Numbered from the stretch's first letter, positions 1 to 64,000 are shown. The stretch is 64,000 nt of DNA from Synechococcus sp. M16.1 (GCF_014279895.1 NZ_CP047954.1:2046001-2110000); one strand, 5' to 3'. Notes: generated by a model not told the origin, from the letters alone. Numbers and translations: made by a program.

Positions 1-1367
1 GGCACCAAGGGCGCGCAGGCCAGCCAGGGCTGCAGGCAACTGGGGGTGAAACCGACCACCGCGTCGAGATAGGGGTCATCCACTTGGTTTTCAGCCAGCA
101 TCGCCCCCTTCACCAGAGCATTGGACTGCTGCAACAGGCTTTCCCAGCTGGCGCGCTCCTCCTGCGGCAGGTCATCGAGACCGTGGAGAAACATGTCACG
201 GCGAAAGGCGGGATAGCCACCGAACAGCTCATCGGAGCCTTCGCCGGTCATCACAACCTTGTAATCCACGTCGTTGACGTGGCGGCTCATCAAGAACTTG
301 GCCACCGCCAGGGTGTTGTAGATCGTTCGCTCCGCATGCCAGATGGTGCGCTCCATGTGGCCGTAGAGCTCCTGGCCCGAGAGCCGCATCAAATCCTGCT
401 CAGCGCCGGTGGCCTCGGCCATCTCACGAGCAATCGGCGACTCGTCGTAACGAGCATCATCAAATCCAATCGTGAACGCCTTCACCGGTGCCTGGCTCAC
501 GGCTGATGCCAAGCCGAGAATCGAACAGCTGTCGATGCCGCCGGAGAGATAACAACCCACCGGAACATCAGCCACCATGCGCAGCTCAACGGCCTCCAGC
601 AACGCCGCACGAACGGCAGCGATGTGATCGGCTTCAGTTCGCTTGAGGTCCCGCTCGTCCTTTCGCGGGAAGTCGACATCCCAGTAGGTCGACTCCGACA
701 CCTGCAGCCGCCCGTTCACCCGTTGCACCTTGAGCACATGGCCGGGCTTCACCTGATGCACCCCAGCAAAGGCCGTGGTGCCGGGAACCATGGTCTGCAT
801 CAATTGATGGAACAGACCCTCCGAGGTGAAGCGTCGCTCCACCGCCGGATGGGCGAACAGCACCTTCAACTCGGAACCGAACACCAGACCCTCCGGCGTC
901 ATCGCCCAGTACTGCGGTTTGATGCCGAAGCGATCCCGCACCAGGTAAAGGCAGTCTTCGGCCCGATCAAACAAGGCGAAGGCGAACTCACCGCGCAACA
1001 GAGGCAGGGTCGCCTCTAAGCCCTGGCGTTGGTACAGCCGCAGCAGGATCTCGGAATCGCTCTTGCTGCTGAAGCGCACCCCCTGGGCGGTGAGGTCAGC
1101 CCTGATTCGCTGGAAGTCGTAGAACTCACCGTTGTGGGCCATCAACACCTCACCGTCATCGGTGAGGAAGGGCTGCCGGGCCCGTGACTCATTCAAGTCA
1201 ATGATCGAAAGGCGGGCATGGCAGAAGCCGACGCCGGCCTGATCGAGCACCTCAACGCCGAAACCATCAGGCCCGCGATGGGCCTGAATCGCCGCCATGT
1301 TGACCAGCAGCTGGCGATCCGCCGTTTGTTGACGGTCTGCGTTGAAAACCCCTCCGATTCCACACAT
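1..1367 (-). CDS. asnB: Asparagine synthase (glutamine-hydrolysing) family protein, 3' end outside window
   Basis: The start codon at 1367 gives MCGIGGVF, so Cys2 is the N-terminal nucleophile of a class II glutamine amidotransferase. RGPDGFG, SIIDL and the HNGEFYDF block follow in the glutaminase domain. The synthetase domain carries the SGGIDS pyrophosphate loop and GEGSDELFGGYP. About 455 codons are visible and the C-terminal end lies beyond base 1; the family is usually about 600 residues or more. Family role: ATP-dependent amide transfer from glutamine to a carboxylate, classically aspartate to asparagine. It starts only 9 bases after the stop of the carbamoyltransferase-like gene on the same strand, so the two are probably co-transcribed. 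Because that neighbour is odd, the acceptor need not be aspartate. Family is secure; substrate is inferred. Confidence 0.9.
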   Translation of the reverse strand, partial: MCGIGGVFNADRQQTADRQLLVNMAAIQAHRGPDGFGVEVLDQAGVGFCHARLSIIDLNESRARQPFLTDDGEVLMAHNGEFYDFQRIRADLTAQGVRFSSKSDSEILLRLYQRQGLEATLPLLRGEFAFALFDRAEDCLYLVRDRFGIKPQYWAMTPEGLVFGSELKVLFAHPAVERRFTSEGLFHQLMQTMVPGTTAFAGVHQVKPGHVLKVQRVNGRLQVSESTYWDVDFPRKDERDLKRTEADHIAAVRAALLEAVELRMVADVPVGCYLSGGIDSCSILGLASAVSQAPVKAFTIGFDDARYDESPIAREMAEATGAEQDLMRLSGQELYGHMERTIWHAERTIYNTLAVAKFLMSRHVNDVDYKVVMTGEGSDELFGGYPAFRRDMFLHGLDDLPQEERASWESLLQQSNALVKGAMLAENQVDDPYLDAVVGFTPSCLQPWLACAPLV

Positions 1368-1376
1368 CAGCCCGCC

Positions 1377-2492
1377 TCAGATCACATCCATCACGCGTTC
1401 GGCCCGATCCACCATGCAGGTGAGCAGGGCCATGCGCAGGAACACGGCTCCCCTGGCCTGGCTGAAATACCAGTTATGGGGCGTGTCATCCAGGCAGGTG
1501 CTGAGTTCCGCTCCCCGCGCCAAGGGATGGAGCACGATCGCTTCCGGTTTGAACGGCATGTCGCGGGTGAGGCGGAATCCTCCGCCGTGCACTTCATAGG
1601 AGTCGCCGACCCAGGCAATGGCATTGATGTAAACGACATCCAAGTCGGGCACTTCAGCCTGAAGATCCGTGCTGGAGCGCACCTTCATCCCACAAGCTTC
1701 AAGCTCCTCCAACTGTCCTGGGTCGAACAGCGGCTGATCCGGCTCCAACCCGGGGGCGTGAATCACCACCACCTCGTCCACGGTCTGCGGGAATTTGGCC
1801 AGGATCCTCAACAGGGAGCGAACCGTTCGCATCCGCGAAGGGATTCCGACGATCCCAATGCGAATCCGATCAGAGGGTGCCACTTCAGCTTCAGCAAGCT
1901 TGGGGCGCCACTTGAAGATCGTGTACAGATCGGCCATCGCCTGGGTGGGATGCTCATCGATCCCATTTCCAGCGTTGATGATCGGAATCCGCAGGGTTGA
2001 CGTCATCGCGTAGACGGCACCGGGATCGCTATCCCGAAGCACCACACAATCGCCGTAGTTGTTGAACATATGGGCGACATCTTCAAGAGATTCGCCCTTG
2101 GCGATCCCTGTGGTGGCCCTATCGGTGATGTTGATGGAGGTACCACCGAGTCGGTGCCAGGCACTGTCAAAGGACAGCCGCGTGCGCGTGCTTGGTTCGT
2201 AAAACGCGTTGATCAGAATCTTGCCGGTGAGTGGCGTGTTGTGACGGCAATAGCGATCTGGATTGCTCTCAAACTTCGCCGCCAGGCGAAACACCTGCAA
2301 CAAAACCTCGGGGCGAAACGGTTGGATCGACACCACGTGCTGATCCACCAAATCCTTCAAAGGTTCAACATCTTCAGCAATGGCAGCCAGCAGCTCCTGG
2401 GGTTGGTTCTGCCCGTAGACATCGGGCCCCATCGGCTCAAACCGAATCTGAACCGAAGACGCGTCCACAACTGCTGTTTTGGCCTGTGCCAT
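1377..2492 (-). CDS. Aspartate/ornithine carbamoyltransferase family protein with altered amino-acid site
   Basis: 371 aa, longer than the roughly 310 of bacterial PyrB, with an N-terminal extension of about 60 residues. The carbamoyl-phosphate site is complete: PSTRTR, the KGE lysine, an Arg after VVL, HPTQ and RTVRS. The aspartate side differs. The segment matching VTRVQ of E. coli PyrB (Arg229, Gln231) reads INAIA, and HPLPR reads HPLAR. The C-terminal TPHNWYF block is again PyrB-like. It may therefore carbamoylate, or de-carbamoylate, something other than aspartate. A housekeeping pyrB is expected elsewhere in the genome, but that cannot be checked here. It leads into asnB with a 9-base gap, and a weak NtcA-like box lies upstream at 2625-2638. 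Confidence 0.85.
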   Translation of the reverse strand: MAQAKTAVVDASSVQIRFEPMGPDVYGQNQPQELLAAIAEDVEPLKDLVDQHVVSIQPFRPEVLLQVFRLAAKFESNPDRYCRHNTPLTGKILINAFYEPSTRTRLSFDSAWHRLGGTSINITDRATTGIAKGESLEDVAHMFNNYGDCVVLRDSDPGAVYAMTSTLRIPIINAGNGIDEHPTQAMADLYTIFKWRPKLAEAEVAPSDRIRIGIVGIPSRMRTVRSLLRILAKFPQTVDEVVVIHAPGLEPDQPLFDPGQLEELEACGMKVRSSTDLQAEVPDLDVVYINAIAWVGDSYEVHGGGFRLTRDMPFKPEAIVLHPLARGAELSTCLDDTPHNWYFSQARGAVFLRMALLTCMVDRAERVMDVI

Positions 2493-2624
2493 AGCGGGAT
2501 CGGGTCAACACTCTGTTTGCCAAACCGAGTGCTAGAGCCAGGAACTACATCTTTCACCGGTAACAACAACCACACTGCTGCGTCCACGAAGAAGCAGCTT
2601 CTTAAGCAAAGATCCGGAAAAAAC

Positions 2625-2638
2625 GTTCAGTGCGTTAC
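2625..2638 (-). promoter_or_regulatory. Weak NtcA-like box upstream of the carbamoyltransferase-like gene
   Basis: The plus strand reads GTTCAGTGCGTTAC, i.e. GTA-N8-AAC on the coding strand, one base off the NtcA consensus GTA-N8-TAC. It lies in the 161-base gap, about 140 bases before the start. No good -10 hexamer sits at the expected 22-23 base spacing. The pattern is common by chance, so this is only a candidate. Confidence 0.25.
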
Positions 2639-2653
2639 CCATCCGTGCAGGCC

Positions 2654-2803
2654 TCACCACACACGACCGTTCCGCCACTCCACCCACCAGATCAGCAGCA
2701 GCACGAGCACCGACAGCACCAGGGCGAACTGACTGGCCACCAGCAAAAACTGAAAGCCAGAGAGACCAACAAGGCCAGCCATCAAAGGAAGCATTTGGAT
2801 CAT
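2654..2803 (-). CDS. Small membrane protein, translationally coupled to the symporter
   Basis: This 49-aa ORF starts MIQMLPLMAGL and ends VEWRNGRVW. Its ATG overlaps the TGA of the symporter gene (ATGA), a sign of coupled translation. Nearly the whole protein is hydrophobic: a GLVGLSG stretch and then one long Leu/Val-rich membrane helix, with a charged tail after Trp-Trp. I recognise no family. It may be a small subunit or stabiliser of the symporter. Evidence for a real gene is the coupling and the clean membrane profile; length alone would not support it. Confidence 0.5.
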   Translation of the reverse strand: MIQMLPLMAGLVGLSGFQFLLVASQFALVLSVLVLLLIWWVEWRNGRVW

Positions 2804-4230
2804 CCCTCCTCCTGCAACAAGGTGAAGTCGAAGCGTTCCGGCCAGAACTGACTGCCCATCAGCATCACAATCGCCGACACGGCCGCCGAAAACACAGCAG
2901 CGCAGTAAGGCGCGATCAGCCCATAGGCGAGCAGGCCCACAACGCTGCCGGCAAGCATGGCCGCAATGGCAGCCGTGCGGTTGGCTGTACGCCAGTACAA
3001 ACCGCAGGCCACAGGCCAAACCGTGGAGGCCACCAGGGCACCGGTGAAGAACAGCACCGACGCCAGCGAATCCAGCCGCGGCCAGGACAGCGCCAGGGTG
3101 ATGACGGCCAATCCCACCACCATCAACCGCGCCGCCTGCTTGAGCTGCAGGTCGCTGGCCTGGGGCCTCAACAGGCGGAAGTACACATCCTCCGCCAACA
3201 GATCGGCGGTGGATGCCAGCAGGGAATCGAGGGTGGAGGTGAGCGAGGCAAACACCACCACAAACACCAAGGCTGCGCCACCCGCCCCGAGCAGATCGGC
3301 TGCCATCACAGGGAACACCATGTTCACCTGCTCGAGAGGCAACTCACGGGCCAGGGCCACCAGTCCGATGGAGCCCGTCACCATCGGCACGCTCATCCAG
3401 GCGATCCCCCCCAACACGAAGGAGGTCATCACCACCGAGCGCCGGCTGGCGAACACCCGGGACCACCAGATGTTGTTGTGAAACACCTCGCCCATCGAAA
3501 AGAGAGCGGAATTCCAGGCGATCAACAAGCCCGCCGGCAGCAGCAGATCAAGCCGATCGGGATGCCGGGCCAGCAAGGAGGCATGCACCTCAGGCATCGG
3601 GAATTGACGGAAGGCAAGCACCGCCACCACCGCCAGCAACACCATGATCAATAGCGACTGAATGAAATCGGTGCCGATCACAGCCCGCATTCCGCCGAAC
3701 AGGGTGTAGACGGTGGCAACACCAATCACCACCACCATTCCCACGTGGTAATCGAAGCCTGAAAGGGCCTGCAGCAGCAGGCCAGCACCCATCGCCTGGG
3801 TCATCAGAAAGCCCAGGGTGTAGATCGCGGTGATCAACATGAACACCCACCAGGCCAGACGCCCGTAGCGCAGGCGAATGAAGTCGCCGCTGGTGCGCCC
3901 GTTGGGCATCAACTGCTTGATCCGCGAGGCCAGGGGGGCGAACAGAATCAAGCCAAGCCCTGCCAGGGCATAGCTGAACATGCCCCAAAGGCCGGTTTTG
4001 TAGCCGAATTCAGGGGCGAGCAGGGTGGTGTTGCCGGTGACCCAGGAGGCCATCAACGTGGCCGTACTCAGGGCCAGCCCGATGTTGCGCCCCGCCAGCA
4101 TGTAGTCGTCGGCATTGCCTTGACCGCGCCGGCCCCAGGCAATCCCCAGCGCCACCCAGAGAACAGAGAACAGCACCACCAACGCCCAGGCGATCCCGGG
4201 CTGAAGGAAGGGAACCGAGTCAGCGGACAT
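2800..4230 (-). CDS. Sodium:solute symporter family (SSS) permease
   Basis: 476 aa with about 13 hydrophobic segments. Early MLAGRNIGLALSTATLMASW and the WVTGNTTLLAPEFGY region fit the SSS/SSF fold, as do GGMRAVIGTDFIQ in the middle and ASLTSTLDSLLASTADLLAED later. The family couples uptake of small solutes (urea, proline, pantothenate, acetate and others) to sodium; the solute here cannot be read from sequence. Start ATG at 4230 overlaps the small upstream ORF by 11 bases, and the stop overlaps the small downstream ORF. The order symporter, carbamoyltransferase-like, asnB on one strand hints at a nitrogen-containing substrate, but a 161-base gap separates the symporter part from the enzymes. 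Confidence 0.85.
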   Translation of the reverse strand: MSADSVPFLQPGIAWALVVLFSVLWVALGIAWGRRGQGNADDYMLAGRNIGLALSTATLMASWVTGNTTLLAPEFGYKTGLWGMFSYALAGLGLILFAPLASRIKQLMPNGRTSGDFIRLRYGRLAWWVFMLITAIYTLGFLMTQAMGAGLLLQALSGFDYHVGMVVVIGVATVYTLFGGMRAVIGTDFIQSLLIMVLLAVVAVLAFRQFPMPEVHASLLARHPDRLDLLLPAGLLIAWNSALFSMGEVFHNNIWWSRVFASRRSVVMTSFVLGGIAWMSVPMVTGSIGLVALARELPLEQVNMVFPVMAADLLGAGGAALVFVVVFASLTSTLDSLLASTADLLAEDVYFRLLRPQASDLQLKQAARLMVVGLAVITLALSWPRLDSLASVLFFTGALVASTVWPVACGLYWRTANRTAAIAAMLAGSVVGLLAYGLIAPYCAAVFSAAVSAIVMLMGSQFWPERFDFTLLQEEG

Positions 4231-4438
4231 CCGTCGACCCCCTGCGATTCCAGTACAGGTGTCCGCGCAGAATCATCACCACCGTCGCCGCAGTCACAAC
4301 GGCACCAAGGGCAAAGATCAGACGCGCCCAGAGCAATTCATCCAAGGCGAAGGGCGTTTGAACTCCAGAAACAGGTAAGCAAAAGAGGCTTCCCAGCTCC
4401 GGCTGTCGCCTTCGATTTAGGTGCCTTCGGATACCCAA
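4220..4438 (-). CDS. Small hydrophobic ORF preceding the symporter
   Basis: The frame is open for 72 codons from a TTG at 4438. A second TTG at 4345 would give a 41-residue protein starting at LDELLWARL. One membrane segment (LIFALGAVVTAATVVMIL) is followed by a basic tail ending NRRGSTDVR. The stop lies 11 bases inside the symporter start. SSS carriers such as PanF and ActP are often preceded by a small membrane protein (YhdT, YjcH), and this arrangement looks similar; I see no clear sequence match to either. The start is uncertain. Confidence 0.4.
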   Translation of the reverse strand: MGIRRHLNRRRQPELGSLFCLPVSGVQTPFALDELLWARLIFALGAVVTAATVVMILRGHLYWNRRGSTDVR

Positions 4439-4546
4439 ACATCAGGCGATCAGTGCTCGGTCGCCTGAAATTGCGGAATGTGTAGCAACCACCACCCGAA
4501 GTGGAGTGGGGCGACGCCTTGGATAAACCTCGATTGTGCGATCAGG

Positions 4547-6022
4547 ATGTTCACCGACTACAAACCGACAGTCGGCTTCGACGAATATTTCTGCGGTGAA
4601 ACGGCCACACCACGCGCCGATCTGGCCCCACTACTCGCATCACTGGGGCAGATGGGATTGCCCGAGCTCAACCGCAGCCATGCTTCGGCCAGTCAGCTGC
4701 TGCGTCGCCTCGGCGCCACCTTCCGTCTCAACGATTCCGGCCTCAAAGGCAGCGAACGAATTCTCCCCTTCGATCCCTTGCCTCGGCTGATCGGCCGCAG
4801 CGACTGGATCACCCTGGAGCGGGGACTGCTGCAACGCCTGGAAGCCATCGACTGCTTCCTCGCTGACATCTATGGCCCCCAGCAGATCCTCAACGACGGT
4901 GTGATCCCACGGGAAGACGTGGAAAGTTCCTCCGGTTGGCGACCTCAGATGCAGGGCATCAGCCTGCCCCTCAACCGCTGGTGCCACATCTCCGGGCTTG
5001 ACCTGATCCGCGACGGCAAGGGCACCTGGCGGGTGTTGGAGGACAACCTGCGCTGTCCTTCTGGGGTGGCCTACTTCCTCGAGAACCGTCGGGTGATGAA
5101 GCGATTGTTCTCTGGCCTGTTCGAAGGCCGTGCCGTTCAACCGATCGACGACTATCCCTCCCATCTGCTGCGCACCCTTCAGGACCTGGCGCCCTGGAGT
5201 GACACCCCCCGCGTGGCGATCTTGACGCCCGGGGTGTTCAACAGCGCCTATTTCGAACACAGCTACCTGGCCCAAGAAATGGGCATTCACCTGGTGGAGG
5301 GGCGCGATCTGGTGTGCGAAGGCGGCCGGGTGTGGATGCGCAGCACCAATGGCCTGGAACCCGTGGATGTGATCTACCGACGCATCGACGATGATTTTCT
5401 TGATCCCACCGTGTTCCGCAAGGACTCGATGCTGGGGGTGCCGGGCCTGATCGACGTGCTGCGGCAAGGACGGGTCGCCATCGCCAACGCCCCTGGCACC
5501 GGCATCGCCGACGACAAGCTGATCTATGCCCACGTGCCGGCGATGATCCGCTACTACCTCGATGAGGAGCCGATCATCGAGAACGTTCCCACCTACCTCT
5601 GTGCCCGGCCAGACGATCAGCGCTATGTGCTCGAACACCTCGAGCAACTGGTGGTGAAGTCGGTGGCGGAAGCCGGCGGCTACGGAATGCTGATCGGCCC
5701 CCAGGCCAGCCGATCGGAGCTAGCGGACTTCGACACGAAGATCCGTGCGAATCCCCGCAACTTCATTGCGCAGCCCACGCTGCAACTCTCCACCGTGCCA
5801 TCCCTCAGTGACGGTGAGCTCTACCCCTGCCATGTGGATCTGCGCCCCTATGTGCTGCGCGGCGCAAGCAGCTGGGTGAGTCCAGGTGGGCTGACGCGCG
5901 TGGCCCTCAAGCGGGGCTCACTGGTGGTGAATTCGTCCCAGGGCGGCGGCTGCAAGGACACCTGGATCGTCGACGACCAACCGATGGCAGCACCGCAAGC
6001 CCAGGAGGCTGTGCCGTGCTGA
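4547..6022 (+). CDS. Circularly permuted ATP-grasp protein (DUF404/DUF407 type)
   Basis: 491 aa from ATG at 4547 (MFTDYKPTVGFDEYF), chosen because relatives begin close to the YxPxxxFDEMF block; an upstream TTG at 4478 would add 23 unlikely residues. Motifs include GLKGSERILPFDPLPR, DIYGPQQIL, a DNLRCPSGVAYFLENR stretch, and EAGGYGMLIGP late in the chain as the nucleotide-binding part. The family is thought to ligate amino acids or small peptides, but no substrate is established. It overlaps the alpha-E gene by 7 bases and is followed by a transglutaminase, a widely conserved trio of unknown pathway. The family call is firm and the reaction is not known. Confidence 0.88.
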   Translation: MFTDYKPTVGFDEYFCGETATPRADLAPLLASLGQMGLPELNRSHASASQLLRRLGATFRLNDSGLKGSERILPFDPLPRLIGRSDWITLERGLLQRLEAIDCFLADIYGPQQILNDGVIPREDVESSSGWRPQMQGISLPLNRWCHISGLDLIRDGKGTWRVLEDNLRCPSGVAYFLENRRVMKRLFSGLFEGRAVQPIDDYPSHLLRTLQDLAPWSDTPRVAILTPGVFNSAYFEHSYLAQEMGIHLVEGRDLVCEGGRVWMRSTNGLEPVDVIYRRIDDDFLDPTVFRKDSMLGVPGLIDVLRQGRVAIANAPGTGIADDKLIYAHVPAMIRYYLDEEPIIENVPTYLCARPDDQRYVLEHLEQLVVKSVAEAGGYGMLIGPQASRSELADFDTKIRANPRNFIAQPTLQLSTVPSLSDGELYPCHVDLRPYVLRGASSWVSPGGLTRVALKRGSLVVNSSQGGGCKDTWIVDDQPMAAPQAQEAVPC

Positions 6023-7011
6023 GTCGCGTTGCCGATTCGCTCTACTGGATCAACCGCTATCTGGAACGGGCCGAAAACATCTCGCGCTTTCTGGAAGTGA
6101 GTGAAGCGATGGCATTGGACTGTCCTCCGGGCAGCGCCGAACCGTGGCTGCCGCTGGTGGAGGTGACGGGAGATCGCCACCGCTTCGATACGGCCTACCC
6201 CGGTGCCACGCCCAAACAGGTGGTGCGCTTCCTGCTGCTGGACCGCAGCAATCCCAACAGCATCGTGAGTTGCATTGCGATGGCCCGGGAAAACGCACGG
6301 CAGATCAGGGATGTGATCACCACGGAGATGTGGGAGCAGATCAATGATCTGCACTGGAGCCTGCAGGACGACGAAGACATCTGGCGGGAACCGGTGCAGG
6401 AGCAACTGCGGATCATCCGCCGCGGCTGCCAGCTCGTGTACGGGATCACCGACACCACTTTGAGCCGTGATCTGAGTTGGCTGTTTAGTCAGCTGGGACG
6501 TCTGATCGAACGAGCCGATAAAACCTCCCGCATCCTCGACGTCAAATACTTCCTGCTGCTGCCCTCCCCTGAGGAGGTGGGCGGCGTGCTGGATGAACTG
6601 CAATGGATCACCCTGCTGCGCACAGCGGGGGCTTATCAGATGTACCGGCAGAGCATGCAGCACGCGATCAGCCCTGCCTCCGTGGCCCGCTTTTTGCTGC
6701 TGGACCCCATCTTTCCTCGCTCGGTGCGGTACTGCCTGCAGGGCATCAGCGACACGTTGCAACAGATTCAGCAGCAGCCAAACCAAGACACCCCGGATGA
6801 CCTCGACTGTTTGCGCGGACAGCTCCTGGCCCGCTGGAGCTATGTGCGGATCGACAACCTGATCGAAGCCGGTCTGCATGAAGCCATTGACCAGCTTCAG
6901 CAGGACCTCAACCAACTCCACAACCTGATCCAGACCCGCTACTTCACTAGCGCCGACCTCCGTTCCATCCCCACCGATCCTGCATGCGTGCTCTCATCGT
7001 TCACCGCCTGA
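6016..7011 (+). CDS. Alpha-E domain protein (DUF403)
   Basis: 331 aa, GTG start at 6016 inside the end of the ATP-grasp gene. The N-terminus MLSRVADSLYWINRYLERAENISRF contains the family's hallmark SLYWxxRYxERAE block. The chain is predicted almost wholly alpha-helical, with repeated Arg/Glu-rich helices such as LIERADKTSRILDVKYF. The family is found beside permuted ATP-grasp and transglutaminase genes, as here. It has no demonstrated enzymatic activity and may be a partner of the ATP-grasp enzyme. Its end overlaps the start of the transglutaminase gene by 28 bases, supporting a three-gene operon. Confidence 0.88.
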   Translation: MLSRVADSLYWINRYLERAENISRFLEVSEAMALDCPPGSAEPWLPLVEVTGDRHRFDTAYPGATPKQVVRFLLLDRSNPNSIVSCIAMARENARQIRDVITTEMWEQINDLHWSLQDDEDIWREPVQEQLRIIRRGCQLVYGITDTTLSRDLSWLFSQLGRLIERADKTSRILDVKYFLLLPSPEEVGGVLDELQWITLLRTAGAYQMYRQSMQHAISPASVARFLLLDPIFPRSVRYCLQGISDTLQQIQQQPNQDTPDDLDCLRGQLLARWSYVRIDNLIEAGLHEAIDQLQQDLNQLHNLIQTRYFTSADLRSIPTDPACVLSSFTA

Positions 7012-7883
7012 CGTATCGGTATGAGGCCCCCGTTTTCCTCGGGGAACATCGCCTGTGTTTGAGGCCTCGGGGGCAGGGGTTTCAGACCCTGCTGGAGCAT
7101 CAACTCAGCGTGCTGCCGGAACCGGAGCAACGTCGGGAACTGGTGGCCGCCAGCGGCGACGAAATCCAACGGCTGCGTTTTCTCGGCAGCACTGATGAAT
7201 TGGTCTTTGAGGCCCGCAGCCTGGTGGAGACCCGGCCAGCACCCCCGCTGGAAAGCTGCTTCAACGGATTGGAACCACCCCTGCCCTACCCACGGGGCCA
7301 GCTCAACAGCGACCTTCAGGGGGCCCTGGAGGGCTGGTTGCCCAACGGCCAGCACGAACCCGCGGCCATCGACCTCACCCAGGAAGCCCTGATGGGCAGC
7401 AACCAGCAAACCCTGGCTTTTCTGAAGCAACTGATTGAGCTGATTCAGGAGCGGGTGAAATACACCCAACGCCATGTGGGCCCCGCCTGGCCGGCGGGTC
7501 GAACTCTGCGCGAACGTATCGGCTCTTGCCGTGATCTGGCCATGCTGATGGTGGCCTGCTGCCGTGTGGTGGGTCTCCCCGCCCGATTTGTGAGCGGCTA
7601 TCAACTGCAGCAACCTCCCCCGAAGGATTACGACCTGCATGCCTGGGCAGAGGTTTACCTGCCGGGAGCGGGCTGGCGCGGCTTTGACCCCAGTGCCGGG
7701 ATGGAAGTCAACGAGCGCTACGTGGTGCTGGCCACCTCCTCCAAGCCGGAACTCACCGCAGCTGTGAGCGGCAGCTTCAGCGGCCCCCCGGGAACAAACA
7801 GTGAATTGACCTGGCAGATTCAGATCAGCGAAGAAGCCTCCGCAACGGAAACCCCTTCACGCAACCTGGTTCAGGCCGCCTGA
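6984..7883 (+). CDS. Transglutaminase-like cysteine protease domain protein
   Basis: 299 aa. An N-terminal beta-rich domain with the LTYRYEAPV start is typical of bacterial transglutaminase-like proteins. The core holds Cys182 in GSCRDLAML, His219 in DLHAWAEVYLP and Asp235 in GFDPSAG, the Cys-His-Asp triad. No signal peptide is visible, so it is probably cytoplasmic. Family members cleave or form amide bonds. In this trio it could remove what the ATP-grasp enzyme adds, which is inference. The 3' end overlaps the convergent cupin gene by 13 bases. Confidence 0.88.
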   Translation: MRALIVHRLTYRYEAPVFLGEHRLCLRPRGQGFQTLLEHQLSVLPEPEQRRELVAASGDEIQRLRFLGSTDELVFEARSLVETRPAPPLESCFNGLEPPLPYPRGQLNSDLQGALEGWLPNGQHEPAAIDLTQEALMGSNQQTLAFLKQLIELIQERVKYTQRHVGPAWPAGRTLRERIGSCRDLAMLMVACCRVVGLPARFVSGYQLQQPPPKDYDLHAWAEVYLPGAGWRGFDPSAGMEVNERYVVLATSSKPELTAAVSGSFSGPPGTNSELTWQIQISEEASATETPSRNLVQAA

Positions 7884-8362
7884 AGCAACGGTTCCACCCC
7901 GTGCAACTGGGGCTTCGGCGCCGAGCTGTGGGTGGCTGCCATCAAAGCCGGAATTTCGGCGCTGTTGTAAACGCGAAATTCATGCACCAGAGAAGCGCCT
8001 TCTTCACGAACCGCCTGGTTCAGAACGACGGAACCATCGGGATCGGAGATCGAACGATGGAAGGTGCCAGGAGGGATGCGAAGGATGTCGCCACCACTCT
8101 CGAGCCGAACAATGTGAAACGGCTGCTCCCAGGCCAGGTTCACCAAGAAGAAGGTTCTGCCGCCACTGGCCGCCAGCAGATTGTCTTCCTGATGGGGATG
8201 CAGATAGAACTGCCAGGCTCCGCTCTCCGGATCGTTGGGAGGCGAGACCGCAGGGCCGCTGTGAATCACCAGGTCGCGCGCATTCGAGGTATCCACGGTG
8301 ACGTCGAAAAAACGAACCGACGGGGTGTCGCGGAAGCGCTCGTAGGCCAGCAGTTCAAACAT
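7871..8362 (-). CDS. Cupin-fold conserved protein
   Basis: The start ATG at 8362 gives MFELLAYERF and 163 aa; a longer frame to 8419 lacks support. The centre shows a cupin pattern: FYLHPHQEDNLLAASG, then ILRIPPGTFHRSIS, with the two His-containing strands that could bind a metal. The YLHPHQED segment is reminiscent of dTDP-sugar epimerase-like cupins. No substrate can be assigned. It sits alone between the transglutaminase gene (convergent, overlapping 13 bases) and moaA on the same strand, 80 bases away, so it may be read together with mobA-moaA or from its own promoter. Confidence 0.65.
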   Translation of the reverse strand: MFELLAYERFRDTPSVRFFDVTVDTSNARDLVIHSGPAVSPPNDPESGAWQFYLHPHQEDNLLAASGGRTFFLVNLAWEQPFHIVRLESGGDILRIPPGTFHRSISDPDGSVVLNQAVREEGASLVHEFRVYNSAEIPALMAATHSSAPKPQLHGVEPLLQAA

Positions 8363-8441
8363 TTGGATGGATCCTTTTGGATCCTTCAGCTGCCCCGTTG
8401 TACCGAGAGCATCACGCAAAAACGGTGACGATCACGACGGT

Positions 8442-9485
8442 TCAGCCCCCCAGATACGCCATTTCCGCATGGGTTGACGCAGCAGCCGCTGGATCACGCT
8501 CCTCGCTGTAGCGGTCTTGACGTCGCTGCCAAAGCTGGCGCATGGCCTGCTCGAGGCGAGGCTCCGACGCCAGCGCAGGCTTGAGATCCGTGCCATTAGC
8601 GGAGAACAAACAGGTGAACGCCTGTCCATCGGCAGTGACGCGCAAGCGGTTGCAATCGCCGCAGAACGGCTCAGTGATGGAAGCGATCACACCGATGGAT
8701 CCGGCGCCATCGCCATAGCGCCAACGCCGGGCTGTCCCACCCCTGAGGCGACCCAGCGGTTCAAGAGGCCAACGGGCATGAATGCGCTCCACCATCTGCG
8801 CCGCCGGCAGCACCTGCTCCAGCATCCACTGGTTGCGGTTGCCCACATCCATATATTCGATCAAACGCAGCTCGATCCCCTGCTGCCGCGCCAAAGCGGC
8901 CAAGGGCAACAGCTGATCGTCATTGATCCCCCGTTGGATCACGGCATTGAGCTTGAGCTCACCGCGTGAGGGATCAAAGCCGGCGGTGCAGGCCGCCGCG
9001 ATGCCGTCCTGCACCTGGCGCACCAGGCGTTCACCAGCCACGGCACCACCCTGGAGGCCAGCCATGCGCGCCGCTGCTTCCCCTTCCGCCGCATCCAGGC
9101 TGATGGTGATGCGATCCAGCCCTGCGGCACGCAACGCCCGCGCCATCGGTTCCGACAACAGCACCCCGTTGCTGGTGAGCGCCACGGTCTGCAAACCGGC
9201 GATCGGATCCGAACGATCCCGCCGGGCCTGAGCCACCGCCTCCAGCAAAGGCAACAAACGCCGGCTCAACAACGGCTCTCCACCGGTGAGCCGCAACGTT
9301 TGTGCCCCCAGGCGCGTGGCCACACGAATCACACGAATCTGCTGCTCAAGGGTGAGCAGGCCAGGGGGCTCCTCCACATCCGGACAGCAGTACGGACAGG
9401 CGAGATTGCAGCGGGCCGTGAGCGACAACCGCAGCACCCCGATGGGCCGGTTGAGGCGGTCTGCGAGTGGCAGCGGAGTGCTCAT
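8442..9485 (-). CDS. moaA: GTP 3',8-cyclase, molybdenum cofactor biosynthesis
   Basis: 347 aa from ATG at 9485. The radical SAM cluster is Cys26, Cys30, Cys33 (CNLACPYC). The second, C-terminal 4Fe-4S cluster is Cys275, Cys278, Cys292 (CGDCNRLR then FTC). LRLTGGEPLL is the SAM-binding GGE motif, and the chain ends in Gly-Gly as MoaA does. It converts GTP to the cyclic precursor used by MoaC in the first step of Mo cofactor synthesis. Its start overlaps the mobA stop (ATGA). The Mo cofactor made here serves the nitrate reductase NarB encoded at 12-14 kb. Confidence 0.95.
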   Translation of the reverse strand: MSTPLPLADRLNRPIGVLRLSLTARCNLACPYCCPDVEEPPGLLTLEQQIRVIRVATRLGAQTLRLTGGEPLLSRRLLPLLEAVAQARRDRSDPIAGLQTVALTSNGVLLSEPMARALRAAGLDRITISLDAAEGEAAARMAGLQGGAVAGERLVRQVQDGIAAACTAGFDPSRGELKLNAVIQRGINDDQLLPLAALARQQGIELRLIEYMDVGNRNQWMLEQVLPAAQMVERIHARWPLEPLGRLRGGTARRWRYGDGAGSIGVIASITEPFCGDCNRLRVTADGQAFTCLFSANGTDLKPALASEPRLEQAMRQLWQRRQDRYSEERDPAAAASTHAEMAYLGG

Positions 9486-10066
9486 CCCTCCAAAGCTGCC
9501 AGATCTGAGGGGCAGTTGGCATTCACCAACGCCTCCGCAGGCAAGCGCACCGCCTGATGGGGAACGCGGGCCAACCAATCCATCCAGCGCAACTCTCCGC
9601 ATTGCAGTTGCTGATCAAGGCTGGAGCGGAAGGGGGAACCGGAGGGGATCACCGCCAACAGTGGCTGCAGCCGTTGCCCGTCATGGGCCACCGCTGCTTG
9701 CTCCGGGGCACGATTCCAGGCTGCGATCAGCTGGCGGACAACGGCGGTGTTCAAACGGGGCATGTCCACCGGCAGCACCAACAAGGCCTCCCCAGGCTGA
9801 GACGGCAACAGCCTGGCCAGCGCCTGCAGAGGGCCATTCCAGGGAGGGGGCTCCAGCAGCACGGAACATCCCGGCCGGTGGGCCAGCAGCTCTGCGTGGG
9901 CGGCATGACGACTCAACACCTGCACCGGATAACCGAGGGGCAACAGCTGGTCGACCAGGGCCGTGAGCCAGACACCACCGGAGGGATGCGGCAGGAGGGC
10001 CTTGTCACGCCCCATGCGACGGCTGCTTCCGCCACTGAGCACACAAACCCGCAAGCCTTGGTTCAC
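9482..10066 (-). CDS. mobA: Molybdenum cofactor guanylyltransferase-like protein
   Basis: About 194 aa. LSGGSSRRMGRDKALL near the N-terminus is the nucleotide-binding signature of MobA-type guanylyltransferases, and VLPVDMPRL holds the metal-binding Asp. MobA attaches GMP to molybdopterin to make the guanine dinucleotide cofactor used by DMSO-reductase-family enzymes such as NarB. The start is uncertain. The frame is open to 10120, with a TTG at 10078 and a GTG at 10066; I chose the GTG because family members have only a few residues before the beta strand. It is divergent from nrtP with about 275 bases between them. Confidence 0.88.
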   Translation of the reverse strand: MNQGLRVCVLSGGSSRRMGRDKALLPHPSGGVWLTALVDQLLPLGYPVQVLSRHAAHAELLAHRPGCSVLLEPPPWNGPLQALARLLPSQPGEALLVLPVDMPRLNTAVVRQLIAAWNRAPEQAAVAHDGQRLQPLLAVIPSGSPFRSSLDQQLQCGELRWMDWLARVPHQAVRLPAEALVNANCPSDLAALEG

Positions 10067-10178
10067 ATCGCCGACCAAGAATCTGCACCAGCGGAGTCCA
10101 ACAACGCACAAAAGTTGCAACCGCTACCAAATCATTGCCGCACAAGAACGCCTGATCCGATCAATCAGCCCCGTTGAT

Positions 10179-10192
10179 GTTTGCTTCGGTAC
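10179..10192 (+). promoter_or_regulatory. Candidate NtcA box upstream of nrtP
   Basis: GTTTGCTTCGGTAC fits GTT-N8-TAC, one base from the NtcA consensus, about 150 bases before the nrtP start and between the divergent mobA and nrtP genes. A -10 element at the right spacing is poor (CAATCT near 10214). Nitrate permeases are NtcA targets in cyanobacteria, which makes the location sensible, but the match is weak. Confidence 0.35.
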
Positions 10193-10294
10193 AGAAAAAC
10201 AGAAATCGGTAACCAATCTGACCAAACACGGGCCCGACGAATTGATTAACTGCGCGGGTCAAACGGATTCTCTTTTCGACCGTTTTGCCATCCC

Positions 10295-10319
10295 CGGGCA
10301 CCCTTCCTTTTGAAGCCCG
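10295..10319 (+). other. Hairpin in nrtP leader (shared TTC-NTTTT-GAA core)
   Basis: CGGGC (10295-10299) pairs with GCCCG (10315-10319). A 4-nt bulge ACCC, then the inner TTC/GAA stem and a CTTTT loop, lie between. It sits 21 bases before the nrtP start, close to the ribosome binding region. The same core with a different outer helix occurs at 22563-22590 and 24218-24246. Confidence 0.5.
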
Positions 10320-10340
10320 AGGTTCCATTTCTTCTCCTCA

Positions 10341-11882
10341 ATGCTTGGCGACCTTTGGTCGTTCCAGGGCAGGTACCGAACCCTTCACCTGACCTGGATC
10401 GCCTTCTTCCTGACCTTCGTGGTCTGGTTCAACCTGGCCCCTCTGGCCACCACCGTAAAAGCGGACCTGGGTCTGACCGTTGGTCAGATCCGCACCGTGG
10501 CCATTTGCAACGTGGCCCTCACCATTCCGGCGCGCGTGCTGATCGGCATGCTCCTGGACAAATTCGGACCCCGGATCACCTACTCCTCGATCCTGGTGTT
10601 CTCGGCGATTCCCTGCCTGCTGTTTGCCTCCGCTCAGGACTTCAACCAGCTGGTGGTGGCCCGTCTGCTGCTCTCCATCGTTGGCGCCGGCTTCGTGATC
10701 GGCATCCGCATGGTGGCCGAGTGGTTCCCGCCCAAGGAAATCGGCCTGGCTGAAGGCATTTATGGCGGCTGGGGCAACTTCGGCTCCGCTTTCTCCGCCC
10801 TCACCATGGTGGCCCTTGCTGGCTTCCTCTCCTTCTCCGGCGGATTCGAACTGCCCACCGGCGCTGTTCTGAACTGGCGCGGTGCCATCGCTCTGACCGG
10901 CATCGTCTCGGCCGTCTACGGCTGCTTCTACTTCTTCAACGTCACCGACACCCCCCCCGGCAAGACGTATCAGCGCCCTGCGAAAACTGCAGGTCTGGAA
11001 GTCACCTCCATGCGCGACTTCTGGGGTCTGCTGGGCATGAACGTGCCCTTCGCAGCCATCCTCTGCGTGCTCTGCTGGCGCCTGTCCAAGGTGGGCTTCC
11101 TCACCGCAAGCACCTATCCGCTGGCGCTCGGTGCCGTTGCCGTCTGGTTTGCCTTCCAGACCTGGGGAATCATCCGCACCAACCGCGACCTGATCCTCGG
11201 CAACAAGGTTTATCCCAAGGAAGATCGCTACGAGTTCCGCCAGGTGGCGATCCTCGAGCTCACCTACATCGTGAACTTCGGCTCCGAACTGGCCGTGGTT
11301 TCGATGCTGCCCACCTTCTTTGAAACCACCTTCGATCTGCCGAAGGCCACCGCCGGAATCCTGGCGTCCTGCTTCGCTTTCGTGAACCTGGTCGCCCGCC
11401 CTGCAGGCGGTCTGATCTCCGACCGCGTCGGCAGCCGCAAGAACACCATGGGCTTCCTCACCGCCGGTCTCGGCGTGGGCTACCTGGTGATGAGCATGAT
11501 CAAGCCCGGCACCTTCACCGGCACCACCGGCATCGCTGTTGCCGTGGTGATCACCATGCTCGCCTCCTTCTTCGTGCAGTCCGGTGAAGGCGCCACCTTC
11601 GCGCTGGTGCCCCTGGTCAAGCGTCGCGTCACCGGTCAGGTGGCCGGCCTGGTGGGTGCCTACGGCAACGTTGGTGCTGTGACCTACCTGACCATCTTCA
11701 GCCTCCTGCCGATGTGGATGGGCGGCGGCGGCGAACCCACCCCCGAGGTGATCGCGGCTTCCAACAGTGCCTTCTTCCAGATCCTGGGCGTGGCCGGTCT
11801 GATCGTGGCCTTCTTCTGCTTCTTCTTCCTGAAGGAGCCCAAGGGGTCCTTCGCAGACCTGCACGAAGGCGAAACCGCCTGA
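10341..11882 (+). CDS. nrtP: Nitrate/nitrite permease, MFS type
   Basis: 513 aa with about 12 membrane segments. GGWGNFGSAFSAL and VGAYGNVGAVTYL are the paired glycine-rich nitrate signatures of the NNP branch, and DKFGPR and DRVGSR match the MFS loop 2-3 type motifs in each half. The start at 10341 (MLGDLWSFQGRYRTLHLTW) is typical. The protein imports nitrate, and probably nitrite, across the inner membrane; it is the NrtP/NapA type used by marine Synechococcus instead of the NrtABCD ABC system. It sits directly before narB on the same strand, but a strong hairpin terminator separates the two. Codon use is strongly biased to C-ending codons, suggesting high expression. Confidence 0.96.
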   Translation: MLGDLWSFQGRYRTLHLTWIAFFLTFVVWFNLAPLATTVKADLGLTVGQIRTVAICNVALTIPARVLIGMLLDKFGPRITYSSILVFSAIPCLLFASAQDFNQLVVARLLLSIVGAGFVIGIRMVAEWFPPKEIGLAEGIYGGWGNFGSAFSALTMVALAGFLSFSGGFELPTGAVLNWRGAIALTGIVSAVYGCFYFFNVTDTPPGKTYQRPAKTAGLEVTSMRDFWGLLGMNVPFAAILCVLCWRLSKVGFLTASTYPLALGAVAVWFAFQTWGIIRTNRDLILGNKVYPKEDRYEFRQVAILELTYIVNFGSELAVVSMLPTFFETTFDLPKATAGILASCFAFVNLVARPAGGLISDRVGSRKNTMGFLTAGLGVGYLVMSMIKPGTFTGTTGIAVAVVITMLASFFVQSGEGATFALVPLVKRRVTGQVAGLVGAYGNVGAVTYLTIFSLLPMWMGGGGEPTPEVIAASNSAFFQILGVAGLIVAFFCFFFLKEPKGSFADLHEGETA

Positions 11883-11920
11883 TCCATCTCCCTCCGCAGC
11901 ACCCTGTCGCTGCATAACGA

Positions 11921-11955
11921 CCCGGAGCTTCGGCTCCGGGTTTTGTTCTTTTTTT
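11921..11955 (+). terminator. Rho-independent terminator after nrtP
   Basis: CCCGGAGC, loop TTCG, GCTCCGGG (11921-11940), followed by TTTTGTTCTTTTTTT. The 8-bp GC-rich stem with tetraloop and T-run is a textbook terminator. It ends only about 10 bases before the narB ATG, so narB needs read-through or a promoter within nrtP. Confidence 0.92.
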
Positions 11956-11964
11956 GGTTCCTGC

Positions 11965-14196
11965 ATGACCAACTCACCCCGCAGCGTGCGCAGCCAGTGC
12001 CCCTACTGCGGCGTGGGTTGTGGTCTGGAGCTTTTGCCTCCTGCCGTGAAGGGTGAGGCCGTGAAACGGGATGCCGAGGGCAACCCGATGTGGACCGCCC
12101 GCGGCGACCGCGAACACCCCTCCAGCCTTGGCCAGGTCTGCATCAAGGGCGCCACCGTCGGCGAAACCCTGGCCCCAGGCCGCCTGCGCCAACCGCTGTT
12201 CCGCCCGACCCTTGAGGACGACTTCGCGCCGATCAGCTGGGACGACGCCCTCAACAAAATCACCGGCCAGATCCAGGCGAGCGTGGCCCAGCGCGGCAAC
12301 GCCGATGGCATCGCCATGTACGGCTCCGGTCAGTTCCACACCGAGGATTACTACCTCGCCCAGAAGCTGCTGAAAGGCGCCCTGGGCACCAACAATTTCG
12401 ACGCCAATTCACGGCTGTGCATGAGCTCAGCGGTGGCGGGCTACACCCGCAGCCTGGGCTCCGATGGTCCCCCCTGCAGCTATGAGGACCTCGACCACTG
12501 CACAGTGGCGTTTCTGATCGGCACCAACACGGCCGAATGCCACCCGGTGCTGTTCCAGCGGCTGATGAAGCGAAAACGCAAAAACCCCGGCAGCGTCAAG
12601 ATCGTGGTGGTGGATCCACGCCGCACCGACACCGCCAAAGCCGCCGATATCCACTTACCGATTGCACCGGGCAGCGACCTGGCCCTGCTGCACGGCATTG
12701 CCCACCTGGTGCTGCGCGAAAACGGCCAGGATCCGGCCTTCATCGACGACCACACCGAGAATTACGACGCCTTTTTTGACGTCGCCGCCCGCTGGACCCC
12801 CAGACGGGTGGCCCTGTTCTGCAACATCCCCGAAAAACGCCTGCGGGAAGTGGCGGCTCTGTTCCACCGGCGCGAGAAGGTGCTCAGCCTCTGGTCGATG
12901 GGGGTGAACCAACGCCGTGAAGGAACGGCCGTGGTGCAGGGGTTGATCAATCTGCATCTGCTCACCGGCCAGATCGGCAAGCAAGGAGCGGGCCCGTTTT
13001 CCCTCACCGGCCAACCCAACGCCATGGGCGGACGCGAAGCCGGAGGCCTGGCCCACCTGCTGCCGGGCTACCGCCTGGTGGCCAACGCCGAACACCGCGC
13101 CGAAGTGGAGCAGGCCTGGCAGCTGCCGGCAGGACGAATCAACGCCAAGCCCGGTTTGGCAGCCTGGCAGCAGATCGAAGCCATGGACCAGGAGGCGCTG
13201 GATCTGTGGTGGGTGGCCGCCACCAACCCCCTGGTGAGCCTCCCGGATCTCGACCGGGTGAAGTCAGCCATGCAGAAATGCCCGCTGGTGGTGGTGAGCG
13301 AGGCCTACGCCGACTCGGAAACTTCCCACTACGCCCATCTGCTGTTGCCCGCAGCCCAGTGGAGCGAGAAGGCCGGCGCCATGACCAATTCCGAACGGCG
13401 GGTCACCTACTGCCCGGCCTACCGGCGTCGTTTCGGCGAAAGCCGTCCCGACTGGGAGGTGTTTGCCGAGGTAGGCCGGCGCCTGGGTTACAGCGAGCAG
13501 TTCAACTTCGAATCAGCAGCTGAGGTGTACGCCGAATTCACGGCTCTCACCCAGGGCAGGCTTTGCGATATGAGCGGCCTCAGCCATGAACTGCTGGAAG
13601 GCGAAGGACCGCAGCAATGGCCCTATCCCAGCGGCAGCACCCCCACCACAGACGCCAAACGCCTCTACGAAGACCATCAATTCGCCACCCCCAACAAACG
13701 CGCCCGCTTCAGCACCGATCAACCGCTGGGACTGGCGGAACCCCCCTGCGACACCTATCCGCTGGTGCTGACGGTGGGCCGCTACCTGGGCCAGTGGCAC
13801 ACGATGACCCGCACCGGCAAGGTGGAACGGCTGATGAAACAGCATCCCGAGCCGCTGCTGGAGATTCACCCCGGTGACGCGCAGGAGTTGAAACTGCGCA
13901 ACGGTGAACTGGCGGCGATCAGCTCACGCCGCGGCCACCTCACCGCCACGGTGAAGGTCACCGATCGCATCCGGCGTGGGTCGGTCTTCCTGCCGATGCA
14001 CTGGGGATTCACCCAGGAGAAGGCCTGCGAAGCCAACACCCTCATGCACGACGAGGCCTGCCCTGTGTCGAAGCAGCCTGAACTCAAGGCCTGCGCGGTG
14101 ATCGTGGCTCCCGCCGTCTCGGTGGTGAAGCCCGTTGAACAGCAGAAAGGACGTTTGGAGGCCCTGCGCCGGCTGCTCACACCAGCACTTCGCTGA
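11965..14196 (+). CDS. narB: Ferredoxin-dependent assimilatory nitrate reductase
   Basis: 743 aa. The N-terminal 4Fe-4S motif is Cys12, Cys15, Cys19 (CPYCGVGC) and Cys59 (VCIKG). Molybdopterin-domain blocks follow: GSGQFHTEDYYLAQKL, SRLCMSSAVAGY, GTNTAECHPVLFQR and SMGVNQRREGT. GQPNAMGGREAGGLAHLLPG and the C-terminal LTVGRYLGQWHTMTRTGK domain complete the fold. It reduces nitrate to nitrite in the cytoplasm, taking electrons from ferredoxin and binding a Mo-guanine-dinucleotide cofactor. The length is normal for cyanobacterial NarB. The 3' end overlaps the convergent narM gene by 20 bases. Confidence 0.97.
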   Translation: MTNSPRSVRSQCPYCGVGCGLELLPPAVKGEAVKRDAEGNPMWTARGDREHPSSLGQVCIKGATVGETLAPGRLRQPLFRPTLEDDFAPISWDDALNKITGQIQASVAQRGNADGIAMYGSGQFHTEDYYLAQKLLKGALGTNNFDANSRLCMSSAVAGYTRSLGSDGPPCSYEDLDHCTVAFLIGTNTAECHPVLFQRLMKRKRKNPGSVKIVVVDPRRTDTAKAADIHLPIAPGSDLALLHGIAHLVLRENGQDPAFIDDHTENYDAFFDVAARWTPRRVALFCNIPEKRLREVAALFHRREKVLSLWSMGVNQRREGTAVVQGLINLHLLTGQIGKQGAGPFSLTGQPNAMGGREAGGLAHLLPGYRLVANAEHRAEVEQAWQLPAGRINAKPGLAAWQQIEAMDQEALDLWWVAATNPLVSLPDLDRVKSAMQKCPLVVVSEAYADSETSHYAHLLLPAAQWSEKAGAMTNSERRVTYCPAYRRRFGESRPDWEVFAEVGRRLGYSEQFNFESAAEVYAEFTALTQGRLCDMSGLSHELLEGEGPQQWPYPSGSTPTTDAKRLYEDHQFATPNKRARFSTDQPLGLAEPPCDTYPLVLTVGRYLGQWHTMTRTGKVERLMKQHPEPLLEIHPGDAQELKLRNGELAAISSRRGHLTATVKVTDRIRRGSVFLPMHWGFTQEKACEANTLMHDEACPVSKQPELKACAVIVAPAVSVVKPVEQQKGRLEALRRLLTPALR

Positions 14197-14644
14197 AGGC
14201 TGCCTCAAGGTTGTGGTGGTCGTGCCCAGGCCGAACCAACTTGCACAAGGCAAAACGGTCCAGCTCACTGAGTTGGGTCCACTGCTCCAGGGTCAGCGCC
14301 ACACCCCGCACTGTGGCCGCGTCCTGCACCACAGCGGGCAGCTCCGCCTGCTGTTGCCAGGGGGCACCACTCACCGGTGGCAGATCCTTGGCCATGCCAT
14401 CGGCCATGGGGCGCGTGCAATCGCGCAGGTGTTGGCGAAGCTGCTCAAGAGCATCAGCCGCATCCGGCCAATCCACCAGGGCTTGACGTTGCTCCTGAGA
14501 AAGTTCAAGCCAGTGGTTGAGCTTCAACTTCACCCCACACAGATCCAATTTGCGTCGCACACACAGGGGGATGCAGCGCCAGTTGCCGATGAAATCCTGT
14601 TCAAAGGCAAAGCAATGGCTGGCGGAATTACGACAGCTGGACAT
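14177..14644 (-). CDS. narM: Nitrate reductase associated protein
   Basis: 155 aa from ATG at 14644 (MSSCRNSASHCFAFEQDF). FEQDF..RCIPLCVRRKLDLCGVKLKL is the conserved core of the NarM / nitrate-reductase-associated family (TIGR02664 type), next to narB in many cyanobacteria. NarM is known to be needed for active nitrate reductase in cyanobacteria; its biochemical role is unsettled. Here it is convergent with narB and overlaps it by 20 bases, rather than being co-directional. A GTT-N8-TAC box lies about 60 bases upstream at 14702-14715 and could serve this gene or the small ORF on the other strand. Confidence 0.9.
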   Translation of the reverse strand: MSSCRNSASHCFAFEQDFIGNWRCIPLCVRRKLDLCGVKLKLNHWLELSQEQRQALVDWPDAADALEQLRQHLRDCTRPMADGMAKDLPPVSGAPWQQQAELPAVVQDAATVRGVALTLEQWTQLSELDRFALCKLVRPGHDHHNLEAAFSEVLV

Positions 14645-14701
14645 CAACCAAAGCCTTGATCGGTGTCAATGATGACAACGGAAGACCACGGAAACAGAGA
14701 T

Positions 14702-14715
14702 GTTTAACCCGATAC
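14702..14715. promoter_or_regulatory. Candidate NtcA box between narM and a small ORF
   Basis: GTTTAACCCGATAC is GTT-N8-TAC on the plus strand (GTA-N8-AAC on the minus). Its centre is about 65 bases upstream of the narM ATG, a reasonable distance for an activator site at about -41 with a short leader. No convincing -10 hexamer is visible. Confidence 0.3.
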
Positions 14716-14727
14716 AAATGTTGGTCT

Positions 14728-14898
14728 GTGCGCTTCGCCCTCTCCCTCGGAATGCTGCTGGGAATGTCCCATGGATGGGTCACGGCGGAAGCACTCCAAC
14801 AGCAGCCCATGCAGGGCTTTGATCCCATAGAAACTGTTAATTCCGCTACACAATTCAACCCGTTTAGTAGTCGTTCACACCAATTTTTTCCATACTGA
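14728..14898 (+). CDS. Possible small exported protein
   Basis: The frame from GTG at 14728 encodes 56 aa: a Leu/Gly/Met-rich N-terminus (VRFALSLGMLLGMSHGW) ending VTAEA, which resembles a signal peptide, then a short Gln/Asn/Ser/Phe-rich tail. The frame extends upstream to a TTG at 14656. I recognise no family. It lies in the 278-base gap between narM and the next gene, which otherwise holds only candidate regulatory boxes. The ORF may be chance; codon use is less GC-biased than its neighbours. Confidence 0.3.
   Translation: MRFALSLGMLLGMSHGWVTAEALQQQPMQGFDPIETVNSATQFNPFSSRSHQFFPY
14836..14849 (+). promoter_or_regulatory. Candidate NtcA box upstream of the 103-aa gene
   Basis: GTTAATTCCGCTAC is GTT-N8-TAC, 74 bases before the GTG start at 14923. 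A TTTAGTAGT stretch about 16-24 bases downstream could supply a -10, though it does not fit TANNNT exactly. Confidence 0.3.
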
Positions 14899-14922
14899 AG
14901 CTCTGTTCAAAGAGTTTCTGCC

Positions 14923-15234
14923 GTGACCAGCAGCATCTCGTCCGCTTCCGGCCGCAGCCCGATCACCCTGGCCGCCGGCTTCCTGGGTGCCTTCATCGTT
15001 GGTTCCCTCGCCGTGCAACTGGTGCGCAGCCAGACGGCTTCCGTTCAGGCCGGTGCCGCTGGCGTGGAGCCGGTGATCGCCGGTCCTGCCGCTCTCTGGG
15101 CTCCTTTGGCCGAGCGCGACATCGCCAGTGCCACCGCAGGCGCAACAGCCCAACCCACTGCTGCCATCCAGCCCGCCGTTGAGTCTGTTGTGGGCTCCGA
15201 AGCCACCCTCTGGTCTGCCTTCGGCGAGCGCTGA
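14923..15234 (+). CDS. Conserved-looking hypothetical protein with one membrane segment
   Basis: 103 aa from GTG at 14923. One hydrophobic segment, ITLAAGFLGAFIVGSLAVQLV, spans about residues 14-34. An Ala/Val-rich tail follows in which ALWAPLAER and TLWSAFGER look like two copies of a short motif, at about residues 57-65 and 95-103. No family is recognised. It may be anchored in the membrane with a periplasmic or lumenal tail. It lies between narM and an exported carbonic anhydrase. High-GC third positions and the internal motif repeat support real coding. Confidence 0.6.
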   Translation: MTSSISSASGRSPITLAAGFLGAFIVGSLAVQLVRSQTASVQAGAAGVEPVIAGPAALWAPLAERDIASATAGATAQPTAAIQPAVESVVGSEATLWSAFGER

Positions 15235-15286
15235 TCGCACTGCCCACGTCGCACATCCCACCAGCCGGCCCGCATAAGGTGCCGGC

Positions 15287-15985
15287 ATGGGGATTCAGCG
15301 CCGTCACTTCCTCCAGCAAACGGGCGGTCTGGCCTTGGCCGCCCTGATCCAAGCGCGCCCCGTTGAGGCAGCAGAGGAGGGGTTCTGCAGCCCGAATGAT
15401 CCACTCGAGGCCCTGATGGAGGGGAACCGCCGATTTGCCGAGGCCTGGCGCCAGGGCAAACAAGACAACGGAACGACACCCCGAACGGCGGGCGCTAACC
15501 CGCGCTGCTTCAACTCCCCCAGGGCGTTGGCCACCAGCCAACATCCCTGGGCCACCGTGCTCACCTGCTCAGATTCACGGGTGTCGCCGAGCTGGGTGTT
15601 CGACACCACGCCTGGCGAGCTGTTCGTGATCCGCAACGCCGGCAACACCGCCTTCACCGAAGCCATTGCCTCGGTTGAATACAGCGTCAGCGTTCTCAAG
15701 ACGCCACTGTTGATGGTGATGGGACACAGTGGCTGCGGAGCCGTGACGGCGGCGATGGACACCAACCCGCTGACCCCCTCCCTGGACCGACTGATCCAAC
15801 CCATCCGGGAGAACATCAACGGCAGCAGCGATCTCGAGGACGCCGTGAAGCGCAACGCCCTCGCCAGCGCCTCCACCTTGATTCAACGCAGCGCCGTTCT
15901 GGCTGAGGCCAAAGCCAGCGGTGCGCTGAAACTGGTGGTGGGTTGTTTCCAACTCAGCAGCGGTGTTGTGAGCTTGATCGAATGA
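15287..15985 (+). CDS. Beta-type carbonic anhydrase with Tat-like export signal
   Basis: 232 aa. Zinc ligands Cys94, Asp96 (CSDSRV), His147 and Cys150 (HSGCG) are all present, with Arg98 for the Asp-Arg pair. The N-terminus [17 protein letters not shown], then RPVEAA, resembles a twin-arginine signal peptide, so the enzyme is probably periplasmic. Reaction: CO2 plus water to bicarbonate and a proton. It is not a carboxysomal type. The stop overlaps the moaC start (ATGA), so it is translationally linked to Mo cofactor genes. A supply of bicarbonate or CO2 handling linked to cyanase is conceivable but inferred. Confidence 0.9.
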
Positions 15986-16458
15986 CGCAAGACCTGAGTC
16001 ACCTGAACCAGCAAGGCGAGGTTCACATGGTGGACGTGGGGGACCGGCCGACCACCCACCGCGAAGCCCATGCCCGTGGCGCCATTCGCATGGACGCCTC
16101 AACCCTCGGCCTGATCCAGCGGGGCGAGACACCGAAAGGAGATCTGCTGGCGGTCGCCCGGGTGGCAGCGATCCAGGCCGCCAAACGCACCTGGGAGCTG
16201 ATTCCCCTGTGCCATCCGCTGCCACTCAGTGGCATGGATGTGTCGATCGACGCCGACGCCTCCCTGCCTGGCCTGGTGGTCCACTGCCGTTGCCGCACCA
16301 CAGGTCAGACCGGGGTGGAAATGGAAGCGATGACGGCCGTATCCGTGGGGCTGCTGACCCTTTACGACATGCTCAAGGCGGTTGATCCAGCCATGACGAT
16401 CGAGGCGATCCAGCTGGAGTTCAAGGAAGGAGGGAGGAACGGTGTCTGGAAACGCTGA
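15982..16458 (+). CDS. moaC: Cyclic pyranopterin monophosphate synthase
   Basis: 158 aa from ATG at 15982 ([20 protein letters not shown]), which overlaps the carbonic anhydrase stop. Signature blocks: [70 protein letters not shown] and the conserved Lys in DMLKAVD. It completes conversion of the MoaA product to cyclic pyranopterin monophosphate. It overlaps the moeA start by 17 bases, so carbonic anhydrase, moaC and moeA form one tight operon. Confidence 0.95.
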
Positions 16459-17692
16459 GCCCTACGGACGCGAAGGGCTACCTCTGGAAGAGGCACGTCG
16501 ACGGGTTCTTGCGGCGCTTCAGCCGATCACAGCCAGCAACACAGTGCCGCTGCAGCAGGCCCTCAGCAGGGTGAGCGCTGCGGATGTGCTGGCCAGCGCG
16601 GCCGTTCCGGGATTCCGGGCTTCGATCATGGACGGCTACGCCCTGGGGCAGAGCCACCAGCCCAAACCTGGGGACACCTGGCAGCTGAAGGGACGCTCCG
16701 CCGCCGGCCAGCCCTTCAACAGAACCCTGGCCAGCGGCGATGCGATCCGCATCCTCACCGGCGCTCCACTGCCGGACGGTGCCGGCTGGGTGCTGCCCCA
16801 GGAGCTGATCAGCGTGGACGGCACCAGCGTCCAGCTGGTGAAAGAGGCGTCGGATCGTCCCTGGATTCGCCCCGAGGATGAGGAATGCCGAGCGGGGGAC
16901 CTGCTGCTGGCAGCTGGAGAGCGCCTCGGTGCCGCCGATCTCGCACGCCTCGCCGGCTGCGGCATCGCCGACCTAACCGTTGCGCAGCAACCCCGCATCG
17001 GGCTGCTGATCAGCGGGGACGAGCTGGTGCCACCCGGAACAGCGCGGCAACCCGGTGCCATCTGGGAGAGCAACGGCACGCTTCTGGAGACGATGCTCCG
17101 GGCCCTCGGGCAATCGGTGACCCAGCGACGGGTGGTGGCCGATCAACCCGACGCCCTGCGCCAGGCCCTGCTGGATCTGGCCCATGACTGCGACGTGGTG
17201 GTGAGCACCGGCGGCGTCTCCGCTGGCGACACCGATTGGATCCGACCACTGGTGGCGGAGCTGGGTGCCGTGGACTTCTGGAAACTGTTCCTACGCCCGG
17301 GGCGCCCCTTCGCCTTCGGCAGCATCGGTGAGGGCGTGCCGTTTTTCGGACTGCCGGGCAATCCCGTAGCAGCGGCGGTCACCGCCCTGCAACTGCTCTG
17401 GCCCGCCCTGCAGGTTCTGGAGGGCCAGAGCGAACCGGAACTGTTCCCCCGGGTGATGGTGGAACTGGCCGACCCGTTGTCCCGCCGACCGGGACGGCCG
17501 GAATTGGCTCGGGCCCGCCTCGACACCAACGCCGCAGGAACGCTGCTGGCACGGGTGGATGGCTCGCAGGCCTCGTCCAGGATCGGTTCCCTGCAACAGG
17601 CCGATCTGCTGCTGGAACTGCCAGCGGAAGCCGGCCCGCTCGAAAGCGGCACCCGTCTCTGGGCCCAGGTGATTCGTCAGCGGATTTTCTGA
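16442..17692 (+). CDS. moeA: Molybdopterin molybdenumtransferase
   Basis: 416 aa, GTG start at 16442 inside moaC. Blocks typical of Moe[48 protein letters not shown], a second domain with [27 protein letters not shown] and [18 protein letters not shown]. It inserts molybdate into adenylylated molybdopterin. The 3' end overlaps the convergent DUF3598-like gene by 16 bases. Confidence 0.95.
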
Positions 17693-18486
17693 GCCGGATC
17701 AGGCTGAAACCAGCGGCGCTCCCAGGCCATGAGCTGGCCGGATGAATCGAAATGGATGCTGATCTGCTGAAACAGGGCAACGCCGAGACGGCCACCGATC
17801 TCGAGGCTGAAGGGCGCACTGGGGAGCTCACTGGGCACCGAAAACACCAAGCCGTCGGGCATCACCGCTGAGCAGTCGTTATGCAACAGCTGGCTTGGAT
17901 CGAACACCAGCGGAGCGGCGTCCTCCACCTGGCCGTTCACCCCCGCCTGCGGCTTGAGCATCTGCCGCTCGCCACTCCATCCCTGCACCGGCGCCAGCAA
18001 GGCCTCGGGTGTCCCGCATGCGGGACGGTCGGGTTCGGGATCGGTGCCGTTCATGCAACGGAAACCCACCGCCCCAACACGCTGCAAACGCCAGCAGCCG
18101 TCAAGCGGTTCCCAGAGCAGCACCAGCATCGAGCGGGAGCGACCGCAGAACAGGTTGATCTCATGGCCGAAGCGGGGACGCTCGGCATCCAACCCCCGGC
18201 TGGACTGACCGCCCGCCCCGGGGAACTGCCAGCAGCCTCCGCCGGCGTTGTAGGTGGCCCGGCTGATGGGATAGGTGGCCTTACCCCCGGGGGCAAAGGC
18301 CAGACCCGATCCATCCCACACCCCGTGGTCGTCATCGGAAAAGGAAATCGCGTAGGTCGTGGGGTCGATCCGACGGGTCGGATGCTGCAGATCCAGCCGA
18401 CCGCTGCCGTCCCGCTCAAACCAAGAACCACACCCCTGCCAATGGCCCGCGAAATTGCGGCGGTTGAGGGTCCATTGATCAGTCAT
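17677..18486 (-). CDS. DUF3598-like conserved cyanobacterial protein
   Basis: 269 aa. The N-terminal NFAGHWQGCGSWFERDGSG and the WEPLDGCWRLQRVGAVGFRC region suggest two beta-barrel-like, lipocalin-type halves. This matches my memory of the cyanobacterial DUF3598 family, relatives of CpcT/CpeS-like folds. No enzymatic residues can be assigned. It is convergent with moeA (16-base overlap) and divergent from the sugar-epimerase-like gene, 59 bases away. A role in nitrogen assimilation is not shown; it may simply be a neighbour. Confidence 0.6.
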   Translation of the reverse strand: MTDQWTLNRRNFAGHWQGCGSWFERDGSGRLDLQHPTRRIDPTTYAISFSDDDHGVWDGSGLAFAPGGKATYPISRATYNAGGGCWQFPGAGGQSSRGLDAERPRFGHEINLFCGRSRSMLVLLWEPLDGCWRLQRVGAVGFRCMNGTDPEPDRPACGTPEALLAPVQGWSGERQMLKPQAGVNGQVEDAAPLVFDPSQLLHNDCSAVMPDGLVFSVPSELPSAPFSLEIGGRLGVALFQQISIHFDSSGQLMAWERRWFQPDPAQKIR

Positions 18487-18545
18487 GTCCGTGACGGCAT
18501 GGAACGGTCGATCTCCTTAGGGTCGCCCGAGCAGCCATCCCCGCC

Positions 18546-19409
18546 ATGGACCTGACGATCGTTGGCTGCGGCTACGTGGGGCTCGCTCTGGCGGAGCGGC
18601 TGCAACCAAGACGCCCCCAGCTGAAGCTGACGCTGACCACCACCAGCAGCGAACGGCTGGAGCAACTCCGCCCCCTCGCTGATCGGGTGGAGCTCTGCGA
18701 CGCCACAGACCCCGTGCAATTGCGGAACGCCCTGCGGCAGAGCAGCAGCGCCGTGTTCTGCCTCGGGCCAAAGGGAGATCGCCAGGTGGATGCCAACGGC
18801 TACCGCCGCACCTTCGTCGACAGCTTCCATTGCCTGACGTCGCTGTTGCCACAACTGCCGAAACTGCGGCAGATCGTCTACACGGGCAGTTGCTCGGTGT
18901 ACGGCGATGCCGCGGGGGACTGGGTGGATGAACAAACGCCACCCGCGCCAGGCCGCGGCCATGGCGATGTTCTGCTGGAAAGCGAACAACTGCTCAGCGG
19001 CATCACCGGCCGGCGAGTGTGCATCCTGCGCCTCGGGGCGCTCTATGGCCCTGGCCGCGATCTCGACCGACGCCTGCGCGGGCTCGCCGGACTGGAACGC
19101 CCTGGCAGCGGCTCTACCTACAGCAACTGGCTGCATGTGGCGGATGCTGCCGGTGCCCTGGAAGCAGCTCTCGATGCTGAATGGGCAGGCCTGGTGAATG
19201 TGGTCAACGACGAACCGATTCGGCTGCGGGACCTGGTGGGGCGCAGCCTGCAGCGCCAGGGCCTGGCCCCGGTGCGCTGGCTTGGGCAGGACGAACCGGG
19301 CTCAGGGGGCCGACGGATCCGCAACAACCGGCTCAAACAGCTGGGCTACCAGCTGCAGCACCCACGCCTTGATCAGAGTGGCGTGTTGGCGTCCAGCCAG
19401 GTGCCCTGA
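18546..19409 (+). CDS. NAD(P)-binding epimerase/dehydratase-like protein
   Basis: 287 aa. Start MDLTIVGCGYVGLALAERL carries the GxGxxG dinucleotide site. VYTGSCSVYG is the Ser strand of extended SDRs. The usual YxxxK is not evident (LLESEQLL sits in that place), so catalysis may be absent or altered. RRVCILRLGALYGPGRD follows. It resembles the YeeZ-type atypical SDRs. No substrate is clear. The 3' end overlaps moaE on the other strand by 37 bases. Confidence 0.78.
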   Translation: MDLTIVGCGYVGLALAERLQPRRPQLKLTLTTTSSERLEQLRPLADRVELCDATDPVQLRNALRQSSSAVFCLGPKGDRQVDANGYRRTFVDSFHCLTSLLPQLPKLRQIVYTGSCSVYGDAAGDWVDEQTPPAPGRGHGDVLLESEQLLSGITGRRVCILRLGALYGPGRDLDRRLRGLAGLERPGSGSTYSNWLHVADAAGALEAALDAEWAGLVNVVNDEPIRLRDLVGRSLQRQGLAPVRWLGQDEPGSGGRRIRNNRLKQLGYQLQHPRLDQSGVLASSQVP

Positions 19410-19801
19410 CCAGCGCACCACTCCCGCTTCCAGAACGGGGCCTGGTGCTTGAGTTGCTCCAACAAGGCGGCCGAGCAGCGCTGCGCCGCCCCACGACGAT
19501 CGGCCTGCACCGCCACCAGCACGATCGGCTCACCGGGGGCGAGCTTGCCCACCCGATGCAGCACCAGAATCGGCCCCGTCCGGTGCTCCTGCTGCAGGCG
19601 CTGCGCCATGGCCGTGATCTGACGTTCGCAAAGGCCGGGGAAGTGCTCCAGCTCAAGTGCCTCCAGAGGCCGGCCATCCATCGTGGAGGGACGCACCCGA
19701 CCCATGAAGATCGCCGCGGCCGCGGCATCCCCGCTCCAAAGCGCCAGTTGCTGCCAAGGATCAAAGGGATCCGGGCACACCTCCACACGGCAATCGGTCA
19801 C
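19373..19801 (-). CDS. moaE: Molybdopterin synthase large subunit
   Basis: 142 aa, GTG start at 19801, three bases after the moaD stop. AAIFMGRVRP near the start, LELEHFPG, and RVGKLAPGEPIVLVAV (MoaE: HRVGxLxxGExxVxVAV) are the family core. The C-terminal FWKREW supplies the conserved active-site Lys. With MoaD it transfers two sulfurs to the cyclic precursor to make molybdopterin. Its 3' end runs 37 bases into the convergent epimerase-like gene. Confidence 0.94.
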   Translation of the reverse strand: MTDCRVEVCPDPFDPWQQLALWSGDAAAAAIFMGRVRPSTMDGRPLEALELEHFPGLCERQITAMAQRLQQEHRTGPILVLHRVGKLAPGEPIVLVAVQADRRGAAQRCSAALLEQLKHQAPFWKREWCAGQGTWLDANTPL

Positions 19802-19804
19802 GCT

Positions 19805-20041
19805 TCACCCCCCCGTGAACGGTGGAAGAAAGGCAAGCTCATCACCGGCCTGCAACGGCTGATCGGCACCGACCAACTCCTGGTTCACCGCAATTCTGAT
19901 GCCCTCCAGCGGACCAAGATCCAACTGATTCCAGACCTCACGAGCCGTCGAGACGCCTGGTGTGAAGGGAAGGGAACGATCGGCCCAACCGGCGCGTTCT
20001 CGCAGGGAAGCGAACAGCAGCACCTTCAGCACCACGTCCAT
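19805..20041 (-). CDS. moaD: Molybdopterin synthase sulfur carrier subunit
   Basis: 78 aa from ATG at 20041 (MDVVLKVLLFASLRERAG), ending FLPPFTGG. The C-terminal Gly-Gly and ubiquitin-like length identify MoaD, which carries a thiocarboxylate to MoaE. The reading frame continues open to 20524, but only this part is coding; upstream is the antisense of moaB. It is divergent from moaB with 45 bases between the starts. No moeB, needed to activate the tail, lies in this window. Confidence 0.94.
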   Translation of the reverse strand: MDVVLKVLLFASLRERAGWADRSLPFTPGVSTAREVWNQLDLGPLEGIRIAVNQELVGADQPLQAGDELAFLPPFTGG

Positions 20042-20086
20042 GGCAGCTGGAGTGGTTCTAGCGTCCGAGGGCTCCGCCGCTGTGCC

Positions 20087-20584
20087 ATGGGCCTCTCCAT
20101 CGCCCTGCTCACCATCTCCGACACACGCACCCTGGCGGACGACAGCAGCGGAGATCAGCTGCAGCGCAGCCTTGAAGACGCGGGGCATCGCCTTCAGGAG
20201 CGACAACTCTGCCCGGATGATCGCTATCAAATCCGCCGTGAACTGAGCCGCTGGATCGCCGATCCTGCGGTTGATGTGGTGATCACCAGCGGCGGAACCG
20301 GGCTCACCGGCCGCGATGGCACCCCCGAAGCGGTGGCACCGCTGCTGGACAAAACCATCGAAGGATTCGGTGAACTGTTCCGTGTGCTCTCCTTCGAGAG
20401 CATTGGCACCAGCACCCTGCAAAGCCGCTGCCTTGCCGGCGTGGCCAACGGCACATTCGTGTTTGTACTGCCGGGATCTCTGGATGCGGTGACCACCGCT
20501 TGGAACCGGCTCATCCGGGCTCAACTCGATGCCGACACCCGACCGTGCAACCTGGCCCAGCTCAGGACTCGGTTGAAGGAATAG
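20087..20584 (+). CDS. moaB: Molybdopterin adenylyltransferase / MoaB-Mog family
   Basis: 165 aa from ATG at 20087 (MGLSIALLTISDTR). VITSGGTGLTGRDGTPEAVAPLLDK is the molybdopterin-binding block, followed by FRVLSFESIGTSTLQSRC and VFVLPGSLDAV. Family members adenylylate molybdopterin before MoeA inserts Mo; whether this copy is active cannot be told from sequence. The upstream part of the open frame (19445-20086) is the shadow of moaE and moaD. It is convergent with cobA, with 21 bases between the ends. Confidence 0.93.
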   Translation: MGLSIALLTISDTRTLADDSSGDQLQRSLEDAGHRLQERQLCPDDRYQIRRELSRWIADPAVDVVITSGGTGLTGRDGTPEAVAPLLDKTIEGFGELFRVLSFESIGTSTLQSRCLAGVANGTFVFVLPGSLDAVTTAWNRLIRAQLDADTRPCNLAQLRTRLKE

Positions 20585-20605
20585 AGCGGAATCGAGCGGA
20601 GCAGT

Positions 20606-21394
20606 TCAGAACGGAATCGGCATCGTGACCGCTGCCGGTGTGGGCATGCAGGCTTCAACCTGCTGATCAATCACCTCACCCACCACAACGATCGAGGGTG
20701 ACTTGAAGGCTTCGGCTCGGCATTGATCGGCAACGTCTACCAGCGTGGCTTTGAGGCAGCGTTGCCCCGCCACCGTGCCCTGCTGGATCACCGCTACTGG
20801 GGTTGTCACGGCCAAACCCCCCGCCATCAGCTCCTCTGCGATCCGAGGCAGGTTGTGCAGCCCCATGTAGATCACCAATCCGTCACTGGCCGCAGCCAGG
20901 GCACGCCAATCCACGGAAGGACGGCGCTTGTCGATTTCCTCGTGACCGGTGACGAAGGTCACCGATGACCCCGCCCGCCGGTGGGTGACGGGAATTCCGG
21001 CGTAGGCCGGGGCGGCAATGCCAGCGGTGACACCAGGCACCACCTGAACAGGAATGTTCCGCTCCGCCAGGTAAGCAGCTTCTTCCCCTCCACGACCAAA
21101 CAGGAAGGGATCACCCCCCTTCAGGCGCACCACGGTGCTGTGCTTCTGGGCCATTTCAACCAGCACGGCATTGGTGCTGGGTTGGGGCACCGAATGATGT
21201 CCGCGACGCTTGCCGACAAAACGGCGTTCGCAGGTTGCCGGCACAAGATCCAGCACTTCCTCGGGCACCAGCGAGTCGTACACCAGGGCATCGCACTTGC
21301 TCAGCAGCCGATGCGCCTTCAGCGTGAGCAACTCAGGATCGCCGGGACCGGCTCCCACCAGATAAACGGTTCCGGTTTGTTCAGCGGTGGTCAC
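20606..21394 (-). CDS. cobA: Uroporphyrinogen-III C-methyltransferase
   Basis: 262 aa, GTG start at 21394. VYLVGAGPGDPELLTLKA at the start and VVRLKGGDPFLFGRGGEE are the SAM-dependent tetrapyrrole methylase signatures of SUMT. GIPVTHRRAGSSVTFVTGHE and VIYMGL follow. It methylates uroporphyrinogen III at C2 and C7 to precorrin-2, the branch to siroheme (used by NirA) and cobalamin. The start overlaps the stop of the chelatase-like gene (GTGA), so the two are coupled. Confidence 0.95.
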   Translation of the reverse strand: MTTAEQTGTVYLVGAGPGDPELLTLKAHRLLSKCDALVYDSLVPEEVLDLVPATCERRFVGKRRGHHSVPQPSTNAVLVEMAQKHSTVVRLKGGDPFLFGRGGEEAAYLAERNIPVQVVPGVTAGIAAPAYAGIPVTHRRAGSSVTFVTGHEEIDKRRPSVDWRALAAASDGLVIYMGLHNLPRIAEELMAGGLAVTTPVAVIQQGTVAGQRCLKATLVDVADQCRAEAFKSPSIVVVGEVIDQQVEACMPTPAAVTMPIPF

Positions 21395-22053
21395 GGCAGA
21401 GAAACAAGCAGATCGATCAAGGCCTGACGGGTGGGGGAATGCTCCAGCAGAGGAGGTAATCCACCAGCTTCGCTCAACGCATCCGTCATGCGGTTTGGAG
21501 CGAGGGTTAATGGAAGTGGCCTGGCCCTGGGGTGGCGCTGCTGGAACTCGGGCCAGGCATCAAAGGGAACCAACGGCAAAGCAAGGCGAGACGCCAGCAT
21601 CGCGAGGAAGCGATCCGCCACCCCCGGGCGCAAGGGGTGGTGCACCAGCACGGCATCAGCGCGCTCAGACGACGGAAGTGCTGAGAGCACAGCGTTCCAC
21701 CACGTGGTCCAAGAGCCCAGAAAGGGCAGCAGACGCACACTGGCTCCGGCACCACGAAGCCTGTTGCGAATCGCCGGCACATCCGTGCGAGCGTGCGCCC
21801 CAGGCAGCAGCAGCAACGGAACGATCCAAGAGGATTGGGGAAGCGCGGATACGGGTTGTTCAGCCGTCAGCACCTCCAACTGCACGGGCGCTGAGCGCCG
21901 CTGAGACAGAAGGTCCGGCAGAGAGGCCAAACACTCTGGAACAACACCGCCACTGCGGCCATGCACCACCAGATGCAACCCTTGCCGCCCCCCATCGGAA
22001 GCGTCATTCCGTAGCAATGGCCACGGATTGATGACCATGCCGGCTGATGTCAT
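21391..22053 (-). CDS. CbiX/SirB-like sirohydrochlorin chelatase
   Basis: 220 aa from ATG at 22053 (MTSAGMVINPWPLLRND). LHLVVHGRSGG at about residue 30 matches the LVxxGHGS start of CbiX/SirB chelatases, and VLVHHPLRPG may mark the second half. IVPLLLLPGAHARTDVP resembles the FLxxGxHxxxDIP block, with a metal-site His. It would insert Fe (siroheme) or Co into sirohydrochlorin. The coupling with cobA and the position beside nirA favour siroheme. The longer frame up to 22413 is the shadow of the repeat-protein gene. Divergence from well-known SirB leaves some doubt. Confidence 0.75.
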   Translation of the reverse strand: MTSAGMVINPWPLLRNDASDGGRQGLHLVVHGRSGGVVPECLASLPDLLSQRRSAPVQLEVLTAEQPVSALPQSSWIVPLLLLPGAHARTDVPAIRNRLRGAGASVRLLPFLGSWTTWWNAVLSALPSSERADAVLVHHPLRPGVADRFLAMLASRLALPLVPFDAWPEFQQRHPRARPLPLTLAPNRMTDALSEAGGLPPLLEHSPTRQALIDLLVSLP

Positions 22054-22080
22054 CGGGTTGTTGTGAACGTTGGATGAGCC

Positions 22081-22407
22081 ATGGCGCCCCGCCGTCGTTT
22101 TGATCGTGCCCCATTGGACAGCCGCTCCTACCGGGAGCCGCTGGACGGACGGATTGAGCGGTACGACTTCCGAGACGACCGGTACGACGCCCGGGACGAC
22201 CGGTACGACGTCCGAGACGACAGGTACAGCCGGGGATACGACCCCAGGGAGGCTCGTTACGACCGGCATGACCGGTACGACCGAAGCTTCGACCGCCCCA
22301 CCGGACCCTCCGAACTGGACCAAGACTTCGCTGCGATGAAGCGGGTTTGGCAGATGCTCCGGGCCGGAGCGGTGCGCATGGTTGGCGAAATTGGACGCCA
22401 ATACTGA
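22081..22407 (+). CDS. Arg/Asp/Tyr repeat protein of unknown function
   Basis: 108 aa from ATG at 22081. Residues about 27-65 are built of RYD-x-RDD heptads, three of them exact at DNA level (21-bp units). This is a highly charged, aromatic, low-complexity region likely to be disordered. The C-terminal 35 residues, from SELDQDFAAMKRVWQMLR to EIGRQY, look helical and amphipathic. No family recognised. It lies 27 bases from the divergent chelatase start and about 260 bases before nirA. A role cannot be assigned; nucleic-acid binding or condensate behaviour would be speculation from composition. Confidence 0.65.
   Translation: MAPRRRFDRAPLDSRSYREPLDGRIERYDFRDDRYDARDDRYDVRDDRYSRGYDPREARYDRHDRYDRSFDRPTGPSELDQDFAAMKRVWQMLRAGAVRMVGEIGRQY
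22159..22221 (+). repeat. Three tandem 21-bp units coding RYDxRDD
   Basis: Units begin CGGTACGAC at 22159, 22180 and 22201 and end GACGAC, differing at only a few bases. They code RYDFRDD, RYDARDD, RYDVRDD. Degenerate further units continue to about 22275. Confidence 0.9.
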
Positions 22408-22452
22408 GGCCAAAGCAGGTTGCCTTTTACGGCCTCACGGGAACCACCAGAT

Positions 22453-22466
22453 GTAGCCGGCATTAC
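22453..22466 (+). promoter_or_regulatory. NtcA binding site of the nirA promoter
   Basis: GTAGCCGGCATTAC is an exact GTA-N8-TAC, extended to TGTA...TACA on both sides. It lies about 200 bases before the nirA ATG. nirA is a classical NtcA target. The -10 at the expected spacing is weak (GATTGAT near 22491), so the transcript start is not fixed. Confidence 0.7.
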
Positions 22467-22562
22467 AAATCAGGCAGAACAAACCCCTGGGATTGATCAA
22501 CACCAAAAGTGTTTTCTTTGTTACGGACCAGGGTCGCCGTCGCAGTGTTTATTCAGTCAACC

Positions 22563-22590
22563 CAACGCTCCCCTTCGTTTTGAAGCGTTG
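22563..22590 (+). other. Hairpin in nirA leader (shared TTC-NTTTT-GAA core)
   Basis: CAACGC (22563-22568) pairs with GCGTTG (22585-22590). Bulge TCCCC, inner TTC/GAA and loop GTTTT lie between. It is 74 bases before the nirA ATG, inside the likely leader. The outer helix differs completely in sequence from the nrtP hairpin while pairing is kept. Confidence 0.5.
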
Positions 22591-22664
22591 CCGGTCTTCG
22601 GGCCATCTCGATTGATTCGCGCCTCGTCTTTGAGCAATCAATCCGCCCAATCGTTATTCGACTT

Positions 22665-24206
22665 ATGACCATTAGCTCTCCCTCCAGGCCTTACCTGGAT
22701 GGCAAGAAGCTCAACAAGATCGAGCAGAACAAGGCGGCCAAAGATGGCCTGTTGGTCGGCAGCGAGATTGAAAAATTCGCCGAGCTTGGCTGGGAGCAGG
22801 TGGATGAAACCGACCTTCAGTTGCGTTTGAAGTGGTACGGCATGTTCTGGCGTCCGAAAACGCCAGGCAAATTCATGTTGCGCCTGCGGGTTCCAAATGG
22901 CGTGCTGACGGCCGATCAGCTGCGAGTGGTTGGTTCCATCGTTGAGCGCTACGGCGAAAACGGCAGCTGCGACATCACCACCCGTCAGAACCTGCAATTG
23001 CGTGGTGTCCTGCTGGGCGACCTGCCGGAAATCCTCAAGCGGCTGAAGGAAGCCGGCCTCAGCACAATCCAATCCGGCTTCGACAACCCCCGCAACGTCA
23101 CCGGCAACCCCATCGCCGGCATTGATCCCAACGAGATCGTCGACACGCGGCCTTACACCACCGAGCTTCAGAACTTCCTCACCAACAACTGCCAGGGCAA
23201 CCCGGAGTATTCGAACCTGCCCCGCAAGTGGAACACCGCCGTTGCCGGTGCAAAGGACAATTTCCTGCTCCACAACGACATCGTTTTCCACCCCGTGGAA
23301 CGGGATGGGGTGATGGGATTTGGCGTCTGGATCGGCGGTGTTCTGTCATCGCAAATGAACGCCTATGCCGTTCCCCTCAACGCCTGGGTGAAGCCAGAGG
23401 AAATCTGCAAGATGACCGATGCCGTGATCCGGCTCTGGCGTGACAACGGTGAGCGCGACAAGCGCCCCAAAGGCCGCTTCCGGCTCTACCTGGATCAAGT
23501 GGGTCATGACGTTTTCCGCAGCCAGGTGGAAGAACTCTTCGGTCCGTTGACCCCAGACCCGGGCTCTGTGTTCAACACCACGCCCCGCTCCCACTACGGC
23601 TTCCATCCTCAGAAACAGGAAGGGCTCTCCTACGCCGGACTGCACGTTCCGGTGGGTCGTCTGACCGCTCAGGATCTGCAGGATCTGGCAACCGCAAGCC
23701 TCAACTACGGCAGTGGCGAGGTGCGTCTTACCGAAGATCAGAACGTCATCCTCGTTGGACTTCCCGACGAGAAGCTCGAGGCCCTAAAGGCAGACGCCCT
23801 GGTGCAACGCTTCCCGCTGGAGCCCGGTCACATCTCCGCAGGAACGGTGTCCTGCACCGGCAACACCTACTGCGGTTTCGCCCTCACCAACACCAAAGAC
23901 CAAGCCCTCGAAGCAGCCAAGGAACTCGACCAAGAGCTCAATCTTCCTGAAGAGCTGAAGATCCACTGGACCGGCTGCCCCAACACCTGCGGCCAGGCCT
24001 ACATGGGTGCCATCGGCCTCACCGGCACCAAGGCCAAAAACAGTGAAGGCGTGATGGGAGAGGGCTACACGATGACCATCGGTGGTTCCCAAGGCGCCAA
24101 CCCAAGCATCGGCGAAATCCACCGCAAGGCGATCCCGGCCGATGAGATCAAGACCGCTCTCAAAGAGGTGTTGATCGAAAAGTTCGGGGCCACCCCGAAG
24201 GCGTGA
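22665..24206 (+). CDS. nirA: Ferredoxin-nitrite reductase
   Basis: 513 aa from ATG at 22665 (MTISSPSRPYLDGKKLNKIE). The siroheme/4Fe-4S cysteines are Cys397 and Cys403 (SCTGNTYC), Cys438 and Cys442 (GCPNTC). Earlier blocks MLRLRVPNGVLTADQL, CDITTRQNLQLRG and QSGFDNPRNVTGNP are typical of the sulfite/nitrite reductase fold, here with two ferredoxin-like halves and no added domains. It reduces nitrite to ammonium with six electrons from ferredoxin. Upstream is an exact NtcA box. A small ORF and focA follow on the same strand. Confidence 0.97.
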   Translation: MTISSPSRPYLDGKKLNKIEQNKAAKDGLLVGSEIEKFAELGWEQVDETDLQLRLKWYGMFWRPKTPGKFMLRLRVPNGVLTADQLRVVGSIVERYGENGSCDITTRQNLQLRGVLLGDLPEILKRLKEAGLSTIQSGFDNPRNVTGNPIAGIDPNEIVDTRPYTTELQNFLTNNCQGNPEYSNLPRKWNTAVAGAKDNFLLHNDIVFHPVERDGVMGFGVWIGGVLSSQMNAYAVPLNAWVKPEEICKMTDAVIRLWRDNGERDKRPKGRFRLYLDQVGHDVFRSQVEELFGPLTPDPGSVFNTTPRSHYGFHPQKQEGLSYAGLHVPVGRLTAQDLQDLATASLNYGSGEVRLTEDQNVILVGLPDEKLEALKADALVQRFPLEPGHISAGTVSCTGNTYCGFALTNTKDQALEAAKELDQELNLPEELKIHWTGCPNTCGQAYMGAIGLTGTKAKNSEGVMGEGYTMTIGGSQGANPSIGEIHRKAIPADEIKTALKEVLIEKFGATPKA

Positions 24207-24217
24207 TCGCTGCTTTG

Positions 24218-24246
24218 GCCGTGACGCTTCCTTTTGAAGTCACGGC
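24218..24246 (+). other. Hairpin between nirA and the 44-aa ORF (shared TTC-NTTTT-GAA core)
   Basis: GCCGTGAC (24218-24225) pairs with GTCACGGC (24239-24246), an 8-bp outer helix. Bulge GC, inner TTC/GAA and loop CTTTT lie between. It follows the nirA stop by 11 bases and precedes the 44-aa ORF by 30. There is no T-run, so it is not an ordinary terminator; it could protect the 3' end of nirA mRNA or act in the leader of the next gene. Confidence 0.55.
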
Positions 24247-24276
24247 TCCCCGCATCGACCACTCCCCCTCACCGTC

Positions 24277-24411
24277 ATGGCCAACCGCAACGACGTGTTC
24301 TCTCGTTTCGTCAACTGGCTCAGCGCCAGTGGTCGCGACGGAGCCGCCATCAACCGTCAGGGCGGCAGCCCTGATCTGTTCTCCCGCCTGATGAACCGCA
24401 TCAGCGGTTGA
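24277..24411 (+). CDS. 44-aa small protein between nirA and focA
   Basis: ATG at 24277, TGA at 24411, 70 bases after nirA and 35 before focA. The protein MANRNDVFSRFVNWLSASGR, then DGAAINRQGG, then SPDLFSRLMNRISG contains two similar short helices (DVFSRFVNWLS and DLFSRLMNRIS), each amphipathic with basic residues. No membrane segment. Codon use is like that of its neighbours and the spacing fits an operon gene. No family known to me. It could be a peripheral membrane or partner-binding peptide of the nitrite system. Confidence 0.6.
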   Translation: MANRNDVFSRFVNWLSASGRDGAAINRQGGSPDLFSRLMNRISG

Positions 24412-24446
24412 CATCAAAACCTTCGTCCAACTCTCAATCTCATCTG

Positions 24447-25334
24447 ATGGACTACGTCCTACCCAATGAGCTTGTCGACGGCATGATTGCCGCCGGCGGC
24501 AAAAAATCAACGGTCAGCGTGAAGAACCTGCTGATCCGTGGCTTTTACTCCGGGGCCATCCTTGGCCTGGCAGTGATCCTGGCCCTCACCGTGGGCATCA
24601 CCGTCAAAGCCCCCTTCGTGGGCTCGCTGCTGTTCCCCTTCGGCTTCGCCAGCATCGTGCTGTTCGGCATGGAGCTGGTGACCGGCAACTTCGCCCTGCT
24701 GCCGATGGCCACCTGGGCCGGCAAGAGCACCTGGGGTGCCACCTTCCGCAACTGGGTCTGGGTGTGGATCGGCAACTGGATCGGCACCGCCGTTGTGGCC
24801 GTGATCATGGCCATCAGCCTCACCAGCGGCACCATGGATGGCGCTGCTGACAACGTCGGCCCGCCGATCTGGGATCTCGTGGCCCAGAAAATCATGGCCC
24901 TCAATCAAATCAACGTTGAGAAGAAGTACGAGGCCCTGGGAAGCATGGGCTTCTTCCTCGCCTTCCTGCGCGGACTCGTGGCCAACTGGTTGGTTTGCCT
25001 GGGCGTGACCATGGCTCTGGTGAGCAAGAGCGTTCCCGGCAAGATCCTGGCCTGCTGGCTTCCGATCACCGCCTTCCAATCGATGGGCATGGAGCACATC
25101 GTGGTGAACCAGTTCCTCCACACCGCTGGCCCGATCCTCGGTTCAGGCGTCCCCTTCACCAAGGTGATCTTCTGGAACTTCCTGCCTGTCACCCTCGGCA
25201 ACATCGTGGGCGGCATGGTGTTCATCGGCATGCTCTTCTACAGCACCCATCGCACTCCGATGGATAACGTGCTGCCCACCGAGCACGATGAAAAGCTGGA
25301 GCGTGAGCTCGCTGCTGAACTGGGTGCCCGCTGA
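24447..25334 (+). CDS. focA: Formate/nitrite transporter family channel
   Basis: 295 aa from ATG at 24447 (MDYVLPNELVDGMIAAGG); a TTG 13 codons upstream is less likely. Six membrane segments. FNT signatures: FGMELVTGNFALLP, GLVANWLVCLG and FQSMGMEHIVVNQF with the conserved pore His. Its place directly after nirA argues for nitrite as the physiological substrate. An insertion of polar residues (LNQINVEKKYEALGS) lies between segments 3 and 4. Family is secure; FocA versus NirC-type selectivity is inferred from context. Confidence 0.92.
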   Translation: MDYVLPNELVDGMIAAGGKKSTVSVKNLLIRGFYSGAILGLAVILALTVGITVKAPFVGSLLFPFGFASIVLFGMELVTGNFALLPMATWAGKSTWGATFRNWVWVWIGNWIGTAVVAVIMAISLTSGTMDGAADNVGPPIWDLVAQKIMALNQINVEKKYEALGSMGFFLAFLRGLVANWLVCLGVTMALVSKSVPGKILACWLPITAFQSMGMEHIVVNQFLHTAGPILGSGVPFTKVIFWNFLPVTLGNIVGGMVFIGMLFYSTHRTPMDNVLPTEHDEKLERELAAELGAR

Positions 25335-25341
25335 TCCATCC

Positions 25342-26064
25342 ATGAACGACGAAGCCGTTCTCTGGGAACGGCTCGCCCGATCTCGACGCGCTCCTTTGGA
25401 GCCCGCTTGGCTGGGGGAGGTCTACTCCCCCAGCCTTTCTGTTGATCTGCGGCGAGCCCTCTGCGAAAAACTGGGGATGCAGGCCGAGCGCGGCTGGCCC
25501 GTGATCCAAGACCTCCTCGCTAATCACGGGGTTCTGCCCGATTTGGTGATGGCGGCAGGGCTCTGCCACCAGAGCGAAGCCCGCGATTGGTTGTTGGCTC
25601 AACTCGAGCAAACCTCAGACGATGAGGACGCCAACCTGATGGTGGTTCAGGCTCTCGCCTGCTGGGGTGCCGAAGTTCCCGAATCGGTGGTGGTGAATTG
25701 CCTGCATCACCCGGGCCAACTGCACCGACTTGCCGGCCTGCAACTGCTCAGCTTCCGATCCCATTGCCTCGACGACGGTGAACTGCTGCAGTTCTGCCAA
25801 GAGGTTTTGAATGATTTTCGCGATCCAGTTGTTGTGGCCGCCATTCGGGTTCTGCAACGCCGCGATGGCGTTTTGATCAGCGAAAAGCTGGCAGAGCTTT
25901 GTGGCAACGGTTCCCTGCCGGTTGCCGAGGCCGCCTTCCGCGCACTCGGTTGCATCGCCACACCTGCCAGTCAGCGCTGCCTGCTGGAGTTGAGCCAGGA
26001 GCTGAATGACGACGTTCGGCGGAAAATGGCCAGCACCCAACTGAGCCAACAATTCCGCCAATAA
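25342..26064 (+). CDS. HEAT-like helical repeat protein
   Basis: 240 aa from ATG at 25342, 7 bases after focA; the frame is open further upstream inside focA, which I disregard. The sequence is made of paired helices such as PVVVAAIRVLQRRDG and LPVAEAAFRALGCIATPAS, the pattern of HEAT / PBS-lyase-type repeats. No catalytic Cys or lyase-specific residues are evident. It is probably a scaffold or protein-interaction partner, co-transcribed with nirA and focA. The convergent cynS lies beyond a terminator hairpin. Confidence 0.7.
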   Translation: MNDEAVLWERLARSRRAPLEPAWLGEVYSPSLSVDLRRALCEKLGMQAERGWPVIQDLLANHGVLPDLVMAAGLCHQSEARDWLLAQLEQTSDDEDANLMVVQALACWGAEVPESVVVNCLHHPGQLHRLAGLQLLSFRSHCLDDGELLQFCQEVLNDFRDPVVVAAIRVLQRRDGVLISEKLAELCGNGSLPVAEAAFRALGCIATPASQRCLLELSQELNDDVRRKMASTQLSQQFRQ

Positions 26065-26088
26065 AAAAGCCCCGCGATTGCGGGGCTT
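26061..26088 (-). terminator. Terminator of cynS (possibly bidirectional)
   Basis: AAGCCCCGC, loop GATT, GCGGGGCTT (26067-26088). The A-run at 26063-26068 is a T-tract on the minus strand, so it fits best as the cynS terminator, 29 bases past its stop. The plus-strand side has only TTGATGTCTT and is a poorer terminator for the HEAT-like gene. Confidence 0.85.
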
Positions 26089-26116
26089 GATGTCTTCAAT
26101 CAAGACACTTGGTTGT

Positions 26117-26602
26117 TCACCACTTTTTGTAAGGCAGGAACTTGCCGCACATGGTGATTTTGACGCGATCACCTTTGGGATCCTCCACCTTGTCGACATC
26201 GAGTGTGAAGTCGATCGCGCTCATGATGCCGTCACCAAAATGCTCCTGGATCACATCCTTCAGGGGCATGCCATAGACCTGCATGATCTCGTAGAAGCGA
26301 TAGATCAAGGGATCAGTGGGGATCACCGGATCGAGGCTTCCCTTGGTGGGGAACTCCTGCAAAGCGGCGGTGATGGCTGGGTCAAGGGAGAGCAGCTCAG
26401 CCAGCTTTTCAGCCTCTTCTTTTGAAGCTGTGGCCTGTCCATAGAACAGGGAAGCAATCCAGACCTCATCGAGGCCCAGGGCTGCTTCCAGATCAGCAAA
26501 GCTCATGCCCTTGGCCTTCTTAGCAGCCATCAAGGTGGCGGTGACGGTCTCCTGGGAAGGAGCTGCCAACGACGGGGTCGAGGGAACAGCTGAAACAGTC
26601 AT
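26117..26602 (-). CDS. cynS: Cyanate hydratase (cyanase)
   Basis: 161 aa from ATG at 26602. The catalytic residues Arg102, Glu105 and Ser128 correspond to E. coli Arg96, Glu99 and Ser122 ([14 protein letters not shown] and [11 protein letters not shown]). The N-terminal helical domain has [18 protein letters not shown]; the C-terminus GKFLPYKKW is typical. Reaction: cyanate plus bicarbonate to CO2 and carbamate, which decays to ammonium and CO2. No cynABD transporter genes sit here, so cyanate entry must be by another route or from internal carbamoyl-phosphate decay. It has its own promoter region with an unusual palindrome. Confidence 0.96.
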
Positions 26603-26618
26603 GATTGAACGAAAAATT

Positions 26619-26656
26619 GTTATAGCCGCTTCAAAAACAGCGTTCCAAGCTGGAAC
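26619..26656 (-). promoter_or_regulatory. cynS promoter with overlapping palindrome
   Basis: On the minus strand TATAAC (26624-26619) is a good -10, about 17 bases before the ATG. At the -35 place lies the palindrome GTTCCA-AGC-TGGAAC (26642-26656), centred about 38 bases upstream of the probable start of transcription. It is not an NtcA box (9-base spacer, no GTA/TAC). The location suits a regulator that activates at or blocks the -35. Confidence 0.5.
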
Positions 26657-26797
26657 GTCTCAGCAGCAGAGAAACTGTTGCGCAAACGCTGACTGAACAA
26701 TGAAGCATCAACTACAAAACAACAGCCTGTTTTGAAGCAACAAGCACAGCCGACAGGCTCTTGATCGGGGAAATTTGTTTTACAGAAGAAATTTGCA

Positions 26798-26968
26798 ATG
26801 AGCCAATTCTTCCAATCGATGGCTACCCTGCTGCAGGCGCAATTCCTTGCACCAACCACTGCTCCCCAACTGATGCTGGAGCGGCTCTATTACGCCGAAG
26901 GACGCCACCACCCGCAGCACCCACGCCATGGCAGCTTCGAGGGGCTATCCCGGCTGAGCAGGCCCTGA
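26798..26968 (+). CDS. 56-aa small protein
   Basis: ATG at 26798 to TGA at 26968. The N-terminal half MSQFFQSMATLLQAQFLAPT, then APQLMLERLYYAEGR, is a helical amphipathic stretch; the tail is His/Pro/Arg-rich (HHPQHPRHGSFEGLS). The composition looks like small conserved proteins of marine picocyanobacteria, which is an impression from memory. It is divergent from cynS (195 bases between starts) and ends 6 bases before an exact NtcA-type palindrome. Confidence 0.55.
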   Translation: MSQFFQSMATLLQAQFLAPTTAPQLMLERLYYAEGRHHPQHPRHGSFEGLSRLSRP

Positions 26969-26974
26969 GGTTTC

Positions 26975-26988
26975 GTAGCAATTGCTAC
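26975..26988 (+). promoter_or_regulatory. Perfect NtcA-type palindrome upstream of the TrpD2-like gene
   Basis: GTAGCAATTGCTAC is GTA-N8-TAC and is a perfect 14-bp inverted repeat. It lies 53 bases before the TTG start at 27041, close to the -41 position expected for an NtcA-activated promoter with a short leader. The -10 is not clear. Confidence 0.65.
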
Positions 26989-27040
26989 CCCTGCCGGGTC
27001 AGTCGCTCCTGAAGACTGACACCAGCTTGAGGCCGGACCT

Positions 27041-28111
27041 TTGACGAGCGCAGTTCTCTCCGGCCGCGACCGCTTCAAGCAGCACCTGCGCAAGGTGGGA
27101 AGCGGTGAACACACCAGCAAAGGCATGAGTCGCGAGGAAGCGGCTGATGCCATGGAGCTGATGCTGCAGGGCGAAGCGACGCCCGCACAGATCGGCGCCT
27201 TCCTGATTGCCCATCGCATCCGACGGCCCGAACCTCAGGAACTCACTGGGATGCTCGACACCTACCGAGCCCGCGGCCCGGTGCTGCAATCCACTGCTGG
27301 CAGTCGAGCACCGTTGTGTTTCGGCATGCCCTACGACGGGCGCACGCGCACAGCGCCGATTTACCCGCTCACCGCGTTGGTGCTGCTGGCCTGTGGTCAG
27401 CCGGTGGTTCTGCAGGGCGGTGAGCGGATGCCGATCAAATACGGCGTCACCGCTGTTGATCTGTTCCGCCTTCTCGATCTCAACCTCACAGGTCTGCCGA
27501 TCAGCGCCGTTGCAGACGGGTTCCAGCAGAACGGCTTCGCCCTGATTCACCAGCCGGATCATTTCCCCATCGCGGAAACCCTGATCGGCTACCGCGAAGA
27601 ACTGGGCAAGCGTCCCCCGGTTGCCAGCCTGGAACTGCTCTGGACACCCCACCAAGGCGACCACCTCCTTGTGAGTGGCTTTGTCCACCCACCAACAGAA
27701 GCCCGCGCCTGGGAAGCCCTCAAGCAAGCCGGCGAAACCGATGTTCTCACCGTGAAGGGGTTGGAAGGAGGCACCGACCTGCCCATCGGTCGAGCCTGCA
27801 TCACGGCCCGGGTGCGGAACGGCAAAGCGGAGCGATTGATCCTGCACCCCCGTGACCATGGCTGTCACGACGCCGACGTGGAATGGGCTGACGACACCAC
27901 CTGGGCTGAGCAGGCACGAAACGCCCTTCAGAACAAAGGCCCTCTCTGCGACGCCCTGCGCTGGAACGCCGGCGCCTATCTGTGGTTCGCCGGCTGCAGT
28001 GATTCCCTGGAACAGGGCATTCAGCGGGCAGCGTCCGTTCTGGAGACGGGCCAGGCCCAAGCCCAGCTTGATCAACTCTGCGCTTGGCGAAGCAGCTTGG
28101 CCATCCGATAG
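27041..28111 (+). CDS. Anthranilate phosphoribosyltransferase-like protein (TrpD2/YbiB type)
   Basis: 356 aa with a TTG start at 27041; the next in-frame ATG is at 27125 (MSREEAADAM). The N-terminal helical domain with EAADAMELMLQGEATPAQIGAFLIAHR is the TrpD/nucleoside-phosphorylase type. The usual TrpD KHGNR and GTGGD loops are replaced by CFGMPYDGRTRTAPI and GGERMPIKYG, which places it in the TrpD2 branch, whose members do not make anthranilate ribotide and in E. coli (YbiB) bind nucleic acid. It may be controlled by NtcA. The 3' end overlaps the GNAT gene by 40 bases. Confidence 0.75.
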   Translation: MTSAVLSGRDRFKQHLRKVGSGEHTSKGMSREEAADAMELMLQGEATPAQIGAFLIAHRIRRPEPQELTGMLDTYRARGPVLQSTAGSRAPLCFGMPYDGRTRTAPIYPLTALVLLACGQPVVLQGGERMPIKYGVTAVDLFRLLDLNLTGLPISAVADGFQQNGFALIHQPDHFPIAETLIGYREELGKRPPVASLELLWTPHQGDHLLVSGFVHPPTEARAWEALKQAGETDVLTVKGLEGGTDLPIGRACITARVRNGKAERLILHPRDHGCHDADVEWADDTTWAEQARNALQNKGPLCDALRWNAGAYLWFAGCSDSLEQGIQRAASVLETGQAQAQLDQLCAWRSSLAIR

Positions 28112-28539
28112 CGCTCGAACGGAACGCCTCCAATCAGGATCGTCTCCGGCGCTTCCACACACCAGCCCCGTCTCTCCAGCAACGGTCGGCTGAACTGGCT
28201 GGCCTCCGTTCGTAATTGTTGAACGCCGGATGCCAGCGCATCCGCCTCAATCCGGTTCAGGAGGGCACTGCCATGCCCCCGCCTCGAGGCACAACCACGG
28301 CAGTAAAGCAACGAGAGACGATCTTCCGGATGGCGGATCGCAAAGGCCGAACCATCGGTGGTGAGCCATCCCGAGCCCTCCCGAAAACTCGCATCAAGCA
28401 CGCCGGGCAACCAAGCCAAGGCCGCCCAAGCCCTGACTTGTTCATCTGAATAAAGGAGAGGAGCCTGAGATTCGATCGCATCGGCATAGATCTCCCGCAA
28501 CAGCGGTTGATCCTCCGGAGCGATCGGACGCAAAGCCAT
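28072..28539 (-). CDS. GNAT-family N-acetyltransferase
   Basis: 155 aa from ATG at 28539 (MALRPIAPEDQPLLREIY). The central LSLLYCRGCASRRGHGSALLNRIEADAL is the acetyl-CoA binding strand-loop-helix (pattern R-x-x-G-x-G/A). The C-terminus AEPxxLERRGWCVEAPE-like region (LLERRGW) matches the GNAT motif B. Acceptor unknown. It is convergent with the TrpD2-like gene (40-base overlap) and divergent from the MFS gene by only 18 bases. Confidence 0.8.
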   Translation of the reverse strand: MALRPIAPEDQPLLREIYADAIESQAPLLYSDEQVRAWAALAWLPGVLDASFREGSGWLTTDGSAFAIRHPEDRLSLLYCRGCASRRGHGSALLNRIEADALASGVQQLRTEASQFSRPLLERRGWCVEAPETILIGGVPFERYRMAKLLRQAQS

Positions 28540-28557
28540 GGAGCCGCCTGTGGGAAT

Positions 28558-29826
28558 GTGAGTCTCTCCTGCGTGGCGGCAAGCTTGCAGCGTCTTCGGA
28601 TTCCCACACTGCTCAGCGCGTTTCTCACGCTGCTCAACGACCGGCTCAGCGAAAGCATTGTTTTTCCGCTGTTGCCCTTTCTGCTGGCCCAGTTCGCCCC
28701 AGACGGACGAACCCTGGGACTGTTGGCGGGAAGCTATGCCCTGGCGCAGTTCCTGGTCACGCCCTTGATCGGAGCGCTCAGTGATCGCTACGGCCGCCGC
28801 CCCGTGATCAGCATCTGCGTCGCAGGATCCGTCGTGGGGCTCGGCCTGTTTGCCGTGACGGTTTCACTGCCTTGGCCAAGCCAAAGCCTGCTGCCCCTGC
28901 TGTTGCTGTTCGCAGCACGGATCATTGACGGCATCAGTGGCGGTACGGCAGCAACAGCCAGCGCCGTACTCGCCGACATCACTCCTCCGGAGAAGCGAGC
29001 CCGTGCCTTCGGCTTGATCGGCGTGGCCTTTGGCTTGGGGTTCATCCTTGGCCCCTTCGTTGGCGGGCAACTGGCCCGGGTGGCCGTGTCCCTTCCCGTT
29101 TGGGTGGCCACAGGCTTCGCTGCACTCAACCTCTTGGTGGTGCTCAATCTGCTGCCGGAAACCCATCCCCAGGAGTCCCGCAAAAGTCTGCCCAGAAAAC
29201 GCGACCTCAATCCGTTTGCACGGCTGAGCCAGGTGCTGATGAACCCCAGCGTGGGGCGACTGTGCGGAGCTTTTTTCCTCTTCTTCCTGGCCTTCAACGG
29301 CTTCACCGCCATCCTGGTGCTCTATTTCAAGCAGCGCTTCGGCTGGGGCCCTGAGCTCGCCACCACTGCCTTCCTGGTGGTGGGGGTGGTCGCCACCGTG
29401 GTGCAAGGGGGGCTGATCGGGCCGCTGGTGAAACGGTTCGGCGAATGGCGTCTGACCTTGCTGGGCCTGGGCCTTGTGATCATTGGATGCCTGCTGATCC
29501 CCAGCGTCGGCGCATCCGATCGGGCCGGTGCCATCTTCACCGCCGTCGGCATCCTGGCCCTGGGCACCGGCTTGGTGACACCAAGCCTGCGCAGCCTGGT
29601 GTCACGGCGCCTGGGTCGGGAGGGGCAAGGCAGCGCCCTCGGCAGCCTTCAAGCCCTGCAGAGTTTGGGCAGTTTCCTCGGCCCTCCCCTGGCGGGATTC
29701 AGCTACGACCTGCTTGGTCCAGTGAGCCCGTTTGCGGCTGCGGCAACCATGCTGGTGATCGTGATCGGCCTGGTGGCCGGCAGCCCTCTGCCGGACATCT
29801 CCGACACACAACCAAGCCAGTCCTGA
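28558..29826 (+). CDS. MFS transporter, TetA-like drug/metabolite exporter
   Basis: 422 aa from GTG at 28558 (VSLSCVAASLQRLRIPTLL); the frame is open to 28507 but the extra part overlaps the divergent GNAT gene. Twelve membrane segments. GALSDRYGRRPV is the MFS motif A, and GGTAATASAVLADITPPEKRARAFGLIG is the motif found in the tetracycline-efflux-like (DHA1) branch. Substrate unknown. It ends 45 bases before ppk. Confidence 0.85.
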   Translation: MSLSCVAASLQRLRIPTLLSAFLTLLNDRLSESIVFPLLPFLLAQFAPDGRTLGLLAGSYALAQFLVTPLIGALSDRYGRRPVISICVAGSVVGLGLFAVTVSLPWPSQSLLPLLLLFAARIIDGISGGTAATASAVLADITPPEKRARAFGLIGVAFGLGFILGPFVGGQLARVAVSLPVWVATGFAALNLLVVLNLLPETHPQESRKSLPRKRDLNPFARLSQVLMNPSVGRLCGAFFLFFLAFNGFTAILVLYFKQRFGWGPELATTAFLVVGVVATVVQGGLIGPLVKRFGEWRLTLLGLGLVIIGCLLIPSVGASDRAGAIFTAVGILALGTGLVTPSLRSLVSRRLGREGQGSALGSLQALQSLGSFLGPPLAGFSYDLLGPVSPFAAAATMLVIVIGLVAGSPLPDISDTQPSQS

Positions 29827-29871
29827 TTGCTACGTTTCGGCTAACGACACCAGCGCCGAGCCGTTCAGCCC

Positions 29872-32010
29872 ATGTGCGCAGCAGCCTTAGCCCCGGAGCA
29901 CTACATCAACCGGGAGCTGAGCTGGATCGCCTTCAACGAAAGGGTGCTGGCCCAGGCCCTGGATCCGCGCACACCTCTGCTCGATCAAGCCAAGTTCAGC
30001 GCCATCTTCAGCAACAACCTCGACGAATTCTTCATGGTTCGCGTGGCGTCACTGAAGTCTCAGGTGGAGGCGGGCGTCAGCAAGCCAAGTGAGGATGGCA
30101 AATCACCCTTGGAGCAGCTTCTGGCGATCCGGGAACGGCTGATTCCCCTGCTGCGAGAGCAACAGGTGCATTACCGCCAGCACCTGAGGCCGAAGCTGCT
30201 GGAACACAAGGTTGAGCTGCTCGATTACAGACAGCTGAACGACGACCAACGACAGTGGGTTGACGACACCTTCCAGACCTCGGTGTTTCCGGTGCTCACA
30301 CCGCTGGCTGTGGACCCCGCCCATCCGTTCCCCTTCGTCAGCAACCTGAGCCTCAACGTTGCGGCCGTGGTTGTTGATCCGGAAACAGGGCAACGGCAAT
30401 TTGCCCGGGTGAAAGTTCCCCAGAAAAATCTGCCTCGCTTCATCGCCATCCCCTCGAATCTGAGCGGCCAGGAGCACAAACCCGTTCACACCGCCATCGC
30501 CCTCGAGCAGGTGATCGCCTTCAACCTGAAGGAGCTGTTCCCTGGCATGACGATCGAGGGGCACTACTTCTTCCGCGTGACGCGGGATGCGGATCTGGAA
30601 CTGAGGGATCTGGAAGCCGATGACCTGATGCTGGCCCTGGAACAAGGACTGCGAAAGCGGCGCATGGGCGGTGAGGTGGTGCGTCTCGAGGTGCCCAACG
30701 AAATGCCTCAGGACGTGGTGGAGATGCTGATGACAGGACTCAGCGTTGAAGAGGAAGACCTCTATGTGATCGATGGCCCCCTGGGCCTGGACGACCTGCT
30801 CAGCCTCACCGCACTACCGCTGCCGAAACTCAAGAGCCAAAGCCACGGAGGCCAGACACCGACGGTGCTAGCCCGCAGTCAGCAACACCTGCTGGACGAG
30901 GGAGCAATCAAGCCGGATGAGTTCAGATCGATCTTCTCGGTGATTCGCCGTCAGGACATCCTTCTGCACCATCCCTATGACCTCTTCTCGACAACCGTCG
31001 AAGAGTTCATCAACCAGGCAGCGGACGATCCCCAGGTGATGGGCATCAAGATGACGCTCTACCGCACCTCCAAAGACTCGCCGATCATCGCGGCACTGAT
31101 CCGTGCCGCCGAAAACGGCAAGCAGGTGATGGCACTGGTGGAATTGAAAGCACGATTTGACGAAGACAACAACATCCAATGGGCCCGGCACCTGGAGCAA
31201 TCCGGAGTGCATGTGGTCTACGGGGTGCTGGGGCTGAAAACCCACACCAAGATTGTTCTGGTGGTGCGCAAGGAGAAAGACAAGCTGCAGAGCTATGCGC
31301 ACATCGGCACGGGCAACTACAACTCCAAAACCTCCAAGCTCTACACCGACCTGGGCCTGCTCACAGCCAACCAGGAACTGGGTCAAGACCTGGTGGAACT
31401 GTTCAATTACCTCACCGGTTTTTCCAAGCAGCAAAGTTTTCGTCGCCTGCTCGTAGCCCCCGTCACCCTGCGGAAAGGCATGGAGCTGTTGATCCGCCGC
31501 GAAATTGAACATGCTCAGCAGGGCCGAGAGGCCGTGATCCGAGCCAAGATGAATTCCCTGGTGGACCCAACGATCATTGCGCTTCTTTATGAAGCCTCCC
31601 AAGCCGGAGTGACGATCGAATTGATCATTCGTGGCATGTGCAGCCTCTATCCCGGTTGTGAAGGACTGAGTGAAAACATTCGTGTGATCAGCATCATCGG
31701 CCCATTCCTGGAACACTCGAGAATCTTTTCCTTCGCCAACGGCGGCTCACCGGAGGTGTACATCGGCAGTGCCGACTGGATGAGCCGCAACCTCGACCGC
31801 CGCATTGAAGCAGTCACACCGATCGAAGACCCCGAGCATCGCCAGAAACTGGAACGCCTGCTGCAGCTTTACTTGAATGACAACCAGGCCGCCTGGGACA
31901 TGCAGAGCGACGGCACATTTGTGCAGCGCAAACCCGAAAACGACACCTCGAAACGCAATTCCCAGATTCAATTGATCAAGGAATGGAGCAACGGCATCCA
32001 ATCCTTGTGA
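29872..32010 (+). CDS. ppk: Polyphosphate kinase 1
   Basis: 712 aa. The N-terminal YINRELSWIAFNERVLAQA, DEFFMVRVASL, and central DILLHHPYDLF and PQVMGIKMTLYR are PPK1 blocks. The phospho-accepting His lies in LKTHTKIVLVVRK, and AHIGTGNYNSKTSKLYTDLGL and SADWMSRNLDRRIE complete the catalytic phospholipase-D-like domains. It builds polyphosphate from ATP reversibly; polyphosphate is a major phosphorus store in marine cyanobacteria. The chain ends IKEWSNGIQSL. Followed by a 200-base gap. Confidence 0.97.
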   Translation: MCAAALAPEHYINRELSWIAFNERVLAQALDPRTPLLDQAKFSAIFSNNLDEFFMVRVASLKSQVEAGVSKPSEDGKSPLEQLLAIRERLIPLLREQQVHYRQHLRPKLLEHKVELLDYRQLNDDQRQWVDDTFQTSVFPVLTPLAVDPAHPFPFVSNLSLNVAAVVVDPETGQRQFARVKVPQKNLPRFIAIPSNLSGQEHKPVHTAIALEQVIAFNLKELFPGMTIEGHYFFRVTRDADLELRDLEADDLMLALEQGLRKRRMGGEVVRLEVPNEMPQDVVEMLMTGLSVEEEDLYVIDGPLGLDDLLSLTALPLPKLKSQSHGGQTPTVLARSQQHLLDEGAIKPDEFRSIFSVIRRQDILLHHPYDLFSTTVEEFINQAADDPQVMGIKMTLYRTSKDSPIIAALIRAAENGKQVMALVELKARFDEDNNIQWARHLEQSGVHVVYGVLGLKTHTKIVLVVRKEKDKLQSYAHIGTGNYNSKTSKLYTDLGLLTANQELGQDLVELFNYLTGFSKQQSFRRLLVAPVTLRKGMELLIRREIEHAQQGREAVIRAKMNSLVDPTIIALLYEASQAGVTIELIIRGMCSLYPGCEGLSENIRVISIIGPFLEHSRIFSFANGGSPEVYIGSADWMSRNLDRRIEAVTPIEDPEHRQKLERLLQLYLNDNQAAWDMQSDGTFVQRKPENDTSKRNSQIQLIKEWSNGIQSL

Positions 32011-32210
32011 TTCTTTTGGTTTTCAAAGGAATTGCGTCTGTGACGTCCGATACAACATTCCTTCAAAAACAAACTTGAAGCCGCCACGATCACAGCCAAA
32101 TCAGTTGTTTTGAAAGCCCAAAGATTCAGCTCCTGAAATTCTTTCGATTCGAAACAGTCAGCACTGTTGCCTGGTGCTAAGTTCAGCCCAAATTCATTCA
32201 GGAGACCAGG
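32011..32210 (+). promoter_or_regulatory. ppk-sigma factor gap with hairpin and probable promoter
   Basis: This AT-richer gap holds CTTCAA-N8-TTGAAG (about 32063-32082), a 6-bp hairpin without a T-run. TAAGTT at 32178-32183, preceded by TG, is a probable extended -10 for the sigma gene. AGGAGACC at about 32200-32208 overlaps the ribosome binding region. No ORF is convincing. Confidence 0.4.
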
Positions 32211-32213
32211 GTG

Positions 32214-33200
32214 ATGGGGATCCCTCTGGAATCTTCCGGCACGACAAAACAGTCGTCCCGGAAGGAACCTGCGTTGCCGTCCACCGGACGTCGACCATCG
32301 ACTCGACAAGGAGGGCGGCTTGCCACCGACTCCATCGGTTTTTATCTGAGCAGCATCGGACGTATCCCCTTGCTGACGGCAGCTGAAGAAATCGAACTTG
32401 CACACCATGTGCAAGCGATGAAGCAACTTCAGGAGTTACCGGAAGAGGAGCTGACCTCCCGGCATCGCCACAAGATCCGCATGGGCAAACGGGCCCGCGA
32501 CAGGATGATGGCCGCCAACCTCCGCCTCGTGGTGAGCGTGGCGAAGAAATATCAGAACCAGGGCCTAGAGCTGCTCGATCTGGTTCAAGAAGGTGCCATC
32601 GGCCTGGAGCGAGCGGTCGACAAGTTCGACCCCGCCATGGGCTACAAATTTTCCACCTATGCCTACTGGTGGATTCGCCAAGGCATGACGCGGGCCATCG
32701 ACAACAGCGCCCGCACCATTCGCCTGCCGATCCACATCAGCGAAAAGCTCTCCAAGATGCGACGCATCTCCCGGGAGCTGTCCCACCGCTTCGGTCGTCA
32801 ACCGAATCGGCTTGAGTTGGCGAGTGCCATGGGCATCGAGCCCCGGGAACTGGAGGATCTGATCTCCCAGAGCGCACCTTGTGCATCCCTCGATGCCCAT
32901 GCCCGTGGCGAGGAAGATCGCAGCACCCTGGGTGAACTGATCCCGGATCCCAACGGTGAAGAACCGATGGAGGGGATGGATCGCAGCATCCAGAAGGAAC
33001 ATCTGGGGGGCTGGCTCTCGCAGTTGAACGAGCGCGAACAGAAAATTCTGAAGTTGCGGTTCGGTCTTGGTGGTGAAGAGCCTCTGACCCTTGCCGAGAT
33101 CGGTCGTCAGATCAATGTGTCGCGTGAGCGCGTCCGACAGCTGGAGGCCAAAGCGATTCTCAAGCTGCGCGCCATGACCAACCACCAACAAGCCGCCTAA
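32214..33200 (+). CDS. Group 2 RNA polymerase sigma-70 factor
   Basis: 328 aa from ATG at 32214 (a GTG lies directly before). It lacks the long region 1.1 of the primary sigma factor. Region 1.2 is SIGFYLSSIGRIPLLTAAEEIELAHHV. Region 2 has NLRLVVSVAKKYQNQGLELLDLVQEGAIGLERAVDKFD and YKFSTYAYWWIRQGMTRAI for -10 contact. Region 3 is PIHISEKLSKMRRISREL, and region 4.2 is LAEIGRQINVSRERVRQLEAKAI. It is therefore a SigB/SigD-type non-essential sigma. Which stress it serves cannot be read from sequence. It is followed 5 bases later by the phytol-kinase-like gene. Confidence 0.93.
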   Translation: MGIPLESSGTTKQSSRKEPALPSTGRRPSTRQGGRLATDSIGFYLSSIGRIPLLTAAEEIELAHHVQAMKQLQELPEEELTSRHRHKIRMGKRARDRMMAANLRLVVSVAKKYQNQGLELLDLVQEGAIGLERAVDKFDPAMGYKFSTYAYWWIRQGMTRAIDNSARTIRLPIHISEKLSKMRRISRELSHRFGRQPNRLELASAMGIEPRELEDLISQSAPCASLDAHARGEEDRSTLGELIPDPNGEEPMEGMDRSIQKEHLGGWLSQLNEREQKILKLRFGLGGEEPLTLAEIGRQINVSRERVRQLEAKAILKLRAMTNHQQAA

Positions 33201-33205
33201 GCCAC

Positions 33206-33856
33206 TTGCTTCCCATCACCGGACCCATCGCCATCCTGCTCTGGATGGCGATGGTGGTAGCAGGCGCCGTGTTGTGCCGCCGGCTTCGGCCGAACCAACG
33301 GGAACTGAGCCGAAAAATTGTGCACATCGGAACCGGAGCCGTGGTTCCTTTGGCCTGGTTCTTTGAAATTCCCTTCGTTGTTGCCCTGCCTGTTGCGGCG
33401 GTGATCACGGTTGTGACGACGATCAACCACCAATGGCGCTTCATCCCCGCCGTTGAGGATGTTGATCGCAACAGCTACGGCACCATCGCCTACGGCATCG
33501 CAATCACAACGCTGCTTCTGCTGTTCTGGCCAACCCGAGCCGATGCGGTGTCAGCCGGGGTTCTGGTGATGGCCTTAGGGGATGGCCTTGCAGGGTTGAT
33601 CGGTCGCAACGTCGCGTCCCCGAAGTGGGTTCTGTTTGGCCAGACCAAATCAAGCGTCGGCACGATGACCATGGCCGTTGTCTCAGGCCTGGTGCTGATC
33701 GGCCTGGCGCGATGGTCGGGGGCTGACCTATCCCTGCCAGCAGCCTTTGGCATGGTGGCCATGGCAACCGGTTTGGAACAGCTCAGCTGGAGCGGTCTGG
33801 ACAACCTCAGCGTTCCCCTCAGCGTGGGGGTGCTGTGGAGTCAGCTGGTGGTTTGA
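33206..33856 (+). CDS. Phytol/dolichol kinase-like membrane protein
   Basis: 216 aa, TTG start at 33206. About six membrane segments. ELSRKIVHIGTGAVVPL and LVMALGDGLAGLIGR, then GQTKSSVGTMTM, are the CTP-dependent kinase / cytidylyltransferase-like motifs of the phytol kinase (VTE5) and dolichol kinase group. In cyanobacteria this family recycles phytol for tocopherol and chlorophyll. The exact start is uncertain since only TTG is available before the first membrane helix. Tightly linked to the sigma factor gene and convergent with the DAHP synthase gene. Confidence 0.75.
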   Translation: MLPITGPIAILLWMAMVVAGAVLCRRLRPNQRELSRKIVHIGTGAVVPLAWFFEIPFVVALPVAAVITVVTTINHQWRFIPAVEDVDRNSYGTIAYGIAITTLLLLFWPTRADAVSAGVLVMALGDGLAGLIGRNVASPKWVLFGQTKSSVGTMTMAVVSGLVLIGLARWSGADLSLPAAFGMVAMATGLEQLSWSGLDNLSVPLSVGVLWSQLVV

Positions 33857-33872
33857 ACCAAGGCGTTGATGC

Positions 33873-34940
33873 TCAGGCGGTAACCGTCTGTTTGCGACTG
33901 GCCACGGCCGCGGCCAGATCCTCCAACAGGGTTTCGGTGGTCTCGAGGCTGATGCAGGCATCCGTGACGCTCTGGCCATAGGTCAGCTGCGTCAGGTCGG
34001 CGTTGAGCTTCTGGTTGCCTTCCACCAGATGGCTCTCGATCATCACGCCCATCACGTGATTGGAGCCCCCCCGCAACTGCTCGGCAACGCTGGCCAGCAC
34101 CTCCGCCTGTCGGCGGAAGTCTTTGTTGCTGTTGGCATGGCTGCAATCCACCATCAGACGATCCTGCAGACCGGCTTTGCTCAACTCGGCTGCGGACTCC
34201 TGCACAGCTTCCAAGTGGTAATTGCTGCCCTGGCTACCGCCGCGCAGCACGAGATGGCCGTAGGGATTGCCCGTGGTGCTGACGATCGAGGCATGACCAT
34301 CGCGATTGATGCCGAGGAAGTGATGCGGCTTCGCTGCCGCCTGCATGGCATTGATCGCGATGGTGGCGCTGCCGTTGGTGCTGTTCTTGTAGCCGATCGG
34401 CATCGACAACCCTGAGGCCATTTCGCGGTGGGTCTGACTTTCCGTCGTCCTGGCACCGATCGCGGTCCAGCTGATCAAATCAGCGATGTACTGAGGAACA
34501 ACGGGATCGAGCAGTTCCGTTGCAGCAGGCATCCCCTCCCGGGCGAGATCCAACAGCAGTCCCCGGGCCCGCCGCAGGCCGGTGTTGATGTCGTAGGAGT
34601 CGTCGAGATGGGGGTCATTGATCAGTCCCTTCCAACCAACCGTGGTGCGCGGCTTCTCGAAATACACCCGCATCACCACCTCGAGCTGATCCTTCAAGCG
34701 CTCGCGGATCGGAGCCAGGCGCTGGGCATACTCCCGGGCAGCCTTGACGTCGTGAACAGAGCAGGGGCCCACCACCACCAGCAAACGCTGATCACGGCCA
34801 CTGAGGATCTCTTGAATGCGCCGGCGGGCTGACGCCACGGTTTCGAGTGCCGCCGCGTCCATGGGCAGCTCCTGATGCAACACAGCAGGGGCCACCAAAG
34901 GACGTGTCTCCACCACATGCAAATCGGAGGTGGTGGCCAT
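33873..34940 (-). CDS. 3-deoxy-7-phosphoheptulonate synthase (DAHP synthase, type I)
   Basis: 355 aa from ATG at 34940 (MATTSDLHVVETRPL). LLVVVGPCSVHD, MRVYFEKPRTTVGWKGLINDP, GARTTESQTHREMASGLSMPIGYKNST and LMVDCSHANSNKDF are the class I AroFGH blocks, with the metal-binding Cys in GPCS. It condenses phosphoenolpyruvate and erythrose 4-phosphate, the entry to aromatic amino acid synthesis. AroF/G/H regulatory type cannot be told apart here. Another shikimate gene, aroE, lies at 46.5 kb but not in the same operon. Confidence 0.94.
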   Translation of the reverse strand: MATTSDLHVVETRPLVAPAVLHQELPMDAAALETVASARRRIQEILSGRDQRLLVVVGPCSVHDVKAAREYAQRLAPIRERLKDQLEVVMRVYFEKPRTTVGWKGLINDPHLDDSYDINTGLRRARGLLLDLAREGMPAATELLDPVVPQYIADLISWTAIGARTTESQTHREMASGLSMPIGYKNSTNGSATIAINAMQAAAKPHHFLGINRDGHASIVSTTGNPYGHLVLRGGSQGSNYHLEAVQESAAELSKAGLQDRLMVDCSHANSNKDFRRQAEVLASVAEQLRGGSNHVMGVMIESHLVEGNQKLNADLTQLTYGQSVTDACISLETTETLLEDLAAAVASRKQTVTA

Positions 34941-35036
34941 GACTGGACGCGAGACTCCGACCAAGGCTACGCACCCCGCTCACTGGCAACAGACACGGTC
35001 CGGAAGAATGGTGGTCATCCCTGAACAGAGATCTCC

Positions 35037-37619
35037 ATGCTGAGCGCTTACCGCGAGCTGGCCGCCGCCCGGGAAGCCCAGGGCGTTCCCGCTCTTCCGC
35101 TCAACGCCGAGCAGACCCAGGGACTGACCGAATTGCTGCAGAACCCTCCCGCCGGCGAGGAGGAGTTCCTGCTGCACCTGCTCAGCGAGCGGATCCCACC
35201 GGGTGTGGATGAAGCGGCTTACGTGAAGGCCACCTGGCTGAGTGCCGTGGCTCAGGGAGACGCCAAGAGCCCCCTGGTGTCACCACTGGAGGCCACCCGG
35301 CTGCTGGGAACGATGGTGGGGGGATACAACGTCGCCGCCCTGATCGAGCTGCTGAAGCACTCCGACCCTGCACTGGCTGGCTGTGCTGCTGAGGGACTCA
35401 GCCGAACGCTGCTCGTCTACGACGCCTTCAACGAAGTGATGGATCTGGCGGCGGACAACCGCTTCGCCAAGCAAGTTGTGGACAGCTGGGCCGCAGCCGA
35501 GTGGTTCACCGCCAAGCCCGAACTGGCCAAGAGCATCACCGTGACGGTCTTCAAGGTTGAAGGCGAAACCAACACGGACGATCTGTCGCCGGCCACCCAC
35601 GCCACCACCCGGCCGGACATCCCCGTCCATGCCCTGGCGATGCTCGAGACCCGCGATCCGGAGGGACTGAAAACCATCGCAAGCCTCAAAGAGAAAGGCC
35701 ATCCCGTGGCCTACGTCGGTGATGTGGTGGGAACCGGCAGCTCCCGCAAGAGCGCCATCAATTCGGTGCTCTGGCACACCGGCAATGACATTCCCCATGT
35801 GCCCAACAAACGGGCCGGCGGCGTGATCCTTGGCGGCAAGATCGCCCCGATCTTTTTCAACACCGCTGAAGACTCCGGTGCCCTGCCGATCGAATGCGAT
35901 GTCACCGACCTGAACACTGGTGATGTGATCACCATTCGCCCCCACGCCGGCACGATCGAACGGGACGGCAAGGTTGTGAGTCGGTTCGAGCTGAAGCCCA
36001 CCACCATCAGCGACGAGGTGCGGGCCGGCGGTCGCATCCCCCTGATGATCGGTCGCGCCCTCACCGACAAGGTGCGCGCCAAGCTTGGCCTCACCCCTTC
36101 GGATCTGTTCATCCGCCCCTCAGCCCCGGCAGACACCGGCAAGGGCTTCACCTTGGCGCAGAAGATGGTGGGCAAGGCCTGCGGTCTTGCAGGCGTCCGA
36201 CCCGGCACCAGCTGCGAACCGCTGATGACCACCGTCGGCTCCCAGGACACCACCGGCCCGATGACGCGGGACGAAATGAAGGAACTGGCCTGCCTGGGCT
36301 TCTCCTCCGACCTGGTGATGCAGAGCTTCTGCCATACCGCCGCTTATCCGAAGCCGGTGGATCTGCAGACCCAGAACGAACTGCCCGACTTCTTCGCCCA
36401 GCGTGGTGGCGTGGCCCTTCGGCCCGGTGACGGCATCATCCACAGCTGGCTGAACCGGATGCTTCTGCCCGACACCGTCGGCACCGGCGGCGACAGCCAC
36501 ACCCGCTTCCCCCTCGGCATTTCCTTCCCAGGCGGCTCTGGGGTGGTGGCCTTTGCAGCCGCCATCGGCGCCATGCCACTGGACATGCCTGAATCGGTGC
36601 TGGTGCGCTTCAGCGGGTCCCTGCAACCGGGCGTCACGCTCCGGGACGTGGTGAACGCCATCCCCTGGGTGGCCATTCAGCGGGGACTGCTCACCGTTGA
36701 AAAGGCCAACAAGAAGAACCTGTTCAACGGCCGGATCATGGAGATCGAAGGTCTGCCCGACCTGAAGCTGGAACAGGCCTTCGAACTCACCGATGCCAGC
36801 GCCGAACGCTCCTGCGCCGGCTGCACGATCAAGCTCTCCGAAGACACGGTGAGCGAATACCTGCGCAGCAACGTGGCGCTGCTGAAGAACATGATTGCCC
36901 GCGGCTACAGCGACGCCCGCACCCTGGCCCGCCGGATCAAGGAGATGGAGGCCTGGCTGGCAAATCCCCAGCTGATGAGTGCTGACACAGACGCGGAGTA
37001 CGCGGAAGTGCTGGAGATCAACCTCGACGAGCTCACCGAACCGGTGGTGGCCTGCCCCAACGATCCCGACAACGTGAAGCTGCTCAGCGAGGTGGCTGGT
37101 GACCCTGTGCAGGAGGTGTTCATCGGCTCCTGCATGACCAACATCGGCCACTACCGCGCCGCGGCCAAGGTGCTGGAAGGCGCCGGCCAGAACACGGCGC
37201 GCCTGTGGGTCTGTCCCCCAACGCGGATGGACGAAGAGACCCTCAAAGAGGAGGGCTACTACGCCACCTTCGAGGCCGCCGGGTCCCGCATGGAGATGCC
37301 GGGTTGCTCCCTCTGCATGGGCAACCAAGCCCGCGTGGAGGACAACACCACCGTGTTCTCCACCAGCACCCGCAACTTCAACAACCGCCTGGGCAAGGGT
37401 GCTCAGGTGTACCTGGGCAGTGCCGAACTGGCCGCCGTCTGCGCCCAGCTGGGACGCATTCCCACCCCGGAGGAATACCGCAGAATTGCGGCCGAGAAGA
37501 TCGATCCCCTCTCCGACGAGCTCTACCGCTACCTGAACTTCGATCAGATCAGCGGCTTTGAAGACCAGGGGCGCGTGGTCAGTGCTGACGACGAAGCAAC
37601 CGTTCTGGCTCAGGCCTGA
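35037..37619 (+). CDS. acnB: Bifunctional aconitate hydratase 2 / 2-methylisocitrate dehydratase
   Basis: 860 aa. Starts [16 protein letters not shown]; the N-terminal HEAT-like domain runs through about residue 160, followed by the swivelling domain ([22 protein letters not shown]) as in AcnB. Cluster ligands are about Cys699 (GSCMTNIGH), Cys757 and Cys760 (GCSLCMGNQ). Substrate Ser/Arg blocks such as [24 protein letters not shown] close the chain. It interconverts citrate and isocitrate. Complete and normal length. The 3' end is 18 bases from the ClC gene. Confidence 0.97.
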
Positions 37620-37637
37620 TTCCGGATCACCTCATCT

Positions 37638-39083
37638 GTGCCATCCCTGAGCGAACCCAAGCAACGACGCCACCTCCTGGGCTCCAGCCGGAGCATCAGG
37701 AGGTTGTTGGAACGCCGCTGGCTGGTGGTGGTTCTGGCTCTGGCGCTCACGGGCCTTGGAGCTGCCATCACCGGCCTGCTGTTCACCAGCGGCATCAACC
37801 TGCTGCGGGATTGGCGGCTCGACCTGCTCGATGAATTTCCAGCCTGGGTGGTGCTCCCCGCCCTCGGCGCCATCGGCGGCATGGTCTCGGCCTGGTTGAT
37901 CACCAACCTGTCTCCAGCCGCTGGCGGAGCCGGGATCACCCACATCATGGGCTTCCTGCGCCACCGGTCGGTTCCGATGGGGCTTCGGGTGGGCCTGGTG
38001 AAACTGGTGGCCGGCATCATTGCCATCGGCTCGGGTTTCCCCCTGGGCCCGGAAGGCCCCGCCGTTCAGATGGGCGGCTCCGTGGCCTGGCAGATGTCCC
38101 GCTGGCTGCGGGCACCGGTGGCCTTTCGCCGGGTGATTGTGGCCGCCGGTGGTGGTGCCGGTATTGCCGCCGTATTCAGTGCTCCCATCGGTGGATTCAT
38201 CTACGCGATCGAGGAGCTGCTCCACTCCGCCAGGCCCGTGGTGCTGCTGCTGGTGATCATCACCACCTTCTCGGCCGACACCCTGGCGGATGTGCTGGGC
38301 TTTCTTGGCCTCAACCCCGGGGGCGGCGGGCTCAACAGCACCATCGGGTTTCAACTGGAACGGGAGTACACCCCCCTGGTGCGCTTCCTGCCAGTGGATC
38401 TGCTGTATCTGGTGGCTCTCGGTGTGGTGATCGGTGTGCTGGCGGAGCTTTACACCCGCTACGTGCTCACCATGCAGCGGCAGGGCAACCGTTGGTTCGG
38501 AGACCGACTGATCCTGCGCATGACGGTGAGCGGGCTCGTGCTGGGCTGCGTTTATGCAGCCCTGCCGGATGCCTTCCATAACCCCAACGAACTGAAGCAC
38601 CTGATTGGAGCCGGCAAGGCCGATATCAGCCTGGCCCTCGCCAGCTTTGTGGTGCTCTTCTTCAGCACCGGACTGGCGGCGGGATCAGGAGCACCAGGGG
38701 GACTGTTCATGCCGATGCTGACGCTGGGAGGGGCCATTGGCTTAGCCGGTGGATTTGGCGTTGAGGCCCTCACCGGCCATGTACCCACCACCTATGTGTT
38801 CGCGGGCATGGGCGCCTTCGTTGCAGGCTGTTCCCGCACGCCGATCTCGGCGATGTTCCTGGCCTTTGCCCTCACCAAGGATCTGCTGATCCTCAAACCG
38901 ATCCTGGTGGCCTGTCTCACCAGCTTCGTGATCGCCCGAGTGTTCCACCCCCACTCGATCTACGAGCGTCAGATGGGCATGGAACTCGACGCTGAAGATC
39001 GGATGGCCATGAAGCTCAATCGCTACAGACGTCCGTTCACGCCGCCAACCCCGCCATCAGGCCCAACAGGAGGCCCCAGCTGA
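37638..39083 (+). CDS. ClC-family chloride channel / antiporter
   Basis: 481 aa, GTG start at 37638. GSGFPLGPEGPAVQMGG carries the G-x-EGP gating glutamate, and GSGAPGGLFMPMLTLGGA is the second selectivity loop (GxFxP). About ten hydrophobic helices; no C-terminal CBS domains. The usual GSGIP start is GGAGI in this protein (AAGGAGITHIMGF), a departure at the first anion-binding loop. Family members exchange chloride for protons. The stop overlaps the probable CTG start of the radical SAM gene. Confidence 0.9.
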   Translation: MPSLSEPKQRRHLLGSSRSIRRLLERRWLVVVLALALTGLGAAITGLLFTSGINLLRDWRLDLLDEFPAWVVLPALGAIGGMVSAWLITNLSPAAGGAGITHIMGFLRHRSVPMGLRVGLVKLVAGIIAIGSGFPLGPEGPAVQMGGSVAWQMSRWLRAPVAFRRVIVAAGGGAGIAAVFSAPIGGFIYAIEELLHSARPVVLLLVIITTFSADTLADVLGFLGLNPGGGGLNSTIGFQLEREYTPLVRFLPVDLLYLVALGVVIGVLAELYTRYVLTMQRQGNRWFGDRLILRMTVSGLVLGCVYAALPDAFHNPNELKHLIGAGKADISLALASFVVLFFSTGLAAGSGAPGGLFMPMLTLGGAIGLAGGFGVEALTGHVPTTYVFAGMGAFVAGCSRTPISAMFLAFALTKDLLILKPILVACLTSFVIARVFHPHSIYERQMGMELDAEDRMAMKLNRYRRPFTPPTPPSGPTGGPS

Positions 39084-40714
39084 ACCAGGAAACGCTGCTG
39101 TTCGATCCGGCCACGCCGGAACCCGGAGCCCTGCGCACGGTGCTGGCCTTTCCCAGCACCTACACCGTGGGCATCACCAGCCTCGGTTATCAGATCGTCT
39201 GGTCCACCCTGGCGATGCGGTCCGACGTCGACGTGCGCCGGCTCTTCACTGATCAAGGAGATCCACCCCACAGGCACTGCGACCTATTTGGGCTTTCTCT
39301 CAGCTGGGAACTCGACGGACCAGTCCTGCTCGATCTGCTGGAACAGCAGCGCATCCCGATCTGGAGCCACGCGCGCACCGACGAGCATCCAATCGTGTTT
39401 GGTGGCGGACCTGTACTGACCGCCAATCCCGAGCCCCTTGCACCATTTTTTGATGTCGTGCTGCTGGGCGATGGCGAGGATCTGCTGCCCGCCTTTATCG
39501 ATGCCCTTCAGAGCGTGAAGGGCCAACCCCGAGCCGAACAACTGCAACATCTGGCCCGGGTGCCAGGGATCTACGTGCCTGAGCTCCATGCACCCCGCTA
39601 TGCAGCGGACGGCACCCTTTTGGGGGTGGCACCGGTGGATGCAACTCTTCCAGAACGGGTGGCCAAACAGACATGGCGCGGCAACAGCCTCAGCCACTCG
39701 ACGGTGATCACGCCGGAAGCCGCTTGGCCTGACATCCACATGGTGGAAGTGGTGCGCAGCTGCCCGGAACTGTGCCGCTTTTGCCTGGCCAGCTATCTGA
39801 CCCTGCCGTTCCGAACACCGTCGTTGGATGACGGGCTGATCCCGGCCGTGGAAAAAGGCCTTAAAGCCACCAAACGCCTCGGGCTGCTGGGAGCGTCCGT
39901 AACCCAGCACCCCCAGTTCGGCGATCTACTCCATTGGCTAGCCCAAGATCGTTTCGATGACCTACGCGTCAGCGTTAGTTCCGTGCGGGCCGCAACGGTC
40001 ACTCCGAAGCTGGCGGCAGTGTTGGCAGGACGAGGCAGCAAATCCCTCACCATCGCGATCGAAAGCGGCAGCGAGCGCATGCGCCGCGTGGTGAACAAAA
40101 AGCTCAGCGGCGAAGAAATCGAAGCCGCCGCCCGCCATGCCAAGCAAGGTGGCCTCAAGGCCTTGAAGCTCTACGGAATGGTGGGACTTCCCTGTGAAGA
40201 CAACGACGATGTGGAAAGCACCGCAGCGCTACTGCTGAGCCTAAAGAAAGGCACCCCTGGGCTGCGCTTCACCTTGGGGGTGAGCACCTTTGTGCCGAAG
40301 GCGCACACCCCGTTCCAATGGCAAGGGGTACGCCCTGAAGCGGAAAAACGCCTGAAGCTGCTGGCGAAACGTCTCAAACCCAAAGGCATTGATCTGCGCC
40401 CGGAAAGCTATGGCTGGAGCGTGATTCAGGCCCTGCTGTCTCGAAGCGACCGGCGCCTGGCCCCCGTGATCGCTGCGGTGCGCGGCTCCCAGGAAAGCCT
40501 GGGGGGTTGGAAAAAGGCCTACCGAGCGGCCCTGGCCGGTGAACTTCCTGAAGCCCGCAGCGCAGGCGTTGTCTTACCGCTGCCTCCCAGTTGGGAGAGC
40601 GTGGTGCACGATGCATGGGCCTCTGACACGGTGTTGCCCTGGTGCCATCTCGATGGCCCCTTGAGTCAGGAGAAGCTGCAGGAACACAGGCAAGAGGCCC
40701 TCAACCTGGGCTGA
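39080..40714 (+). CDS. B12-binding-type radical SAM protein, apparent CTG start
   Basis: 544 aa if started at CTG 39080. The conserved N-terminal part (LLFDPATPEPGALRTVLAFP, then STYTVGITSLGYQ) is in frame only upstream of the first GTG at 39140, and no ATG/GTG/TTG exists there. An AGGAGG at 39068-39073 is 6 bases before the CTG, which overlaps the ClC stop (CTGA). The radical SAM cysteines are in RSCPELCRFC (CxxxCxxC). GLLGASVTQHP, ESGSERMRRVVNK and LYGMVGLPCEDNDDVEST follow. The substrate is unknown. Its 3' end overlaps the convergent O-antigen-ligase-like gene by 14 bases. Confidence 0.85.
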   Translation: MNQETLLFDPATPEPGALRTVLAFPSTYTVGITSLGYQIVWSTLAMRSDVDVRRLFTDQGDPPHRHCDLFGLSLSWELDGPVLLDLLEQQRIPIWSHARTDEHPIVFGGGPVLTANPEPLAPFFDVVLLGDGEDLLPAFIDALQSVKGQPRAEQLQHLARVPGIYVPELHAPRYAADGTLLGVAPVDATLPERVAKQTWRGNSLSHSTVITPEAAWPDIHMVEVVRSCPELCRFCLASYLTLPFRTPSLDDGLIPAVEKGLKATKRLGLLGASVTQHPQFGDLLHWLAQDRFDDLRVSVSSVRAATVTPKLAAVLAGRGSKSLTIAIESGSERMRRVVNKKLSGEEIEAAARHAKQGGLKALKLYGMVGLPCEDNDDVESTAALLLSLKKGTPGLRFTLGVSTFVPKAHTPFQWQGVRPEAEKRLKLLAKRLKPKGIDLRPESYGWSVIQALLSRSDRRLAPVIAAVRGSQESLGGWKKAYRAALAGELPEARSAGVVLPLPPSWESVVHDAWASDTVLPWCHLDGPLSQEKLQEHRQEALNLG

Positions 40715-41981
40715 ACGCTGCCGTCTCGGTCTGCCGAATCCGACTGCGCAGTCCGGCCAACAGGATCCAACCGGCAATGTTTATGCGGCTGTCAAAGAAC
40801 GGCACATCAGTGCCGTGAAGCACCACCAGCACCAATACCGCAGCCCACCAAGCACGATCAAACAAACCCATGCGGCTGCAGCGCAAGGAGACGATCAACA
40901 ACACCAGCACCAGACCCACCAGCGCAAGCGCCGCCGGCACCCCACTGCTGACCGCCAGCTCCAATGGCAGGTTGTGGGAATGGCCATGCCATTTGCCCGT
41001 GCGCAAGGGGTACAGCACAGAAAAAGCGGCAGCACCCCAGCCCAGCCATGGGCGTTCAGCGATTAACTGCAAAGCCACACCCCACTGACTGAGACGGGTA
41101 GAGGCCAAGACACGCTCCCCCGCATAGCGGCTGTCGCTGAGCCGTGACCACACCGACTCAGGCACCAATGCCCGGGCAGGGTCCTGGAGCAGCTCCGGGA
41201 CACCGGGCCACACCGCCAGCAGAACAGGGATCAATCCCAGGGCCAACAGGGGCAGCAACCAGGGCCAACTCACCGGTCCAAGCACCAGGGGCAACGCCAG
41301 CACCAACGCGCCCCAGCCGTTGCGGGACTCCGTGAGCACGAGAGCCGTCACCAAAGCGACAGCCAGGATCAGCACAACACTCCGACGACGGCGATCGAGT
41401 CCGGGTTGCACCAGGGCCGCCAGCACCAACGGCCACACCAGCGCCAACCAGGCCGCGGCGATGTTGGCGTAATCGAACAAACCCGACAGCCGGCCCTCCG
41501 GCTCACCTCCAGGAGCCATGAACCAGATCACCAGGCCCCCCAAGAACTGCCAGGGGCCCTGCCAACCCAACCACAACTGACCCAATCCAGTCACCACAAC
41601 AGGCACCGTGCCCGCCACCATCCAGAGCGCCGTTCGGCGGCGCGCCCCCGCCTCCGCCACATAGGGCTGGAACCCCCAGAATCCCCAAAAGAAAGGAAGC
41701 CAATTAGCCAGACCTGCCCAAGCCAGGTCAGCACGCAAGGCGCTGAAACAGCCGAGCAACATGAGCCCGCCAGCCAACAGAAGCGGCCAGTTCCAGCGGT
41801 CATGCCAGTAGGCGCATTCACGACGGAGGCTGCCCAGGACCAAGGCCGGCACAAACAGCAGGCTTGCCAGCAACACTGACGAGGGAAGCAACAGCAGTCC
41901 GAGCTGAAACAAGCACCAACCCCAGGGGGATGCGGCGACCGGACAGTCGCCTCTCAGCCATGCGTACAGACGTGCCGTCAT
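40701..41981 (-). CDS. O-antigen ligase / polymerase-like membrane protein
   Basis: 426 aa with about 11 hydrophobic helices. A long periplasmic-type loop holds TRLSQWGVALQLIAERPWLGWG and GHSHNLPLELAVSSG, the conserved WxxW..G and H-x-H-N region of the Wzy/WaaL family. ESRNGWGALVLALPL is another family block. Relatives ligate or polymerise surface polysaccharide; IctB-like proteins belong to the same superfamily. The start ATG overlaps the purU stop (ATGA), so it is coupled to purU. Confidence 0.82.
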   Translation of the reverse strand: MTARLYAWLRGDCPVAASPWGWCLFQLGLLLLPSSVLLASLLFVPALVLGSLRRECAYWHDRWNWPLLLAGGLMLLGCFSALRADLAWAGLANWLPFFWGFWGFQPYVAEAGARRRTALWMVAGTVPVVVTGLGQLWLGWQGPWQFLGGLVIWFMAPGGEPEGRLSGLFDYANIAAAWLALVWPLVLAALVQPGLDRRRRSVVLILAVALVTALVLTESRNGWGALVLALPLVLGPVSWPWLLPLLALGLIPVLLAVWPGVPELLQDPARALVPESVWSRLSDSRYAGERVLASTRLSQWGVALQLIAERPWLGWGAAAFSVLYPLRTGKWHGHSHNLPLELAVSSGVPAALALVGLVLVLLIVSLRCSRMGLFDRAWWAAVLVLVVLHGTDVPFFDSRINIAGWILLAGLRSRIRQTETAAFSPG

Positions 41982-42832
41982 GCAAAAACAGCGGTACGCC
42001 CGCGATAGACCATCACCTGACGGCGCAGATGCAAGCGAAGGGCCCGCGCCAAGGCAAGGCGTTCCGTGTCACGGCCCTTGCGGATCAGATCCTCCACTTC
42101 GTCCCGATGGCTGACTGAAACGGTGGTTTGCTCAATGATCGGGCCGTCATCCAGATCTTCGGTGACGTAGTGGGCTGTAGCGCCGATGAGCTTGACCCCA
42201 CGGTCCCAGGCCCGGTGGTACGGCTGAGCACCCTTGAACGCTGGCAGAAACGAATGGTGGATGTTGATCACCTGGGGGAAACGCTCAAGGAAATCACTGC
42301 TCAGCACCTGCATGTATTTGGCCAGCACCGCAAGTTCAACCTTGTTCTTTTCAAGCAGCTCCAGGATCCGCTGCTCCGCTTCCGCTTTGGTGTCCCGACT
42401 GACGGGAACACAAACAAACGGAATCTCAAAGGATGCACACAGGGGTTCCAGATCCGGATGGTTGGCGATGACCAGGGGAACCTGCATCGGCAGCTCCCCG
42501 CTTTGAACCCGCCAGAGCAAGTCCTGCAGGCAGTGGCTCTGCTTGCTGGCAAAAATCGCCACACGGGGATACTCGTCTGAGAAGTGGAGCTGCGCCTCGC
42601 CACCAAGCCGCTGTCCCAGAGCCTGGGCCGCTTCAGGAAGCACATCGCGGGGAATGCCGAATCCCTGGAGCTGCCACTCAATCCGGCTGAGAAACACCCC
42701 AGCTCCCGCATCCGTGTGGTGATCGGCATGGCGAATGCTGCCGCCGTTGGCCGCCACCCAACCCGCCAATTCACTGACCAAGCCCGGACGATCGGGGCAG
42801 ATCATCTGAAGGATGACCGTGGCGTCACTCAC
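41978..42832 (-). CDS. purU: Formyltetrahydrofolate deformylase
   Basis: 284 aa, GTG start at 42832. An N-terminal ACT domain (LQMICPDRPGLVSELAGWVA) precedes the formyl transferase domain. NIHHSFLPAFKGAQPYHRA and GVKLIGATAHYVTEDLDDGPIIEQ carry the catalytic Asn, His and Asp. It hydrolyses 10-formyltetrahydrofolate to formate and tetrahydrofolate. In cyanobacteria formate made this way can feed the PurT route encoded at 52.6 kb. Coupled by ATGA to the downstream polymerase-like gene. Confidence 0.94.
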   Translation of the reverse strand: MSDATVILQMICPDRPGLVSELAGWVAANGGSIRHADHHTDAGAGVFLSRIEWQLQGFGIPRDVLPEAAQALGQRLGGEAQLHFSDEYPRVAIFASKQSHCLQDLLWRVQSGELPMQVPLVIANHPDLEPLCASFEIPFVCVPVSRDTKAEAEQRILELLEKNKVELAVLAKYMQVLSSDFLERFPQVINIHHSFLPAFKGAQPYHRAWDRGVKLIGATAHYVTEDLDDGPIIEQTTVSVSHRDEVEDLIRKGRDTERLALARALRLHLRRQVMVYRGRTAVFA

Positions 42833-42906
42833 AACAACGCTTTGAAAAACAAAATTCTCCCGCGCAGGAGGGGCTGGTTAAAGTCGCAGGGAAATTTTCG
42901 ATCACC

Positions 42907-43353
42907 ATGCTGAAGGCTTTGAGCCGCCTTGCCGCGTTCTGCCTCTGCGTCGCTTTGAGCCTGGGTCTGATGGCCCCGGCTGTTAATGCTGCCGGCATCA
43001 GTCCTGACGACCTGGGCGTGATCCGGCGCCAGGCCGCAGCCTTTGAAGACGCAAAATCCCGTCTGCCTGATCTGGCCCGGCTGGTGAGTGAAAAGGATTG
43101 GGTGTTCACCCGCAACCTCCTGCATGGCCCCATGCAGGAAGTGAGCCGGGAAATGCTCTACATCAACCAGCGCCTCGACAAGAGCGAGCGCAAGGAAGCC
43201 ACCAAGGTGGCCCGCTCCTTGAAAGAAGCTCTGGCCGATCTGGATGAAGCGGCACGCCTGCAGGACTTCAGCCGTCTGCAGAAGTCCTACAGCGCCGTGG
43301 CTGCCGGATTTGACGCCTACAGCGATCTGATCCCCGCTGAGGCCTTCAACTGA
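42907..43353 (+). CDS. psbQ: Photosystem II protein PsbQ (CyanoQ)
   Basis: 148 aa. A signal peptide runs over residues 1-28 (LCVALSLGLMAPAVNA) with an AxA-type cleavage. There is no lipobox Cys at the cleavage site, unlike the lipidated PsbQ of Synechocystis. The mature part is a four-helix bundle: DLGVIRRQAAAFEDAKSRL, DWVFTRNLLHGPMQEVSREM, then two further helices. It binds the lumenal side of photosystem II and stabilises the oxygen-evolving complex. TAAAGT-like TTAAAGT at 42878-42884 may be its -10. Confidence 0.88.
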   Translation: MLKALSRLAAFCLCVALSLGLMAPAVNAAGISPDDLGVIRRQAAAFEDAKSRLPDLARLVSEKDWVFTRNLLHGPMQEVSREMLYINQRLDKSERKEATKVARSLKEALADLDEAARLQDFSRLQKSYSAVAAGFDAYSDLIPAEAFN

Positions 43354-44435
43354 GCCGCTCCGTTGGAGTGATTGGTGCCGGGGCCATCGGCCTCGGCACC
43401 GCCTGGCATCTGGCCCAGCAAGGCCACGATGTTTCTGTTTACGACCCTCGCCTGAACCAGGCCGTTGATCGCGAGGGATCGGTAAATGCTTTGAGTGGAA
43501 CATCGGCATCCCTCGGGGTTCTGATGGGTCACGTGTTTCGCCGCAGCAGCGGGCGGGGCTGGAGGCTGCGCCGCCGGAGCATGGAGCTCTGGCCGCAGTG
43601 GATCGACAAGCTGCAGGCTCACCAGCCAGATCTCAAACTCCATCCGGGCCTGCTGCAAATCGCCGAGGACGAACGAGCGGCTGAGCGGATGGAAGCGCTG
43701 GCCGCCCAGCGCGTTGAGCTGGGCCTGGAGATGGTCACCAACACCGACCTGGCAGTGGTCTGGCCGACGGCCAGGCACGGTGGCCTGCACTCGCGCCACG
43801 ACGGTCGTGTGGATCCCCTGCTGCTGCAACGGGCCCTGCGACAGGCGCTGGCAGAGCAAAGCGTGGAGCTGAATGCCACGGCGGTGATCCGTCTGGAGCG
43901 CAACGACAACCACTGGCGTGTGCATCGCGCCGATGGAGACAGCTCCGTTCACAACTTTGTGGTGCTCTGCACAGCCCTGAGCTCGGATGTCTTGCTGGAA
44001 CCGCTGGGCCAGGCCCGACCGATGACACCGGTGTTGGGCCAGGCCCTGTCACTGGAACTGTCAACGGGTCCGACAACGTGGAGCAACTGGCCCTCGGTGC
44101 TGGTGGATCAGGGCTTCAACCTGATTCCAACCGCACCCGGGCGATTGCTGCTCGGGGCCACCGTGGAACCGGGCGATCGCGCTTCGGAGGATCCTCTGAG
44201 CCTGATGCGCAACCTGAATGAGCGGGCACCGGAGTGGCTGCGCTCAGCCACGGTGGTTGGCCATTGGAGTGGCCTGCGGGCCCGGCCCGTGGAGCGCCCG
44301 GCCCCTCTGCTGGAGGAGCTGGAACCCGGGTTGATCCTTGCCAGTGGGCACTATCGCAACGGCGTTCTGCTCACGCCTGGCACCGCCGAGTGGGTCGCCG
44401 CTGAACTCGAGCAGAGATCACTCGAGCAGGCATAA
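43350..44435 (+). CDS. FAD-dependent amino acid oxidase-like protein (DAO/ThiO family), probable CTG start
   Basis: 361 aa if started at CTG 43350, overlapping the psbQ stop (CTGA). The first ATG/GTG/TTG in frame is GTG 43368, which would leave MIGAGAIG and cut the first beta strand of the FAD fold. With CTG the N-terminus is SRSVGVIGAGAIGLGTAWHLA, as in relatives. A weak GAGG lies 7 bases before it. The GxGxxG site, the Asp at the end of strand 2 (VSVYDP) and the C-terminal GHYRNGVLLTPGTAEWVA block fit the DAO family, for example glycine oxidase ThiO. Exact substrate unknown. Followed by a terminator shared with dnaK. Confidence 0.82.
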   Translation: MSRSVGVIGAGAIGLGTAWHLAQQGHDVSVYDPRLNQAVDREGSVNALSGTSASLGVLMGHVFRRSSGRGWRLRRRSMELWPQWIDKLQAHQPDLKLHPGLLQIAEDERAAERMEALAAQRVELGLEMVTNTDLAVVWPTARHGGLHSRHDGRVDPLLLQRALRQALAEQSVELNATAVIRLERNDNHWRVHRADGDSSVHNFVVLCTALSSDVLLEPLGQARPMTPVLGQALSLELSTGPTTWSNWPSVLVDQGFNLIPTAPGRLLLGATVEPGDRASEDPLSLMRNLNERAPEWLRSATVVGHWSGLRARPVERPAPLLEELEPGLILASGHYRNGVLLTPGTAEWVAAELEQRSLEQA

Positions 44436-44457
44436 AAAAAGGGCCCCGCAGGGCCCT
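44434..44457 (-). terminator. Terminator of dnaK, possibly shared with the FAD oxidase
   Basis: AGGGCCC, loop CGCA, GGGCCCT (44440-44457). The A7 run at 44434-44440 gives a T-tract on the minus strand, where dnaK ends 23 bases away. No T-run exists on the plus side. Confidence 0.85.
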
Positions 44458-44479
44458 AGTGAGTTCGGGAATCAACCGA

Positions 44480-46393
44480 TCACTTGGTCTCGGTGAACTC
44501 CGCGTCGATGACGTCGTCACTGGCATCGCCACCACCGGCGTTGGCTCCGGCACCGGCATCAGCGCCAGGCGCGCTAGCACCAGCTGCAGCCCCTTCCTGC
44601 TGATAAACGGAAGCGCCCACGGTGTAGAGCTCCTGCTGCAGTTCCTCCAGCAGGGTCTTCATCGCGTCGTAGTCGTCCTTCTCGGTGGCTTCCTTGAGCT
44701 TGAGGCGCTTCTCCTCCAGCTTCGCCTTGGCGTCGGCGTCAACCTTGTCGCCCAGTTCTCCCATCTGCTTTTCAGCCTGGTAGACGAGGGTTTCGGCCTG
44801 GTTCTTGAGGTCGATCTTTTCGCGCTTCTCCTTGTCAGCGCTGGCATTGGCCTCGGCGTCCTTGACCATCTTGTCGACCTCAGAATCCGAGAGGGTCGAC
44901 GCACCGGTGATCGAGATGGACTGCTCCTTGCCGCTGCCCTTGTCCTTGGCGGTGACGCTGAGGATGCCGTTGGCGTCGATGTCGAAGGTCACTTCGATCT
45001 GAGGCACGCCCCGGGGAGCCGGGGGGATGCCATCGAGACGGAAGGTTCCAAGGGACTTGTTGTCGGATGCCATCTCGCGCTCACCCTGGAGCACGTGAAT
45101 TTCCACGTTGGTCTGACCATCCACAGCCGTGGAGTAGGTCTCGGTCTTCTTGGTGGGAACCGTGGTGTTGCGGGTGATCATCTTGGTCATCACACCGCCG
45201 AGAGTCTCCACACCCAGGGAGAGGGGCGTGACGTCGAGCAGAAGGATGTCCTTCACCTCCCCGGCCAGCACACCGCCCTGAATGGCAGCACCAACAGCCA
45301 CCACCTCATCGGGGTTCACCGTCTGGTTGGGGTCTTTGCCGGTGATGCGCTTCACCAGTTCGAGCACGGCCGGAATGCGGGTGGAACCACCCACCATCAC
45401 GATTTCGTCCAGCTCGCCGGAGGAGAGCTTGGCGTCCTTGAGCGCCTGCTCCACAGGCATGGCGCAGCGGTCGATCAGCTTGGAGGCCAGTTCCTCGAAC
45501 TTGGCGCGGGTGAGGGTGAGATCCAGGTGCTTGGGACCCTCAGGCGTGGCCGTGATGAACGGCAGGTTGATCTCGCTCTGGGTGGCGTTGGACAGCTCCA
45601 CCTTGGCTTTTTCAGCGGCTTCGGTGAGGCGCTGCAGGGCCTGCTTGTCCTGACGCAGATCGATGCCTTCGTTGGATTTGAAGGTCTCGGCCAGGTGATC
45701 AACAATCACCTTGTCGAAATCGTCACCACCGAGGTGCGTGTCACCAGCGGTGGACAACACCTCAAACACGCCGTCGCCAACTTCCAGAACGGACACGTCG
45801 AAGGTGCCACCGCCCAGGTCGAAGACCAGGATGCGCTCGTTGCTCTTCTTGTCGAGGCCGTAGGCCAGAGCCGCAGCGGTGGGCTCGTTGATGATGCGCA
45901 GCACCTCAAGGCCAGCGATCTTGCCGGCGTCCTTGGTGGCCTGGCGCTGGGAGTCGTTGAAGTAGGCGGGAACGGTAATCACCGCTTGGCTGACGGTTTC
46001 ACCGAGGTACTTACCGGCGTCCTCGGCCAGCTTGCGCAGCACCTGGGCGGACACCTCTTCAGGCGCAAATTGCTTGTCGAGAACCGGGCACTTCACCTTC
46101 ACGTTGGAGCCGGCCTTTGCGACGCCGTAGCTCACCTCTTTCGATTCCTCGTTCACCTCATCAACCCGACGGCCGATGAAACGCTTGACGGAATAGAAGG
46201 TGTTATCCGGGTTCATCACCGCCTGACGTTTGGCGATCTGACCCACCAGCTGATCCTGGTTCTTGGTGTAAGCAACCACGGAGGGCGTGGTGCGGAAGCC
46301 CTCGGCGTTCGCGATCACGGTGGGCTTGCCGCCCTCCATCACGGAAACACAGCTGTTCGTGGTGCCAAGGTCAATGCCGACAACCTTGCCCAT
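44480..46393 (-). CDS. dnaK: Chaperone DnaK (Hsp70)
   Basis: 637 aa, ATG at 46393: [20 protein letters not shown]. ATPase-domain blocks [38 protein letters not shown] and [10 protein letters not shown], the linker [17 protein letters not shown], the substrate domain, and a C-terminus [12 protein letters not shown] with an Ala/Gly-rich stretch before it. The strong codon bias is that of a highly expressed gene. Normal length. No dnaJ or grpE is adjacent. It is divergent from aroE. A CIRCE element is not seen. Confidence 0.98.
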
Positions 46394-46509
46394 CGGTGCC
46401 CACCTCCAGAAATGGTGATTTGAATGGGCTCATCCTCCACAGCAGACCCGGTGACAGGCGAGGTGTGGTTCCCGAACAGGCAGGCTGGTGGAGCGATCCG
46501 GCCCTGGCA

Positions 46510-47379
46510 ATGATCAACGGCGACACCAGCCTTGTGGGCCTGCTTGGCAATCCAGTGCGCCACTCGCTTTCGCCGGTGATGCAGAACGCCGCCATCGAAA
46601 GCATGGGGCTCAACTGGCGCTACCTGGCCCTGCCCTGCACAAGCGAAAACCTTGATGAAGTGCTGAAGGGTCTGAGGGCCGTGGGCTGCCAAGGCCTCAA
46701 CGTCACCATCCCCCACAAACAAGCCATCGCCGAGCTCTGCGAGGAGCTGAGCCCACTGGCGAAACGGCTCGGTGCCGTCAACACCCTGATTCCGGGAGCG
46801 GGTGGTGGCTGGTTCGGCACCAACACCGATGTGGAGGGCTTTCTGGCACCCCTCGGTGCCAACGACGCCTGGGCCGGACGCCATGCCGTGGTGATCGGCT
46901 GCGGCGGATCAGCTCGAGCCGTGGTCGCCGGTCTGCAGACCCTGAACCTCAGCAGCATCACCGTTGTGGGACGGCGCAGCGAGGCACTGCAAGCCTTCAT
47001 CACTGATCTGCAGCAGAGCCACGCCCCCCTGACGGCCTGTCTCGACACCGCTGTTCAGCTCAACGAGAACGTGGCTCAAGCGGCTCTCGTGGTGAACACC
47101 ACCCCGGTGGGCATGACCCAGCACGGTGACCCCGAGGCGATGCCACTGGGGGCCGAGCTCTGGACAAACCTGAACGGAGAAGCGGTGTTGTACGACCTGA
47201 TCTACACACCAAGGCCCACCAGCTGGCTCGCCGCTGGGCAACAACGGGGCCACCGCTGCATCGATGGTCTCGAGATGCTGGTGCAGCAGGGCGCTGCCTC
47301 TCTGCGGCTCTGGAGTGGACGCGACGACGTTCCTGTCGCGGCGATGCGCAGCGCCGCCACAACTGCTCTTGCGACCTAA
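46510..47379 (+). CDS. aroE: Shikimate dehydrogenase
   Basis: 289 aa from ATG at 46510 (MINGDTSLVGLLGNPVRHSL), with the shikimate-binding SLSP at about residue 20. Catalytic Lys is in NVTIPHKQAI and Asp in GTNTDVEGF. The NADP domain has VIGCGGSARAVVAGL, VVGRRSEAL, and the C-terminal IDGLEMLVQQGAASLRLW. The upstream frame to 46396 overlaps the divergent promoter region and lacks AroE features. Reaction: 3-dehydroshikimate to shikimate. It is followed by tic20 after 25 bases. Confidence 0.95.
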   Translation: MINGDTSLVGLLGNPVRHSLSPVMQNAAIESMGLNWRYLALPCTSENLDEVLKGLRAVGCQGLNVTIPHKQAIAELCEELSPLAKRLGAVNTLIPGAGGGWFGTNTDVEGFLAPLGANDAWAGRHAVVIGCGGSARAVVAGLQTLNLSSITVVGRRSEALQAFITDLQQSHAPLTACLDTAVQLNENVAQAALVVNTTPVGMTQHGDPEAMPLGAELWTNLNGEAVLYDLIYTPRPTSWLAAGQQRGHRCIDGLEMLVQQGAASLRLWSGRDDVPVAAMRSAATTALAT

Positions 47380-47404
47380 GGTCCCAACAATCCATAGCTC
47401 CACC

Positions 47405-47881
47405 GTGCAGATTCCCCTCTGGCAGCGGCTTCTTGCACCGCTGGTGTACCTGCTCCCCTGGAGTGACGCCATTCCCTTTGGCCTCGGGGCTGACGGTGTG
47501 TTCAACCAGATCCCGTTGCTGAGGCTGCTGATCGTTCCTGCAGTGCCGCTAATCCAATTGGATCGTGGGGTTCCCTTCGGTGGCCTGCTGCTGTTCTTCG
47601 TGCTGTTTCTTGCGGTGGTGCGGAATCCGGCCGTTCCCTACTTCCTGCGCTTCAACACCCTGCAGGCCCTGCTCACCGACATCGTCATCGTTGTGCTGAG
47701 CTTCGCGTTTGGGATCCTTCTCCAACCGATTGCCGGAGGCAGCCTGCTGCTGAGCACCCTGTCCAGCACGGTTGTGGTGGCGGTGCTGGCGATCCTTCTG
47801 TTCGCCCTGGTGGAGTGCTGGCGCGGTCGCGAACCGGATCTGCCCGGCATCAGCCAGGCCGTACGCATGCAGCTCTACTGA
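47405..47881 (+). CDS. Tic20-family membrane protein
   Basis: 158 aa from GTG at 47405 ([19 protein letters not shown]). Four hydrophobic helices, with [10 protein letters not shown] near the first and [19 protein letters not shown] in the middle, as in the Tic20/Ycf60 family of cyanobacteria and chloroplasts. In chloroplasts Tic20 is part of the inner-envelope protein import channel; the cyanobacterial role is unclear. The longer open frame to 47264 runs into aroE and is not counted. Confidence 0.82.
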
Positions 47882-47922
47882 AGCTTCGTGGGCACGCCAG
47901 GGGATATGGTGTTGGATCCGTC

Positions 47923-47938
47923 GCTCACTTCGGTGAGC
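47923..47938 (+). other. Hairpin in rpsF leader
   Basis: GCTCAC, loop TTCG, GTGAGC, 24 bases before the rpsF ATG. A TATGGT -10 lies just upstream (about 47905-47910), so the hairpin is in the transcribed leader. S6 operons in other bacteria have autoregulatory leader RNA; resemblance beyond position is not shown. Confidence 0.4.
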
Positions 47939-47961
47939 CTGATGCCCCTTCGGTGCTGCCC

Positions 47962-48336
47962 ATGACGCACGATCCGTATTACGAAACCATGTACATCCTT
48001 CGTCCGGACATTCCGGAGGAGGAAGTTGAAAGCCATCTCACCAAGTACCGCGACATGCTCGTGGAAGCTGGTGCCGACGTGCTGGACAACCAGATGCGTG
48101 GCAAGCGCCGTCTGGCCTATCCGATTGCGAAGCACAAGGAAGGCATTTACGTGCAACTGAGCCACAACGGCGATGGCCAGCACGTTGCTGTTCTCGAGAA
48201 GGCAATGCGCCTCAGTGAGGATGTGATCCGCTATCTGACCGTGAAGCAGGAAGGTCCCCTTCCCGCACCTCGGGTGATGCCGGGCAGCGAAGCTGCTCAA
48301 CAGCAACAGGCCGAAACCGCTGCATCAGCTGACTGA
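47962..48336 (+). CDS. rpsF: 30S ribosomal protein S6
   Basis: 124 aa from ATG at 47962 ([20 protein letters not shown]). [15 protein letters not shown] and [20 protein letters not shown] are S6 hallmarks, with a Gln/Ala-rich C-terminal tail ([14 protein letters not shown]). It binds 16S rRNA with S18 in the platform of the small subunit. No rpsR or ssb follows; the next gene is a coiled-coil protein on the same strand. The open frame upstream to 47815 overlaps tic20 and is ignored. Confidence 0.96.
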
Positions 48337-48377
48337 TCAGCATTGTTGGATTCGTGGGTGGGCGATACCGTCCGCCC

Positions 48378-48725
48378 ATGGATTCGAAACACGACCACCC
48401 TCAACCAACCGAACCTGTTTGGAACGAGCGTCATGGCGACGCTGAAGTGATTCGGTTGCTGAAACAGAGAATTTCCGAGCTCGAGGGCGAGATCGAGGCC
48501 TACAACGAGCTTCTGGCCGAACTTCCGGACGTCTTTGAACGACGTTTCCAACAGCGGCTTGAGCCGTTGATGGAGCTTTATCAACTGCTGGCTGAACAGG
48601 TTGATCAAGACCAGATCGAACGGCCTCAGCCAGCCCTGCCTGGAAGCTCAGAACCGGACAACGTTGTGCGTTTTCCGGGCCTGAGGCTTCTCAACTTCCT
48701 GCAGAAGCGGCAGCGCTCAGCTTGA
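48378..48725 (+). CDS. Coiled-coil protein of unknown function
   Basis: 115 aa from ATG at 48378 ([18 protein letters not shown]). Residues about 24-75 form a continuous charged helix of coiled-coil type ([20 protein letters not shown], then [20 protein letters not shown]); the C-terminal tail is Pro-rich and then basic. It looks like a small cyanobacterial protein of unknown role. It ends 9 bases inside the convergent argG. rpsF lies 41 bases upstream on the same strand. Confidence 0.7.
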
Positions 48726-49928
48726 ACGGCGCTGGGATGCTGACCAGAGTCGGGTCGGCAGACCCCAGACGTAGATAAAGCCCTCTGCAGCGCGGTGATC
48801 GAACTGATCCTCACTGCCGTAGGACGCCATTTCGGGGACGTACAGGCTGCTGTCGGCTGAACCGCGGCCGGTGACCGTGGCCGTTCCTTTGTGCAGCCGG
48901 AGACGAACGACACCATTGACAGTGGTCTGGGTGCGGTCCATGAAGCCGTCCAGAGCATCCTTGAGAGGGCCAAACCAAAGGCCCTGGTAGACGAGATCGG
49001 CCCACTGCATTTCCAATTGCCGCTTGCTGCGCAGCACATCGGCGGCCAGGGTCAGGCTTTCCAGTTCCTGGTGGGCCTGGATCAACAGTAAAAGGCCAGG
49101 CGTTTCGTAGATCTCCCGGGATTTGATCCCCACCACACGGTTCTCGATCATGTCGAGACGGCCGATGCCATGGGTGCCCGCCAGGCGGTTGGCTTCACGG
49201 ATCAAAGCCACCGGGTCCAGCTGCTGACCGTTGATCGCCACAGGATTGCCTGCTTCAAAGGCAATCTCGATCTCTTCAGAGGCATCCGGAGCCTCCTCCA
49301 CCGATCGCGTCATCGCAAACACCTCCTCCGGCGGAGCCACCATCGGGTCTTCAAGGGGTCCGGCTTCAATGCTGCGGCCCAGCAGATTGAGATCGATCGA
49401 GTAAGGCGACTTCTTGCTCACCGGTGCGGGCAGACCAAAGCGTTCGCCGTAGGCGATGGTCTCCTCACGGCTCATGCCCCACTCACGGGCTGGGGTGAGC
49501 ACCTTGAGGTCCGGTGCCAACGCAGCGATGGCCACATCGAAACGCACCTGATCATTGCCCTTGCCTGTGCATCCATGGGCGACAGCATCGGCACCCACTT
49601 CCCGGGCCACCTCCACCAGGCGCTTCGCGATCAGAGGCCTCGCCAGGGCCGTGGAGAGGGGGTAACGGCCTTCGTAGAGGGCGTTGGCACGAATCGCCGG
49701 AAAAGCGAAATCCTTGATGAAGGGCTGAATCAGATCTCCCACCAGCGACTGACTGGCACCCGCATCCAGCGCTTTCTGACGAATCGGCTCCAGCTCATCG
49801 CCCTGGCCGAGATCAGCGGCAAAGGTGATCACATCCTCAACACCCCATTCCTGCTTGAGGTATGGGATGCAGACACTGGTATCCACTCCCCCGGAATAGG
49901 CGAGTACCACCTTCTTGGCGCGGCCCAT
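48717..49928 (-). CDS. argG: Argininosuccinate synthase
   Basis: 403 aa from ATG at 49928 ([20 protein letters not shown]), the PP-loop SGGVDTS at residue 12. Further blocks: KEWG-type [39 protein letters not shown] and [24 protein letters not shown]. It couples citrulline and aspartate with ATP in arginine synthesis. The ATG overlaps the TGA of the small membrane ORF (TGATG), so the two are coupled. The 3' end overlaps the coiled-coil gene by 9 bases. Confidence 0.97.
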
Positions 49929-50161
49929 CAATGGGTCTCCTGATCACAATCATCTGATTCTCTCGTCTCGCCGGTCGCCACCTGTGGAGAAGCCGCAAGC
50001 AACCATGCAGCCAATGCTGCAGCCGGGACAAAGACCAGCAGCAGCGCCAGGGTCCAGGAGGTCTGCAACGGTTCAGGCCGCTGCAAACCCCACCAATGCA
50101 GACCAAAGCTGATGATCAGGGCCAGACCCCATAGAAGAACGAGCAGCGCAGATTTGTTCAG
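49928..50161 (-). CDS. Small two-helix membrane protein, start uncertain
   Basis: 77 aa if started at CTG 50161 ([20 protein letters not shown]), preceded by no clear ribosome binding site. The only other in-frame start is TTG at 50242, inside the divergent gene. Two hydrophobic segments (residues 4-20 and 36-57), then a polar acidic tail [15 protein letters not shown]. No family recognised. The stop overlaps the argG start. It may be a real coupled gene; the membrane profile supports that more than the start does. Confidence 0.5.
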
Positions 50162-50220
50162 TGGGGGATCAAAAACAGCACATGGTCTATCTTGGTTGAT
50201 TGGCCCGCGTCCCTCCCTGC

Positions 50221-50490
50221 ATGAGCGCTCTGGTTGATTCAAACGCCCTGGACAGCGTCAACCCGTCCCTCACCCGCTACGGGCGCCGCGACCCTGCACC
50301 CGTGCTGCCCCTGCGTGAGGAGCCTGACCTTCTGTCTTGGCTGGAAACCAGCGGCCGTCTCGTTGCCGACGAAGAATCCGGTTCACCTGAAGTGAGCACC
50401 GTCGAAGAGGAGGAACTCTCCGCGCTCATGGGTGAGAAAGAGGATTACAACAAGGACGACGAGCAAAACGAGGAGCAGTGGGAGGACTGA
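50221..50490 (+). CDS. DUF3134-like acidic protein
   Basis: 89 aa from ATG at 50221 (MSALVDSNALDSVNPSLTRY). NPSLTRYGRRDPAPVLPLREE, then PDLLSWLETSGRLVADEE, is the core I associate with cyanobacterial DUF3134. The C-terminal third is very acidic (EEEELSALMGEKEDYNKDDE). No function is known. It is divergent from the small membrane gene; CTATCTTG about 30 bases upstream may be part of its promoter. Confidence 0.7.
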   Translation: MSALVDSNALDSVNPSLTRYGRRDPAPVLPLREEPDLLSWLETSGRLVADEESGSPEVSTVEEEELSALMGEKEDYNKDDEQNEEQWED

Positions 50491-50561
50491 CGTTCCCCAA
50501 GCACTGACTGGTCGCCACTGAGCGACTCACCTAGGGTCCCAGCGATCAGTCCAGTGCAGCT

Positions 50562-51662
50562 TTGCAATCCACGGATTCGAACCGCCGTCCTTGGTGGGAG
50601 AACGGCTCATTGAGTGCCAGCTTGCTGATGCTGGTGGTCTTGATGACCAGCTTTGCAGCCGACAAGTGGATCACCAATGCGCAACTGAGCCTGCCGCTCT
50701 TGATTTCAGCGGTCTGCGCAACAGCGACTGCAGCCTTGGGCATTCCCCTTCTGCGGCGCTTGAAGATGGGGCAATTCATCCGTGAGGAAGGCCCCAAAGC
50801 CCATCAGAGCAAGGCGGGAACGCCAACGATGGGGGGCCTTCTGGTGGTTCCCGTCGGGGTCATTCTCGGGAGCCTGATCACACGGGACGCCGTGGCGTCA
50901 CAACAACTGCTCAGCCTGGCAGCCCTGACCCTGGCGTTCATGCTGATCGGCGGCATCGATGACTGGAGCAGCCTCACCAAACACACCAATGCTGGCCTGA
51001 CGGCGCGAGGAAAATTGCTGCTGCAAGCCATGGCAGCCGCAACCTTTCTGGCCATCGCTGCCTGGCAGGGCTGGATCAGCAGCAGCATTGCCCTGCCCTT
51101 TGGCCTTGAACTGCCCCTAGGTCTTCTGATCTGGCCGCTGGGGCTGTTTGTCGTTCTGGCGGAGAGCAACGCCACCAACCTCACCGATGGCCTGGATGGC
51201 TTGGCCAGCGGCTGCGGAGCACTGGTGTTTACCGGTCTGGCACTTCAACTGATGCTCCGGGGAGACAACGGAGATCCCGCCTTGGCTGGCTTCTGCATGA
51301 CCATGGCCGGGGCATGGCTTGGGTTTCTGGTGCACAACCGAAACCCAGCTCGGGCCTTCATGGGCGACACAGGGTCCCTGGCGATGGGAGCCGCCCTCAG
51401 CGGTGTGGCTCTGTTGTCCAACAGCCTCTGGCCCCTGCTGGTGATGGGAGGCGTCTTCGTCGCGGAATCCCTCTCCGTGATCATCCAGGTTTGGGTGTTC
51501 AAGGCCACGAAAGGACCTGATGGTCAGGGGCGACGCGTGTTCCGCATGGCGCCGCTGCATCACCACTTTGAGCTGGGCGGCACCAATGAACGAAGCGTGG
51601 TGCCTGCGTTCTGGCTCGCCACAGCAGGGCTTGTACTTCTGGGACTGGTGCTGCGTCCCTGA
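50562..51662 (+). CDS. mraY: Phospho-N-acetylmuramoyl-pentapeptide transferase
   Basis: 366 aa, TTG start at 50562 (no ATG or GTG in frame before the first helix). About ten membrane segments. MraY blocks: [25 protein letters not shown] with the catalytic Asp pair, [31 protein letters not shown] and [12 protein letters not shown]. It attaches phospho-MurNAc-pentapeptide to undecaprenyl phosphate at the inner membrane, the first lipid step of peptidoglycan synthesis. Not in a dcw cluster here, as usual in cyanobacteria. Confidence 0.96.
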
Positions 51663-51967
51663 GCGCTGATCTTTGATCCAATCCTGAGGACTATGACTTT
51701 GAAGTGGGCTGAAGGATGCAGTGATTCAGATCGTCAATGAAGTTGAACTTGGTTTCCCCCGCACAAAATCAATACGTCTGAGAAAAGTTGACACCGATGC
51801 AAAAAAAGACCGACGTTTTTAAGAATTTGGAGTGACCACAACACAGTTCCCTGAATGAAGGGAGGCCTGAACGACACAGTCGGTACTCACAGGATTTTTG
51901 ATATCCAGAACGAACGCTTTGCACCGCTCACATCCCTTAAAGTCATGTTTTGAGGCGGCAAGGCAGG
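51663..51967. other. 305-base intergenic stretch, nothing firm
   Basis: Between mraY and the next small gene. Clearly more AT-rich than the flanks, with runs AAAAAAAG and GATTTTTGATAT. There is no hairpin terminator. A 33-codon frame from GTG 51721 is too short to support. GGAGGCC at about 51870 is not followed by a usable start. It probably carries the promoter of the 82-aa gene. Confidence 0.5.
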
Positions 51968-52216
51968 ATGACCTACTTCACCTGGCGTGAATCCGGTCTC
52001 ACCGCTGACTGCTCAAGCCTCGAGGCGATGGCTGCCCGCTTTGAGGAGTCGGCGAGTTTGATGCGGCGCATGTCAAGCGAGGGGTTCCAACTGGAACGCC
52101 AGGGAACGGAGCAGCGCATCACGCATCCCGATCCCACCGTGTTTGAAGCCTGGGGTTTCGTCAGCGAAGAATCACCGGTTCGCCAACTCACGCTGATCCC
52201 CGATCTTCAGAACTGA
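51968..52216 (+). CDS. Small soluble protein, unknown
   Basis: 82 aa from ATG at 51968 (MTYFTWRESGLTADCSSLEA). The sequence mixes an N-terminal aromatic strand, a helix (AMAARFEESASLMRRMSSEG) and strands (FQLERQGTEQRITHPDPTVF). It has no membrane segment. The stop TGA overlaps the next ATG (TGATG). No family recognised; it has the look of a small conserved picocyanobacterial protein. The GGCAAGG 7 bases upstream may be the ribosome binding site. Confidence 0.65.
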   Translation: MTYFTWRESGLTADCSSLEAMAARFEESASLMRRMSSEGFQLERQGTEQRITHPDPTVFEAWGFVSEESPVRQLTLIPDLQN

Positions 52217-52383
52217 TGGACAACCTGCTTGCCAAAACCGCTGAGCTGCTCGCCAGCGCCGCTGCCGATCCTGATCGGGTTCTTCGGTGGGTGCTGATCT
52301 ATTTCGGTGTGTCGTCGCTTGGATTCATGGGCGTTTGGCTGATCGGCGAAGTGCGCCGTCAGAGCAGCACCGATTCGAATTGA
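52216..52383 (+). CDS. 55-aa single-span membrane protein
   Basis: ATG at 52216 overlaps the stop of the preceding gene. The protein starts MDNLLAKTAELLASAAADPD; one membrane helix (VLIYFGVSSLGFMGVWLI) spans about residues 27-44, followed by GEVRRQSSTDSN. Coupling and the clear membrane profile support a real gene. Unknown family. It forms a two-gene unit with the 82-aa protein, which may be its soluble partner. Confidence 0.6.
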   Translation: MDNLLAKTAELLASAAADPDRVLRWVLIYFGVSSLGFMGVWLIGEVRRQSSTDSN

Positions 52384-52387
52384 GCCC

Positions 52388-52576
52388 TCAGCGGCTCGCT
52401 TCCACCGAGCGCTGACGCCATTGAGGCGTTTGCTCCATCGATTTCAGCTGCTCTGCACTGGGGCTCTCAAGCACGTCCAGGAGAACGCATCCTTGACCTA
52501 GCGGGAGATCAGGCGCTGCAACCCAGGCTGCGGAAAGTCTCAGGACTTGCGTTGATTGATGATGCAGGCAGGCCAT
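52388..52576 (-). CDS. Small hypothetical protein
   Basis: 62 aa from ATG at 52576, ending at 52388. The body VLRLSAAWVAAPDLPLGQ, then GCVLLDVLESPSAEQLKSM, is balanced in composition, and codon use is normal for this genome. Its start lies 13 bases before the purT start on the other strand, so they are divergent. No family recognised. It could equally be a chance frame. Confidence 0.35.
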   Translation of the reverse strand: MACLHHQSTQVLRLSAAWVAAPDLPLGQGCVLLDVLESPSAEQLKSMEQTPQWRQRSVEASR

Positions 52577-52588
52577 TCAAAGATCACC

Positions 52589-53767
52589 ATGCCGTCGTTT
52601 CCACGCACCGTGATGCTGCTGGGCAGCGGGGAGCTGGGCAAGGAGGTGGCCATTGCTGCCCAACGGCTTGGCTGCCGGGTGATCGCCTGCGATCGCTATG
52701 CCGCTGCCCCGGCCATGCAGGTAGCGGACGTGGCCGAAGTGCTGCCGATGACCGATGCCGATGCCTTGCTGGAGGTGGTCAGGCGCCACCAACCCGACGT
52801 GGTGATCCCGGAGATCGAAGCACTCGCCGTGCATGCCCTGGCGGAACTCGAACAAGAAGGGATCACCGTGATTCCCACGGCCCGCGCGACGGCCGTCACG
52901 ATGAACCGAGACCGCATCCGCGACCTGGCGGCCGGCGAACTCGGTCTCCGCACCGCCCGCTTCGCCTATGCCTCCAGTGCTGAGGAACTCACGGCAGTGG
53001 CGGAACCACTGGGCTGGCCCGTCGTGGTGAAACCGGTGATGAGTTCCTCCGGCAAAGGCCAGAGCGTGGTGACCTGTGCAGACGATCTGCCCAAGGCCTG
53101 GGAGGCCGCCATGGCCGGTGCACGGGGCACCTCAACCCAGGTGATCGTGGAGGAATTTCTTCATTTCGATCTGGAGATCACCCTGCTCACCATCCGTCAG
53201 CGCAATGGCGAAACCCTGTTCTGTGCGCCGATCGGCCACGAACAGGAAGGAGGGGACTATCAATGCAGCTGGCAGCCCGCTCAACTCAGCGACCAACAAC
53301 TGCGTCAGGCCCAGGCCATGGCCAAAACCGTCACCGACAACCTGGGCGGTGCCGGTCTGTTCGGGGTGGAGTTTTTCCTCTGTGGCGATGAGGTGATTTT
53401 TTCTGAACTGTCGCCCCGGCCGCACGACACTGGCCTGGTGACCCTGATCAGCCAGAACCTGAGCGAGTTCGAACTGCATCTGCGTGCTGTTCTCGGTCTG
53501 CCGATCCCCACCATCACGGCAGCTGATGCGGCCGCCAGCCGCGTGATCCTGGCCCAAACGAACATGGACTCCGTGGCTTTTGAAGGGGTCGAACAAGCGC
53601 TCACGGAAGCTGACACCCAAGTGCTGCTGTTCGGCAAGCCCACAGCCCGCCCCGGTCGACGCATGGGTGTGGCCCTGGCAAGGGGAGGAGATCGGAAGGA
53701 AGCACAAGCAAAGGCCGACAGGGCAGCCGCCTGTGTGACCGTGATTCCAGGATCAACGGCTGCCTGA
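52589..53767 (+). CDS. purT: Formate-dependent phosphoribosylglycinamide formyltransferase
   Basis: 392 aa from ATG at 52589 (MPSFPRTVMLLGSGELGKEV); ATGs at 52559 and 52562 would add about 10 residues. ATP-grasp motifs: VVKPVMSSSGKGQSVV, VIVEEFLHFDLEITLLT, GLFGVEFFLCGDEVIFSELSPRPHDTG. It formylates glycinamide ribonucleotide directly with formate and ATP in purine synthesis, alternative to PurN. It fits with purU at 42 kb as a formate source. The end overlaps the convergent sps gene by 15 bases. Confidence 0.95.
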   Translation: MPSFPRTVMLLGSGELGKEVAIAAQRLGCRVIACDRYAAAPAMQVADVAEVLPMTDADALLEVVRRHQPDVVIPEIEALAVHALAELEQEGITVIPTARATAVTMNRDRIRDLAAGELGLRTARFAYASSAEELTAVAEPLGWPVVVKPVMSSSGKGQSVVTCADDLPKAWEAAMAGARGTSTQVIVEEFLHFDLEITLLTIRQRNGETLFCAPIGHEQEGGDYQCSWQPAQLSDQQLRQAQAMAKTVTDNLGGAGLFGVEFFLCGDEVIFSELSPRPHDTGLVTLISQNLSEFELHLRAVLGLPIPTITAADAAASRVILAQTNMDSVAFEGVEQALTEADTQVLLFGKPTARPGRRMGVALARGGDRKEAQAKADRAAACVTVIPGSTAA

Positions 53768-55876
53768 AAATCGGTAGTGGGTTAAGCCATCCAGCACGGC
53801 TCCAACACTGGGGCGTTTCGAGACGTACACCCGCTGCTGGGTCCGTTGGCCCAACAGGCAGGGATCGTGATCCGCAGGAACCACGGTGGCAGGCAAACCA
53901 TCCAGCAACTCTCCATCCCCCTGCTGACTGGCCACCACCAGAACCTGCTGCAGAGGGAGCTGCCAGGACTGGGCCAGAAAACGGATGGCCTCACTGCGGG
54001 ACGCGCGCTGGGGAAGAACATCCAGAAACCAATGGCAACGGAGCTGAGGTTCCGCCTGCAGACCATGGCGGCGCAGGCACTGACGGGCCAAACCAATCAG
54101 GCTGCGGTTGGAAGCACGCAACAGGTAGCTGACCTTGAAGGGACTCTGATGATCCGGGTCCTGAAGCTGAAGGTGTTCCTCGAGTTGACCCATCGCTGCG
54201 AGCACAGCCTCGCGATCCCAGGCTTGGCTGATGCGCTTCGCCCACACGGGATCTTCCACGCGATCCGAGCTGTGGTGAATCTCGGTTCCAGCCCGGCAGA
54301 TCCAGGCCTTGGGTTCGGGAAGATGCAACTCCTGGTAGCGCTGACGCGCCTGATCCAGCGACCGCCCCGTGAGAATCACCAAGCCTGTCGACGCGGCGAA
54401 GGGTTCGGCCTGAAGCCGATCGCGCAGATGCGCAAGGGAGCGTTCCTCCGGCAGCTCCAAGCAGCTGTCGAGATCCAGCGCCAACAGCCTGGAGACGGGG
54501 CTGGGCCGCCGCACCACCGACATTCCACGCACTGGTGACACGCGAACTTTCTGCTGCATCAGGGCGAGGTACTGACACACATGGGCATCCCAGCTGAAGT
54601 GCCGACTGATGGCCTCAACCCCGTTGTCACTCCAACGGCGCCAACGGGAGCGATCACTGCCGGCCAATTCCAGGGCCTCCTGAAGTGCTCCGGGATCGGT
54701 GACGTCCGCCAGAAGACCGTTGTCGCAACGGTGTTGGATGTCCCGTGGACCGCCATCGTCGGTAGCCACCATCGGCAAACCACAGGCCGCGGCCTCCAGA
54801 AGGGTGAGTCCGAAGGGTTCGGTCAACGCCGGGTTCACAAACAGCCCCCCACGGCGCGCCGCCCAGCGATAAAGGGCAGGAATCTGGGCACGGCTGTGTT
54901 GTTTGGGATAGGCCACCTGGCCATAGAGATCAAAGCGATCCACCAGATCGAACACCTGCTGGAGCACATCGCGCTGCTGCTTCTCGAGCTCACGCGGGTC
55001 ATCCCGACAGCCCAGCACAAGCACCAGGTTGTGACGCTGCCGCAGCACCGGCGACTGACCAAAGGCTTCCACCAGAGCGGGAATGTTCTTGCGCCGCACC
55101 GCACGGGAAATCGCCAGCAGGGGCGGACGATCCGGCTCCCTGAGGAAAGGCTGCAACAGGCTTTGCAACGCGGAGCATTCCTGCGATGAACCGTGGGGAT
55201 GGAACCGGGAAGCATCAACGCCAGGGGGCACCACCGCCGCCTGATCCGTCTGAAAGTGGCCGTAGCGGCAGTACTGCTGATCCGCCTCCTGACGGGTGCT
55301 GGTGATCACCAGATCCGCCTGGGCGAGAGCACGCTCTTCGGCGTCAATGCGCCGGCTGATGGCATAGGTCTGCTCAAGTTGAGAGCGATCCAAGCCACCA
55401 GCCAGGAGACGACGCTGTTTCTCCCGGCCGAGGGAATGACCCGTAAAAACAAGCGGAATGCCCAACCGCTGACTGACGAGAGCACCCACCAGACCGGCAT
55501 CGGCGTAATGAGCATGAATCCAATCGACCCTCTGGCCGGGCTGGCTCAGATGTTCCACCAGCTGATCAGCCAGCTCCTCGAGATGGGGCCAAAGCAACTC
55601 CTTGCGCAGATACCGCTTGGGACCAAAAGGAAAGCGCAGGATGCGGGCCCCTGGAGCAATGGCTTCGACCCGTTGGCTGTAATCGAGATCGACCCGACGG
55701 TCCTGAATCAGGCGGGTGACCACATCAACCTGCTCAACCTCCGCCCGCTGCGCCAGGCTGCGCACGAGCTCCAGCACATACAGGGTCTGACCACCGGTAT
55801 CAGCATCCCGCCCCAGTTCGAGCTCATGGGAACGAAACAGACCGTGAAGGTGCAGATGCAACAACCGGATCCCCAT
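53753..55876 (-). CDS. sps: Sucrose-phosphate synthase with C-terminal HAD (SPP-like) domain
   Basis: 707 aa from ATG at 55876; a GTG at 55885 would add 3. GT-B glycosyltransferase part (about 1-450): GRDADTGGQTLYVLELVRSL, DWIHAHYADAGLVG, FTGHSLGREK, and LTEPFGLTLLEAAACGLPMVAT for UDP-glucose. The HAD part has DLDSC in place of DLDxT, TGRS, a Lys in FKVSY, and QQGDGELLDG instead of the GDSxxD motif of active sucrose-phosphate phosphatase. Synthase activity is likely; phosphatase activity is doubtful. Sucrose is a compatible solute. Convergent with purT. Confidence 0.92.
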   Translation of the reverse strand: MGIRLLHLHLHGLFRSHELELGRDADTGGQTLYVLELVRSLAQRAEVEQVDVVTRLIQDRRVDLDYSQRVEAIAPGARILRFPFGPKRYLRKELLWPHLEELADQLVEHLSQPGQRVDWIHAHYADAGLVGALVSQRLGIPLVFTGHSLGREKQRRLLAGGLDRSQLEQTYAISRRIDAEERALAQADLVITSTRQEADQQYCRYGHFQTDQAAVVPPGVDASRFHPHGSSQECSALQSLLQPFLREPDRPPLLAISRAVRRKNIPALVEAFGQSPVLRQRHNLVLVLGCRDDPRELEKQQRDVLQQVFDLVDRFDLYGQVAYPKQHSRAQIPALYRWAARRGGLFVNPALTEPFGLTLLEAAACGLPMVATDDGGPRDIQHRCDNGLLADVTDPGALQEALELAGSDRSRWRRWSDNGVEAISRHFSWDAHVCQYLALMQQKVRVSPVRGMSVVRRPSPVSRLLALDLDSCLELPEERSLAHLRDRLQAEPFAASTGLVILTGRSLDQARQRYQELHLPEPKAWICRAGTEIHHSSDRVEDPVWAKRISQAWDREAVLAAMGQLEEHLQLQDPDHQSPFKVSYLLRASNRSLIGLARQCLRRHGLQAEPQLRCHWFLDVLPQRASRSEAIRFLAQSWQLPLQQVLVVASQQGDGELLDGLPATVVPADHDPCLLGQRTQQRVYVSKRPSVGAVLDGLTHYRFSGSR

Positions 55877-56082
55877 TCGCTCCACTCACAAACAACAACG
55901 GGACGCAGATTCGGTGCCGTTGTTTTTTCTTTAGAGGCGGAAGAAGGGATAAAAAATGAAAAAAACCTTAGAAGAGCTGCAAATCAAACCGAGCAAGAAA
56001 GCTGAGTTGTGTTGTCGTGCAATGGATCTGAGCTGTATGGACAACAGTTAAAGGCTCAGCCTGTTGTAACAAGCCAGCAACG

Positions 56083-57579
56083 TCAGAGGCGGTCGCTGAC
56101 GTCGACAAGGCTGCCCCGCTCGTCACCCCAACCACCCCCAGAGAAGCTGACGGCGCCATCCACCTCGAGCTGCTCGTTGATCCAGCCAAGGATGACCGGC
56201 CCAACCTGTGCCGGGGACGGCTCACCGCGAAAACTGCGAAGGCTGAAGTGGTCTGCACCCTGCACCAACACCAGGCGGTGACCCAAGCGCGCGGCCTTGC
56301 TCTCACGCATCGGAGCGATCGCTTCCGGACCCGAAGGCACCACCCAATCGCGGGTACCGCTGATCAACAACAACTTGGCTGGAAGCCTCTCCAAGCGACT
56401 GCCGTCGAACAACAGACGCAAGGGCGGGCTGACGGCCACAACAGCCTTGACCCTTGGATCAGCAACAGCGGCTTGATTCACCCCCGAGAGCCAACTGCAT
56501 TGGAGCACCCAGCTGATGTTGCGCTCCGGATCCTTGAGGTCACTGCAACGGGATTTGAGTTGTCGATCAGTTGGAATACCACCGGCCAGTTGAAGCGTGG
56601 TGGTGGCTCCCCAGGAGTGACCCACCACCGCAACGGCATCGGTGTTCAACCTGGCCCCAGGCAGAAGACGGCCTGAACTGATGGCATCCAACAAAGCGGA
56701 AACATCCAGGGGCCGAAGCCGCAACTCTTCAGGCCCAGGCGGCGGCGCATCACCAGCAAGCATCGCCTTCTGCTGATTGAAATCACTGCCGAGGTGGTCT
56801 GGCAGCAGCACGGTGTAGCCATGGGCGGCTAGCACCTCAGCCCAACCTTCAAAGGATTCCGGATCGTCCCAGAGCCCGTGGGAAATCACGACCAAACGTC
56901 CGTTAGCTGGCGCTGCAGGCTGAAGCGTCAGAACCCGCAAGGGTTTGGGCCGATGGGGAACGGACACCTGAACAACCTCACGGGACCAACCGGAGCGCAG
57001 TGGCTCCCGCAGATCAGCCGTCACAGATGCAGCCTCAAGGGAACGGGCCAAGGCAACCCCCTCCTCAAGATTGGTTTTAAGCCGGTTGGCCACCTCAGCG
57101 AGGCGGGATAAATCGATCGATGCCTGCTCTCCAGGCAACTCCCTCAAAAAGCCAAGAATGTTGGGTTGCCCCCGGCGTTCAGCACGAATCAAGGCTTCGG
57201 TCAGCATCCGCCCGCTGTCGTCCAGCTCAACCCCCTCGAGAGACACAACCTGCGTCGCCGCATGGAGGGCCTGCTCCAGCAGCGGTTGACCGGTCGATCC
57301 CGCCAGCAATGCCTTGGTCTCCAGGGGCAGCGGCATAAGGAACACCTGGCGCAGCAGCGGCAACAACTTGCCTCCACTGGCCAATTCCAGATCCTGCAGA
57401 TCCGGACTGGCCTGAATCAGTTGTTCAGCCGACTCACCGTCAGCGAAGTTGATCGTGATCTGCGTCTCCAGAAACGGCAGACGCAACACGAACCGCTCCA
57501 AAGCTGAAGCGGGGCCCCCACCAAGCGCCAGTGACATGCCAAACGCCAGAGCCGCCAGGTGGGTGCGAAGTCGGGCCAT
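56083..57579 (-). CDS. Alpha/beta hydrolase with N-terminal DUF1400-like domain
   Basis: 498 aa from ATG at 57579, which overlaps the uvrA stop (TGATG). A signal peptide (LAALAFGMSLALGGGPASA) implies export. Residues about 25-190 form the helical DUF1400-like part (LERFVLRLPFLETQITI, LLPLLRQVFLMPLP). The hydrolase part has HGLWDDPESFEGWAEVLAAHGY, the nucleophile elbow GHSWGA, GTRDWVVP and a late His in GADHF. Substrate unknown. A 207-base gap with poly-A/T tracts lies between its stop and the sps start. Confidence 0.82.
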   Translation of the reverse strand: MARLRTHLAALAFGMSLALGGGPASALERFVLRLPFLETQITINFADGESAEQLIQASPDLQDLELASGGKLLPLLRQVFLMPLPLETKALLAGSTGQPLLEQALHAATQVVSLEGVELDDSGRMLTEALIRAERRGQPNILGFLRELPGEQASIDLSRLAEVANRLKTNLEEGVALARSLEAASVTADLREPLRSGWSREVVQVSVPHRPKPLRVLTLQPAAPANGRLVVISHGLWDDPESFEGWAEVLAAHGYTVLLPDHLGSDFNQQKAMLAGDAPPPGPEELRLRPLDVSALLDAISSGRLLPGARLNTDAVAVVGHSWGATTTLQLAGGIPTDRQLKSRCSDLKDPERNISWVLQCSWLSGVNQAAVADPRVKAVVAVSPPLRLLFDGSRLERLPAKLLLISGTRDWVVPSGPEAIAPMRESKAARLGHRLVLVQGADHFSLRSFRGEPSPAQVGPVILGWINEQLEVDGAVSFSGGGWGDERGSLVDVSDRL

Positions 57580-60542
57580 CAAGCCGCCAGGGAAACGGGG
57601 AGTTCTGGTGGATGCTGCTCCAAAACTCGAGCCAGGTAGCGGCCGGTATGACTGGTGGGGTGCTGGGCGACCTCTTCTGGAGTGCCGGTAACCAGGATCT
57701 CGCCACCTTTGTCACCACCCTCAGGGCCGAGATCAATAATCCAGTCGCTGCAACGGATCACGTCAAGATTGTGCTCGATGCAGATAATCGAGTTGCCCTT
57801 GTCCACCAACCGCTGCATCACATCCATCAGCTTGTGCACGTCATAGAAGCTGAGGCCGGTCGTGGGCTCATCAATTAGATAAAGGGTCTTTCCAGTGGCC
57901 CGCCGTGACAGCTCCGTCGCCAGCTTCACCCGCTGGGCCTCACCCCCCGAAAGGGTTGGCGCCGGCTGGCCGAGCTTCACGTAGCCCAGGCCCACATCCA
58001 CCAAAGTGCGCAAGCGATCAGCCGCCTGAGGGATGGCATCAAACACCTCAGCGGCCTGCTCCACCGTCATCTGCAGCACATCCGCGATGGTGTAGCCCTT
58101 GTATTTCACCTGCAGGGTTTCGCGGTTGAACCGGGCGCCCTTGCAGACGTCGCACTGGACGTACACATCCGGCAGGAAGTTCATCTCAATCACGTTCACG
58201 CCCTGGCCACGGCAAGCCTCACAGCGGCCACCCTTCACGTTGAAGCTGAACTGACCCACCTGGTAACCGCGGGCCTTGGCCTCCACCGTGGCGGCAAACA
58301 CCTGACGGATCGGATCAAAGGCACCGGTGTAGGTGGCTGGATTGGAGCGGGGCGTGCGTCCAATCGGGCTCTGATCGATGACGATCACCTTGTCGATCGA
58401 CTTCAACCCCCGCAACTCCCCCAGACCCTGCGGAAAGGGCACCTTCAGACCCAAGCCGTTCTCCAGGGCGGGATGCAGAAGCTCATTCACCAGGGTGCTC
58501 TTGCCGCTGCCACTCACCCCGGTGACGGACACCAACCGGCCCAAGGGAAACTCAACCGAAACGTTCTTGAGGTTGTTGCGGTTGCAATCGATCAACTTGA
58601 GTGAGCGCGAACCGCTCTCGCGGCGTTCGGCCGGCGTTGGAATCGAGCGACGGCCACTCAGGTAAGCGCCGGTAAGGGATTCGCTGCTGGCCACCAGGTC
58701 ATCGAAACTTCCCTCCGCAACGATGTGGCCCCCATGGACGCCAGCACCAGGGCCGATGTCCACCACGTGATCGGCAGCACGGATGGTGTCTTCATCGTGT
58801 TCCACCACCACCAGAGTGTTTCCGAGATCCCGAAGCCGCACCAAGGTGTTCAGGAGACGGTCGTTGTCCCGCTGATGCAAACCAATGCTCGGCTCATCCA
58901 GCACGTACAGCACCCCGGTGAGACCAGCACCGATCTGAGTCGCCAGGCGGATGCGCTGAGCTTCACCACCGGAGAGCGTCATCGCCGGTCGGTCCAGGCT
59001 CAGATAGTCGAGACCAACATCAAGCAGGAATTTCAAACGAAGGCGGATTTCCCTGAGCACCAGATCACCGATCTGGATCTGACGGGGATTCAGCAAAGGC
59101 TCTGAACCCTCATGAGCCCCCACACCCATCAGTTTTTCGATCCGTTCCAGGGTCTGACCGACGCTGACGGCCGTGAGTTCTGGAATCCGATACGGCCCCA
59201 CCTTCACCGCCAGGGCCTCGGGACGAAGCCGCTGACCAGCACAGCTGGCACAGGGCACCAACTCCAGATATTTCTCCAGCTTCTGGCGCTGCGACTCGCC
59301 ACTGGCATCACGGAGCTGCCGCTCGAGGATCGGGAGGATGCCTTCGAAGGGTCGGGTGTATCCGCCTTTGCCTTTGCGGTAACGGCTGTCGGCCTGGATC
59401 AGAATCGGTTCGCGGCTCCCATTAAGCAGCACATCCCGCTGCTCATCCGTGAGCTCATTCCATGGGGTCTTGATCTCGAAGCCGAAGGCCTCACCCACCG
59501 AATAAAGCAACGAGAAGTAGTAGCTGTTGTCCTTCTCGGCCCAGGGAGCGACTGCGGAATACACCGGCTGAGTTGGATCCGGAATCACCCGGTCCACGGT
59601 GAATTTGCGCAGATGGCCGATGCCATGGCAGGCCTCACAGGCGCCGTAAGGGCTGTTGAACGAAAACAGCCGCGGAGACAGCTCCTCCATCACAGCGCCA
59701 TGAACAGGGCAGGCGAAGTTTTCGGAGTAGAGACGCTCCCGTTCAACGCCGTCGGGAAGCTCCTCCCCTTTCTTGGGAACCACCTCCACCAACGCCAGAC
59801 CATCGCCGCGTTTGAGGGCCGTACGCAATGAATCGGTCAGCCGTTCCTGGATCCCCTCACGGGCCACAAGACGATCGACCACCACCTCAATGTTGTGGGT
59901 GTGGTTCTTGTCGAGCTCGATGTTGTCGGCCAGCTCGCGCACCTCACCGTTGATGCGCACCCGGGCGAAACCTTCGGCCGCCAAACCACTGATCAACTTG
60001 GTGTGGGTGCCCTTCTTGCCGCGCACCACCGGCGCCAACAGCTGATAGCGGGTTCCCTCCGGCAGCAGAAGGATCTGATCGACCATTTCGTCGATGCTCT
60101 GCGGCTTGATCGAACGGCCACACTTGGGGCAGTGGGGCTCTCCGGCGCGGCCGAACAGCAGACGGAGATAGTCCTGAATCTCCGTGACCGTGCCCACCGT
60201 GGAGCGCGGGTTGTGACTGGTGGATTTCTGATCAATCGAAATCGCCGGAGACAGGCCCTCGATGGCATCGACATCGGGCTTGTCCACCTGCCCCAGAAAC
60301 TGGCGGGCATAGGCCGAAAGACTTTCGACGTAGCGGCGCTGTCCCTCGGCAAAGATCGTGTCGAAGGCAAGTGAACTCTTGCCGCTGCCACTCACCCCGG
60401 TGAACACCACCAGCTTGTTGCGCGGGATGGTTACGTCGACGTTCTTGAGGTTGTGCTGCCGCGCACCCCTCACTCGAATCACATCGTCCTGAGTCGCCAG
60501 CGGGCCAGCTGAGTTAGCGATCTTGGCAGCAGCTCGCGCCAT
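57579..60542 (-). CDS. uvrA: Excinuclease ABC subunit A
   Basis: 987 aa, ATG at 60542. Two ABC ATPase halves with Walker [11 protein letters not shown] and [10 protein letters not shown], signatures [16 protein letters not shown] and [16 protein letters not shown], and Zn motifs CPKC..., [10 protein letters not shown] and CEACRGQG ... CDVCKG. It starts the nucleotide excision repair search for DNA damage with UvrB. Complete. The start is 45 bases from the recN stop on the same strand, so recN, uvrA and the hydrolase may form one unit. Confidence 0.98.
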
Positions 60543-60587
60543 CAGGACCCGTTGGAAAGCTCAAGAGCTTAGGAAGAACTCAAACCT

Positions 60588-62270
60588 TCAAGCTGTTCGC
60601 TGGTCCAGCAGGCTCGCTGCATAGGCATCAGCCTGATCGCCACCAGCGAGATCTGCGAGCTCCTGGCGGCGTTCCTGAGTGTCCCGCAGTCGGGACACTC
60701 GCGAATGGGTGATGCCATCTTCCACATGCTTGCTCACCCGGAAATGGTGGTCAGCAACGGCTGCCACAAGCGGTTGGTGGGTGACGCAGAACACCTGTCG
60801 CTGACGGGCCAGGGTCTGAAGCAAATCGGCCATGGCTCCACTGACGCGTCCACTGACGCCAGCATCGATTTCATCGAACAACAGCGTGCTGGACCCATCC
60901 ACCGCGGCAAGGGTGGTCTTGAGCGCAAGCAGAAAACGGGACATCTCACCGCCAGAGGCCACCTCCGTTAGCGGTGCCATCGGTTGGCCGGGATTGGCGG
61001 AGAACAGGAATTGAACAGCGTCCGCCCCATGCTCAGCCGGATCACAGGGGGTGAGATCCACCTTGAAACGCACGTTGGCCAGGCGCATGGGTGGCAACAG
61101 CTTCAGCAACGAGGCCTCTAAGGCCTCCGCCGCCTTAAACCGCTCGCGACGCAGGGCCGCATTGGCCTGATCACGCGTCTGGCGACGGACGGTTTCGGCC
61201 TGTTGCAGGCGGGCGAGATCCGCCGCGAAGCCTTCCGATCCCAAACGATGAAGCAGCTCATCGCGCCGCTGAATCAAACCGGCCAGATCAAGGCCGTAAC
61301 GGCGCTGCAGCCGTTTTAAGACCGACAGACGGTCCTGAATCCGCTCCAGCTGGTCTGGATCGCTCTCCAGCGCCAGACCGTATTGATCGAGGGAGCGCAA
61401 CAAACCGTCCACACCTGCTTCGAGATCCAGCGCCTGATCACGCAGGGGCTCAAGCGAACCATCCAGCTGCGCCATGGCCTGCAGCTCCTGGATGCACGCC
61501 GCAAAATGATCCTGCAGGGAAGGCGCCTGATCCACACCGTCGCGGAGACGCCCAAACAGCAAGGCCAAACCCTCCAGCAGCCTCACGCCATGGACGAGGC
61601 GGTCTTGATCCTGTTCCAGCCTCTGCTGCTCGTCCGGGTCGTCGAGATCGGCAGCTTGCAGCTGCTCCAACTGCTCTTCCTGTTCAGCCTGCTCCTGTTC
61701 GGAGCGCTGCTGCTCCTGCTCAAGTGCTGTCAGGGCATCTGCAGCCTGGCGCCATTCGGTCCAGGCATCAGCCACCTGAACTTTGAGCTCAGCCAATGCA
61801 GATCCACCGAGACGATCAAGCCAGAGCCGTTGCTGCCCCGCCCGCGACAACAGCTGGGTCTGTCCCTGAACCGTGAGATCAATCAACAACGGCCTGAGCT
61901 CAAGCAACTGCTGACGGTTCACCGTGCTGCCATTCAGCCGACAGCGACTGGAGTAACGATCACCCTCCTGCCGTTTCCATTCGCGGCTGATCAGAAGCTC
62001 CTCTTCGGGATCAAACTCCGCCGCAATCAACCACTGCTCCAGGGCTGGGTTGAGTTGAAATGCAGCCTCGATCCTGGAGCGATCCGAACCCGTCCGCAGC
62101 AAACGAACGCCGCTGGAACCCTGCGCTCCACCCAGCACCGCATCGAGGGCATCAAGAAGAATCGATTTACCGGCGCCGGTCTCACCGGTGAGCACCGTGA
62201 AACCCGAGCTGAACTCCAGTTCAAGACTCTCAATCAGAGCGATGTTCTGCAGCAGCAGACCGGTGAGCAC
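60588..62270 (-). CDS. recN: DNA repair protein RecN
   Basis: 560 aa, GTG at 62270 (VLTGLLLQNIALIESLELEF). Walker A in VLTGETGAGKSILLDALDAV, a long coiled-coil (ALEQEQQRSEQEQAEQEEQL) and QVDVDE-type helices, then SGGEMSRFLLALKTTLA and LLFDEIDAGVSGRV as the second half of the ABC/SMC ATPase. It works in double-strand break repair. The chain is complete. It lies divergent from the ABC1 kinase with 77 bases between the starts. Confidence 0.95.
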   Translation of the reverse strand: MLTGLLLQNIALIESLELEFSSGFTVLTGETGAGKSILLDALDAVLGGAQGSSGVRLLRTGSDRSRIEAAFQLNPALEQWLIAAEFDPEEELLISREWKRQEGDRYSSRCRLNGSTVNRQQLLELRPLLIDLTVQGQTQLLSRAGQQRLWLDRLGGSALAELKVQVADAWTEWRQAADALTALEQEQQRSEQEQAEQEEQLEQLQAADLDDPDEQQRLEQDQDRLVHGVRLLEGLALLFGRLRDGVDQAPSLQDHFAACIQELQAMAQLDGSLEPLRDQALDLEAGVDGLLRSLDQYGLALESDPDQLERIQDRLSVLKRLQRRYGLDLAGLIQRRDELLHRLGSEGFAADLARLQQAETVRRQTRDQANAALRRERFKAAEALEASLLKLLPPMRLANVRFKVDLTPCDPAEHGADAVQFLFSANPGQPMAPLTEVASGGEMSRFLLALKTTLAAVDGSSTLLFDEIDAGVSGRVSGAMADLLQTLARQRQVFCVTHQPLVAAVADHHFRVSKHVEDGITHSRVSRLRDTQERRQELADLAGGDQADAYAASLLDQRTA

Positions 62271-62347
62271 GTCCAGCCCTGTGATGATGCCGACCGTAGC
62301 GGCAGCTTGGTTCGTTTAGAAGGGGTGTCGGACATCCCGATGAATTG

Positions 62348-64000
62348 ATGGCGCAGGAGCTCGGGGATTTCATCGAAGCCGCGGGGTTGCTCGAGTACGA
62401 CCCCGCCGCCATCACACGTATCTATGCCGGCCATCCCCAACGGCTGATCCGCCGGCTCTGGCAAACCCTCGTACCCATCGGCCTATTGCTGCTGGGCGTC
62501 GCCTTCGACTGGATCTTCCAGTTGCTGAAGGATGAGGAACGGGCCCGGGCTCGAGCTCGCGAATGCGCTGAGCTTCTCGTGGATCTTGGTCCCGCCTTCA
62601 TCAAGGCCGGCCAGGCCCTCTCCACCCGACCGGACATCGTCCCCCCGCTGCTGCTGGAGGAACTGGCCCAGCTCCAGGACCAACTGCCCGGCTTCGACAG
62701 CGGCCTCGCCATGGCCTGCATCGAGGAAGACCTGGGCGCAGCGGTCGATGACATCTTCGAGCAGCTGGACCGGAAACCGATCTCAGCCGCCTCCTTGGGT
62801 CAGGTGCACAAGGGAACCCTTAAGGGTGGCGCTCGGGTGGCGGTGAAGGTGCAGCGCCCGGGGCTGCGCGAACAGATCACCCTGGATCTGTACATCGTGC
62901 GCAACATCGCCGCCTGGTTGAACAGCAACATCGGATTGATCCGCAGCGACCTCGTCGCCTTGATCGACGAACTGGGGCGACGGGTGTTCGAAGAGATGGA
63001 CTACCTCAACGAGGCCTCGAACGCCGAGACCTTCGCTGAGCTGCACCAACACAACCCTCGCATCGCTGTTCCGACGATCTATCGCAACGCCACCAGCCGC
63101 CGGGTGCTGACGATGGAGTGGATCGATGGCGTCAAGCTCACCAACCTCGATGCGGTTCGCGAGCTCGGTGTGGACCCGGACGACATGGTGGAAGTGGGTG
63201 TGAACTGCAGCCTTCAACAGTTGCTGGAGCATGGCTTCTTCCATGCGGATCCCCACCCCGGCAATCTCCTGGCTTTGGAGGACGGTCGCCTCTGTTATCT
63301 CGACTTCGGGATGATGAGCGAAGTCAGCCGCGAGTCACGAACCGGCTTGATTCAGGCGGTGGTTCATCTGGTGAACCGAAACTTCGGGAAGCTCTCCAAA
63401 GATTTCGTCACCCTGGGATTCCTAGCGGAAGACGTGAACCTGGAACCAATTGTTCCCGCCTTTGAGAAGGTGTTCAGCCAGGCCCTGGAGGCCGGCGTCA
63501 ACCGCATGGATTTCAAAGCGGTCACCGACGACATGTCAGGTGTGATGTACAAATTCCCCTTTCGGGTGCCGCCTTACTACGCCCTGATCATTCGGTCGCT
63601 GGTCACCCTGGAGGGCATCGCCCTGAGTGTGGATCCGAACTTCAAGATCCTCGGTGCTGCCTACCCATACTTCGCCAGGCGACTGATGGAGGATCCCGAT
63701 CCCCAGCTGCGTCAAAGCCTCAAGGAGATGCTGTTCGACGGAGACGCCTTCCGTTGGACCCGTCTGGAAAATCTGGTCTCCAGCGCTGCAAGCCAGGCCC
63801 AGCTGGATCTGGAGGCCTTGCTCGATCAACTGCTCGACTTCCTGTTCTCACCCAAGGCAGGATTGCTTCGGGATCAACTGGTGACCGCCACAGTTGATCG
63901 GCTGGATGCTCTGGGTTGGTCAACGATGCAACGCCTGGGTCGACGCCTCCCCAAACGACTGCAACCATCCGCCATTGGCCAGACACCTCCCGGGCTCTCC
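62348..64000 (+). CDS. ABC1/UbiB-family atypical kinase, 3' end outside window
   Basis: ATG at 62348 (MAQELGDFIEAAGLLEYD). 551 codons are visible without a stop and the family is about 550-620, so little is missing. Motifs: FIKAGQALSTRPD (KxGQ), ISAASLGQVHKG (Ala-rich loop), AVKVQRPG with the Lys, EMDYLNEASNAE, HADPHPGN as catalytic loop and LDFGM as metal-binding Asp. An N-terminal membrane helix (VPIGLLLLGVAFDWIFQLL) is present. Such ABC1 proteins act in quinone or tocopherol metabolism; substrate unknown. Confidence 0.9.
   Translation, partial: MAQELGDFIEAAGLLEYDPAAITRIYAGHPQRLIRRLWQTLVPIGLLLLGVAFDWIFQLLKDEERARARARECAELLVDLGPAFIKAGQALSTRPDIVPPLLLEELAQLQDQLPGFDSGLAMACIEEDLGAAVDDIFEQLDRKPISAASLGQVHKGTLKGGARVAVKVQRPGLREQITLDLYIVRNIAAWLNSNIGLIRSDLVALIDELGRRVFEEMDYLNEASNAETFAELHQHNPRIAVPTIYRNATSRRVLTMEWIDGVKLTNLDAVRELGVDPDDMVEVGVNCSLQQLLEHGFFHADPHPGNLLALEDGRLCYLDFGMMSEVSRESRTGLIQAVVHLVNRNFGKLSKDFVTLGFLAEDVNLEPIVPAFEKVFSQALEAGVNRMDFKAVTDDMSGVMYKFPFRVPPYYALIIRSLVTLEGIALSVDPNFKILGAAYPYFARRLMEDPDPQLRQSLKEMLFDGDAFRWTRLENLVSSAASQAQLDLEALLDQLLDFLFSPKAGLLRDQLVTATVDRLDALGWSTMQRLGRRLPKRLQPSAIGQTPPGLS

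Follow-up and report, generated by a model that had tools for sequence, protein, structure and literature searches.

A third carbamoyltransferase that has lost the aspartate site, and its AsnB-like partner, in Synechococcus sp. M16.1: candidate genes for the osmolyte N-carbamoyl-L-glutamine 1-amide

Our analysis favors a model whereby the third carbamoyltransferase of Synechococcus sp. M16.1 (CT; positions 1377-2492, minus strand, of the 64,000-nt stretch analyzed here, referred to as the window) and the AsnB-like amidotransferase encoded behind it form the core of an operon for the biosynthesis of N-carbamoyl-L-glutamine 1-amide (CGA), a salt-protecting solute isolated in 1991 from one purple bacterium. 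In this model, which we consider reasonably likely, CT carbamoylates glutamine, the AsnB-like enzyme amidates the product, hydrolases recycle it, and a symporter recaptures it. The gene pair probably encodes neither an aspartate carbamoyltransferase nor an asparagine synthetase: CT has lost the aspartate site, the genome contains a separate PyrB, the two genes are conserved in their linkage and co-occurrence, and the pair is present in the bacterium that produces CGA. From these observations we infer CGA as the exact product; glutamine as the acceptor, the order of the steps, the roles of the hydrolases and the symporter, and a function as osmolyte in cyanobacteria are proposed on the same grounds. 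The window contains the following genes of the operon:

4220..4438, minus strand: small one-helix membrane ORF of 72 aa, overlapping the symporter start (translation)
2800..4230, minus strand: sodium:solute symporter (SSS; Pfam SSF, 109 bits)
2654..2803, minus strand: small one-helix membrane ORF of 49 aa, with an ATGA overlap with the symporter stop (translation)
1377..2492, minus strand: CT, 371 aa, with the PyrB fold, an intact carbamoyl-phosphate site and a lost aspartate pocket (profiles, alignment, tree, structure match)
1..1367, minus strand: glutamine-dependent amidotransferase of the AsnB type, of whose 674 aa the N-terminal 455 are encoded in the window (TIGR01536, 429 bits)

The ORFs and the Pfam match bear out the layout described in an earlier note on this DNA, which had placed asnB 9 bases after CT and an SSS symporter with small flanking ORFs before it. 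The AsnB-like ORF starts at 1367 on the minus strand and runs past the window edge; read from the genome, the full-length gene (L004:9343-11367) encodes 674 aa. Further 3', outside the window, the M16.1 locus L004 contains a gene for an M20 hydrolase (429 aa) from the hydantoinase/carbamoylase family, an overlapping gene for a 244-aa DUF1028 protein, a GATase gene, and then urease genes. Since the AsnB-like gene runs past the edge and the M20 hydrolase and DUF1028 genes lie beyond it, the window covers only the leading portion of the operon. The 72-aa ORF at 4220-4438 has no Pfam or NCBIfam match and has a counterpart in most marine Synechococcus loci that extend that far; it is possibly an accessory subunit. 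In many Gammaproteobacteria (loci L073-L105), the gene immediately before that of the symporter encodes a fast-evolving protein of 140-180 aa with an apparent signal peptide and a C-terminal helix, which may correspond to the Synechococcus ORF. Divergent from the operon, positions 4478-7883 of the window encode a circularly permuted ATP-grasp protein (Pfam) and two others, likely of the alpha-E and transglutaminase types, which together look like an ordinary co-occurring trio.

In the alignment with E. coli PyrB, CT keeps S52, T53, R54, T55, K84, R105, H134, Q137, R167 and R296, has the two alanines of YINAIAW at the positions of R229 and Q231, reads HPLAR where PyrB has HPLPR, and carries G in place of S80. 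These features, several of which the earlier note had read from the M16.1 sequence, recur throughout the 79 aligned members of the CT family. The carbamoyl-phosphate site (STRT, Arg105, His134, Gln137) is present in 79/79, and the full set of Ser52, Thr53, Arg54, Thr55, Lys84, Arg105, His134, Gln137, Arg167 and Arg296 is kept, with one row gapped at 296. S80G, T228N, G166M and P268A occur in every member, position 229 is A in 73, S in five and T in one, position 231 is A, S, V or T in all 79, and the 240s loop is shortened. The same changes in the aspartate site across 79 members thus mark a conserved family trait rather than chance. In PALA complexes of PyrB, Arg229 binds the aspartate beta-carboxylate and Arg167 the alpha-carboxylate. 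Retention of Arg167 together with loss of the Arg229 site therefore suggests, at the level of sequence, that the acceptor is an alpha-amino acid with an uncharged side chain; aspartate is very unlikely, in line with the acceptor other than aspartate that had been proposed for this enzyme.

CT reaches the cut-off of none of the NCBIfam carbamoyltransferase models it matched, with scores of 191.6 against 236.95 for TIGR00670 (PyrB), 95.8 against 280.85 for TIGR00658 (ArgF), where NAIAWVG stands in place of TDVWxSMG, and 28.9 against 500 for TIGR03316 (YgeW). Scores for the YgeW-family models (29-32 bits against cut-offs of 453-500) are negligible, and we rejected a YgeW identity. The M16.1 genome encodes three OTCace proteins, a normal ArgF (G000:C1:751466), a normal PyrB (274334) and CT, so that the second, normal pyrB called for by the earlier note is indeed present. 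In a quick maximum-likelihood tree, 36 CT representatives group as a single clade (SH-aLRT 98). Within the family, this clade lies toward PyrB and is separate from the PyrB and ArgF proteins that these genomes also encode; its cyanobacterial branch adjoins Ectothiorhodospiraceae with a support of 93. An AlphaFold2 model of CT (mean pLDDT 80.6) has aspartate carbamoyltransferases as its best structural matches. This overall PyrB fold, and an AsnB-like protein above the TIGR01536 cut-off, would also be seen if the pair were paralogues of an ordinary aspartate carbamoyltransferase and asparagine synthetase with some residues changed. We regard this as highly improbable given the separate PyrB, the TIGR00670 score of 192 against 237, and the loss of Arg229, Gln231 and Ser80 in 79/79 members, whereas Arg229 and Gln231 are kept in 20/20 comparison PyrB proteins of these genomes and their relatives. 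CT defines a carbamoyltransferase subfamily, with a predicted new acceptor, that automatic annotation likely names aspartate carbamoyltransferase.

The AsnB-like protein passes TIGR01536 (429 against a cut-off of 267 bits) and scores 304 against a cut-off of 570 for TIGR03104, the model for the amidotransferase of N-acetylglutaminylglutamine amide (NAGGN) synthesis. In an alignment of 75 AsnB-like sequences, the glutaminase and ATP sites are retained, with Cys1, NGE, Asp98, SGGxDS, GEGSDE and Lys449 invariant (Lys449 with one gap). Loss of the E. coli aspartate-binding segment TTIRA was dropped as evidence because the segment is also shortened in other AsnB-like proteins and is therefore not diagnostic. 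No asparaginyl-tRNA synthetase (AsnRS) scores over the cut-off in the M16.1 genome, so there is no obvious need for free asparagine in translation. Two cyanobacteria (G070 and G094; loci L165:9123-12121 and L164:8474-10504) have a full-length orthologue of 60% identity and no CT, and the AsnB-like enzyme may therefore accept other N-capped substrates there. In L165, the orthologue is divergent from a DUF1028-like gene, an arrangement hinting that DUF1028 is the opposing amidase.

The CT-AsnB pair is conserved far beyond the marine Synechococcus in which the earlier note had suggested looking for it. In a scan of species genomes, CT relatives were found in marine Synechococcus, Cyanobium and Prochlorococcus, in Kangiella, Aliikangiella, Pleionea, Pseudoalteromonas, Alteromonas, Bowmanella, Thalassotalea and Shewanella, and in Thioalkalivibrio, Thiorhodospira, Ectothiorhodospira and Nitrosomonas halophila; going by genus, most named carriers are marine, halophilic or haloalkaliphilic. 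Three carbamoyltransferase family members are present in 14 of the 16 carrier genomes checked (the other two are drafts with two members), and two in each of seven genomes that lack CT. In an evenly drawn sample of 274 Gammaproteobacteria, CT and AsnB orthologues occur in the identical 16 genomes, which would have a chance of ~10^-25 if the genes were independent, as adjacent genes are not; because the two mostly lie side by side and move together, their co-occurrence is not an independent test. Among cyanobacterial relatives, CT is present in 27 of 98 and AsnB in 26 of those 27, the remaining one being cut by a contig end. Thiorhodospira sibirica has both genes unlinked, 0.7 Mb apart. Beside CT, AsnB is found nearly everywhere, the M20 hydrolase in most carriers, and a MarR-type regulator, with no NCBIfam model over cut-off, in several. 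The SSS symporter adjoins CT in most carriers except Prochlorococcus and Ectothiorhodospira; DUF1028 is found there in cyanobacteria, and an isochorismatase-fold hydrolase in Ectothiorhodospira and Thioalkalivibrio. The chromosomal location of the cluster varies within Prochlorococcus, as for a gene set carried on islands: L050 and L054 have it next to a dxr-like gene, and L048 and L062 at other sites. Synechococcus- and Prochlorococcus-like copies in loci labeled Gammaproteobacteria CPC316 (L041) and Trichodesmium MAG_R03 (L049) are probably misbinned MAG contigs.

The link to CGA comes from its producer. CGA has so far been reported from one organism, Ectothiorhodospira marismortui (PMC3857566; PMC1224877), which has been equated with E. 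mobilis (PMC1224877), and in the NCBI taxonomy the former name resolves to the latter as the same species. E. mobilis DSM 237 carries the CT-AsnB pair, and its CT is the only carbamoyltransferase besides PyrB and ArgF. The cluster has the order MarR-HyuC-isochorismatase-CT-AsnB and is flanked by genes for sucrose synthase (TIGR02470, 1187 bits) and a fructokinase-like protein. In the literature searched, no genes for CGA were named, and searches on DUF1028, on the CT-AsnB pair in Synechococcus and on the salt response of these genes gave nothing useful; the literature examined on salinity and metabolites of marine Synechococcus or Prochlorococcus has no mention of CGA, and the main text of the salinity papers examined has none of the CT operon genes. 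The locus supplies two candidate genes for CGA synthesis along with a proposed recycling hydrolase and a possible transporter, and with them a testable answer to the question of this orphan osmolyte.

Based on these data, we propose that CT would move the carbamoyl group of carbamoyl phosphate onto the alpha-amino group of L-glutamine, with Arg167 still holding the alpha-carboxylate and the former side-chain site (Arg229, Gln231, Ser80) now small and neutral. The AsnB-like enzyme would then activate the free 1-carboxylate with ATP and amidate it with glutamine nitrogen, giving an uncharged solute. When osmotic pressure falls or nitrogen is needed, CGA may be degraded by the M20 N-carbamoylase together with an amidase, which would be DUF1028 in cyanobacteria and the isochorismatase-fold hydrolase in Ectothiorhodospiraceae, and the SSS symporter would re-import the solute. 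In marine Synechococcus and Cyanobium, as well as in most gammaproteobacterial carriers found, where identity is 40-49%, a symporter orthologue adjoins CT, and we propose that the symporter is an importer or recapture system for the carbamoylated solute.

The Synechococcus M20 hydrolase has as its best NCBIfam match the N-carbamyl-L-glutamate amidohydrolase ErtE (NF058540; 434 bits, below the equivalog cut-off of 520); it closely follows CT occurrence in picocyanobacteria, and a relative of 49-56% identity is present without CT in other cyanobacteria. For the E. mobilis isochorismatase, the best match is biuret amidohydrolase (70 bits, below the equivalog cut-off of 370), an activity that would be suited to cleaving off an amide adjacent to a ureido group. 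A hydantoinase/carbamoylase-family hydrolase and DUF1028 in the operon, the symporter in front and urease nearby could also indicate a catabolic operon in which an imported ureide is degraded and CT runs backwards to give carbamoyl phosphate. We consider this improbable: CT is strictly linked to a glutamine amidotransferase that depends on ATP and retains all catalytic residues, an enzyme that builds amides, and this argues for biosynthesis; moreover, no carbamate kinase was found among the neighbors examined, the YgeW-family scores are negligible, and a few loci, e.g., L095, L105 and L113, have the pair with no hydrolase beside it. Of the two routes offered in the earlier note, amidation of the CT product by AsnB is thus the best reading and probably right, and the catabolic route to carbamoyl phosphate is disfavored.

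A close rival to the CGA operon, unlikely in our estimation, retains both N-carbamoylation and carboxylate amidation and differs in using another neutral amino acid or in yielding a nitrogen reserve or signal instead of an osmolyte. R229A, Q231A and S80G say only that the acceptor is neutral and probably larger than aspartate, and a cyanobacterial operon with an N-carbamoylase and DUF1028 that ends near urease genes would fit nitrogen recycling. Against this, CGA is the only such compound reported from a carrier, the neighbors in E. mobilis are sucrose osmolyte genes, and the hydrolase of the nearest characterized family acts on N-carbamyl-glutamate. We count against CGA that the acceptor could be another neutral amino acid, that the hydrolase matches lie under equivalog cut-offs, and that G070 and G094 have AsnB without CT. 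Moreover, CGA is rich in nitrogen (4 N per 6 C), a surprising choice of solute where nitrogen is scarce, and glucosylglycerol, glucosylglycerate or betaine are already available to marine strains. The operon hydrolases could, on the other hand, make CGA a recyclable nitrogen store as well.

A Glutamine-II riboswitch (RF01704, 69 bits; L004:6655-6716, plus strand, genome C1 about 2042655) is located just outside the window between the DUF1028 and GATase genes, followed by a gene for a ~55-aa peptide, and Prochlorococcus MIT 9314 has a copy ~640 nt upstream of CT (L062:9251-9312). We rejected it as operon regulator: it is on the other strand, ahead of a small peptide gene of its own, and most of the Prochlorococcus examined lack it near the cluster. 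The urease gene contains a 5' ureB antisense sRNA (RF02514, 158 bits; L004:4236-4522, minus strand). A sigma-70 promoter scan gave nothing above chance.

Assigning the pair to CGA would predict this solute in many marine and haloalkaliphilic bacteria, including the dominant ocean cyanobacteria, which are thought to rely largely on nitrogen-poor solutes. Marine Synechococcus and Prochlorococcus are among the most abundant phototrophs on Earth, and we tentatively speculate, with somewhat less confidence than we have in the operon's function, that they make CGA by a dedicated glutamine carbamoyltransferase and amidotransferase shared with halophilic Gammaproteobacteria, and that it serves them both in balancing osmotic pressure and in storing nitrogen in recyclable form. 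Among 67 freshwater picocyanobacteria, glucosylglycerol synthesis genes were reported in only two, one of them Cyanobium ATX 6A2 (PMC9361551); this strain carries the CT cluster.

Finally, we compare the operon with known systems. CT shares with PyrB the fold (~26-33% identity to solved structures in the structural match), the carbamoyl-phosphate site, Lys84, Arg167 and Arg296, and differs from it by the absence of Arg229, Gln231 and Ser80, a 240s loop cut to NAIAW-VG, an N-terminal extension of 45-50 aa, a separate clade and the presence of a second PyrB in the genome. The short acceptor loop, similar in length (NAIAWVG beside TDVWxSMG), is shared with ArgF; unlike ArgF, CT keeps the PyrB-type Lys84 and Arg167, and it scores far under the ArgF cut-off and falls in a separate clade. 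YgeW, the knotted carbamoyltransferase, likewise has an unusual acceptor and in E. coli adjoins a hydantoinase-type gene, but it lacks an AsnB partner there, its acceptor region differs, and CT has a negligible score against it. ErtE and the hydantoinase/carbamoylase family are the best model for the operon M20 hydrolase, although the score remains below the equivalog cut-off and the gene context differs. The proposed pathway is closest in logic to the NAGGN system, in which a glutamine compound is N-capped, its carboxylate is amidated by an AsnB-like enzyme and a metallopeptidase serves turnover, giving an uncharged osmolyte. The CT-linked amidotransferase is separated from that system by its TIGR03104 score; both kinds of amidotransferase coexist in E. 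mobilis, and the NAGGN type is also present in T. sibirica, another carrier of the CT-AsnB pair. Thus, the two pathways would follow the same logic with different caps, an acetyl group in NAGGN and, in CGA, a carbamoyl group added by a carbamoyltransferase.
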